A DNA stretch of 35,936 bases. Origin: an uncultured Oscillospiraceae bacterium (GTDB lineage Bacteria; Bacillota; Clostridia; Oscillospirales; Oscillospiraceae). Positions 1 to 35,936 of this stretch are shown one piece after another; within the stretch, counting starts at the first letter, position 1, and each line of letters starts with the position of its first letter. Location of the stretch: NCBI GenBank assembly GCA_934590325.1, contig CAKTOW010000019.1:1-35936 (forward strand), written 5' to 3'. The translations under genes and the position numbers were made by a program. A model generated the notes under the pieces. It did no database searches. It was not told where the DNA came from and was given only the letters and a program-made list of their open reading frames with translations.

Positions 1-1455
1 ACCAGCCTGCTGGACTATATCCGCAACGCCCACGTGGCCAGCGGCGAGGCCGGCGGCATCACCCAGCACATCGGCGCTTACCAGGTGGAGATCCACGGCA
101 AGCCCATCACCTTCCTGGATACCCCCGGCCACGAGGCCTTTACCTCCATGCGCGCCCGCGGTGCTATGGTCACGGACATCGCCATCCTGGTGGTGGCCGC
201 CGAGGACGGCATCATGCCCCAGACCGTGGAGTCCATCAACCACGCCAAGGCCGCCGAGATCCCCATCATCGTGGCTATCAACAAGATGGATAAGCCCGAG
301 GCCAACCCCGAGCGCATCAAGCAGCAGCTGACCGAGTACGGCCTGGTGTGCGAGGAGTGGGGCGGCGACACCATCGTGTGCCCCATCTCCGCCAAGACCG
401 GTATGGGCGTGGAAAACCTGCTGGAGATGCTCACCCTCACCGCCGAGGTGGGCGAGCTGAAGGCCAACCCCAACCGCGCCGCCCAGGGCACCGTTATCGA
501 GGCCCGTCTGGACAAGGGCCGCGGCCCCGTGGCCACCCTGCTGGTCCAGAACGGCACCCTGCATCAGGGCGACATCATCATCGCCGGCACCTCCGTGGGC
601 CGCGTGCGCGCCATGGTCAGCGACAAGGGCCAGCGCATCACCGAGGCCGGCCCCAGCGTCCCCGTGGAGATCACTGGTCTCAGCGAAGCGCCCTCCGCCG
701 GTGCCACCTTCAACGCCGTGGCCGACGAAAAGCTTGCCCGTGAGCTGGTGGAGCAGCGCAAGGCCGAGGAGAAGGCCAAGGCCAACGCGCCTGTCACCAA
801 GGTCTCGCTGGAGGATCTGTTCAGCCAGATCCAGGCCGGTGAGATGAAGAACCTGAACCTGATCGTCAAGGCCGACGTCCAGGGCTCGGTCGAGGCCGTG
901 AAGTCCTCGCTGGAGAAGCTCTCGAACGAAGAGGTCCGCGTCCGCGTCATCCACGGCGGCGTGGGTGCCATCAACGAGAGCGACGTCATGCTGGCCTCCA
1001 CGTCCCAGGCCATTATCGTGGGCTTCAACGTCCGTCCGGACGCCGCCGCCCGCGACAGCGCCGCCCGCGCCAACGTGGACATGCGCATGTACCGCGTGAT
1101 CTACGACGCTATCAACGAGATCGAGGCCGCCATGAAGGGTATGCTGGCTCCCAAGTTCCGGGAGGTTCTGCTGGGTCACGCCGAGGTGCGCCAGACCTAC
1201 AAGGTCTCCGGCGTGGGCACCGTGGCCGGCTGCTACGTTCAGGACGGCAAGCTGCAGCGTAAGGACTGCCAGGTACGCCTTGTCCGCGACGGCATCGTCG
1301 TCCACGAGGGCATTCTGGCCTCCCTGCAGCGGTTCAAGGACTCCGTCAAGGAGGTCCAGTCCGGCTATGAGTGCGGCCTGAGCATCGAGAAGTTCAACGA
1401 CATCAAGGAAGGCGACATCGTGGAAGCCTTCACCATGGAGCAGATTGAAGTCTGA
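1..1455 (+). CDS. infB: Translation initiation factor IF-2, 5'-truncated by window edge
   Basis: This is the C-terminal 484 residues of IF-2, the GTPase that places initiator fMet-tRNA on the 30S subunit and promotes subunit joining. The frame is open from base 1, so the true start lies outside the window; the first ATG-like position (a GTG at 34) is internal. The G-domain is clear: switch I region near residue 20, G3 box DTPGHEAF, G4 box NKMDKPE and G5 box SAKTG. The beta-barrel domain II, the domain III linker and the C-terminal fMet-tRNA-binding domain IV follow, ending in FTMEQIEV. It is the first gene of the rbfA-nrnA-truB-ribF series, the usual clostridial order downstream of nusA. A strong hairpin follows the stop codon. 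Confidence 0.98.
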
Positions 1456-1464
1456 CAAACACCT

Positions 1465-1496
1465 GCGGGGCGGGCTGGACGCCCGCCCCGCTTTTT
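1465..1496 (+). terminator. Intrinsic terminator-like hairpin between infB and rbfA
   Basis: A perfect 11-bp GC-rich stem (1465-1475 with 1481-1491, loop TGGAC) is followed directly by five T residues. It lies nine bases after the infB stop and just before the rbfA ribosome binding site, so the downstream genes would depend on read-through unless there is another promoter. No separate promoter fits in the gap. Confidence 0.8.
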
Positions 1497-1515
1497 CTGA
1501 AAGGAGGAATGCCTT

Positions 1516-1902
1516 ATGGCAGGAAACCGCATCGGGCGCATCAACGAGGAAATACGCAAGGAGCTCAGCGCCCTGCTGCGCACCGTGAAGGATCCCCGTG
1601 TCTCCGAGGGCATGCTGACCATCACCCGTGTGGACACCACCAGTGACCTGCGTTACGCCCGGGTCTATATCAGCGCGCTGAACTGTACCGACGAAAAGGG
1701 CCTGATAAAAGGCCTTAAGTCCGCATCGGGCTACCTGCGCCACCAGCTGGGGCAGGCCATCGACCTGCGCTACACCCCGGAGCTGCAGTTCTTTATGGAC
1801 GATTCCATTGCCCATGGCGCCCACATTCTGGACCTTCTGAGCCACGTGAAGCCCGCCAATCCCGCCAACGCGGACATCGTTCTGCCGGAGGACCGGGAAT
1901 GA
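1516..1902 (+). CDS. rbfA: 30S ribosome-binding factor A
   Basis: RbfA is a small KH-fold protein that binds immature 30S subunits and helps 16S rRNA 5'-end maturation, especially in the cold. The 128-residue product has the family N-terminus (RIGRINEEIRKELSALL), the VKDPR motif and the DTTSDLRYARVYIS strand. Length is normal. The start is fixed by AAGGAGG at 1501-1507. Its stop overlaps the next start codon by four bases, so translational coupling with nrnA is likely. It belongs to the infB operon. Confidence 0.95.
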   Translation: MAGNRIGRINEEIRKELSALLRTVKDPRVSEGMLTITRVDTTSDLRYARVYISALNCTDEKGLIKGLKSASGYLRHQLGQAIDLRYTPELQFFMDDSIAHGAHILDLLSHVKPANPANADIVLPEDRE

Positions 1903-2852
1903 GCGCCCGCCTGACCGTGCGGGAAACGGCGGACTTTCTGCGCACGCTGGACAATGTGCTTATCCTGACCCACGTACGCCCGGACGGCGACACTGTGGGC
2001 TGCGCCGCCGCCCTGTGCCGCGCGCTGCGCGCCCTGGGCAAGACCGCCTATATGCTCCCCAATCCGGACATTACCGAGACCTACGAACCCTACGCCGCGC
2101 CCTGCTGGGCGCCGGAGAACTTCGTGCCCGCCGCTGTGGTCTCCGTGGACATTGCCGCGCTCAACCTGCTACCGGACAATGCCCTGCCCTATAAGGGCGA
2201 TATATGCCTGGCCATCGACCACCACGGCTCCCAGGAGTTCTTCGCCGCGCGCACCTGCCTGGACGCGGATGCCGCGGCCTGCGGCGAGGTCATGTACGAG
2301 ATCGTGCGGACGCTGACGGAGGTCACGCCGGACATAGCTCTGGCGCTGTACGTAGCCGTGTCCACCGACACCGGATGCTTCGTCTACGCCAACACCACCG
2401 CCCGCACCCACCGCATCGCCGCCGAGCTCATGGAGCTGGGCATCGACGTGGGCCCGGTGAACAAGGCGCTGTTCCGCACCAAATCCCCCGTCCGCCTAGC
2501 CATGGAGTCCCGCATGGTCTCCGCTATGGAACTGTACGACAACGGCCGGGTGGTGGTCATGTCCATCCCCCTGTCCCTGTGCCGTGAGCTGCACGCCGCC
2601 GAGTCCGATGTGGAAGAACTCAGTAGTCTGGCCGCCCTGGTGCAGGGCACCGACTGCGGCATCACCCTGCGCGAGCTAAAGCCCGGCAAGGTGAAGCTGT
2701 CCCTGCGCACCGGCCCCCGGGTGGATGCCTCCGCCGTGTGTCGGGTGCTGGGCGGCGGCGGCCACAAGGGCGCCGCCGGCGCCACCGTGGAGGGCACCAT
2801 GGACGACGCAAAAGCGGCCATTCTCCGCGCCTATCAGGAGGTCATGGGTTAA
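1899..2852 (+). CDS. nrnA: DHH-family phosphoesterase, NrnA-like nanoRNase/pAp phosphatase
   Basis: This 317-residue protein belongs to the DHH/DHHA1 phosphoesterases. In this operon position the family degrades oligoribonucleotides of 2-5 nt and can dephosphorylate 3'-phosphoadenosine 5'-phosphate. The metal-binding motifs are visible: the DGD motif (Asp29, Asp31), the DHH triad at residues 107-109, and the C-terminal DHHA1 glycine-rich motif GGGGHKGAAGA that binds substrate. The ATG overlaps the rbfA stop (ATGA). Placement between rbfA and truB matches other Firmicutes. Exact substrate preference cannot be read from the sequence. Confidence 0.9.
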   Translation: MSARLTVRETADFLRTLDNVLILTHVRPDGDTVGCAAALCRALRALGKTAYMLPNPDITETYEPYAAPCWAPENFVPAAVVSVDIAALNLLPDNALPYKGDICLAIDHHGSQEFFAARTCLDADAAACGEVMYEIVRTLTEVTPDIALALYVAVSTDTGCFVYANTTARTHRIAAELMELGIDVGPVNKALFRTKSPVRLAMESRMVSAMELYDNGRVVVMSIPLSLCRELHAAESDVEELSSLAALVQGTDCGITLRELKPGKVKLSLRTGPRVDASAVCRVLGGGGHKGAAGATVEGTMDDAKAAILRAYQEVMG

Positions 2853-2854
2853 CT

Positions 2855-3718
2855 ATGGCCAACGGGATCATCATTATTGACAAGCCTGCAGGATGGACAA
2901 GTATGGACGTATGTGGAAAGCTGCGGGGCATACTTAAGACGAAAAAAGTTGGACATTCCGGAACGCTGGACCCCATGGCCACCGGCGTGCTGCCGGTGTT
3001 CGTGGGACAGGCCACCCGCGCCGTGTCCTACGCCGAGAGCGGCGACAAGGAGTACATTGCCGGGCTGCGCCTGGGGCTGGTCACCAACACCCAGGACACC
3101 AGCGGCCAGGTGCTGGAGCAGCGTCCCGCCGCCGTCACCCGCGCGCAGCTGGAGGCCGTTCTGCCCCGCTTTACCGGTGAGATCGACCAGGTGCCGCCCA
3201 TGTATTCCGCCATCAAGATCGGCGGGCGGAAGCTCTATGAGCTGGCCCGGAAGGGGCAGGAGGTGGAGCGGCCCCCGCGGCGCATCACCATTTATGAACT
3301 GGAATTACTGGACGCGCAGGACGGCGACTGGCGCCTGCGTGTGCGGTGCAGCAAGGGCACCTACGTCCGCACCCTGTGCCACGACATCGGGCAGGCGCTG
3401 GGCTGCGGCGGCTGCATGAGTTCCCTGCGGCGCACCATGGCCGCCGGGTTCACTCTGGCGGACTGCTGCACCATAGAGGACGTGCAGCAGCGGGGCGAGG
3501 CCCTGCTGACCCCTGTGGACACACTGTTCCGACAGTACCCGGCCTATTACATCACGGCGGAGCAGGACGACCGCCGCTGCCGCTGCGGCAATCCCCTCCC
3601 CGCCCCGGGGCTGCGGGAGGGCCTGTACCGGGTCTACGGTCCGGACGGGCAGTTTTTATGCCTGAGCCGCTGGGAAAACGGGCTGCTCACCTCCCAAAAA
3701 AACTTCTTCGGCGGCTGA
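2855..3718 (+). CDS. truB: tRNA pseudouridine(55) synthase
   Basis: TruB converts U55 of the tRNA T-loop to pseudouridine. The 287-residue product has the family N-terminus (GIIIIDKPAGWTS) and the catalytic motif GHSGTLDPMATGVLP with nucleophile Asp39. The later KGTYVRTLCHDIG motif is also typical. The chosen ATG gives the conserved N-terminus; an upstream in-frame start at 2738 would lie inside nrnA and is not credible. AGGAGGT at 2836-2842, inside the end of nrnA, is the likely ribosome binding site, with a rather long 12-nt spacing. The gene starts two bases after the nrnA stop. Confidence 0.96.
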   Translation: MANGIIIIDKPAGWTSMDVCGKLRGILKTKKVGHSGTLDPMATGVLPVFVGQATRAVSYAESGDKEYIAGLRLGLVTNTQDTSGQVLEQRPAAVTRAQLEAVLPRFTGEIDQVPPMYSAIKIGGRKLYELARKGQEVERPPRRITIYELELLDAQDGDWRLRVRCSKGTYVRTLCHDIGQALGCGGCMSSLRRTMAAGFTLADCCTIEDVQQRGEALLTPVDTLFRQYPAYYITAEQDDRRCRCGNPLPAPGLREGLYRVYGPDGQFLCLSRWENGLLTSQKNFFGG

Positions 3719-3770
3719 AAAAGCACGAAAAATTTTTGTAACTATCTTGAAGATCGAAGGAAATTTCTAT

Positions 3771-4667
3771 ATGAAGGCTGATAAGACTGTGATCGCCCTG
3801 GGCTTTTTTGACGGTGTACACCGGGGACACGGCGCCCTGCTGCAAAAAACGGCGGAGCGCGCCCGCGCGCTGGGTGCCGTCCCCACCGCCTTCACCTTTG
3901 ACCGCCCGCCCAAAGAGGTGGTCACCGGCGTGCCCGTGTACCTCATCAACTCCAACCGCGACCGCCGGGGACTCATGGAACGCCTGTACGGGATAGAAAA
4001 GGTGGTCTTTGCCCCCTTTGACCGGGAGATGATGACCATGCCCTGGGAGGCGTACATCCAGATGCTCATCCGGGACTACGGCGCGGTACACTTCGTGGCC
4101 GGTCACGACCACCGCTTCGGCCACAGGAACAGCGGCAGCGTGCAGCTGCTGCAGGAGAAATGCGCGGAGCTGGGACTGGGCTGCGACATCATCCCACAGG
4201 TGACGCTGGACGGCGTTACCGTCAGCTCCACCTACATCCGCACGCTGGTGGAGAGCGGCGACATGGAGCGGGCGGCGGACTTTCTGGGGCACCGCCACTG
4301 CCTGAGCCAGACGGTGCAGCACGGCCAGCGCATCGGCCGCACCATCGGCATCCCCACGGTGAATCTGGCGGTGCCGGAGCACGTGCTCGCCCCCGCCCAC
4401 GGGGTGTACGTCACGGAGGTGTTTCTGCCTGACGGACGCCGGTTCCCCGGCGTGACCAACGTGGGGACGCGCCCCACCGTGTCCGACGGCGACGCCGTGT
4501 CGGTGGAGACCTTCCTGCTGGGCTTCGACGGCGACCTGTACGGGCAGGAGATACGCATCGAGTTCTGCCGCCGCCTGCGGGGCGAGAGGAAATTCGACTC
4601 GTTGGAGGCGCTGCGGCAGGAGATACAGCACAACATACGGGAGACCGAGGCGTACTTCGAGGAATAA
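3771..4667 (+). CDS. ribF: Bifunctional riboflavin kinase / FAD synthetase
   Basis: RibF phosphorylates riboflavin to FMN and adenylates FMN to FAD. The N-terminal nucleotidyltransferase domain has the HIGH-like motif GFFDGVHRGH (residues 11-20) and the SSTYIR motif. The C-terminal flavokinase domain has GRTIGIPTVNL, GVTNVGTRPTV and ESF-type metal/ATP residues (VETFLLGFDGDLYG). I chose ATG 3771, preceded by GAAGGA with normal spacing, giving 298 residues. A TTG at 3747 would add eight residues that do not look like the family. It is the last gene of the operon and is closed by a strong hairpin shared with the convergent gntR. FAD supply suits the flavoproteins encoded next door, but this operon position is common, so no special link is implied. 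Confidence 0.95.
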   Translation: MKADKTVIALGFFDGVHRGHGALLQKTAERARALGAVPTAFTFDRPPKEVVTGVPVYLINSNRDRRGLMERLYGIEKVVFAPFDREMMTMPWEAYIQMLIRDYGAVHFVAGHDHRFGHRNSGSVQLLQEKCAELGLGCDIIPQVTLDGVTVSSTYIRTLVESGDMERAADFLGHRHCLSQTVQHGQRIGRTIGIPTVNLAVPEHVLAPAHGVYVTEVFLPDGRRFPGVTNVGTRPTVSDGDAVSVETFLLGFDGDLYGQEIRIEFCRRLRGERKFDSLEALRQEIQHNIRETEAYFEE

Positions 4668-4669
4668 AC

Positions 4670-4704
4670 AAAAGCATCCGCGGCCATAGGCCGCGGATGC
4701 TTTT
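4670..4704. terminator. Bidirectional terminator between ribF and gntR
   Basis: A perfect 16-bp inverted repeat (4670-4685 with 4689-4704, 3-nt loop) has A-tracts at one end and T-tracts at the other. It lies between two convergent genes and can serve both. Confidence 0.9.
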
Positions 4705-4712
4705 GCGTATCT

Positions 4713-5438
4713 TTATACTTTCAGGTCGGTGCCTGCGGCGCGGGTATGCTCCCGCATAGCCTGCTTGGCCGCGTCGGCATCCTGACAGCGGATGGCGTCC
4801 AGTATCTCACGGTGGCGCTCCAGGATGCGCCGCGCCAGCGCCAGCTGCTCGCCGTCGTTCAGGGTGGACATCTTCTTCAGCAGGATGTGCTGCTCCACAT
4901 TGCCCAGCACCTCAGTGACGATCACCGCCACCTGGTTTCCGGTGGCACGGGACAGCAGGCCGTGGAACCGCACGTCCAGCTCCGCGAAGCGCCGGTAGTC
5001 CCCCAGGGACTGCTCCGCCGCCGCAAGGCAGTTCTCCAGCGATGCCAGATCGTCCTCCGTGCGGCGCAGCGCCGCCCAGCCGGCGATGGTGCCGTCGTTG
5101 ACGGCGCGGTACTCACCCAGCTCCTCCAGCGAGATCTGGTTCAGCTGCAGCATGGCCGTCAGGGGCTGCTCGACGCCGTCCACGGTCAGCTGCTGCACCA
5201 CGGCGCCGCTGGCACCGTGGGTGGAGGCCACATAGCCCCCCTGCTCCAGCATGCGCAGCGCCTCACGGATGGTGGGGCGGGAGCGGTGCAGCTGCTCCAT
5301 CATGGCACGCTCGGAGGGCAGCCGGTCGCCGGGCTTCAGCTTACCGGAGGTGATCATCTCCCGCAGCTGCTCATATATAGCCTCGCTGGCGCGTCTTTCG
5401 CCCAGGCTCTGCCACTCGATATGTACAGCCTCCGCCAT
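4713..5438 (-). CDS. GntR-family transcriptional regulator, FadR subfamily (FCD domain)
   Basis: This 241-residue protein has an N-terminal winged helix-turn-helix (about residues 15-75, motif LPSERAMMEQLHRSRPTIRE) and a C-terminal all-helical FCD ligand-binding domain. The FCD domain carries the Asp/His pattern that often binds a metal (LDVRFHGLL, HREILDAI, REHT). Such regulators usually sense small carboxylic or amino acids. The ATG at 5438 is chosen because AAAGGAGGG lies 5-14 nt upstream; an in-frame start at 5504 has no such site and would add 22 non-family residues. It sits downstream of the eight-gene fermentation operon on the same strand but has its own promoter (5472-5500). A perfect FadR-type operator in the promoter of that operon (14643-14657) is a good candidate target. 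That link is inference. Confidence 0.93.
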   Translation of the reverse strand: MAEAVHIEWQSLGERRASEAIYEQLREMITSGKLKPGDRLPSERAMMEQLHRSRPTIREALRMLEQGGYVASTHGASGAVVQQLTVDGVEQPLTAMLQLNQISLEELGEYRAVNDGTIAGWAALRRTEDDLASLENCLAAAEQSLGDYRRFAELDVRFHGLLSRATGNQVAVIVTEVLGNVEQHILLKKMSTLNDGEQLALARRILERHREILDAIRCQDADAAKQAMREHTRAAGTDLKV

Positions 5439-5471
5439 AAGCGCCCTCCTTTCGCGCAAAAATACCCTGCC

Positions 5472-5500
5472 AGTATACCCCCGCTCCCCCACAAATGCAA
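5472..5500 (-). promoter_or_regulatory. Sigma-A promoter of gntR
   Basis: On the minus strand, TTGCAT (5495-5500) and TATACT (5472-5477) are separated by 17 bp, about 34 nt upstream of the gntR ATG. No FadR-type operator is visible here, so autoregulation is not evident. Confidence 0.65.
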
Positions 5501-5516
5501 GCACTTCTTCTCAACA

Positions 5517-5549
5517 GGAAAGCCCGGAGCCGCAGGCTTCGGGCTTTCC
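5517..5549 (-). terminator. Hairpin terminating the etfA end of the fermentation operon
   Basis: A 15-bp stem with one mismatch and a 3-nt loop lies 23 bases past the etfA stop. The following minus-strand sequence has only a weak T-rich stretch, so it may be a leaky terminator or an RNA-stabilising 3' end. Confidence 0.5.
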
Positions 5550-5572
5550 CGTTTGTGGGGAGGGGAAACAGG

Positions 5573-6685
5573 TTATTTCTTCAAAGCCTTCATTTCCTCG
5601 ATCATCATGGGCACGACCTTGAACAGGTCGCCGCAGATGCCGTAGTCCGCCACCTCGAAGATGGGGGCCACGTCGCTCTTGTTGACGGCGATGATGCACT
5701 CGGAGTCCTGCATGCCGGCCTTGTGCTGGATGGCACCGGAGATGCCCAGCGCCACATAGATGCGGGGATGGACGGTCTTGCCGGTCTGACCCACCTGATG
5801 GTCGGCGGTCATCCAGCCGGAGTCCACCACGGCGCGGGACGCGCCCACCACGCCGCCCATGAGGGCGGCCAGCTCCTCGGCCAGGGCAATGCCCTTCTCC
5901 ACGTCCTTGGCGATTCCGCGGCCCACGGAGACCACCACCTCAGCGCCGGTCAGGTCCACCATGGCGCGGGCGGCCTTGACGATCTCCAGCACCTTAGTGT
6001 GGATGTCGGCCTCGGTGAGGGTGAAGGCGGGATGGATGATCTCCACCTTCGCGGTGCCGGCGGCATCGAAGTCGCGCTTCTTCATGACGCCGGGGCGCAC
6101 GGTGGCCATGGCGGGGCGGAAGCGGGGGCACACGATGGTGGCCATCAGGTGACCGCCGAAGGCCGGACGGGTCATCTTCAGGTTGGTGTTGACATCGAAG
6201 AGCTTGGTCTCGAAATTCATGGAGTCCACATCCAGGGAGGACCCGGTACGCAGGAAGTTAATGTAGCCGTTCAGGTCCACGTCCAGGTGGGTGCAGTCAG
6301 CGCACAGGCCGGTGTGGAGACGGGCGGCGCAGCGGGGGGCCAGATCGCGGCCGATGTGGCTGGCGCCGAAGAGCATGATCTCGGGCTTGAACTCGTGCAC
6401 CGCGTCGGTGATGACCTTGGTGTAGGCGTCGGTGGTGTAATCCTTCAGCAGGGGGCTGTTGTAGACGTAGACCTTGTCCGCGCCGTAGCCGCCCAGTTCG
6501 GCGGCGATGCCGTCCACGCTGTCGCCCAGCAGGATGCCGCTGAGCTGGACGCCCAGTTCGTCGGCCAGCTTGCGGCCCTCGGAGATCAGCTCGAAGGTGG
6601 TGGGCATCATCTTGCCCTGACGCTGCTCACAAAAGACCCACACGCCGGAGAACGCCTTGGGGTCGGTATTCATAAAAGTAGACAT
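5573..6685 (-). CDS. etfA: Electron transfer flavoprotein, alpha subunit
   Basis: EtfA pairs with EtfB to carry electrons to or from acyl-CoA dehydrogenases. The 370-residue product has the ETF alpha N-terminal domain and the C-terminal FAD-binding domain, including GASRAVVDSGWM, the QVGQTGKTV motif and the LGISGAIQH signature, ending with INKSD-like and ADYGI segments. It has no ferredoxin-like N-terminal extension. ATG 6685 has GGGAG 6-7 bases upstream; a second ATG at 6673 is possible. It follows etfB by 15 bases and is the last gene of the operon. Here it probably feeds electrons to the adjacent enoyl-CoA reductase. Whether this ETF bifurcates electrons cannot be decided by eye. Confidence 0.95.
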   Translation of the reverse strand: MSTFMNTDPKAFSGVWVFCEQRQGKMMPTTFELISEGRKLADELGVQLSGILLGDSVDGIAAELGGYGADKVYVYNSPLLKDYTTDAYTKVITDAVHEFKPEIMLFGASHIGRDLAPRCAARLHTGLCADCTHLDVDLNGYINFLRTGSSLDVDSMNFETKLFDVNTNLKMTRPAFGGHLMATIVCPRFRPAMATVRPGVMKKRDFDAAGTAKVEIIHPAFTLTEADIHTKVLEIVKAARAMVDLTGAEVVVSVGRGIAKDVEKGIALAEELAALMGGVVGASRAVVDSGWMTADHQVGQTGKTVHPRIYVALGISGAIQHKAGMQDSECIIAVNKSDVAPIFEVADYGICGDLFKVVPMMIEEMKALKK

Positions 6686-6700
6686 ATCGTTTCTCCCTTC

Positions 6701-7501
6701 TCAGATGATGTGCTTGGCGGACAGGATGCCGAACAGCTGCTCCACGGTCTCCTTGCCGCTGCCCTCCAGCATCATGCCGCTGCCCTTGCGGGGAGGCGTG
6801 AAGCTCTTGTAGATATTGGTGGGAGAACCCTTCAGACCGATGGTGTCCACCTCGATGAGGGGATCGTCCTTCAGCGCATTGTAGTCCAGCACGGTGACGG
6901 GCTCGGCGTCGCAGTCCAGGATGCCCCGGATGGTCATGTAGCGGGGGGTGTTCAGCTCCTTGATGCAGGTCAGCAGGCAGGGAGTCTGGACCTGGACGGT
7001 CATATAGCCGTCCTCCAGCATACGCCGGACGGTGAGGGTGTCGCCGTCCTTTTGAATGTCGGCCACATAGGACACCTGGGGGATCTCCAGCTTTTCGGCG
7101 ATCTGCGGGCCCACCTGGGCGGTGTCGCCGTCGATGGCCTGACGGCCGCAGAAGATGATGTCGTCCTTGTCCACGCCCAGGTTCTTGATGGCCGCGGCCA
7201 GGATCTGAGAGGTGGCGAAGGTATCGGAGCCGCCGAACTCACGGGCGGACACCAGCACGGCCTTGTCCACGCCCATGGCCTTCAGCTCCAGCAGCATACC
7301 GGCGGCGGGAGGGGGGCCCATGGACACGGCGATAACGGGGCAGCCCAGCTGGTCCTTCAGGGCCAGGGCGGCCTCGACGGCGTTCATATCGTCGGGGTTG
7401 ATGATGGTCTGCATGGAGGCGCGGTCCAGGGTGCCGTCGGCGTTGACGGCCACCTTGCCGGAGGTGTCGGGCACCTGCTTGACACATACGATAAGCTTCA
7501 T
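6701..7501 (-). CDS. etfB: Electron transfer flavoprotein, beta subunit
   Basis: This 266-residue EtfB has the family start MKLIVCVKQVPDT and the nucleotide-binding motif GRQAIDGDTAQVGPQIAE. In bifurcating ETFs a motif of this kind holds a second FAD; in classical ETFs the site holds AMP. The start has GGAG-type Shine-Dalgarno sequence about ten bases upstream. It lies 22 bases after the acyl-CoA dehydrogenase gene and 15 before etfA, the same acd-etfB-etfA order as in clostridial butyrate, isocaproate and arylpropionate pathways. The complex likely delivers NADH-derived electrons to the dehydrogenase. Confidence 0.95.
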   Translation of the reverse strand: MKLIVCVKQVPDTSGKVAVNADGTLDRASMQTIINPDDMNAVEAALALKDQLGCPVIAVSMGPPPAAGMLLELKAMGVDKAVLVSAREFGGSDTFATSQILAAAIKNLGVDKDDIIFCGRQAIDGDTAQVGPQIAEKLEIPQVSYVADIQKDGDTLTVRRMLEDGYMTVQVQTPCLLTCIKELNTPRYMTIRGILDCDAEPVTVLDYNALKDDPLIEVDTIGLKGSPTNIYKSFTPPRKGSGMMLEGSGKETVEQLFGILSAKHII

Positions 7502-7523
7502 TCTATTCTTGCTCCTTTCCGCA

Positions 7524-8663
7524 TTACTTCAGCAAATTGCCGGAGATGACCATCTGCTGCACCTGAGAGGTGCCCTCGTAGATGGTGAACACGCGGCAGT
7601 CGCGGTATTTGCGCTCGACGGGGTACTCCTTGATGTACCCGTAGCCGCCGTGGATCTGCACCGCCTTGGCGGCGATCTCGTTGCAGGTCTCGGAGGCGAA
7701 GTACTTCGCCATGGAGCAGTACATGGAGGCGTTGGGGTCGTTCTTGTCCTTCATCTGGGCGGCCATGTAGACCAACTCCTTGGCGGCGGTCAGTTTGGTG
7801 GCCATATCCGCCAGCATGAAGGCGATCGCCTGGTTCTTGCAGATGGGCTTGCCGAACTGGACGCGCTCCTTGGAGTACTTGATGGCCTCGTCCAGGCAGC
7901 CCTGGGCCAGACCGATGGACTGGGCGGAAACGCCCAGGCGGCCGCCGTCCAGGGTCTTCATGGCGTTGATGAAGCCCATGTTCTCCTTGCCCAGCATGTC
8001 GCTCTTGTGGACGCGGACGTCCTCCAGCACCACGTCGGAGGTGGCGTAGCCCACCAGGCCCATCTTGGCCTCGTGCTTGCCGCAGGAGACACCGGGGGCC
8101 TTCATGTCCACGATAAAGGCGGAGATGCCCTTGTTGCCGCGGGACATGTCGGTCTTGGCGTAGACGATGCAGTAGTCGGCAAGGGGCGCGCCGGAGATAA
8201 AGCACTTACGGCCGTTGAGGATGTAGTAGTCGCCGTCCTTCACGGCGGTGGTGACCATGCCGCTGGCGTCGGAGCCGGCGCCGGGCTCGGTGAGACCGAA
8301 GACGATCTTCACCTTGTTCTCCACGGAGGGGCGGAGGTACTTCTCCAGCTGCTCAGGGGTGCCCGCCTGCATCAGGGGGCCGCCGCCCAGGGAGTTGGGG
8401 GTGTTGGCGTACAGGCTGGCCACGGCGGAGACACGGGCGATCTCCTCGATCATGATGATGTAGGCCAGGGTGTCGGCGCCGGCGCCGCCGTACTCGCGGG
8501 GGATCTTCAGGCCCAGGAAGCCGCACTTGGCCATCTTGTCCACGATCTCCTCGGGGAACTCGCCGGTCTCCTCCACCTTGTCGAGGACCTCGGTGGTGAG
8601 CTCGGTCTCGGCAAACTGGCGGACCAGCTTGCGGATCATTTCATGCTTTGCGTCGAAAATCAT
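7524..8663 (-). CDS. acdB: Acyl-CoA dehydrogenase acting as 2-enoyl-CoA reductase
   Basis: The 379-residue protein is a full-length flavin acyl-CoA dehydrogenase. It shows the FAD/substrate motif FGLTEPGAGSDASG, the GxxGKCFISG-type loop, and near the C-terminus IYEGTSQVQ, with Glu363 in the position of the catalytic base of short-chain enzymes. Start ATG 8663 is preceded by AGGAGG. In this cluster the enzyme should run as a reductase, turning the 2-enoyl-CoA made by HadBC into a saturated acyl-CoA with electrons from EtfAB. The symbol follows the C. difficile had cluster by position. Its chain preference (isocaproenoyl, cinnamoyl or acryloyl) is not known. Confidence 0.92.
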   Translation of the reverse strand: MIFDAKHEMIRKLVRQFAETELTTEVLDKVEETGEFPEEIVDKMAKCGFLGLKIPREYGGAGADTLAYIIMIEEIARVSAVASLYANTPNSLGGGPLMQAGTPEQLEKYLRPSVENKVKIVFGLTEPGAGSDASGMVTTAVKDGDYYILNGRKCFISGAPLADYCIVYAKTDMSRGNKGISAFIVDMKAPGVSCGKHEAKMGLVGYATSDVVLEDVRVHKSDMLGKENMGFINAMKTLDGGRLGVSAQSIGLAQGCLDEAIKYSKERVQFGKPICKNQAIAFMLADMATKLTAAKELVYMAAQMKDKNDPNASMYCSMAKYFASETCNEIAAKAVQIHGGYGYIKEYPVERKYRDCRVFTIYEGTSQVQQMVISGNLLK

Positions 8664-8698
8664 AGTTTTCCTCCTGTTTAGTATGGGTCACTGCTCTA

Positions 8699-9700
8699 TC
8701 AGCAGGGGATCTCGTGCCGGGACTTGCCGTCCGTCAGGATCTCATAGATGCTGTTGACGCCGCACTCCGCCATCTGCTCGGCGGCCTCCTCGGTGAAGAA
8801 GGCCATGTGGGGGGTGTGGTACACGTTGACGAAGGAGCGCAGGTACTTCAGCTTGAAGTAGGGCATGCCGGGGGTGCGGATGATGTCCTCGTTGTGGGGG
8901 ACATGGATGATGCCGGTCTCGCCGGGGAAGGCGTCCATGAACAGGGCACCGAACTTGCCGGACTCCACGGCCTCGGTGACGGCGTCGATGTCCACCAGCT
9001 CGCCGCGGGCGTTGTCGATGAACACCACACCGTCCTTCATCTTGGCGATGGTCTCGCGGTTGATCATGCCGGTGGTCTCGGGCAGCAGCGGGGTGTGGAT
9101 GGTGATGATGTCAGACTCGCGGTACAGGGTGTCCAGATCCACGTACTCGGCGTACTCGCGGACGGCGTCGTTCTCGTACACGTCGTTGGCCAGAATACGG
9201 CAGCCGAAGCCGCTGAGGCACTTGATGACGGTGAAGCCGATCTTACCGGTGCCCATGACGCCCACGGTCATGGTGCGCAGCTCGCGGCCCATCTTGCCCT
9301 TCAGGGTAAAGTCGTTGTCATTGGTGTTGTACAGCGCCTTCTTGAACTTGCGGATGCACATCAGGATGGCCATGACGGTGTACTCCGCCACGCCGTTGGG
9401 GGCGTAAGCGCCGTTGCACAGGCGGAAGCCCAGGGAGCGGGCGTAGTCGCAGTTCATGTGGTTGTAGCCCACGCAGCGGCTGGCCAGCACCTTGACGCCG
9501 TAGCCCTTCAGCTCGTCCAGCACCTCGTTGCAGTAGTCGCTCTGGCCCAGGGTGGTGACGCCGTCGCAGCCGGCGGCCATGTTGGCGGTGGTCTTGTCCA
9601 GGTTGGCGGGGGTGGAGATCAGCTCGATACCGTATTTCTTGCACAGACCCTCGATAACGGGCTTCTCGTCGGGGCGTACTTCGTAAGCAGCGATTTTCAT
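8699..9700 (-). CDS. D-isomer-specific 2-hydroxyacid dehydrogenase (LdhA/FldH-like)
   Basis: This NAD-dependent dehydrogenase probably reduces a 2-oxo acid to an (R)-2-hydroxy acid, the first step of the pathway. The 333-residue protein has the Rossmann motif GTGKIG at 150-155 and the catalytic triad expected for D-lactate/D-2-hydroxyisocaproate dehydrogenases: Arg232 (NARGELVD), Glu261 (PGETG) and His298 (HTPHMAFF). The N-terminal substrate loop reads ASRCVGYNHMN. The start is supported by GAAGGAG a few bases upstream. It is followed by acdB after 35 bases but separated from hadA by about 300 bases containing repeats. In C. difficile the equivalent gene comes first in the operon. The substrate is not determined. 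Confidence 0.92.
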   Translation of the reverse strand: MKIAAYEVRPDEKPVIEGLCKKYGIELISTPANLDKTTANMAAGCDGVTTLGQSDYCNEVLDELKGYGVKVLASRCVGYNHMNCDYARSLGFRLCNGAYAPNGVAEYTVMAILMCIRKFKKALYNTNDNDFTLKGKMGRELRTMTVGVMGTGKIGFTVIKCLSGFGCRILANDVYENDAVREYAEYVDLDTLYRESDIITIHTPLLPETTGMINRETIAKMKDGVVFIDNARGELVDIDAVTEAVESGKFGALFMDAFPGETGIIHVPHNEDIIRTPGMPYFKLKYLRSFVNVYHTPHMAFFTEEAAEQMAECGVNSIYEILTDGKSRHEIPC

Positions 9701-9824
9701 GATTCTTCTCCTTCACATTTTCGGGCGGCGGCGCGCTCCTCAACGCGCCGCGCCCTTATATTTGGCTTTTCCTCAAATCACCGGGTCATTCTGCGTTGGT
9801 TTTTCGTCGATCCTGCTCCGCCGG

Positions 9825-9919
9825 CGGCGGAGAGATCTTCATCTCGTTCTTGCGGAGACAACGGTGGAGAGATTTTTTGTCCCGTTCTTGCGGGAACAGC
9901 GGCGGAGAGATTTTTCGCC
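9825..9919. repeat. Imperfect 38-bp tandem direct repeat, 2.5 copies
   Basis: Copies begin at 9825, 9862 and 9900. Each starts CGGyGGAGAGAT and continues, in the first two copies, to a shared CGTTCTTGCGG core. The third copy is truncated after about 20 bases. Within each full unit the sequence around the core can form a short hairpin. Confidence 0.75.
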
Positions 9920-9944
9920 AAGACGAGGCGCAGGGACGCAGGCG

Positions 9945-9978
9945 TACTTCGTGTACGTCAAGTGCCTGCAACGAAGTA
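9945..9978. repeat. 8-bp inverted repeat TACTTCGT/ACGAAGTA
   Basis: The arms at 9945-9952 and 9971-9978 are perfect and enclose 18 bases. The element follows the tandem repeats directly and may be part of one composite dispersed repeat. Confidence 0.6.
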
Positions 9979-10001
9979 TTGGCGGAAAAGATCCCGCCGT
10001 C

Positions 10002-11246
10002 TTAGTCCTTCAAAGCCGGATCCATGGGCACCGCCTCGCCGGCTGCTATCATAGCGGCCACCTGCTCGTCGGTGTAGCCCAGGTTCTTCAGCACCAGCTC
10101 GGTCTGCTCGCCCAGGTACGGACCGCGGTTGTAGGGGGGCAGCTCGGTCTCCTCGAAGATAACGGGGGGACGCACCATGGTGCGCTTGGCGCCGTTGGGG
10201 TACTCCATCTCGTAGAAGCAGCCGGAGGCCCAGGCCTGCTTATCCACCAGCAGCTGGTCCCAGGTCTGCGCTACGGCGTAGGGCAGATCGTTGGCGTCCA
10301 TGAGCTTGCACCACTCGTCCAGGGTGCGGGTAGCCATCTCGGCCACCAGGAAGTCATAGAACTCCTCGATGTTGGCCTGCAGGTTGGTCTGGGGATAGTA
10401 GCGGGGATCCTCAGCCAGCTCGGGGTGGCCGATGGCGCGCATAAAGATGGGATAGTGGCGGTTGTACTGGGGCATGGCAATCTGGAGCCACTTGTCGTCC
10501 TTGGTCTTGTGGCACACCACCAGGGGATTGGGCAGGGTGCGGCGGGACAGGGGGTACTGGGTAGTGGGGTCGCCGTACTGGCTGGCCTGCAGCAGCAGGG
10601 ACACGTCCCAAATGGCGCTGTGGAACAGGGAGACCACCACGCGGTCGCCGATGCCGGTCTCGCGGGCGCGGTACAGGGCCGCCAGCACGCCGGAGGCCAG
10701 GTACATACCCACCTGATGGTCGCCGAAGCCGGCGATGGTCAGCATGGGGAGGGCGTCCTTATCGAACAGGGTGCCCAGGATGCCGCCGCGGGCGAAGAAG
10801 GCGGTGAAGTCGAAGCCGGGCAGATCCTTGTCGGGGCCCTTCTCGCCGTAGCCGGAGACAAAGCCGTACACCAGGGCGGGGTACCTGGCGTGGAGGGTAT
10901 CGTAGTCCAGGCCGGCCTTCTTCAGGGGGTTCTGGCGCCAGTTGGTGATGAAGATGTCCGCCTCGGCGATGAGCTTCTCCAGGGCTTCGCGGCCGGCGGG
11001 GGTCTTGGTGTTCAGGCAGACGCAGGTCTTGCCGGCGTTCTCCAGGTCGTAGGAGGTGTTCTCCTTCTGGTCCTGGGGACGGCCCTCGTTGACGGCGGTG
11101 TAGCGCAGGGGGTCACCGGCGGGGGCCTCGACCTTGATGACCTCGGCGCCCAGGTCGGCCAGGAAGCGGGCGCAGCAGGGAGCGGCGATGAAGGTTGCCA
11201 GCTCCAGAACTTTTACTCCCTCAAGGGGACGCTTGACTTCACTCAT
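10002..11246 (-). CDS. hadA: Family III (CaiB/BaiF) CoA-transferase, HadA/FldA-like
   Basis: The 414-residue enzyme belongs to the formyl-CoA transferase (family III) group, which moves CoA between carboxylates through an aspartyl-CoA thioester. The catalytic Asp is visible at about residue 146 in PGFDFTAFFARGG, matching the HadA/FldA pattern. The N-terminal GVKVLELATFIAAPC and GAEVIKVEAP motifs are typical. It should activate the 2-hydroxy acid using the pathway's acyl-CoA end product. Start 11246 follows hadC after 33 bases. Family III rather than a two-subunit acetate CoA-transferase argues for amino-acid reductive fermentation and against the lactate-to-propionate acrylate pathway. The symbol is by analogy. 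Confidence 0.92.
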   Translation of the reverse strand: MSEVKRPLEGVKVLELATFIAAPCCARFLADLGAEVIKVEAPAGDPLRYTAVNEGRPQDQKENTSYDLENAGKTCVCLNTKTPAGREALEKLIAEADIFITNWRQNPLKKAGLDYDTLHARYPALVYGFVSGYGEKGPDKDLPGFDFTAFFARGGILGTLFDKDALPMLTIAGFGDHQVGMYLASGVLAALYRARETGIGDRVVVSLFHSAIWDVSLLLQASQYGDPTTQYPLSRRTLPNPLVVCHKTKDDKWLQIAMPQYNRHYPIFMRAIGHPELAEDPRYYPQTNLQANIEEFYDFLVAEMATRTLDEWCKLMDANDLPYAVAQTWDQLLVDKQAWASGCFYEMEYPNGAKRTMVRPPVIFEETELPPYNRGPYLGEQTELVLKNLGYTDEQVAAMIAAGEAVPMDPALKD

Positions 11247-11279
11247 GTTGTTCCTCCATGTATGTGTTATTGTAAGTGG

Positions 11280-12392
11280 TCACATTTTCAGCAGATCGCG
11301 GAAGGTCTCCAGATTGGTGCGGACCTGCTCGAAGCGGACCATCTGACGGTCCACCTCCACAAGGGTCAGGGGCAGGTCGGCGGCCTCGCAGGCCTTCTTG
11401 ATCATGACGTAATCGAATTCCTCCGGGTCGCAGAACTTGGTCAGGACCACCAGGACACCCTTGGCGTTCCGGGCCTTGGCGGTGTCCACGATCCACTTGA
11501 CGCGGTTCTTGTCCTGGTCATACAGGACGGAGCAATTGCCCATGTTGGCGAACTTCTCGGCCAGGGCCTGCAACGCGTCGGCGCGCTCCTCCGTATCGGT
11601 GCGGTACTGGCGGGACTGGGCGGCCACGTCGTCGGCCACGATGTGCATATCCATCTCGCTGAGGATGTCGTTCAGGGCCGGGGCATCGGTGAGGATGCCG
11701 GAGATGACGATGGGCAGCTTCTCCGCGGCGGCGGGAGCGGTCTCCAGCTTGGCGATGAACTCCTCCACCAGGGCGGTGTGCTCCTCCTTGGTCATGAAGA
11801 AGGCGCTCTTGAAGATGTCGCTGCGCTGGGCGGGGGTGATCTCCGGGTGGTTGGCCAGGAGCTCATCCACCTTGCGCATGGCGGCGTTGTGGCGGTTGTA
11901 GACCTTGACGGAAGCCAGCAGCTTCTCCTCGGAGAAGGTGCCGCCCAGCTTTTCCAGGTCGCGGATGACACGCTCGTACCCAGCCTTGGTGTAGGCGACA
12001 CCGTAGGCGGGCTTGCGGTTCTGGGGATAGGTCATGGGGATGAACGGGATGGACGGCACAGCGTACTTCCAGTTCTCGCCCACGGTCTTGAGGGTGTCGC
12101 ACAGGGAGGGGATGACGATGGCGCTGGCGCCCTCGTAGGCCCCGGTGATGCCCAGCTCCAGCAGGGACTGGACGATGGAACACAGGAAGGCGGGACAGTA
12201 CTCCTTGGCGCGGTTCAGGGCCACATCGCCGCCCCAGGCGCCCATGGGGACGAAGCCCATGGCGTGGATGATCTCCTCGGGGGTGTAGACGGGAGCGCAG
12301 AGCACGACCTTCTTGCCCTGGGCCAGATAGTGCTTCATCTGTGCCTTGGGAGAGGCAGCTACCTCATGGAATCTGTTGAGGATGTCGTTCAT
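11280..12392 (-). CDS. hadC: 2-hydroxyacyl-CoA dehydratase, small subunit (HadC/FldC-like)
   Basis: This 370-residue protein is one half of the radical 2-hydroxyacyl-CoA dehydratase (HgdB/HadC family), which removes water via a ketyl radical formed by one-electron reduction. Visible features are the GFVPMGAWGG segment, Cys66 and Cys71 (EYCPAFLCS), Cys98 (SLCDTLK) and a late Cys in TKFCDPEEFD, which together provide candidates for the [4Fe-4S] ligands. Length matches HadC/FldC. The ATG is preceded by AAAGGAGTG and lies three bases after the hadB stop, so coupled translation in equal amounts is likely. Confidence 0.92.
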   Translation of the reverse strand: MNDILNRFHEVAASPKAQMKHYLAQGKKVVLCAPVYTPEEIIHAMGFVPMGAWGGDVALNRAKEYCPAFLCSIVQSLLELGITGAYEGASAIVIPSLCDTLKTVGENWKYAVPSIPFIPMTYPQNRKPAYGVAYTKAGYERVIRDLEKLGGTFSEEKLLASVKVYNRHNAAMRKVDELLANHPEITPAQRSDIFKSAFFMTKEEHTALVEEFIAKLETAPAAAEKLPIVISGILTDAPALNDILSEMDMHIVADDVAAQSRQYRTDTEERADALQALAEKFANMGNCSVLYDQDKNRVKWIVDTAKARNAKGVLVVLTKFCDPEEFDYVMIKKACEAADLPLTLVEVDRQMVRFEQVRTNLETFRDLLKM

Positions 12393-12395
12393 GCC

Positions 12396-13637
12396 TTACA
12401 CTCCTTTCGCAGCCTTGTTGGCTTCCATGATCTCGGTGAGGCCCTGCACGCGGGTGTCGTACTGTGCCTCGGAGAAATTGCGGGGATCGGCCTGGTCGCC
12501 GTCGAAGCTGACCACGGGAATATTGCAGGCCGCGCCGATCTGACGGCTCATCTCGTACATGAAGCCGCTCCACAGCTTGCAGGAGCGGTTGGTATGCACC
12601 AGCATACCCTCCACGTGGTTGTCCTTGCAGAGCTTGATGCGCTTGTCGCGGCTCATCTCCAGGTTGATGGCGTTGGGCACCTTGCAGTAGGCGCGGATCA
12701 TCTCATCGAAGGTGTTGTAGTCGAAGCCGAAGGCATCGGCGTAGATGGTGGTGACCATGTTGATGCCCCGGGACTTCAGGCCGGTGCTGGTGGCGCGCAG
12801 GTAGGGCCAGCAGGCGATACCCTCGAACATGATGCGGTGCTTTTCCTCACCGCGGAAGGTGGACGTGCCGTTCTTGTGGTTGTCCTCGTACTCCTTCAGC
12901 AGGGTCTCCATGGCGTCGGCGGCGGTGGACTTGCCCCGGGCGGTGACCATGACGGCCATGTGGTTCAGCAGGTCGAAGCCGTTGAAGGGAGAGGGCACGT
13001 ACTTGGCGCAGCCGGTGGCCGCCAGCCAGGCGCGGCTGGAGCGGCAGCTGAAGCCGGTGACCTCCTTGAACTTCTCGTCGGACCACTTCTTGCCGGTGAT
13101 CTCCTCCAGCTGGTGGACGGCATCCCAGAACTGGCCGGTGACGTAGGCCACCTCGGCGTCGGACACCTCATAGTCGGGGTTGAAGGGGATGTCCAGCAGG
13201 ATCATGGGGATGTTCAGCTCACGGGCCAGATTCTCGTACCACTTGATCATGCAGGAGCAGATGTTGCTGCAGCACAGCAGCACGTCGGGCATGGCCACGT
13301 CCTGCTCGGGACAGGATTTCAGCTTGGCGTAGGCCAGGGACACGCGGGCGTAGGCGCAGATGTCGTTGGAGTAGCCCTCGGACTCCGCCACCTCGCACAT
13401 TCTCGTGCCCGCGCCGCGGGCGGCGATGCCGGCGGCCTGGTTCTCGGGGTACACGGTGGCGATGCCCATGGTCTCGGGGATCTCCACGGGGAAGTTGCTG
13501 GACACCCAGGCGACCTTCTCGCCCCGCTTCTTGGCCTCGATGGCGTCCACATAGGCGTCCGCCGCGATCTTGCCCAGCTTGTACTTGGCGGAGTTGGGGT
13601 CCACCGGCTTCGGGGCCTTTTTCACTTCTTCTGCCAT
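12396..13637 (-). CDS. hadB: 2-hydroxyacyl-CoA dehydratase, large subunit (HadB/FldB-like)
   Basis: The 413-residue partner of HadC. Candidate [4Fe-4S] ligands by analogy with HadB are Cys94 (DICAYAR), Cys127 in CCSNICSCM, and the Cys of NRSCKLW near the C-terminus. I chose ATG 13637, seven bases from AGGAGG (13645-13650); an upstream in-frame start at 13658 would include the ribosome binding site itself. It follows the activator gene hadI after 52 bases. The dimer with HadC should dehydrate (R)-2-hydroxyacyl-CoA to (E)-2-enoyl-CoA. The enzyme needs HadI and is expected to be oxygen-sensitive. Confidence 0.92.
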   Translation of the reverse strand: MAEEVKKAPKPVDPNSAKYKLGKIAADAYVDAIEAKKRGEKVAWVSSNFPVEIPETMGIATVYPENQAAGIAARGAGTRMCEVAESEGYSNDICAYARVSLAYAKLKSCPEQDVAMPDVLLCCSNICSCMIKWYENLARELNIPMILLDIPFNPDYEVSDAEVAYVTGQFWDAVHQLEEITGKKWSDEKFKEVTGFSCRSSRAWLAATGCAKYVPSPFNGFDLLNHMAVMVTARGKSTAADAMETLLKEYEDNHKNGTSTFRGEEKHRIMFEGIACWPYLRATSTGLKSRGINMVTTIYADAFGFDYNTFDEMIRAYCKVPNAINLEMSRDKRIKLCKDNHVEGMLVHTNRSCKLWSGFMYEMSRQIGAACNIPVVSFDGDQADPRNFSEAQYDTRVQGLTEIMEANKAAKGV

Positions 13638-13689
13638 TTCATTTCCTCCTCGTTCCACACGATATATAGTAAGTGAATCTCCATCTTTC

Positions 13690-14466
13690 TCACTTGCTTA
13701 CTTCTTTATATGCCCACAGGGCCGCGCCGATGGCGCCGAAATACTGCGCCAAGGGGTCCACGCTGATGGGGACGTTCAGCTCGGCGCTGAGGGCCTGGCG
13801 GACGGCGTCGTTCTGCGCCACGCCGCCGGAGAGACATACACGCTCCGTGACGCCGGCGCGCCGGGCCAGCGCCGCCACGCGGCTGGCCACGCTGCGGCAA
13901 ATGCCCGCCACCAGGTCGGGGCGCCTGACGCCGTTGGCCAGCTGGCTGATGACCTCGCTCTCGGCAAACACCGTGCAGGTGCTGGAGATGGCCGCGGGGG
14001 ACTCTGCCCTGGCGGCCTCGCCGTCCAGTTCGTCCACGCTGAGGCGGAGAATGGAGGCCATCACGTCCAGGAACCGGCCGGTGCCGGCGGCGCACTTGTC
14101 GTTCATGACGAAGTTGGTCATTTTACCGGAGGGGGACAGGGCGATGACCTTGGCGTCCTGGCCGCCGATGTCGATGACCGTCCGCAGGTCGGGGAACACA
14201 AAGCGGCCGCCCAGAGCGTGGGCGGTCAGCTCGCTGATCTCGCCGTCGGCGCCCTGATAGTTCTTGCGGCCGTAGCCGGTGACGAAGGCGCAGGCCATAT
14301 CCTCACGGCGAAGGCCGCTGTCACGCCACAGCTGGGCCAGAGCCTCCTCCGGGCCGCCGGTGCCCAGACCGCCCAGCTGCAGGCTGTGAGCCGTCAGGTC
14401 TGTTCCGTCTTTAAGAACGGCGCACTTGGAAGTGGTGCTGCCGATGTCGATGCCTAAGGTGTACAT
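13690..14466 (-). CDS. hadI: Activator of 2-hydroxyacyl-CoA dehydratase (HadI/FldI/HgdC-like ATPase)
   Basis: This 258-residue ASKHA-fold ATPase injects one high-energy electron into the dehydratase at the cost of ATP. The N-terminal phosphate motif GIDIGSTTSKCAVL and the second motif VIDIGGQDAKVI are clear. Cys125 (NDKCAAGTGRFLD) and Cys164 (STCTVFAESEVIS) match the two cysteines that, in the homodimer, hold the single bridging [4Fe-4S] cluster in HgdC. It is the first gene of the operon; in the C. difficile cluster the activator is internal. A leader of about 190 nt with strong hairpins and a GntR-type operator precedes it. Confidence 0.94.
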   Translation of the reverse strand: MYTLGIDIGSTTSKCAVLKDGTDLTAHSLQLGGLGTGGPEEALAQLWRDSGLRREDMACAFVTGYGRKNYQGADGEISELTAHALGGRFVFPDLRTVIDIGGQDAKVIALSPSGKMTNFVMNDKCAAGTGRFLDVMASILRLSVDELDGEAARAESPAAISSTCTVFAESEVISQLANGVRRPDLVAGICRSVASRVAALARRAGVTERVCLSGGVAQNDAVRQALSAELNVPISVDPLAQYFGAIGAALWAYKEVSK

Positions 14467-14659
14467 GAAAGTTCTCCTTGTTATACGTAGGTCTCGCGTC
14501 CAGCCCGGCTGACGGCTCCATCAACACAGGAGAGCCTTTTGCAGGGCGCGGTGCCGCAAAACATATCCCATTGCCCTTCAGAGGGCAAATTTGAGAATGG
14601 CGCCTGCGGCGCAATTTTCAAATTTCATGGCAATGGGGTCCTACTGGTCTTACCAGTTT
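14467..14659 (-). promoter_or_regulatory. Structured 5' leader of the hadI operon
   Basis: The predicted transcript starts near 14659 and carries about 190 nt before hadI. Nested complementarity is visible: an outer 9-bp pairing (CCCATTGCC near 14577 with GGCAATGGG near 14629), a 7-bp hairpin around GCCCTTCAGAGGGC inside it, and a 17-bp AT/GC hairpin with two imperfect pairs around 14588-14628. A further hairpin pairs TTTTGC with GCAAAA around 14537-14561. None is followed by a T-run on the minus strand, so it is not an obvious attenuator. I recognise no known riboswitch class. The hadI ribosome binding site is AAGGAGAAC. Confidence 0.55.
14643..14657. promoter_or_regulatory. FadR/GntR-type operator ACTGGT-CTT-ACCAGT
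   Basis: A perfect 6-bp inverted repeat with a 3-bp centre. Its core TGGTCTTACCA fits the FadR-subfamily consensus TNGTNNNACNA exactly. It begins about two bases past the predicted start of the hadI transcript, a position where a bound protein would block transcription. The FadR-type regulator encoded at 4713-5438 is the obvious candidate. Confidence 0.75.
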
Positions 14660-14665
14660 ATCTAC

Positions 14666-14694
14666 ATTATACGGGTTTGTGAAAAATGCGTCAA
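14666..14694 (-). promoter_or_regulatory. Sigma-A promoter of the hadI-to-etfA operon
   Basis: On the minus strand TTGACG (14689-14694) and a perfect TATAAT (14666-14671) are separated by 17 bp. The operator follows directly. This should be a strong promoter when not repressed. Confidence 0.85.
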
Positions 14695-14824
14695 TTGTGC
14701 GAATCGCCAAAGAAATAACAATTATCTGTGCATTGTACCAAGCCGCACTTTAAATGATTAAAACATTCGGGGTTTTTCGGGGCGGAATGTTGCGTTTTTG
14801 CGCAAAATCGTCATGGCGGTATGA

Positions 14825-14856
14825 CAAAACCGCATGGCGCGATATGCGCCATGCGG
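14825..14856 (-). terminator. Intrinsic terminator of the small gene at 14867
   Basis: A perfect 11-bp stem (14830-14840 with 14846-14856) is followed on the minus strand by TTTTGT. It shields the hadI promoter region from transcription coming from the two small genes. The DNA between it and the hadI promoter (14695-14824) is AT-richer and holds no gene that I can support. Confidence 0.8.
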
Positions 14857-14866
14857 CGGGCGGAGG

Positions 14867-15082
14867 CTACTGCTCCAGGTCGTGCTTGTCCAGGTGCATA
14901 TCGCGGTAGGCTCTGGGCAGACCGGGGCCAATGAGGGGAAAGACATTCTCCGTGTCGGACGTAGGCTGGATGTTGTAGGTGCCGTACATATTCACCAGGT
15001 CGAAGCTGCTCCGGGGCACGCCGGGAAAATGGTGGACATCCGGCGTGGCGTCGTAGGGAAAGCCGGACTTGCGTTTGGGCAT
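14867..15082 (-). CDS. Small conserved-looking protein of unknown function, 71 aa
   Basis: I do not recognise this 71-residue protein. It begins MPKRKSGFPYDATPDVHHFP and is rich in Pro, Asp and His, with no signal peptide, membrane segment or cysteines. The start at 15082 is set by a near-perfect GGAGGTGA (15088-15095) five bases upstream. The gene has its own terminator. A shadow explanation is unlikely because the ribosome binding site, stop and terminator all fit. It lies 51 bases after another small gene on the same strand. Its ribosome binding site is inside a hairpin (see 15091-15115). Confidence 0.7.
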   Translation of the reverse strand: MPKRKSGFPYDATPDVHHFPGVPRSSFDLVNMYGTYNIQPTSDTENVFPLIGPGLPRAYRDMHLDKHDLEQ

Positions 15083-15090
15083 AAAAATCA

Positions 15091-15115
15091 CCTCCGGCCT
15101 TAGTATGGCCGGAGG
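15091..15115 (-). promoter_or_regulatory. Hairpin burying the ribosome binding site of the 71-aa gene
   Basis: CCTCCGGCC and GGCCGGAGG form a perfect 9-bp stem with a 7-nt loop. The 3' arm on the minus strand contains the GGAGG of the next gene's Shine-Dalgarno sequence, and is followed by TGATTTTTA. It could hide the site from ribosomes or act as a partial terminator for the upstream small gene. Confidence 0.6.
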
Positions 15116-15133
15116 CGGCGGGTTTAATTGAGG

Positions 15134-15328
15134 TCAGCGGTAAATTTCCGCGTCGAAGTCCCGGACGATCTCGTCGCGCTTCTCATCGCGGACGTAGACG
15201 CAGTTGGTCTCGTCAAAGGCCAGGCGCATGGCGAAGTCCTTGGCCTCGTAAATATCATTGGTCTCGAAGAAATCACGGTAGGCGGACTCCGGCTCGTGAC
15301 TCTTGCGCCAGACAACGTGGAAACGCAT
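15134..15328 (-). CDS. Small acidic protein of unknown function, 64 aa
   Basis: The 64-residue product (MRFHVVWRKSHEPESAYRD...) is rich in Asp, Glu and Arg and predicted to be soluble, with an alpha/beta character (FETNDIYEAKDFAMRLAFDE). I do not recognise a family. ATG 15328 is chosen over an in-frame start at 15346 because AGGAGG (15337-15342) lies eight bases ahead. It has its own promoter (15364-15392) and is divergent from the DUF1846 gene. It and the 71-aa gene probably form a two-gene transcript. Confidence 0.7.
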   Translation of the reverse strand: MRFHVVWRKSHEPESAYRDFFETNDIYEAKDFAMRLAFDETNCVYVRDEKRDEIVRDFDAEIYR

Positions 15329-15363
15329 AAAAATATCCTCCTGCAAAAATGGGGGTATTTTTT

Positions 15364-15392
15364 AGTATACCCCTGCGGAAGTCAAAAAGCAA
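15364..15392 (-). promoter_or_regulatory. Sigma-A promoter of the two small genes, with overlapping inverted repeat
   Basis: TTGCTT (15387-15392) and TATACT (15364-15369) are 17 bp apart on the minus strand. A 7-bp inverted repeat, GGGGTAT (15352-15358) with ATACCCC (15367-15373), overlaps the -10 element and start region, so a repressor site is possible. Confidence 0.65.
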
Positions 15393-15429
15393 CGGTGGGT
15401 TTCGCCAAAAATGCGGGGAAAAGTTCGTC

Positions 15430-15490
15430 ACATTTTCCGGGGAGAAAATGTCGGTTTTTTCTTCCCCTGCACCACAGGATATAGTATAAT
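15430..15490 (+). promoter_or_regulatory. Promoter region of the DUF1846 gene with upstream inverted repeat
   Basis: A perfect TATAAT lies at 15485-15490, 35 bases before the GTG start. No good -35 hexamer is found 17 bp upstream (TTCCCC only). A perfect 8-bp inverted repeat, ACATTTTC with GAAAATGT (15430-15437 and 15444-15451), lies just upstream. An activator bound there could replace the missing -35, but this is inference. Confidence 0.5.
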
Positions 15491-15525
15491 GGGCTGGAAT
15501 TTTGGAGAGGCAGAGGTGCATTTGG

Positions 15526-17007
15526 GTGAAGATCGGATTTGACAACGAGAAGTACCTGCAGCTGCAGGCGGAGCACATCACGGCGCGGCGGGCGCAGTTC
15601 GGCGGGAAGCTGTATCTGGAGTTCGGCGGGAAGCTGTTTGACGACTATCACGCATCCCGGGTGCTGCCGGGGTTCCAGCCGGACAGCAAGATACGGATGC
15701 TGCAGACGCTGAAGGACGACGTGGAGATCGTGGTGGCCATCTGCGCAGGCGACATCGAGAAGAACAAGATGCGCGGCGACCTGGGCATCAGCTACGACAC
15801 GGACGTGCTGCGGCTGATCGACGTGTTCCGGGGGCTGGGCTTCTACGTGGGCAGCGTGGTCATCACCCAGTACGCCGGGCAGCCGGCGGCGGACGCCTTT
15901 ATCAAGCGGCTGAGCGCGCTGGGGGTGAAGAGCTACAAGCACTATCCCATCGCGGGGTACCCCTCCGACGTGGCGCACATCGTGTCCGACGAGGGGCTGG
16001 GGAAGAACGAATACATCGAGACCACGCGGCCGCTGATCGTCATGACAGCGCCGGGGCCGGGCAGCGGCAAGATGGCCACGTGCCTGAGCCAGCTGTACCA
16101 CGACAACCGGAGGGGCATACGGGCGGGGTACGCCAAGTACGAGACCTTCCCCATCTGGAACCTGCCGCTGAAGCACCCGGTGAACCTGGCCTATGAGGCG
16201 GCCACGGCGGACCTGAACGACGTGAATATGATCGACCCGTTCCACCTGGAGGCCTATGGCGAGACCACGGTGAACTACAACCGGGATGTGGAGATATTCC
16301 CGGTGCTGGCGGCCATGTTCCGGATGATACAGGGCGAGTGCCCCTACAAGTCCCCCACGGACATGGGGGTGAACATGGCGGGCTTTGCCATCATCGACGA
16401 CCAGGTGTGCCAGGAGGCCAGCCGGATGGAGATACTGCGGCGGTACTACGCCGGGTGCGTGGAGCGGGCCAGGGGCCAGGCGGACGAGTGCGTGGTGCGG
16501 AAGCTGGAGCTGGTGATGCAGCAGGCGGGCGTGACGCCGGAGATATGCCCGGCAGTGGCGGTGTCCCTGGAGAAGGCGGAGGCCACCGGCAAGCCCGCGG
16601 GCGCCATGGTGCTGCCCGACGGCAGCGTGGTGACGGGCAGGACCTCCCCCCTGCTGGGCGCGTCGGCGGCGCTGCTGCTGAACGCGCTGAAGAAGATGGC
16701 GGGCATCGACCACAAGCTGGACCTGATACCGCCGTCCGTCATCGAGCCCATCAGCGCCATGAAGACCGACTGTCTGGGACACCGGAACCCGCGGCTGCAC
16801 TCGGACGAGGTGCTGATCGCGCTGGCCATCTCCGGACTGACGAATCCTCTGGCGGCCATGGTGCAGGCGCAGCTGAAGAGCCTGCGGGGCTGCGACGCGC
16901 ACTTCTCGGTCATCATATCCGAGGAGGACGCAAAGCTGTACAAGCGGCTGGGCATCAACGTCAGCTGTGAGCCGAAATACGAGGTCAAGAGCCTGTACCA
17001 CAAGTAA
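15526..17007 (+). CDS. DUF1846 family protein
   Basis: This 493-residue protein belongs to the DUF1846 family, common in Firmicutes and Actinobacteria and without an established reaction. The N-terminus KIGFDNEKYL...FGGKLYLEFGGKLFDDYHASRVLPGF is characteristic. A glycine-rich segment MTAPGPGSGKMATCLSQLY near residue 170 resembles a nucleotide-binding loop. The GTG at 15526 is chosen because it gives the conserved N-terminus and AGAGGT lies eight bases upstream; a TTG at 15502 would add eight odd residues. It is followed by tex on the same strand after 53 bases with a hairpin between. Confidence 0.9.
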   Translation: MKIGFDNEKYLQLQAEHITARRAQFGGKLYLEFGGKLFDDYHASRVLPGFQPDSKIRMLQTLKDDVEIVVAICAGDIEKNKMRGDLGISYDTDVLRLIDVFRGLGFYVGSVVITQYAGQPAADAFIKRLSALGVKSYKHYPIAGYPSDVAHIVSDEGLGKNEYIETTRPLIVMTAPGPGSGKMATCLSQLYHDNRRGIRAGYAKYETFPIWNLPLKHPVNLAYEAATADLNDVNMIDPFHLEAYGETTVNYNRDVEIFPVLAAMFRMIQGECPYKSPTDMGVNMAGFAIIDDQVCQEASRMEILRRYYAGCVERARGQADECVVRKLELVMQQAGVTPEICPAVAVSLEKAEATGKPAGAMVLPDGSVVTGRTSPLLGASAALLLNALKKMAGIDHKLDLIPPSVIEPISAMKTDCLGHRNPRLHSDEVLIALAISGLTNPLAAMVQAQLKSLRGCDAHFSVIISEEDAKLYKRLGINVSCEPKYEVKSLYHK

Positions 17008-17014
17008 AGAGCAC

Positions 17015-17043
17015 GCTTTGCCCGCGCGGTGCGCGGGCAAAGC
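17015..17043 (+). other. Perfect 13-bp hairpin between DUF1846 gene and tex
   Basis: GCTTTGCCCGCGC (17015-17027) pairs with 17031-17043 around a 3-nt loop. No T-run follows, so it is unlikely to be an efficient intrinsic terminator. It may protect the 3' end of an mRNA or partly separate the two genes. Confidence 0.6.
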
Positions 17044-17060
17044 TGTCGAAAGGAGCAAAT

Positions 17061-19214
17061 ATGCAGAGCATCGCACAGATATTGGCGAAGGAGCTGGGGC
17101 AGCCGGCGCAGTACGTGGAGAACGTCATCGCGCTGCTGGACGAGGGCAGCACCATACCGTTCATCGCGCGGTACCGGAAGGAGCTGCACGGCTCTATGGA
17201 TGACACCACCCTGCGGAAGCTGGAGGACAGGCTGCAGTATCTGCGGAACCTGGACAAGCGGCGGCAGGAGGTCAAGGGCGCCATCGAGGGGCAGGGGAAG
17301 CTGACCGACGAGCTGGCGGCGGCCATCGACAACGCCGGGACGCTGGCGGAGGTGGAGGACCTGTACCGCCCCTACAAGCAGAAGCGGCGCACCCGCGCCA
17401 CCGCGGCGCGGGAGAAGGGGCTGGAGCCCCTGGCCCTGACGCTGCTGGCGCAGGAGCGGGACTGCCCCGACCCGGAGACCGCGGCGCAGGCGTACATCGA
17501 CCCGGAAAAGGGCGTAGAAACCGTGGCCGACGCCCTGCAGGGCGCCAACGACATCGTGGCGGAGGTCATCAGCGACGACGCGGACATACGGAAGGTGCTG
17601 CGGGGACTGCTGATGCGGCAGGGGCACCTGCGCAGCCAGGCCGCCAAGGAGGAGGACAGTGTGTACCGGCTGTACTACGACTTCGACCAGCCGCTGCCCA
17701 AGCTGGCGGGGCACCAGATACTGGCCATCAACCGGGGCGAGAAGGAGGGCTTTCTGACCGTGACGGTGCTGCTGGACCGGGACGCGGCGCTGCCGGCGCT
17801 GCGGCGGGTGGTGGTGAAGCCCGGCTCGGCGGCCATGGGGTTCATCAAGGACGCCTGTGAGGACGCCTACGACCGGCTGATCTATCCCTCTCTGGAGCGG
17901 GAGGCACGCTCGACGCTGACGGACGGCGCCAACGAGGGCGCCATCGGGCAGTTCGCTCTGAACCTGAAGCCGCTGCTGCTGCAGCCGCCGGTGAAGGGGC
18001 ATGTGACCATGGGGCTGGACCCCGGCTACGCCCACGGGTGCAAGGTGGCGGTGATAGACGGCACCGGCAAGGTGCTGGACACCACGGTGGTATACCCCAC
18101 CTACGGCGAGCGGCAGAAGAAGGAGTCCATCGCCAAGCTGACGGCCATGTGCAGGAGGCACGGCGTGGCCCATATCGCCATCGGCAACGGCACCGCCAGC
18201 CGGGAGACCGAGCAGATGACCGTGGAGATGCTGCGGGGCCTGCCGGGGGTGAGCTATATGATCGTCAACGAGGCGGGCGCGTCGGTGTACTCCGCCGGGA
18301 AGCTGGCGGCGGAGGAATTCCCGGACTACGACGTGAACCTGCGGTCGGCCATCTCCATCGCGCGGCGGCTGCAGGACCCGCTGGCGGAGCTGGTGAAGAT
18401 CGACCCCAAGGCCATCGGTGTGGGGCAGTACCAGCACGACATGCCCCAGAAGCGGCTGGACGAGACACTGGGCGGCGTGGTGGAGGACTGCGTGAACGCG
18501 GTGGGCGTGGACCTGAACACCGCCAGCGCCAGCCTGCTGGGCTATGTCTCCGGGCTGAACGGCACCACGGCGAAGAACATCGTGGCGTACCGGGAGGCCA
18601 ACGGGGCCTTCCCCGACCGGAGGCGGCTGCTGAAGGTGCCCAAGCTGGGGCCCAAGGCCTATGAGCAGTGCGCGGGCTTCCTGCGGGTGCCGGAGAGCAA
18701 GAACGTGCTGGACAACACAGGCGTGCACCCGGAGAGCTACGCGGCGGCGGAGAAGCTGCTGGCGCTGTGCGGCTGCGGCGACGAGGATGTGCGCCGGGGC
18801 GCGGTGGACGGCCTGATGCAGAAGGTGAAAGCCATGGGCGAGGAAAAGGTGGCGCAGGAGATCGGCGTGGGCGTGCCCACCCTGCGGGACGTGGTGAAGG
18901 AGCTGATGAAGCCGGGCCGCGACCTGCGCAGCGATCTGCCGGCGCCCATACTGCGGACAGACGTGCTGGACATGAAAGACCTGAAGCCGGGCATGGTGCT
19001 CACCGGCACGGTGCGCAACGTCATAGACTTCGGCGTGTTCGTGGACATCGGCGTACACCAGGACGGGCTGGTGCACATCTCGCAGGTGTGCAATAGGTTC
19101 ATCAAGCACCCCTCCGAGGTGGTGGCCGTGGGCGACATCGTGAAAGTAGTCGTGCTGGACGTGGACGAGAAGAAGCACCGCATCAGCCTGTCCATGAAGC
19201 AGGTGAAGGAATGA
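17061..19214 (+). CDS. tex: Tex-family RNA-binding transcription accessory protein
   Basis: Tex is a conserved multi-domain nucleic-acid-binding protein (bacterial relative of Spt6). The 717-residue product has the N-terminal helical region with ELGQPAQYVENVIALLDEG, a YqgF/RNase H-like domain (MGLDPGYAHGCKVAVID), helix-hairpin-helix motifs (NTASASLLGYVSGLN, KVPKLGPKAYEQCAGFLR) and a C-terminal S1 domain (GTVRNVIDFGVFVDIG...DGLVHISQV). The length is normal. AAAGGAG nine bases upstream fixes the start. It is the last gene before a convergent terminator shared with ileS. Confidence 0.96.
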   Translation: MQSIAQILAKELGQPAQYVENVIALLDEGSTIPFIARYRKELHGSMDDTTLRKLEDRLQYLRNLDKRRQEVKGAIEGQGKLTDELAAAIDNAGTLAEVEDLYRPYKQKRRTRATAAREKGLEPLALTLLAQERDCPDPETAAQAYIDPEKGVETVADALQGANDIVAEVISDDADIRKVLRGLLMRQGHLRSQAAKEEDSVYRLYYDFDQPLPKLAGHQILAINRGEKEGFLTVTVLLDRDAALPALRRVVVKPGSAAMGFIKDACEDAYDRLIYPSLEREARSTLTDGANEGAIGQFALNLKPLLLQPPVKGHVTMGLDPGYAHGCKVAVIDGTGKVLDTTVVYPTYGERQKKESIAKLTAMCRRHGVAHIAIGNGTASRETEQMTVEMLRGLPGVSYMIVNEAGASVYSAGKLAAEEFPDYDVNLRSAISIARRLQDPLAELVKIDPKAIGVGQYQHDMPQKRLDETLGGVVEDCVNAVGVDLNTASASLLGYVSGLNGTTAKNIVAYREANGAFPDRRRLLKVPKLGPKAYEQCAGFLRVPESKNVLDNTGVHPESYAAAEKLLALCGCGDEDVRRGAVDGLMQKVKAMGEEKVAQEIGVGVPTLRDVVKELMKPGRDLRSDLPAPILRTDVLDMKDLKPGMVLTGTVRNVIDFGVFVDIGVHQDGLVHISQVCNRFIKHPSEVVAVGDIVKVVVLDVDEKKHRISLSMKQVKE

Positions 19215-19222
19215 GGCAAAAA

Positions 19223-19251
19223 ATCCCTCCCCTTTCGGGGAGGGATCTTTT
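19223..19251. terminator. Bidirectional terminator between tex and ileS
   Basis: A 10-bp perfect GC-rich stem (ATCCCTCCCC with GGGGAGGGAT, loop TTTC) is followed by CTTTTAT on the plus strand and TTTTTTG on the minus strand. Confidence 0.9.
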
Positions 19252-19258
19252 ATGCCGT

Positions 19259-22027
19259 TTATTCGATGACGGGGAGCTTTCTGACCACGGCGGCGCAGCG
19301 GGGGCACAGGTCGGGGTGCTCGCTGTCGCTGCCCACGGCGGGCAGGACCTTCCAGCAGCGGGCACACTTGGCGCCGGCGGCGGGGCGGACGGCCACGGAC
19401 TGCTCCGCGCCCACGTCCACGCGCACCTGGGAGACAATGAACAGGTCGGCCACGACGGCGGCGTCCATGTCGGCCAGGAAGGCGTCCTCGGCGGTAACGG
19501 TCAGATCCACCTCGGCCTCCAGGCTCTTGCCGATGGTCTTGTCGGCACGGGCGGTCTCCAGCGCGCCGTTGACGGCGGTGCGGAGGGCGGCGATGCGGGC
19601 CCACTTGGCCATATCCTCGTCGGAGAGGGCGTAGCCGTTGTAGGGCAGCACCATCTCGTTGAACAGGACGTTGCGCCCATCGTCGCAGGAGCGGTGGGGC
19701 ATGGCCAGCCAGATCTCGTCGCAGGTGAACGCCAGGATGGGGGCGAACAGGCGGGTCATGGCGTCCAGGATCAGGAACAGGGCGGTCTGGGCGCTGCGGC
19801 GGGAGAGACCATTGGTCTCGTCGCAGTACAGGCGGTCCTTCAGGATGTCGAAGTAGAAGGAGCTGAGGTCCACCACGCAGAAGTCGTTGATCATGTGGGA
19901 GACCACGTGGAACTCGTAGTTGTCGTAGGCGGCGTAGGCGCGCTTCAGCAGGTCGTTGAGGCGGGTGACGGCCCACTTGTCCAGAGGCAGCATATCCGCA
20001 GGCTCCACCAGGTGATCGGCGTCGAAGCCCACCAGGTTATCCAGGCAGAACTTGGCGGTGTTGCGGAACTTCAGGTAATTCTGGCTCAGCTGCTTGAAGA
20101 TCTCGTCGGAGCAGCGGACGTCCACATGGTAGTCGGAGGAGCCTGCCCACAGGCGCAGCAGGTCGGCACCGTACTTGTTGAAGATCTCGGCGGGGTCCAT
20201 GCCGTTGCCCAGGGACTTGTGCATGGCCTTGCCCTCGCCGTCCACGGTCCAGCCGTGGGTGACGCACTCCTTGAAGGGGGCGCCGCGGCCCAGAGCGCCC
20301 ACGGCCACCAACAGGGAGGACTGGAACCAGCCGCGATACTGGTCAAGGCCCTCGATGTACATGGTGGCGGGCCAGAAGCCCTGGTCCCGCTCCATGGCGG
20401 CGAAGTGGGTGGAGCCGGAGTCGAACCAGCCGTCCAGGGTGTCGGTCTCCTTCTCGAAGCCGGAGGACTTGCCGCAGTGGGGGCAGGTGAAGCCCTTGGG
20501 CAGGATGTCGGCGGCGTCCATGTCGAACCAGGCGTTGGAGCCCTCCTTCTCGAACAGGGCGGCCACGGCCTCAATGCTCTCGGGGGTGCAGACGGGCTTG
20601 CCGCAGTCCTTGCAGTAGAACACGGGGATGGGCAGGCCCCAGCGGCGCTGGCGGCTGATGCACCAATCGGTGCGCTCGAGGATCATGGAGCGCATACGGT
20701 CCTTGCCCCAGGCGGGCACCCAGCGGACATCCTCGCAGGCGGCGATGGCCTCATCCTTGAAGGAGTCCACGGAGCAGAACCACTGGGGGGTGGCGCGGAA
20801 GATGATGGGCTGCTTGCAGCGCCAGCAGTGGGGGTAGCTGTGGACGATGTCCTCGCTGGCGAACAGGGTGCCGTTGTCCTTCATATCCTGCAGAATGACG
20901 GGGTTGGACTCGTCGGTGGTCATGCCCTCGTACTTGCCGGCGTAGGCGGTGTGCTTGCCCTGGTCGTCCACGGGCACCACCATGTCCATACCGTAGCGCT
21001 TGCAGGTGACATAGTCGTCGGCGCCGAAGCCGGGCGCGGTGTGGACGCAGCCGGTACCGGAATCCATGGTGACGTAGTCCGCCAGCACCAGACGGGAGGT
21101 CTTGGGCAGGAAGGGGTGCTGGGCCAGCATATTCTCGAAGAAGGAGCCGGGGTGGGTCTCCACGATCTCGTAGGAGTCGAAGCCGCCGATCTTCATGACC
21201 TTCTCGGTCAGGGCCTCGGCCATGATGTACATCTCGCCGTTGGGGGCCTTGACCACGGCGTAGGACTCGTCGGGGTGCAGGGCGATGGCCAGGTTGCCGG
21301 GCAGGGTCCAGACGGTGGTGGTCCAGATCACGAAGTACAGCTTGCTGTGGTCCAGGTGGGACAGCTTGCCCTGGTCATCGTTCATGGGGAACTTGACGTA
21401 GACGGTGGTGCAGGGGTCGTCCTTGTACTCGATCTCCGCTTCGGCCAGGGCGGTCTCGTCGTGGGGGCACCAGTACACGGGCTTCAGACCCTTGTAGATG
21501 TGACCGTTCTGATACATCTTGCCGAACACGCGGACCTCCTGGGCCTCGAAGCCGGGGTCCATGGTCTTGTAGGGGTGCTCCCAGTCGCCCACCACGCCCA
21601 TGCGCTTGAAGCCGTCGCGCTGGACGTCGATATAGTGATCGGCGAACTCATGGCAGGCGGTGCGGAAGTCCGCCACGCTCATGGCCTTGTGGTTCAGCTT
21701 GTTCTGCTTGATGATGGCGGACTCGATGGGCATGCCGTGGTTATCCCAGCCGGGGATATAGGGGGTGTAGTAGCCCCGCATGGCGTACATACGGGTGATG
21801 AAGTCCTTCAGGGACTTGTTCAGGGCGTGGCCCATGTGCAGCGCGCCGTTGGAGAACGGAGGGCCGTCGTGGAGGGAGAACAGGGGCTTGCCCTCGTTCT
21901 TCTTCAGCAGCTCGTTGTAGAGGTCCAGTTCTTCCCAGTGCTTGAGCATCTCCGGCTCGCGAGTGGGCAGACCGGCGCGCATGGGAAAGCCGCTCTTGGG
22001 CATATTCAGTGTCTTCTTGTACTCCAT
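19259..22027 (-). CDS. ileS: Isoleucyl-tRNA synthetase
   Basis: IleRS charges tRNA-Ile and edits valine. The 922-residue class I enzyme has the HIGH motif as HMGH (residues 64-67, after DGPPFSNGAL), the CP1 editing domain (GTGCVHTAPGFG), the KMSKS loop as MHKSLGN, and a C-terminal zinc finger with four cysteines (CARCWK...CPRC). ATG 22027 is chosen for AAGGAGAAG upstream; the frame stays open to 22153 but that part is T-box leader. It is controlled by the T-box at 22063-22344. No odd residues were seen. Confidence 0.98.
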   Translation of the reverse strand: MEYKKTLNMPKSGFPMRAGLPTREPEMLKHWEELDLYNELLKKNEGKPLFSLHDGPPFSNGALHMGHALNKSLKDFITRMYAMRGYYTPYIPGWDNHGMPIESAIIKQNKLNHKAMSVADFRTACHEFADHYIDVQRDGFKRMGVVGDWEHPYKTMDPGFEAQEVRVFGKMYQNGHIYKGLKPVYWCPHDETALAEAEIEYKDDPCTTVYVKFPMNDDQGKLSHLDHSKLYFVIWTTTVWTLPGNLAIALHPDESYAVVKAPNGEMYIMAEALTEKVMKIGGFDSYEIVETHPGSFFENMLAQHPFLPKTSRLVLADYVTMDSGTGCVHTAPGFGADDYVTCKRYGMDMVVPVDDQGKHTAYAGKYEGMTTDESNPVILQDMKDNGTLFASEDIVHSYPHCWRCKQPIIFRATPQWFCSVDSFKDEAIAACEDVRWVPAWGKDRMRSMILERTDWCISRQRRWGLPIPVFYCKDCGKPVCTPESIEAVAALFEKEGSNAWFDMDAADILPKGFTCPHCGKSSGFEKETDTLDGWFDSGSTHFAAMERDQGFWPATMYIEGLDQYRGWFQSSLLVAVGALGRGAPFKECVTHGWTVDGEGKAMHKSLGNGMDPAEIFNKYGADLLRLWAGSSDYHVDVRCSDEIFKQLSQNYLKFRNTAKFCLDNLVGFDADHLVEPADMLPLDKWAVTRLNDLLKRAYAAYDNYEFHVVSHMINDFCVVDLSSFYFDILKDRLYCDETNGLSRRSAQTALFLILDAMTRLFAPILAFTCDEIWLAMPHRSCDDGRNVLFNEMVLPYNGYALSDEDMAKWARIAALRTAVNGALETARADKTIGKSLEAEVDLTVTAEDAFLADMDAAVVADLFIVSQVRVDVGAEQSVAVRPAAGAKCARCWKVLPAVGSDSEHPDLCPRCAAVVRKLPVIE

Positions 22028-22062
22028 GTTGCTTCTCCTTTTATCTGAATATATTTGGTAAC

Positions 22063-22104
22063 AAAATAAAAAGCACCTTTGTCTCGTCAAGAGACAAAGG
22101 TGCT
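22063..22104 (-). terminator. Terminator arm of the ileS T-box
   Basis: A perfect 14-bp stem (22072-22085 with 22091-22104) is followed on the minus strand by TTTTATTTT. It competes with the antiterminator formed by the T-box sequence. Confidence 0.93.
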
Positions 22105-22344
22105 GAAAAACGACCTCTGCGGTACCACTCTCGTTGCCGCGCTGTGCGGCCACTCGCTCCCCACGGGATGGGGCGGGGAGAAGGTAACGGCTCCCTGTGC
22201 CGTCCGCGCTTACCGGCTGGGCTTTCAGGCGGATGCTCCGGGGTGATGTTCGCTGGCTGCGTCCCGTCCGCCTTGCACCAAACGGCGGCTCTCTTTGCGT
22301 GGACGCGAGGCGCTACTTGTCCCCTTCATCGCAGTTTCGATATT
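22063..22344 (-). promoter_or_regulatory. T-box riboswitch of ileS, isoleucine (AUC) specifier
   Basis: The leader carries the conserved T-box sequence GAGTGGTACCGCAGAGG (22114-22130, minus strand), a Stem I start GATGAAGGGGACAAGTAG, and a specifier region GAACATCACC with the isoleucine codon ATC at 22245-22247. The 3' end is an intrinsic terminator. Uncharged tRNA-Ile would bind the specifier and the antiterminator bulge to allow ileS transcription. The 393-base gap between ileS and hemW is filled by this leader, its promoter and a terminator. Confidence 0.95.
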
Positions 22345-22350
22345 GGTGCC

Positions 22351-22379
22351 AATGTAGCACGGTTCGGAGAAAATGTCAA
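22351..22379 (-). promoter_or_regulatory. Sigma-A promoter of ileS
   Basis: TTGACA (22374-22379) and TACATT (22351-22356) are separated by 17 bp on the minus strand, placing the transcript start just before T-box Stem I. Confidence 0.85.
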
Positions 22380-22390
22380 GGGGAAAGCGG

Positions 22391-22417
22391 AAAAAGGCGG
22401 CTGCGCGCCGCCTTTTT
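22391..22417 (-). terminator. Terminator of hemW
   Basis: A perfect stem, AAAAAGGCGGC (22391-22401) with GCCGCCTTTTT (22407-22417), lies three bases past the hemW stop. It ends in a five-T tract on the minus strand. Confidence 0.85.
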
Positions 22418-22420
22418 CGT

Positions 22421-23617
22421 TCAAATTATACGATAATCCCGGTTGGCGGCGGCCTGCTCACGGCGAATTTTCTGAGCGGCCAGCGCTTCCTCCAGTGCCA
22501 CGATGATGCTGTTGGACACCAGGAAGCCCCGGGGCGTCAGTCGCCAGCCGTTCTCCGTTCGGGCAGCGAGGCCGGCGGCCTCGTACTGCAGGAACAGGTC
22601 CTCCATGGGCTGGAAGCGCTGGCGGTAGGTGAGCTCGAAGTGCCGCCGGTCGATACCCTCCGCGGTGCGGAGGGACAGCATGACGTACTCGTAGTCGCGG
22701 GTCAGGGTGGCGTCGGACTCGGACTCCGCCAGCACCAGGCGGCCGGATATGTAGCTGTCCAGATCCCGGACGTAGGCGTAGCGGACGCCGCCGAAGTCGG
22801 AGTGGGCGCCGGGGCCGAAGCCCGCGTACTCCTGCATGTGCCAGTATTTCAGGTTGTGGCGGGAGGCGTAGCCGGGCTTGGCAAAGTTGGAGATCTCGTA
22901 CTGTTCGTAGCCGTTCTGCTCCAGCATGGCCACGGCGTAGAGGTACATGTCCGCCTGGGCGTCGTCGTCGGGGAAGGCGGTCTCCTGCCGGCGCTCATAT
23001 AGAGGCGTGCCGGGCTCCAGCTTCAGGCCGTAGCAGGACAGGTGCTCCGGGGACAGGGCCACGGCGGCGGCCAGGGTCTCCTGCCACTGGTCCATGGTCT
23101 GGCCGGGCAGGCCGTAGATCAGATCAAGGCTGAGATCTTTGAACCCGGCCTTCCGGGCTGCAGACACGGCCTCCTGCACCTGGGCGAAGGTGTGGATGCG
23201 GCCGATGGCGCGGAGCAGGGCATCGTCCGTGGACTGGACACCCAGGGATATTCTGTTGAAGCCCGCGCGGCGCAGGGCCCGGAGGGACCGGACATCACAG
23301 GCGGAGTCCGGGTTGGCCTCCAGGGTGATCTCGGCGTCGCGGGTCACGTCACAGCGCTTGCGGATGGTGCGCAGGAGCTTCGTCAGACGGGCGGCGCCCA
23401 GATAGCTGGGGGTACCGCCGCCGAAATACACCGTGTCCACCCGGTGAGCGGCGGTGCGGGGTGCCACCTCCTCGATGTGGCGCAGGAGGGCGGCGGTGTA
23501 GTCATCCATCTTCCCCTCCCGGTCGGGCAGGGAGTAGAAATCGCAGTAAGCGCACTTTTGACGGCAGAAGGGGATGTGGATATAGAGACCCAGAGGGGCT
23601 TTTTCTTTCTTCATCAT
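22421..23617 (-). CDS. hemW: Radical SAM protein HemW (coproporphyrinogen oxidase-like)
   Basis: HemW proteins resemble oxygen-independent coproporphyrinogen III oxidase but act as heme chaperones in characterised cases. The 398-residue product has the radical SAM motif CRQKCAYC (Cys18, Cys22, Cys25), the glycine motif VDTVYFGGGTPS, the SLGVQS motif and the HemW signature HNLKYW. The start codon overlaps the stop of the upstream ferredoxin gene (ATGA), so the two are translated together. A true HemN usually has a longer N-terminus with an extra cysteine, which is absent here. No heme biosynthesis genes are visible nearby. Confidence 0.92.
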   Translation of the reverse strand: MMKKEKAPLGLYIHIPFCRQKCAYCDFYSLPDREGKMDDYTAALLRHIEEVAPRTAAHRVDTVYFGGGTPSYLGAARLTKLLRTIRKRCDVTRDAEITLEANPDSACDVRSLRALRRAGFNRISLGVQSTDDALLRAIGRIHTFAQVQEAVSAARKAGFKDLSLDLIYGLPGQTMDQWQETLAAAVALSPEHLSCYGLKLEPGTPLYERRQETAFPDDDAQADMYLYAVAMLEQNGYEQYEISNFAKPGYASRHNLKYWHMQEYAGFGPGAHSDFGGVRYAYVRDLDSYISGRLVLAESESDATLTRDYEYVMLSLRTAEGIDRRHFELTYRQRFQPMEDLFLQYEAAGLAARTENGWRLTPRGFLVSNSIIVALEEALAAQKIRREQAAANRDYRII

Positions 23618-23847
23618 TCACGCACCTGGGGCGGCAGTATGGTCACCGCGTCGTAAAAGCAGTTGACCTTGCAGCTGCGGCAGCCGATGCAGTCCTGCTG
23701 CACCACCTCATAGACGCCGTCCGGGCGCTGGAGGATGCACTTCATGGGACAGAACATGGCGCACCAGCCGCAGCCGGTGCAGCTGACCGGGTCGATGACC
23801 GCCAGCTGGATGGCCTTGCGCCCGAAGGGGTGGGCGGGATCGTACAT
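23614..23847 (-). CDS. 2[4Fe-4S] ferredoxin
   Basis: A 77-residue ferredoxin with two cluster motifs: CTGCGWCAMFC (Cys23, 26, 29, 33) and CIGCRSCKVNC (Cys53, 56, 59, 63). The second motif is followed by FYDAV rather than the usual CP, so the Pro after the fourth cysteine is missing in that half. ATG 23847 is chosen because AGGAAG lies ten bases upstream; a TTG at 23856 would sit almost on that site. The overlap with hemW suggests that it donates electrons to that radical SAM enzyme, which is inference. Confidence 0.85.
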   Translation of the reverse strand: MYDPAHPFGRKAIQLAVIDPVSCTGCGWCAMFCPMKCILQRPDGVYEVVQQDCIGCRSCKVNCFYDAVTILPPQVRE

Positions 23848-23885
23848 GGCCGACAACTTCCTTTCCTCGTACTTGTATCTTGTAC

Positions 23886-23914
23886 ATTATAGCCGCTTTC
23901 GCGGCGATTGACAA
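23886..23914 (-). promoter_or_regulatory. Sigma-A promoter of the ferredoxin-hemW operon
   Basis: TTGTCA (23909-23914) and a perfect TATAAT (23886-23891) are separated by 17 bp on the minus strand. It abuts the divergent spoVAC promoter. Confidence 0.8.
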
Positions 23915-23944
23915 GTATAGGGGCAGCGAAAACGGCGCATATTA
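23915..23944 (+). promoter_or_regulatory. Sigma-G-like forespore promoter of spoVAC
   Basis: GTATA (23915-23919) and CATATTA (23938-23944) are 18 bp apart and fit the sigma-G pattern GHATR-N18-CATNHTA. The ATG lies 21 bases after the -10. SpoVA genes are sigma-G targets in Bacillus and Clostridium, so site and gene agree. Confidence 0.7.
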
Positions 23945-23965
23945 CGCGGGAAAGGATGTGACGGC

Positions 23966-24397
23966 ATGACACCGAAGGAATATGACGCGCTGGTGCGGCA
24001 GATGTCGCCCAAATCGCCCATAGGCAAGGACACGGCCATGGCCTTCGCCGTGGGCGGCGGGATATGCGCCCTGGGGCAGCTTATCGCCAACGGGTGGAGG
24101 GCGCTGGGGCTGGCGCAGCAGGAGGCCGCCGCGGCCACGTCCATCACGCTGGTGTTCCTGTCCGTGCTGCTGACGGCGCTGGGGCTGTACCACCGGCTGG
24201 CGCGGTACGCCGGGGCGGGCACGCTGGTGCCCATTACGGGGTTTGCCAACGCGGTGGCCTCCCCCGCTATCGACTACCGGGCGGAGGGACTGGTGACGGG
24301 CACGGCGGTGAAGATGTTCACCGTGGCGGGACCGGTGATCGTATACGGCACGGCGGCCAGCGCGGTGTACGGGCTGGTGCTGTATCTGATGGGGTGA
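23966..24397 (+). CDS. spoVAC: Stage V sporulation protein AC (spore DPA channel component)
   Basis: SpoVAC is an inner-membrane protein of developing spores required for uptake and release of dipicolinic acid; in B. subtilis it acts as a mechanosensitive channel. The 143-residue product has four likely membrane segments (about 24-44, 58-76, 85-105, 116-141). The family motifs GGGICALGQ, GAGTLVPITGFANAV and EGLVTGTAVKMF are present. AAAGGA lies nine bases upstream. Its usual partners spoVAD and spoVAE do not follow; a strong terminator comes right after the stop, so it is a single-gene unit here. Confidence 0.92.
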   Translation: MTPKEYDALVRQMSPKSPIGKDTAMAFAVGGGICALGQLIANGWRALGLAQQEAAAATSITLVFLSVLLTALGLYHRLARYAGAGTLVPITGFANAVASPAIDYRAEGLVTGTAVKMFTVAGPVIVYGTAASAVYGLVLYLMG

Positions 24398-24401
24398 AAG
24401 A

Positions 24402-24431
24402 AAAAAGAACCGTCCGAGGACGGTTCTTTTT
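24402..24431. terminator. Bidirectional terminator after spoVAC
   Basis: A 14-bp perfect inverted repeat (24402-24415 with 24418-24431) has T-runs at both ends and separates spoVAC from the convergent P-loop gene. Confidence 0.9.
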
Positions 24432-24449
24432 GTATTTTGGATAAAGACC

Positions 24450-24860
24450 TCAGATGTACTGGCGCATACCCTCGGTGGCGGTATCCTCCGCCGCGCTGAC
24501 GGTGACGGTGAACTTCACGCCGTTCTTCTCGCTGAAGCGGTCCAGCCAGTGGAGGAAGGTCTCTACTGCCTGCAGGTCGGTGCTGCCGGCGATCTTGCAG
24601 AGGTTGTCCACAAACACATGGGAAATATCGTAATTGCCCGCGTACAGACCGCACAGGAAACCGCGCAGGCAGTCAAAAGAATCCACGTTATACTCGCCCG
24701 CGTTGACCAGACGTACATTGTAGCTGATGTCGTAGGTCATGTCGCCCTTGGGCTCGATGCACACAACACTGCCGGACTCGGATTCCACGCTGGTGTGGAT
24801 CAGCTCGATGAGCTGCTTCGTCTTGCCGGCGCCGTTGGCACCCATGATCAATCTAACCAT
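24450..24860 (-). CDS. Small P-loop NTP-binding protein of unknown function
   Basis: A 136-residue protein with a Walker A motif GANGAGKT at residues 7-14 and a possible Walker B strand HVFVDNL near residue 82. It is far too short for a PilT ATPase, although close relatives in Clostridia are sometimes given that name. There is no membrane segment. Short conserved blocks (VVCIEPKGDMTYDISY, LHWLDRFSEKNGVKFTV) suggest a compact single domain. AAAGGAGTG precedes the ATG. It has its own promoter and a shared terminator, so it is probably monocistronic. Function is unknown. Confidence 0.85.
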   Translation of the reverse strand: MVRLIMGANGAGKTKQLIELIHTSVESESGSVVCIEPKGDMTYDISYNVRLVNAGEYNVDSFDCLRGFLCGLYAGNYDISHVFVDNLCKIAGSTDLQAVETFLHWLDRFSEKNGVKFTVTVSAAEDTATEGMRQYI

Positions 24861-24902
24861 AAGAAATCACTCCTTTGTCTTTGGTGGTTTCCACCTGTAT
24901 AC

Positions 24903-24931
24903 AGCATACCATACCGGCGGGGAAATAGCAA
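24903..24931 (-). promoter_or_regulatory. Sigma-A promoter of the P-loop gene
   Basis: TTGCTA (24926-24931) and TATGCT (24903-24908) are 17 bp apart on the minus strand, 42 bases before the ATG. Confidence 0.55.
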
Positions 24932-24936
24932 TGCAG

Positions 24937-24971
24937 AAAAAGTAAACTTATTTTTGGTGAATTTTACTTTT
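24937..24971 (-). terminator. Weak AT-rich terminator of pgi
   Basis: AAAAGTAAA and TTTACTTTT form a 9-bp AT-rich stem with a 16-nt loop that starts within the pgi stop region and ends in a T-run on the minus strand. Low GC in the stem makes it weak. Confidence 0.35.
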
Positions 24972-26301
24972 CCAGCTTGCGCAGCAGCTCCTGCCGCAGG
25001 TCCTCGTAGCCGGGCTTGCCCAGCAGGGCGAACATGTTCTTCTTGTAGGCCTCCACGCCGGGCTGGTCGAAGGGGTTCACGTCCAGCAGGTAGCCGGAGA
25101 GACCGCAGGCGTACTCGAAGAAGTAGATCAGGCCGCCCAGGGTGCCCTCGTCCACGGAGCCGGTGCGCAGGGTGACGTTGGGCACGCCGCCCTCCACGTG
25201 CGCCAGCAGCGTGCCGTCCATGGCCTGCTCGCGGATGAAGTCCATGCTCTTGCCGGTGAGGAAGTTCAGACCGTCGCCGTTGGTCTCGTCATAGGGAACG
25301 GGGTTCTCGTTTTTGGAGGGGCCGAAGCGCACCACGGTCTCGAACAGGTGGCGCTCGCCCTGCTGGATGTACTGGCCCATGGAGTGCAGGTCGGCGGTGA
25401 ACTCCACGCTGGCGGGGAACAGGCCCCTGTTCTCCTTGCCCTCGGACTCGCCGTACAGCTGCTTCCACCACTCGGACATGAAGCGGAAGGCGGGCTCGTA
25501 GGCGGCCAGCAGTTCGATCTTCTTGCCGGTGCGGTACAGCTCGTACCGGGCGCCGGCGTACTGCCAGGCGGGGTTGGCGTTCATGTCCGCCAGGGCGCAG
25601 GTGTGCATCATATTCGCGGCGCCGGACATAAGGGCGTCGATGTCGATGCCGGCCACGGCGATGGGCAGCAGGCCCACGGCGGTGAGGACGCTGTAGCGGC
25701 CGCCGATGTTGTCGGGCACCACGAACTCCTCATAGCCCTTGGCGTCCGCCAGGGACTTCAGGGCGCCCTTATGGGCGTCGGTGGTAGCGTAGATGCGGCG
25801 GGCGGCGCCCTCGGCGCCGTATTTCTTCTCCAGCAGCTCGCGGAAGAAGCGGAAGGCCACGGCGGGCTCGGTGGTGGTGCCGGACTTGGAGATGACGTTG
25901 ACGGAGAAGTCCACGCCGTCCACCAGCTCCATGACCTCGGTCAGCGCGTCGGAGGAGAGGCCGTTGCCGATGAAGTAGATGTTGGGGGTGTCCTTCTTTT
26001 TCAGGTTGTAGTTGGGGGAACGAAGGCACTCGATGACACCGCGGGCACCCAGGTAGGAGCCGCCGATGCCGATGACCACCAGCGCCTGAGAATCAGACCG
26101 GATGCGCTGCGCCGCCGCCTTGATGCGGGTGAACTCCGCCTTGTCATAGTCCTCCGGCAGACGCACCCAGCCGGTGAACTCGCCGCCGGCGCCGCTGCCG
26201 CTTTGCAGGCGGTCATGGGCGATGCGCAGGCGGGGGGACAGCGCCGCCTCGTAGGGCAGGGGGATGAAGCTGCGGACATTTTGCAGATCGACCTGTATCA
26301 T
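24964..26301 (-). CDS. pgi: Glucose-6-phosphate isomerase
   Basis: Interconverts glucose 6-phosphate and fructose 6-phosphate in glycolysis and gluconeogenesis. The 445-residue length matches the short Gram-positive form. Visible motifs are VIGIGGSYLGARG, the phosphate-binding SKSGTTTEP, GGRYSVLT and the QQGERHLFETVV segment with the catalytic Glu region. ATG 26301 is set by GGAGGT seven bases upstream; the frame runs on to 26328 without a suitable site. It has its own promoter and is not in an operon with other sugar genes here. Confidence 0.97.
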   Translation of the reverse strand: MIQVDLQNVRSFIPLPYEAALSPRLRIAHDRLQSGSGAGGEFTGWVRLPEDYDKAEFTRIKAAAQRIRSDSQALVVIGIGGSYLGARGVIECLRSPNYNLKKKDTPNIYFIGNGLSSDALTEVMELVDGVDFSVNVISKSGTTTEPAVAFRFFRELLEKKYGAEGAARRIYATTDAHKGALKSLADAKGYEEFVVPDNIGGRYSVLTAVGLLPIAVAGIDIDALMSGAANMMHTCALADMNANPAWQYAGARYELYRTGKKIELLAAYEPAFRFMSEWWKQLYGESEGKENRGLFPASVEFTADLHSMGQYIQQGERHLFETVVRFGPSKNENPVPYDETNGDGLNFLTGKSMDFIREQAMDGTLLAHVEGGVPNVTLRTGSVDEGTLGGLIYFFEYACGLSGYLLDVNPFDQPGVEAYKKNMFALLGKPGYEDLRQELLRKLEK

Positions 26302-26342
26302 GATGAGTACCTCCTTGTTGTACCGCATATCTGATTTGCCCT

Positions 26343-26371
26343 ATAGTACAACGTTTCCGGAGAAAATACAA
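26343..26371 (-). promoter_or_regulatory. Sigma-A promoter of pgi
   Basis: TTGTAT (26366-26371) and TACTAT (26343-26348) are 17 bp apart on the minus strand. The -35 touches the terminator of the upstream carboxypeptidase gene. Confidence 0.65.
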
Positions 26372-26406
26372 GGGGAAAATCGGCACAAATGCGCCGATCT
26401 TCCCCT
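26371..26406 (-). terminator. Terminator of the D,D-carboxypeptidase gene
   Basis: A 13-14-bp stem with one G-U type pair (around 26372-26384 and 26393-26405) is followed by TTGTATTTT on the minus strand, four bases past the stop codon. Confidence 0.75.
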
Positions 26407-26410
26407 TTGG

Positions 26411-27553
26411 TCACGCGGTGAACACCGCCATGCGCAGAAGGTCGGTGAACATGCGCCCCCAGCTGCGCCCGGGGACGTCCTCCGCCGCCAGGATGGGCAC
26501 GGTCAGCAGCTCCGTTTCGCCGCTGCAGAGGGTCAGGGTGCCTACCTGCTGCCCCGCCGTCACCGGTGCGGACAGGGACTCCGGCAGCTCCAGGCGGCGC
26601 TCCAGAGCGGCAGCCTGCGCCTTCTCTACCACCGCGGTGACGCCTTGGGCGGGCAGGGTCAGGGAGACGGTCTCCGCCTCGCCCATGGTGACGGGCAGGA
26701 CGGGCAGGGGCTGGCTGTCGTCGGCGGAGACAAGGGTGTAGGCGGAGAAGCCGTAGTTCAACAGGGCCTTGGCGTCGGTGTTGCGCTTGTCGGCGGTCTC
26801 GCCCTTCATGACCACGGCGATGAGCTCCATGCCGTCCTTTTCGGCGGTGGCGCTGATGCAGTACCCGGCGGAGGCGGTGTAGCCGGTCTTTAGCCCGGTA
26901 GCGCCGTCGTACCAACGGATAAGCTTGTTGGTGTTGGCCAGGTCGAAGGTGCCGCCGCGGATGGAGTCGGTCCATATGGTGGTGAAATTGCGGATGTCCG
27001 GGTGCTTTGTCAGCAGCTCGCGGCTCATGAGGGCGATGTCGTGGGCGGAGGTCACGTGTCCCGCCGCCGTCAGGCCGGTGGGGTTCATGAAATGGGTATC
27101 GTCCATGCCCAGGCCCCGGGCGCGGTTGTTCATCTGCTCCACGAACAGCTCCGTGACGCCGGAGACCTTCTCCGCCAGCGCCACCGCCGCGTCGTTGCCG
27201 GAGGACACGCAGACGCACTTCAGCAGCTCCTCCACTGTGATCTGCTCGCCCTCCGCCAGAAAGACCTGACTGCCGCCCATACCGGCGGCGTTGGCGGACA
27301 CCGTCACCACATCGTCGTAGGCCAGGGCGCCGCTGTCGATGGCATCCATGGTCAGCAGCAGTGTCATGATCTTGGTAACGCTGGCGGGCTCCAGCTTTTC
27401 GTGCTCGTTTTGGGCGAAGAGGATCCGGCCGGTGGTCTTTTCCATCAGCAGGGCGGCGCGGGAGGTCAGCGGCAGCTCCACCGCCCCGGCGGATACCGGC
27501 AGCAGCAGCGCGATACAGACCGCCGCCAGCAGGGGTGCTATCAGTCTTTTCAT
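26411..27553 (-). CDS. D-alanyl-D-alanine carboxypeptidase (low-molecular-mass PBP, DacF/DacA type)
   Basis: A 380-residue peptidase S11 enzyme that trims the terminal D-Ala from peptidoglycan stem peptides outside the membrane. The N-terminus is a signal peptide (MKRLIAPLLAAVCIALLLPV, cleavage after AGA likely). The active-site motifs are all present: SVTK (Ser58, Lys61), SGN (118-120) and KTG (222-224). A PBP5-type C-terminal beta domain follows, but a clear amphipathic membrane anchor at the extreme C-terminus is not obvious. ATG 27553 is set by GGAGG seven bases upstream. It could be the sporulation paralogue DacF or the vegetative DacA; the sequence context does not decide. Confidence 0.92.
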   Translation of the reverse strand: MKRLIAPLLAAVCIALLLPVSAGAVELPLTSRAALLMEKTTGRILFAQNEHEKLEPASVTKIMTLLLTMDAIDSGALAYDDVVTVSANAAGMGGSQVFLAEGEQITVEELLKCVCVSSGNDAAVALAEKVSGVTELFVEQMNNRARGLGMDDTHFMNPTGLTAAGHVTSAHDIALMSRELLTKHPDIRNFTTIWTDSIRGGTFDLANTNKLIRWYDGATGLKTGYTASAGYCISATAEKDGMELIAVVMKGETADKRNTDAKALLNYGFSAYTLVSADDSQPLPVLPVTMGEAETVSLTLPAQGVTAVVEKAQAAALERRLELPESLSAPVTAGQQVGTLTLCSGETELLTVPILAAEDVPGRSWGRMFTDLLRMAVFTA

Positions 27554-27629
27554 AGGGTCGCCTCCAAGCGTTTTTTCCATGGGTATGCGGGAGGACAAGA
27601 TGTTCATGCCCTTTCGACAGAATTTCCGG

Positions 27630-27658
27630 TTGCAAAACTAGCGCGGGTATGCTACAAT
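27630..27658 (+). promoter_or_regulatory. Sigma-A promoter of tRNA-Gly
   Basis: TTGCAA (27630-27635) and TACAAT (27653-27658) are 17 bp apart, 16 bases before the mature tRNA. Confidence 0.8.
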
Positions 27659-27674
27659 AACCCGGTAAGTGAAT

Positions 27675-27748
27675 GCAGGGTTGGTATATCGGTATTACAG
27701 CGGCTTCCCAAGCCGTTAAGGCGGGTTCGACTCCCGTACCCTGCTCCA
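27675..27748 (+). tRNA. tRNA-Gly (anticodon CCC)
   Basis: The acceptor arms GCAGGGT and ACCCTGC pair perfectly over 7 bp. The anticodon loop TTCCCAA gives CCC (reads GGG) on a 5-bp stem, and the T-arm has GTTCGACTC. Discriminator T and an encoded CCA follow (CCA 27746-27748). The 3' end marks the boundary of a lower-GC accessory patch. Confidence 0.95.
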
Positions 27749-27766
27749 AGTTAACAAACAGGTTTA

Positions 27767-27796
27767 GATGCCATGCGGTGAAAACCGCATGGCATC
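27767..27796 (+). other. Perfect 13-bp hairpin with GAAA tetraloop
   Basis: GATGCCATGCGGT (27767-27779) pairs with 27784-27796 around a stable GAAA loop, 18 bases past the tRNA. The following sequence has only a short T stretch, so it may be a tRNA terminator or an element end. Confidence 0.6.
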
Positions 27797-27862
27797 AAGC
27801 CTTTCCGGGGTTTTCCACACCCCGATTTTAACGGTTTCGAGCATGGATGTCAGAGCCGTCTG

Positions 27863-27896
27863 AGAGGCGTTCAACGTGATTTGAACCCCTCTTTTT
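27863..27896 (+). terminator. Intrinsic terminator in the island leader
   Basis: A 12-bp stem with one mismatch (27863-27874 with 27881-27892) is followed by four or five T residues. Confidence 0.7.
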
Positions 27897-27923
27897 CTGC
27901 TTCTTGGCGAAATAATCGGATAC

Positions 27924-27969
27924 AGCCCCCTTTTGTACGAGGATTTTCCTCACAAAAGGGGGCTCTTTT
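27924..27969 (+). terminator. Second intrinsic terminator in the island leader
   Basis: AGCCCCCTTTTGT (27924-27936) pairs with ACAAAAGGGGGCT, with an inner GAGG/CCTC stem in the loop, and is followed by CTTTT. It insulates the island genes from tRNA transcription or attenuates them. Confidence 0.7.
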
Positions 27970-28060
27970 CATAAAAAAGTTTCACAAAATTTGGGGCGTC
28001 GGTTTGTTGGTTTCGTAAAACCATCGAATCGGCGCTCTTTTTGCGTTTAGGAGGAGCCAA

Positions 28061-28597
28061 ATGAATATCAGCGCAGAAGAAAAGAATCGTTATCTCAGAG
28101 AAGCGGAAGCCGTTCTCGCCAGAGAGGGCTTTCTGACGGACAGGACACACGCTGACAGACTGCGTGTCCTGCTCGATGGTCTGCCGCTGTGCGAGGTACC
28201 TGAGAGCGGCGGTATTACCTACCGAATGGCAGACATCAGTACACCGGAACGGGTCGCTGCCAAGGACAAGGTCTACAGCATCGTCAGAGCCGTAGCCGAG
28301 TATATGTATCAGATGGAGCGGGTTCCCATTCTGAAGGTGGACGGTCTTGAGGACAGCTACAAGGTGCTGGCGGATTTCAACAGCGTTGTGCTGGCGGGAT
28401 GTCCGAGCAAATATGGCACGCAGTTCGTCACTTGGGATCGGGACTTCGACCACAAGGGCGTATCCCATGGGCACTACTACACCGGACTATATGCGTCCGG
28501 CAACTACGAAGCGGTAAAGCGTGACTTTGCCACTCGTTCCGGACTGATCCCAGAGCAGCAGGTCTTTCGGGAGGAACAGCTCATTGAGATTTACTGA
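28061..28597 (+). CDS. Uncharacterised protein of mobile-element type, 178 aa
   Basis: A 178-residue soluble protein. The C-terminal block (TQFVTWDRDFDHKGVSHGHYY, then AKRDFATRSGLIP-like sequence and EEQLIEIY) resembles uncharacterised proteins that I associate with conjugative elements of gut Firmicutes; this is memory of the family, not a search. There are no membrane segments or known catalytic motifs. AGGAGG six bases upstream supports the start. The next gene follows after 30 bases, so they are probably one transcript. Codon use is less GC-rich than in neighbours, which suggests transfer. Confidence 0.8.
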   Translation: MNISAEEKNRYLREAEAVLAREGFLTDRTHADRLRVLLDGLPLCEVPESGGITYRMADISTPERVAAKDKVYSIVRAVAEYMYQMERVPILKVDGLEDSYKVLADFNSVVLAGCPSKYGTQFVTWDRDFDHKGVSHGHYYTGLYASGNYEAVKRDFATRSGLIPEQQVFREEQLIEIY

Positions 28598-28627
28598 AAG
28601 AGTTATTACAGAAACGAGGTGAGCAGG

Positions 28628-29515
28628 ATGACACAAAATGACAAGATCCAGTTGTTCGAGGACAAGCGCATTCGTACCGCATGGGACGAAGAAAAGGAAG
28701 AATGGTACTTTTCGGTTGTAGATGTCGTTGCAGTTCTGACGGATCAGCCAGATGCCCGTCATGCCAGTACATATTGGGCAGTTTTAAAGAAGCGGCTGAA
28801 TAACGAGGGCGCAGGCCAACTGCTTACAAATTGTAAGCAGTTGAAAATGACCGCCTCGGATGGGCGGAAACGTTTGACCGACGTGGCCGACACGGAGCAG
28901 CTTCTTCGTATTATCCAGTCCATTCCTTCACCCAAAGCGGAACCGTTTAAACTGTGGCTGGCGCAGGTCGGCAGAGAGCGCATTGAGGAAACCATCGATC
29001 CAGAGTTGACCATTGAACGGGCATTGGAGACATACCTCAAGAAAGGCTACACCCGCGAGTGGATCAACCAGCGGCTGCAGGCCATCCAAGTCCGCAAGGA
29101 ACTGACGGATGAATGGGATGCTCGCGGTGTACAGAAGGGCGTGGAGTACGCAATACTTACCGATGAGATCTCCCGTGCATGGTCAGGGATGTCCACACGG
29201 CAATATAAAAACCTCAAGGGTCTGAAGAAAGAAAACCTCCGCGACAACATGACCACGCTGGAATTGGTGCTGAATATGCTGGCAGAGGCGACCACCACAG
29301 AAATATCCAAGCAGAAATCTCCGGAGACATTTTCGGAGAATCTGGCTGTAGCCCGTGAGGGCGGTGAAGCTGCTGGGATTGCACGGAAGGCAGTCGAGGA
29401 GCGCACGGGTGTCCCTGTTATTACCGCCAAGAACGCCGCACAGCTCAATCAGATCGTGACAGAACTGCTGGAAGGCGCTACTGTACAGTCAGAAAAGCAA
29501 GACAAAAAGAACTGA
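28628..29515 (+). CDS. BRO-N / DinD-like antirepressor-family protein
   Basis: A 295-residue protein with an N-terminal BRO-N-like domain (about residues 5-115: TAWDEEKEEWYFSVVDVVAVL, then the DVADTEQLLRIIQSIPSP block) and a helical C-terminal half (ERALETYLKKGYTREWINQRLQ). The family includes phage antirepressors and the DNA-damage-inducible DinD of E. coli. Such genes are common on prophages and integrative elements. ATG 28628 is chosen over an in-frame GTG at 28619 because GAGGTG lies six bases upstream of the ATG. A strong terminator follows 31 bases after the stop. Confidence 0.8.
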   Translation: MTQNDKIQLFEDKRIRTAWDEEKEEWYFSVVDVVAVLTDQPDARHASTYWAVLKKRLNNEGAGQLLTNCKQLKMTASDGRKRLTDVADTEQLLRIIQSIPSPKAEPFKLWLAQVGRERIEETIDPELTIERALETYLKKGYTREWINQRLQAIQVRKELTDEWDARGVQKGVEYAILTDEISRAWSGMSTRQYKNLKGLKKENLRDNMTTLELVLNMLAEATTTEISKQKSPETFSENLAVAREGGEAAGIARKAVEERTGVPVITAKNAAQLNQIVTELLEGATVQSEKQDKKN

Positions 29516-29546
29516 TTCACTGACAACAAAAGTGGTGGGCAATCAC

Positions 29547-29582
29547 AAAAGGAAAGACACCCTCACGGGTGTCTTTCCTTTT
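29547..29582. terminator. Strong terminator closing the island
   Basis: A perfect 16-bp inverted repeat (29547-29562 with 29567-29582, loop TCAC) has A- and T-tracts at the two ends. Confidence 0.9.
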
Positions 29583-29587
29583 GGAGC

Positions 29588-29722
29588 AGCACTTTTGCGG
29601 GGCAAAAGTGCTCGCCTGCGGGAAAGTTCAAAAAAGGTGGGCGGACGCATGGCGTCCGCCCCAAGTGAGGAGAAAAAACAGGACCCTTATCCTTGCGGAA
29701 GGGCAGAAACAGCGGAGTCCGC
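29588..29722. repeat. Cluster of inverted repeats, no gene
   Basis: Immediately after the island terminator come three perfect hairpins: AGCACTTTTGC with GCAAAAGTGCT (29588-29612), GGCGGACGC with GCGTCCGCC (29640-29660) and AGCGGA with TCCGCT (about 29710-29722). The spacer 29583-29735 holds no credible gene. It may be a dispersed palindromic repeat or the end of the inserted patch. Confidence 0.55.
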
Positions 29723-29735
29723 TGGGGTAAGCCGT

Positions 29736-29996
29736 TCAGAGGAGCGCCGCCAGCAGCCACACCAGGCCGCAGGCCGCCGCGCCCCATACCGCCCACAGCC
29801 ACGCGGGCGGGCGCCAGCGGCGGTGCCCGCCGCCCTGGGAACGGGCGTAGCTGCGGGCGATGCGCACCGCCTCGTCCACCAGCTGGCGGGAGCTGACGCC
29901 GCCGCCGTCCGTGGGGAGGATGAATATCGCCTGTTCAAATATCCGCGGGTCGGGGGACTCCACGACGATGACGCGGCGGGAAACGCCTTTTACCAA
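29736..29996 (-). CDS. Small C-tail-anchored membrane protein of unknown function
   Basis: An 86-residue protein with a soluble N-terminal part (RRVIVVESPDPRIFEQAIFIL) and one C-terminal membrane segment (about 67-86, AVWGAAACGLVWLLAALL) after an Arg-rich stretch. I have seen similar short proteins in this bacterial group but know no function. It uses a TTG start at 29996, eight bases from AGGAGG (30005-30010). No other start keeps the conserved-looking N-terminus. It lies 113 bases downstream of spoIIE on the same strand. Confidence 0.7.
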   Translation of the reverse strand: MVKGVSRRVIVVESPDPRIFEQAIFILPTDGGGVSSRQLVDEAVRIARSYARSQGGGHRRWRPPAWLWAVWGAAACGLVWLLAALL

Positions 29997-30076
29997 AACC
30001 GATGCCTCCTTGCAGCCGTGACGGCGGTGTTCGTTACAGCCCTATTTTGGCCGCGAAGGCGGAAAACTATACGGCG

Positions 30077-30104
30077 CGCCGGGGAAATTTTCCCGGCGTT
30101 TTTT
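30077..30104 (+). terminator. Terminator-like hairpin reading on the plus strand
   Basis: CGCCGGG (30077-30083) pairs with CCCGGCG (30092-30098) and is followed by six T residues on the plus strand. Both neighbouring genes are on the minus strand, where the hairpin has no T-run, so it would stop antisense transcription into spoIIE or be only a weak spoIIE terminator. Confidence 0.5.
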
Positions 30105-30109
30105 GTCGC

Positions 30110-32092
30110 TCAGACGCGGTGGGGCTCCTCCCTGTCCTCCACCGCCAGGACGCTGACGGCGCAATCGTCGGCGCCGCCGGTGCGCTGGGCGGACTGGCGC
30201 AGCAGCTCCTCCGCCAGGGCGCGGGGCGAGCGGCCGTCCCAGCCGGCCAGCAGATCCTGCAGCCACTCGTCGTCCTCCCCGGCCACGCCGTCGGACACCT
30301 GCACCAGCCAGGTGCCGGGGGACACCGGTACCGTCTGGGGCGGCACGTCGCCGTCGGCGCTCTCCAGTCCGGCGGGCAGCGTGGCGGCGGTGCAGCGGGC
30401 CACGGTGCCGTGGCGCTTGATGTAGGACGGCGCGGCGCCGTACTTGTACAGGGTCAGCGTGCCGGCGGCGCGGTCGAGACAGGCCAGGTCGATGGTGGTG
30501 AAGCCCGCGCCGCTCTGGCAGCGGAGCATGGCGGCGGTATTCAGTGTGCGCAGGGCGGGACGGGGCTCGATGCCCGCCTGGAGGAACTGGCGCAGGAGGC
30601 GGACGGTCATCGCCGCCTCGCAGTGGGCACTCTCGCCGCTGCCCATACCGTCGGACAGGGCGAGACAGGTGAGCCCCTGGGCGTCGAACACGGCGGTCTG
30701 ATCGCCGCAGACCTTCTCGCCGGACTTGGGCCGCAGGAGCAGCGCGGTGCGGCAGGCGACGCGGGCGGGACGGTCCACGGCCGCCGGGGCGGTGCGGGAC
30801 AGGGCCTCGGCCACCTGGCGGTACTGCTCCCGCGCCAGGCGGTAAGCGGCATCCAGCCGGGCGTGGTGGGCGCGGCGCTGGAGGAAGTCCCGCAGCTGGC
30901 CGTCCAGCGCCGTCAGCAGGCGTGGAAAGCGGACGCAGCGGCAGGCGAAGTGCAGCGGGAAGTCCTCCGCCAGGGCGCGCCCACGCTGCAGGAGCGCCGG
31001 GCAGGCATCGTTGAAGGCGTTGTAGGTGTCGGTATAGTGGGTCTGCCAGCAGTCGGCGCGGAGGGGGCAGTCGCGGCAGACCTGTTCCGCCGCGCGGTCG
31101 AACAGCACGGCGGGGTTCTCGGGCCGCAGGAGGGGCATATCCGGATCAAGGCTGTCGTACACCGCGCGGAAGGCCGCGGCGGGCGCGGCGGCACCCTCGG
31201 ACGCGGGGGACGGCAGACGGCGGGGCGATGGGGCGGGCAGTATCATCCATATACCGACGGCGGTCAGGCACTGGCACAGCAGCGCCAGCGGGCGGGTATC
31301 TCCCAGCAACCAGGCCGCCAGCACAGCGGCGGCGCAGAAGCCGCCGGAGGCCAGCATGCGGGGATATGTGCGCAGCCATGCGGCGGCGGCACCGGCAGCG
31401 CAGAGCACCGCCGTCATGTACAGTGTCTCGCCGCCGCAGAGGTCCAGTACCAGACCGGCCAGTGCCCCGGCGGCAGCGGCCTCGGCCACCGGGCGCTCCG
31501 CCATGAAGGCCAGCAGCGTCAGCGCCGCCAGCACCCCCGCCGGGGAGAAGCCCAGCACCGTCCAGGGCGCCAGCGCGCCACCGGCACCCAGTGCCAGCAG
31601 GAACCACGCCCGGCGGCGGTCCTCCGGAGCGTCGGAGCTGTCCGGCAGCAGTGCGGGCAGCAGCGCCGCGGCACCGTACAGCAGCGCAAGTGAGGCCGCG
31701 CACAGCGCCCACTGGCGGCCGCCCCGGGCGATGAGGTAGGGGAACTGGGTCAGTGCCGTGGCCAGAACGGCGGCGGTGGGGCGGAACCGGGGGCGGGTAT
31801 AGAGCCGGGAGGTACACAGGGCCGTGTTGGCGCAGAAGATGAGAATGGCGGCGGCGGTGTGGCGCAGGCCCGGCTGGAAGTCCATAAACAGCAACGCACC
31901 CAGACCGGCGCAGGCTGCGGCACCGATGCCCTGCCATCCCGTTCCGGCCACGGCCACCGCCGCCAGTGCCCAGGGGGCAAACTGTCCCCCGGCGGCAGCG
32001 GCGGTCAGCAGCAGCGACGCCGCGCAGCAGCAGAGCGGCGGCAGGGGGATACGCAGGGCGGTCTGTCGCGCCGCCGTCAGCAGGTGTTTCAT
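30110..32092 (-). CDS. spoIIE: Stage II sporulation protein E (membrane PP2C-type phosphatase)
   Basis: SpoIIE dephosphorylates SpoIIAA and so releases sigma-F in the forespore. The 660-residue product has an N-terminal region of many hydrophobic segments (about residues 15-290), a cysteine-bearing linker (EQVCRDCPLRADCWQ) and a C-terminal PP2C domain with GDQTAVFD, LALSDGMGSGESA and VSDGVAGEDD supplying the metal-binding aspartates. It is shorter than B. subtilis SpoIIE (827 residues). ATG 32092 has AGGAGG nine bases upstream; the frame is open further but crosses another gene. A TACAAT lies about 32 bases upstream, without a good -35. Spo0A control is expected, but no convincing 0A box was seen. 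Confidence 0.93.
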   Translation of the reverse strand: MKHLLTAARQTALRIPLPPLCCCAASLLLTAAAAGGQFAPWALAAVAVAGTGWQGIGAAACAGLGALLFMDFQPGLRHTAAAILIFCANTALCTSRLYTRPRFRPTAAVLATALTQFPYLIARGGRQWALCAASLALLYGAAALLPALLPDSSDAPEDRRRAWFLLALGAGGALAPWTVLGFSPAGVLAALTLLAFMAERPVAEAAAAGALAGLVLDLCGGETLYMTAVLCAAGAAAAWLRTYPRMLASGGFCAAAVLAAWLLGDTRPLALLCQCLTAVGIWMILPAPSPRRLPSPASEGAAAPAAAFRAVYDSLDPDMPLLRPENPAVLFDRAAEQVCRDCPLRADCWQTHYTDTYNAFNDACPALLQRGRALAEDFPLHFACRCVRFPRLLTALDGQLRDFLQRRAHHARLDAAYRLAREQYRQVAEALSRTAPAAVDRPARVACRTALLLRPKSGEKVCGDQTAVFDAQGLTCLALSDGMGSGESAHCEAAMTVRLLRQFLQAGIEPRPALRTLNTAAMLRCQSGAGFTTIDLACLDRAAGTLTLYKYGAAPSYIKRHGTVARCTAATLPAGLESADGDVPPQTVPVSPGTWLVQVSDGVAGEDDEWLQDLLAGWDGRSPRALAEELLRQSAQRTGGADDCAVSVLAVEDREEPHRV

Positions 32093-32180
32093 GGCTTGTC
32101 CCTCCTTTTCCACGTTATTGTAAACGGCGAAAGGCGCGGGACCTGTCGGGAAATGGCAAAGGGGTTTGATTTTCGCGCTA

Positions 32181-32209
32181 TTGTTTTTTGCCGCCGGTTT
32201 TGGTAAAAT
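32181..32209 (+). promoter_or_regulatory. Sigma-A promoter of the lipoprotein gene
   Basis: TTGTTT (32181-32186) and TAAAAT (32204-32209) are 17 bp apart, 24 bases before the ATG. Confidence 0.65.
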
Positions 32210-32233
32210 ACTGTCGGAACAGGAGGTGGGCGT

Positions 32234-32968
32234 ATGAAGAGACTTTTCGCGGCGGCGGCCCTGCTGGCGCTGCTGCTGACCATGACCGCCTGCGGTGCGG
32301 TGGAGGAGGCTCCGGACGGCGGCACGCTGACGCCGGATACCGGTATCTCCGCCGGTGGGCAGGTAACGGTGCCTCAGCCGTCGGCGACAGAGAATAACGA
32401 GGACGGCGACGACGACGCAAGTCCCGGCGACATGCTGGGCGCGCTGCCCGGCGGGACGTATACCAACAAAAATGCTCACCTGACCTGCAGGCTGGACGAG
32501 AGCTGGCTGTTCTATAACGACAGCCAGCTGCTGGAGCTGAACGGCGTGCTGACCGAGAGCGGCAGCGGCGACGTGGCCGCGCTGGCCGAGAGCGGGAAGG
32601 CGGTGTACGACATGTACGCCATCTCCACCGACGGGCTGATGACCATGAACGTCACGTATCAGAACCTGGGGCTGCTGTCCGGCAGCAGCATGACGGCACA
32701 GGAGTATGTGGAGCTGGCGGCGGCGAAGCTGCCCTCCGACTTGGGTGCCGGGGGCTTTACGGAGGTGGAGGTAGAGGTCACCGCCACGGACATAGCGGCG
32801 GAGAAGAGCTGCCCCACCCTGCTGGTGACGGCCAAGCTGCAGGACACGCCCATGTACGAGCGGATGGTGTGCCTGCAGACCGGGAACTACATCTACTGCG
32901 TGACCCTGTGCAGCTTTACCGAGGACGTGACCGCCGACATGGCGGCGCTGTTCCACACCGTGCGGTAA
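32234..32968 (+). CDS. Predicted lipoprotein with PsbP-like fold
   Basis: A 244-residue secreted lipoprotein: signal peptide MKRLFAAAALLALLLTMTAC with the lipidated Cys at 20, then a low-complexity acidic linker (about 25-65). The globular domain begins YTNKNAHLTCRLDESWLFY, the pattern of PsbP/DUF1795-type lipoproteins found widely in Clostridia. Two further cysteines late in the protein may form a disulfide. AGGAGGTG lies five bases upstream of the ATG. It is monocistronic, between a promoter and a terminator, and divergent from spoIIE. Function is unknown. Confidence 0.85.
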   Translation: MKRLFAAAALLALLLTMTACGAVEEAPDGGTLTPDTGISAGGQVTVPQPSATENNEDGDDDASPGDMLGALPGGTYTNKNAHLTCRLDESWLFYNDSQLLELNGVLTESGSGDVAALAESGKAVYDMYAISTDGLMTMNVTYQNLGLLSGSSMTAQEYVELAAAKLPSDLGAGGFTEVEVEVTATDIAAEKSCPTLLVTAKLQDTPMYERMVCLQTGNYIYCVTLCSFTEDVTADMAALFHTVR

Positions 32969-32976
32969 TGTAAAAA

Positions 32977-33018
32977 AACAGAGCCCCGCGCCGTATGGCG
33001 CAGGGCTCTGTTCTTTGT
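32977..33018. terminator. Bidirectional terminator between the lipoprotein and MATE genes
   Basis: An outer 10-bp stem (AACAGAGCCC with GGGCTCTGTT) and an inner GCGCC/GGCGC stem are flanked by A7 on one side and TTCTTTGTTT on the other. Confidence 0.88.
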
Positions 33019-34395
33019 TTACCAGGTCTGGGGCTTGAGGATGATTTTCTTATAGGCGGCGCGGAAGTAGATGTACTCGGCCACACCGGTGATGATCCAG
33101 GAGAACATATACAGCAGGTACAGGGAGGTGATGGTGTGGAAGTAGGCGAACACGGTGTAGATCCACACCACGCGGAACACGCAGGAGCCCAGGATGACCA
33201 TGACGGTGGGCGCCACGCTTCGTCCCAGGCCACGCGACCCGGCGATGCTGGCGTCCATCAGCGGCCCGATGAAGTAGGAGAAGGCCATGATGCGCAGACG
33301 GTCCACGCCGGCGTCGATGACCTCCGGCTTGTCGGCGAACAGGCTGAGGAACTCCCGGCCGAACACCAGCAGCAGGCCACCCGCCACGGCGCCCACGATG
33401 GCCGCGTACAGCATGCTGATAAAGTAGCTCTTGAGGATGCGGTCGTTTTTGCCGGCGCCCCAGTTGCGGCTGACGAAGCTGGCGCAGGCGGTGTAGAAGG
33501 CCGCCATCATGTTGAACACCAGGGTATCGGCGTTGGCGGCGGCCGCGGCGCCGGAGACCGTGATCTCGTCGAAGGAGTTCAGACCCGCCTGCACGAACAG
33601 GTTGGCCACGGCGAAGATGGCGTTCTGCAGGCCGGAGGGGACGCCGATCATCAGCACCCGCTTGGCGGCCATGGGGTGCAGCCGCAGTTTGCGGATGTCC
33701 AGGCAGCAGGCGTCCTTGCGGTGCAGCAGGTGGACGATGATCATCAGCGCGGACGCCCACTGGGCGATGGCGCTGGCGATGGCCACGCCCTCGGCGGACA
33801 TATTGCAGCCGATGACGAACACCAGGTTCAGTATCACATTCAGCACACCGGCCACAGACAGGTAGATCAGCGGGCGCTTTGTGTCGCCGGTGGCGCTGAG
33901 GATACCGTTGCCGCAGTTGTACAGGCCCATGCCCGGCAGACCGATGGCGTACAGCTTCAGGTACAGCGTCGCGCCGGGGAGAAATTCCTCCTTGGTGTTC
34001 AGCAGGCGCAGCATGGGCTCGGCGAAGAACACACAGATCAGGCAGGTCAGCACGCCCATGGCGAAGCAGATAATGGCGGAAGAGTGGACAGTGCGCTCCA
34101 CGCTCTCGTCATCGCCCATGCCCAGACCGCGGGCCGCGGCCACGTTGACGCCCGCGCCCACGCCGATGAGCAGTCCGGTGAACAGGGACACCAGCGTGGT
34201 GGTGGAGCCCACCGCGCCCAGGGCGATATAGGTGTTGTACGCATACTTGCCGGCGATGGCCACGTCGCTGAGGTTGAACAGCACCTCCAGCACCTGGGTC
34301 ATCATCAGCGGCAGACTAAACAGCAGGATATTTTTCCAAAGTGAACCGGAGGTCATCTCCACGGTGAGAGCCCTCCGGCGTGTTGCATTTCTCAT
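33019..34395 (-). CDS. MATE family efflux transporter
   Basis: A 458-residue integral membrane protein with about twelve hydrophobic segments in two halves, as in the MATE (NorM/DinF-like) family, which export drugs or metabolites using Na+ or H+ gradients. The start of the first helix (SLWKNILLFSLPLMMTQVLEVLFNLSD) and the repeat of this pattern in the second half (MIGVPSGLQNAIFAVANLFVQ) are typical. AGGAGGG about eight bases upstream supports ATG 34395. It has its own promoter and no regulator beside it. The substrate cannot be predicted. Confidence 0.93.
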   Translation of the reverse strand: MRNATRRRALTVEMTSGSLWKNILLFSLPLMMTQVLEVLFNLSDVAIAGKYAYNTYIALGAVGSTTTLVSLFTGLLIGVGAGVNVAAARGLGMGDDESVERTVHSSAIICFAMGVLTCLICVFFAEPMLRLLNTKEEFLPGATLYLKLYAIGLPGMGLYNCGNGILSATGDTKRPLIYLSVAGVLNVILNLVFVIGCNMSAEGVAIASAIAQWASALMIIVHLLHRKDACCLDIRKLRLHPMAAKRVLMIGVPSGLQNAIFAVANLFVQAGLNSFDEITVSGAAAAANADTLVFNMMAAFYTACASFVSRNWGAGKNDRILKSYFISMLYAAIVGAVAGGLLLVFGREFLSLFADKPEVIDAGVDRLRIMAFSYFIGPLMDASIAGSRGLGRSVAPTVMVILGSCVFRVVWIYTVFAYFHTITSLYLLYMFSWIITGVAEYIYFRAAYKKIILKPQTW

Positions 34396-34450
34396 GCCCG
34401 CACCCTCCTACACAATACATATTACATAGAAACATCCGAACGTGATTGCC

Positions 34451-34479
34451 AGTATAACACGGCGCATTGTACAAAACAA
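34451..34479 (-). promoter_or_regulatory. Sigma-A promoter of the MATE gene
   Basis: TTGTTT (34474-34479) and TATACT (34451-34456) are 17 bp apart on the minus strand. The 292-bp gap to the next gene holds this and a divergent promoter only. Confidence 0.65.
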
Positions 34480-34612
34480 CCCCCTGACGGTGGAATATTT
34501 TTTGTGCGCGCGGCGGGTCGTTCTGTGCATAGTGCATAACGCGGCCGCTCTATTTTGGGCATATCGACCAAAGCGCCGGTCTGTCCCCCGTTTACCGACA
34601 GAGCGGCGGGAT

Positions 34613-34641
34613 TTGACAGGCTTCGCCCTGTCCGCTATAAT
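34613..34641 (+). promoter_or_regulatory. Consensus sigma-A promoter of the solute-binding lipoprotein gene
   Basis: A perfect TTGACA (34613-34618) and a perfect TATAAT (34636-34641) with a 17-bp spacer, 46 bases before the ATG. It is the best sigma-A promoter in the window. Confidence 0.9.
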
Positions 34642-34687
34642 GTCCACAGACACCGCTCTCACGGGCGGTCAGCAAGGAGGTACCCCT

Positions 34688-35779
34688 ATGAAAAGAATAC
34701 TGGCCGCCGTGCTGGCGGCGTTACTGTGCCTGGGCTTGTGCGCCTGCGGCGACAGCAGCGGCGACATGTCCCCCACCTATCCTACCGCCTTCGCGGGGCT
34801 GGAGGACCAGATCGACGCGGCCCGCGAGGAGGGGCGCCTGACCGTCTGCGTATCCGGCGACGAGCCGTTTATGACCACCGCCTGCGAGAAGTTCGAGGAG
34901 CTGTTCGGCATCCACGTCACCGTCCGCACAGTGGAGGCCAGCCGTCTGCCCCGCAGCAGCGGCGTCGATGTGTGGTATGGCGGCGACGAGGCCCTCTGCC
35001 GCGCCCTGTCCGAGGAGGGCAAGCTGATGGCCTACACCCCGGCGGCGTCCGCCGACCTCAGCTCCCCCGAGTACGACCACGGCGACTACTGCGCTATCAA
35101 CGTCGATGCCCTGGGCATCATGGTCAATGACGATGTGCTGGACCGCATGGGCATCTCCGCACCCCGCACCTGGGACGATCTGCTGAATCCCGTGTACCGG
35201 GAGCTGGTGTGGCTGCCCGCCTATGACACGTCGGAGGGTCGCCTGTTCGTCCGCGCCGTCATGGCGCAGTACGGCGACGGCGCCGCGGACTATCTGGCCC
35301 AGCTGGACACCAGCGTGCAGTTTTATACCACCGGCATCAACACCGCGGCCAAGTGCCTGCCCACCGGCGAGTGCGTCATCGGCATCGGCTGGCTCAGCAC
35401 CGCTCTATCGGTCCAGCGGGACACCGGCAGCAGTGTGATACGGATGTGGGCCCCGGCGCCCTCCGGCGTGCCCGGTCAGGTGCAGACCACCGCCGTCTTT
35501 GCCGACGCGCCCCACCCCAACGCCGCCAAGCTGTGGCAGGAGTTCGCGCTGTCCCCGCTGTGCATGGAACTGATGACGGAAAACGGCTGTGACCGCTTCC
35601 CCACCGTCTGGGATGGACAGGAGACCATGCCCTCGCTGGAACCGGCGCAGCTGGAGACCTACGCCGCGGAGGATGAGGAGACCGTCGCAGCCGTGGATGA
35701 GGTCATCGCCGACGTGCTGGAGACCCTGGCGGAGAACGGTGTGGACACAGAGGACCCTGCCCGGTGGGGTGTGGCGTAA
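34688..35779 (+). CDS. Extracellular solute-binding lipoprotein (iron/phosphonate ABC type)
   Basis: A 363-residue predicted ABC transporter substrate-binding protein. The lipoprotein signal is MKRILAAVLAALLCLGLCAC with lipidated Cys20. The mature part has the two-lobe pattern of the ferric/2-aminoethylphosphonate/polyamine binding group: EGRLTVCVSGDEPFMTT, DVWYGGDEAL, YCAINVDALGIMVN, PRTWDDLLNP and NAAKLWQEFALSP. ATG 34688 is set by AAGGAGGT; the upstream open frame crosses the promoter. No permease or ATPase gene is next to it, and a terminator follows, so it is an orphan in this window. The ligand is unknown. Confidence 0.9.
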   Translation: MKRILAAVLAALLCLGLCACGDSSGDMSPTYPTAFAGLEDQIDAAREEGRLTVCVSGDEPFMTTACEKFEELFGIHVTVRTVEASRLPRSSGVDVWYGGDEALCRALSEEGKLMAYTPAASADLSSPEYDHGDYCAINVDALGIMVNDDVLDRMGISAPRTWDDLLNPVYRELVWLPAYDTSEGRLFVRAVMAQYGDGAADYLAQLDTSVQFYTTGINTAAKCLPTGECVIGIGWLSTALSVQRDTGSSVIRMWAPAPSGVPGQVQTTAVFADAPHPNAAKLWQEFALSPLCMELMTENGCDRFPTVWDGQETMPSLEPAQLETYAAEDEETVAAVDEVIADVLETLAENGVDTEDPARWGVA

Positions 35780-35790
35780 ACGTGGAACAC

Positions 35791-35826
35791 ACAGCACCCG
35801 TTTCAAAAGAAGCGGGTGCTGTTTTA
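35791..35826 (+). terminator. Terminator of the solute-binding lipoprotein gene
   Basis: ACAGCACCCG (35791-35800) pairs with CGGGTGCTGT (35813-35822), followed by TTTTA. Confidence 0.85.
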
Positions 35827-35831
35827 CGCAA

Positions 35832-35866
35832 AAAAGAAACACCGCCCAATGGGTGGTGTTTCTTTT
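35832..35866 (-). terminator. Terminator of tRNA-Trp
   Basis: A 16-bp stem with one G-U type pair (35832-35847 with 35851-35866) ends in a T-run of at least six on the minus strand and starts at the tRNA 3' end. Confidence 0.85.
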
Positions 35867-35936
35867 GGCAGGGGCAGAAAGGCTCGAACTCTCGACACGC
35901 GGTTTTGGAGACCGCTGCTCTACCAACTGAGCTATA
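35866..35936 (-). tRNA. tRNA-Trp (anticodon CCA), 5' end outside window
   Basis: On the minus strand the D-arm TAGCTCAGTTGGTAGAGCA, the anticodon loop CTCCAAA (anticodon CCA) on a GCGGT/ACCGC stem, the T-arm with GTTCGAGC, the 3' acceptor TGCCCCT, discriminator G and encoded CCA (35866-35868) are all present. About five 5' bases are missing beyond the window edge. Confidence 0.93.

Follow-up and report, generated by a model that had tools for sequence, protein, structure and literature searches.

The analysed stretch of DNA (the window, 35,936 nucleotides from an uncultured Oscillospiraceae bacterium) carries a nine-gene unit on the minus strand, spanning positions 14466-4713 in the order hadI-hadB-hadC-CoA-transferase-2-hydroxyacid dehydrogenase-acyl-CoA dehydrogenase-etfB-etfA-gntR (Table 1). 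The unit has the complete makeup of a had-type dehydratase cluster, comprising an activator, two HGD-D subunits, a family III CoA-transferase, a 2-hydroxyacid dehydrogenase, an acyl-CoA dehydrogenase and EtfAB, with the two dehydratase subunits scoring below the HadB and HadC equivalog cut-offs; no permease is found among its nine genes. The intergenic gaps are 3-68 bp long, except for 301 bp between the CoA-transferase and dehydrogenase genes, and we found no promoter-like site on the minus strand inside the unit, this longer gap included. The gap (9701-10001) contains two adjoining 38-bp copies at 9842 that are 84% alike, and its counterpart in a related genome (G002) measures about 87 bp between BLAST matches.

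The gntR gene is the last of the unit and is directly followed by a terminator-like hairpin. It gave the only match to the regulator protein in the window (E <= 1e-10), in agreement with the initial annotation, which had placed the window's sole GntR/FadR regulator just past the far end of the operon. The true start of gntR is probably near 5435, judging from sequence comparison, because most close relatives are 239-242 aa long.

Table 1. Features of the had operon and its control region in the window.
Feature	Position	Strand	Basis
hadI-type dehydratase activator ATPase	13690..14466	-	BcrAD_BadFG; TIGR00241 256.9 bits, cut-off 125.4 passed
hadB-type 2-hydroxyacyl-CoA dehydratase alpha subunit	12396..13658	-	HGD-D; NF052455 475.5 bits, under cut-off 750
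hadC-type 2-hydroxyacyl-CoA dehydratase beta subunit	11280..12392	-	HGD-D; NF052456 409.8 bits, under cut-off 700
Family III CoA-transferase, hadA/fldA-like role	10002..11246	-	CoA_transf_3
D-2-hydroxyacid dehydrogenase, VanH/LdhA-like	8699..9700	-	2-Hacid_dh_C; top NCBIfam match vanH_gen 241.8 bits, under cut-off 540
Acyl-CoA dehydrogenase, enoyl-CoA reductase role	7524..8663	-	Acyl-CoA_dh domains; AcrC model 418.3 bits, under cut-off 640
EtfB	6701..7501	-	NF042971 (acryloyl-CoA reductase electron transfer subunit gamma) 505 bits, over cut-off 475
EtfA	5573..6685	-	NF042970 (acryloyl-CoA reductase electron transfer subunit beta) 663.7 bits, over cut-off 600
gntR, FadR-subfamily regulator (GntR HTH + FCD), last gene of unit	4713..5504	-	PF00392, PF07729 over cut-off
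Intrinsic terminator-like hairpin, 18 pairs, directly 3' of gntR	4668..4706	-	Hairpin search
hadI leader, longer than in relatives, two stable predicted hairpins	14467..14642	-	RNA fold
Predicted GntR operator ACTGGTAAGACCAGT (transcribed-strand reading), over expected transcription start	14643..14657	-	Palindrome and comparison of clusters
Sigma-70 type promoter TTGACG-N17-TATAAT of had operon	14666..14694	-	11/12 consensus positions

Two promoter-like sites were found upstream of hadI, the better of which, TTGACG-17-TATAAT, agrees with the consensus at 11 of 12 positions (the other scores 9). Downstream of it lies ACTGGTCTTACCAGT (14643-14657), a perfect 6-3-6 palindrome, ACTGGT-CTT-ACCAGT, that matches the FadR-subfamily pattern TNGTNNNACNA exactly. 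This 15-mer begins 8 nt past the -10 box and thus covers the expected transcription start. The initial annotation had reported both a promoter with a palindrome a few bases downstream and the exact fit to the FadR-subfamily pattern; sequence and coordinates are as described there, the promoter being on the minus strand.

The RNA of the hadI leader folds strongly: the fold of 14660-14467 reaches -70.6 kcal/mol (z -3.0), with 2 of 200 shuffles being as good. The distance between operator and hadI is 190 bp in the window, as compared with 38-78 bp at the hadI sites of 12 relatives (measured from the start of the protein match, and from the nearer site in G218), and a leader of roughly 180 nt looks to have been inserted between operator and hadI. 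No Rfam family reached the gathering score in this leader. When the hairpins were considered as a possible mobile repeat, a second copy turned up neither in the window nor in viral contigs, and 200 genomes of the family yielded only two matches, each with two mismatches. Elsewhere in the window, a T-box leader (RF00230, 100.3 bits; 22087-22338, minus strand) lies upstream of a class I tRNA synthetase gene (19259-22153) of the I/L/M/V type with an IleRS zinc finger, and an open frame at 28619-29515 encodes a phage-like BRO-N domain (42.1 bits) beside ordinary chromosomal genes.

Short palindromes may arise by chance, and the 11-mer TGGTNNNACCA, observed once in the window, is expected there 0.44 times and occurred at least once in 32 of 100 shuffles. 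The short pattern alone is therefore not significant, and the window alone is no proof of function. If up to 2 mismatches are allowed, 0.76 occurrences of the 15-mer are expected in the window; the exact 15-mer was found 20 times in all, distributed over 18 of 200 related genomes, or about 0.1 per genome. A refined motif, CTGGTMWKACCAG, is expected 0.08 times with at most one mismatch, and 8 of 100 shuffles contain one, although this motif was derived from sites that include the window's own. The central triplet reads M-W-K in 19 of 19 sites (a restriction derived from these same sites), giving CTGGT-MWK-ACCAG as the conserved site. A longer palindrome extending beyond CTGGT...ACCAG is striking in three genomes (G009, G012 and G014), but over the 19 sites the outer pairing is little above what composition predicts, and we rejected it. 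We also dropped rarity from composition alone as an argument, since a reversed-pattern control was commoner than the motif in 13 of 18 genomes and overall across the 200 related genomes. The case accordingly rests on the position of the site and on its co-occurrence with the regulator, not on genome-wide rarity.

To define the carriers of the regulator, its relatives were searched in one genome from each of 84,980 species, with at least 80 loci matched. The best 18 of these (E 2e-47 or better), together with 5 genomes from the two family samples described next, make up the 23 carriers; the other 62 of the 80 matched loci (E 4e-33 or weaker) were not counted. At E <= 1e-50 the regulator is rare, being present in 7 of 200 and 9 of 300 family-sample genomes and in 3 of 394 order-sample genomes (the samples overlap). 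The 15 regulator-bearing clusters considered below are the window and every carrier genome with a HadB or HadI locus (14 genomes).

Of these 15 clusters, 14 have the exact core CTGGTNNNACCAG no more than 300 bp upstream of one of their had-cluster genes. It precedes hadI in the window, G001, G002, G004, G007, G009, G012, G013, G014, G042, G159 and G218, and the CoA-transferase gene in G005, G199 and G218; the hadI site of G005 has one mismatch. The only miss is Alkalispirochaeta alkalica (G003), which has the regulator (46% identity) and a had cluster, yet no such site. In all, the 15 loci contain 16 exact sites in 199,632 bases. In most clusters the regulator gene adjoins the had cluster or sits inside it. 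In so far as their contigs extend, G001 and G002 are arranged like the window, with the site preceding hadI-hadB in the former and hadI-hadB-hadC-CoA-transferase-dehydrogenase in the latter, where the regulator is on a separate contig after an etfA fragment. The regulator gene is itself preceded by a site in G004 (exact) and in G199 (one mismatch).

Several carriers contain more than one copy. Two operator copies occur in the divergent hadI/CoA-transferase region of G218 and G004 (L166:6073-6287 and L161:7465-7714, 202 and 237 bp apart), the CoA-transferase copy in G004 having one mismatch. A third site in G218, also with one mismatch, is near a response regulator gene. G199 has an additional site upstream of a D-2-hydroxyacid dehydrogenase gene, one (site 4, L158) in front of a gene whose product combines a GntR HTH with a LacI-type sugar-binding domain, and one (site 5, L164:1833) within a long open frame.

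The layout of the control region is conserved as well. At 12 of 13 hadI sites, the window's among them and the exception being G004, we found an exact TATAAT with a -35 box of at most one mismatch at a spacing of 17 nt, and the operator core 8-18 nt further downstream; the CoA-transferase sites of G004, G005 and G218 have no such promoter alongside. A site just downstream of a near-consensus -10 box is in a place that fits a repressor blocking initiation or early elongation. E. coli FadR is both a repressor and an activator, and the regulator could likewise be an activator or dual-acting, with the site aiding RNA polymerase. We consider this quite improbable, because the promoters upstream of the 12 hadI sites are near consensus and should need no help, and because the place of the site fits blocking.

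Clusters that have no regulator were compared as well. A HadB relative (E <= 1e-80) is present in 31 of 200 family genomes, 26 of which are without the regulator at E <= 1e-50. These 26 genomes gave 31 HadB matches, of which the best per genome was kept and 5 were dropped (two from G057, one from G133 and two from G166); contig ends truncate a flank in 4 of the 26 clusters, and hadB alone is within reach in G165 and G056. None of the 26 has an exact CTGGTNNNACCAG within 300 bp upstream of a had-cluster gene. Since the HadB proteins of this set are distant (39-57% identity) apart from that of G082 (74%), a class-level sample was added, in which a close HadB (60-84% identity, E <= 1e-160) is present in 12 of 391 genomes. 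The regulator was found in none of these 12 genomes at E <= 1e-50, two of them giving a weak match around 1e-36 at another place, and their loci contain no exact site, only two one-mismatch sites away from gene starts. Pooling the 38 regulator-less loci, we counted 0 exact sites in 499,650 bases.

Among these, G1005 (L210) is the best natural control: it has all eight enzyme genes in the window's order, its HadB, at 84% identity, branches within the clade of the window on the HadB tree, and it has neither a regulator match at E <= 1e-30 nor an operator site. In G1005 a LysR-family gene (L210:9439-10386) is divergent from hadI, where the had operon is without the GntR gene and the site, and this gene is a candidate for a regulator swap. 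The HadB tree, which omits G009 and G012 because HadB is off-contig beside their HadI, provides 4 well-supported independent contrasts, of which on average 3.4 go in the expected direction, 0 in the opposite one and 0.6 show no difference; with only 4 contrasts a sign test is unable to reach 0.05.

These counts bear on whether the palindrome is a protein site at all. It might be a chance match, or part of a hairpin-rich leader RNA, as the expectation for the 11-mer in the window and the strongly folding leader would allow. However, its position and sequence are conserved over 14 clusters whose leaders otherwise differ, and it is absent where the regulator is absent, which makes this explanation extremely improbable; chance, which the 11-mer in the window alone would not exclude, is rejected on the comparison of carriers with non-carriers. 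The initial annotation had named as refuting its reading a lack of the motif at orthologous clusters in which the regulator is kept; the motif is present at 14 of 15 such clusters and at 0 of the regulator-less clusters examined.

The site is not confined to had clusters. Nine carriers have no had cluster (G006, G008, G010, G011, G015, G016, G017, G018 and G171), and in four of them (G006, G010, G011 and G018) TGGTNNNACCA is absent from the fetched regulator locus, G010 having only the laxer TTGTAAGACCA upstream of the regulator. In G017 the operator lies between gntR and iorA (L100:4454-4541; indolepyruvate:ferredoxin oxidoreductase alpha, over cut-off), which suggests that the regulator family may also serve 2-oxo-acid oxidation. 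A one-mismatch site precedes etfB beside gntR in G015, with etfA and a FAD-linked oxidase gene next, and a site precedes etfB about 8 kb from the regulator gene in G016. G008 has a one-mismatch site before acdB-etfBA, about 6.6 kb from the regulator gene, and a further site between a permease gene and an mscL gene. In G171, a genome without a HadB match, ATGGTCTTACCAT is found between the regulator and a divergent 3-hydroxyisobutyrate-dehydrogenase-like gene; the site at L087:1282-1292 reads TGGTCTTACCA. Outside these carriers, CTGGTMWKACCAG occurs just before the gene of the related regulator in 7 of 7 Amycolatopsis loci among those matched (L019, L020, L021, L023, L030, L035 and L041; 9967-9979), making autoregulation probable in this distant relative. 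The motif is therefore one of a wider subgroup and not had-specific. CTGGTMWKACCAG sites in L092, L093, L096 and L101 are inside open frames and look like chance, and one site in L097 is near a contig end.

As a rival reading, a genuine operator might chiefly serve a different member of the FadR subfamily encoded at another place in the genome, for example an LldR that senses lactate and has the same TGGTNNNACCA motif, while the local gntR would have some other target. LldR of several bacteria uses TGGTNNNACCA, according to PMC9600882, and the Amycolatopsis sites and those before the etf genes in G015 (one mismatch) and G016 are in line with such a reading. On the other hand, the site tracks the local regulator (14 of 15 clusters with it against 0 of 26 without it at the family level, and no exact site in the 38 regulator-less loci), and the regulator gene is beside or inside the had cluster in most clusters. 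We therefore regard use by another regulator as unlikely. Judged by these sequence comparisons, the local regulator and the operator very probably form a pair.

The regulator has the domains of the FadR subfamily, with PF00392 (69.9 bits) and PF07729 (71.6 bits) both over cut-off. In a regulator tree, a single group (support 88/80) unites most of the had-linked proteins with those of G006 and G011; the G199 protein is outside this group, and the Lachnospiraceae proteins with acd/etf targets (G008, G015 and G016) form a separate clade together with that of G018. Five residues, R110, D154, H158, H208 and H230, are invariant in 16 aligned sequences. The best sequence match in the PDB is CGL2915 of C. 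glutamicum (2di3), which we take to be LldR, and all five residues align with it. A single-chain model of the regulator has a pLDDT of 82.5 and a pTM of 0.57, with residues 85-111 poorly predicted. The first five different proteins in a fold search with it were NanR (with sialic acid), DhdR, S. agalactiae GntR, VanR and CGL2915, at TM-scores near 0.5, because the domain arrangement is uncertain.

LldR, a lactate-responsive repressor of the FadR subfamily in C. glutamicum, A. woodii, C. lactatifermentans and others, is among the closest known systems. GntR and FCD domains and the TGGTNNNACCA core are common to both. For LldR of Caproicibacterium lactatifermentans, itself a member of the Oscillospiraceae, Arg116, Asp164, His168, His217 and His239 are reported to bind Zn2+ (PMC9600882); compared as position lists, without alignment of that sequence, residues 110, 154, 158, 208 and 230 here stand in the same order and at nearly the same spacing. 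LldR controls lactate uptake and oxidation, whereas the operon here is one of 2-hydroxyacyl-CoA reduction, and the regulator scores 96.7 bits against the NCBIfam LldR equivalog, below its cut-off of 311.

Two further members of the subfamily are also close known systems. E. coli FadR has a consensus operator that is nearly the same as the core CTGGTNNNACCAG, and its sequence match to the regulator covers the N-terminal winged helix and part of the ligand domain; against the NCBIfam FadR models, the regulator scores 39 and 38.2 bits, short of the cut-offs of 189 and 249.2. FadR binds acyl-CoA, and one entry in the fold-search results, 1h9g, names myristoyl-CoA in its title; in contrast, the regulator here keeps the metal/carboxylate residue set. 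DhdR of Achromobacter denitrificans (9jpj), which stands in the second row of the fold search, is a related GntR repressor of the FadR subfamily that represses a 2-hydroxyacid dehydrogenase gene and its own gene and is released by D-2-hydroxyglutarate (PMC8651671). Its operator GTTATCAGATAAC overlaps the -35 region, unlike ACTGGTAAGACCAGT here, which differs in sequence and is downstream of the -10 box, and its target is an oxidising dehydrogenase, unlike the had operon.

With two of the nearest characterised relatives, LldR and DhdR, sensing 2-hydroxyacids, the operon making and using 2-hydroxyacids, and the residue set reported for LldR being kept, a carboxylic 2-hydroxy- or 2-oxo-acid appears a likelier inducer than an acyl-CoA or other CoA ester. 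A regulator that senses a metabolite of the pathway, as suggested in the initial annotation, would agree with this residue set. Other near relatives sense other carboxylates (NanR), and whether the inducer would in fact be a 2-hydroxy- or 2-oxo-acid is evenly balanced in our estimate.

Local transcriptional control of a had operon has a precedent of a different kind. For the hadAIBC-acdB-etfBA operon of C. difficile, control by sigma54/LeuR is predicted, accompanied by a SigL gel shift (PMC6615313). That operon, too, is locally controlled at transcription, but by a predicted enhancer-binding activator and a -24/-12 promoter, whereas the promoter here is of the sigma-70 type: no -24/-12-like element with up to 2 mismatches is present in 14467-14900, and the whole window contains 10 as against 19.9 expected. 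In the open-licence literature, in so far as its text was accessible (including PMC6262375, PMC6311696 and PMC11332178), we found no local GntR/FadR control of had, fld, acryloyl-CoA reductase, reductive Stickland or isocaproate systems, and no local control of a had operon other than that in C. difficile. The initial annotation's remark that no GntR control had been described for had/fld clusters hence stands within this literature, with the addition that local control of another type does exist. An LldR/FadR-type local repressor is a kind of system that is already known, here predicted on a pathway for which no such control was found in this literature.

Taken together, these observations make it likely, in our view with considerable confidence, that the GntR/FCD regulator (gene at 4713-5504) has the palindrome at 14643-14657 as its operator and acts as a repressor. 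Sequence comparison shows the site and the promoter, how the operon is ordered, and that regulator and site occur together; from this we infer binding, a repressing and not an activating role, and the ligand class. With no inducer present, the predicted regulator dimer would sit on the operator just past the -10 box, and the occupied operator would block transcription of the whole had operon. The regulator's own gene, as the last cistron, would be repressed too, resulting in negative feedback. The inducer, most likely one of the pathway's small carboxylates (a 2-hydroxy- or 2-oxo-acid) binding to the FCD domain's metal site, would release the regulator, so that the reductive 2-hydroxyacyl-CoA branch would be made. 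The dedicated local repressor with this operator that the initial annotation had envisaged is thus favoured by the contrast between 14 of 15 clusters with the regulator and none of those examined without it, and by the position of the site past the -10 box.

More tentatively, and at somewhat less than even likelihood, the regulator may belong to a clade of dedicated 'HadR' repressors in Oscillospiraceae and their neighbours, which would gauge how much of the pathway's (R)-2-hydroxyacid is present, an aryl- or branched-chain lactate for instance, by means of a metal site like that of LldR, and thereby gate reductive amino-acid fermentation. Regulator and operator would have been gained and lost together, with a LysR gene taking their place in at least one syntenic operon.

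Reductive 2-hydroxyacyl-CoA pathways yield gut products such as isocaproate, phenylpropionate and indolepropionate, and, to our knowledge, little seems to have been described of how gut anaerobes beyond a few clostridia switch these pathways on. Given a candidate regulator, an exact operator and a few candidate ligands, the control of these pathways can be put to a direct test. The regulator would also be a candidate biosensor part, should its ligand prove to be a 2-hydroxyacid different from lactate and 2-hydroxyglutarate.
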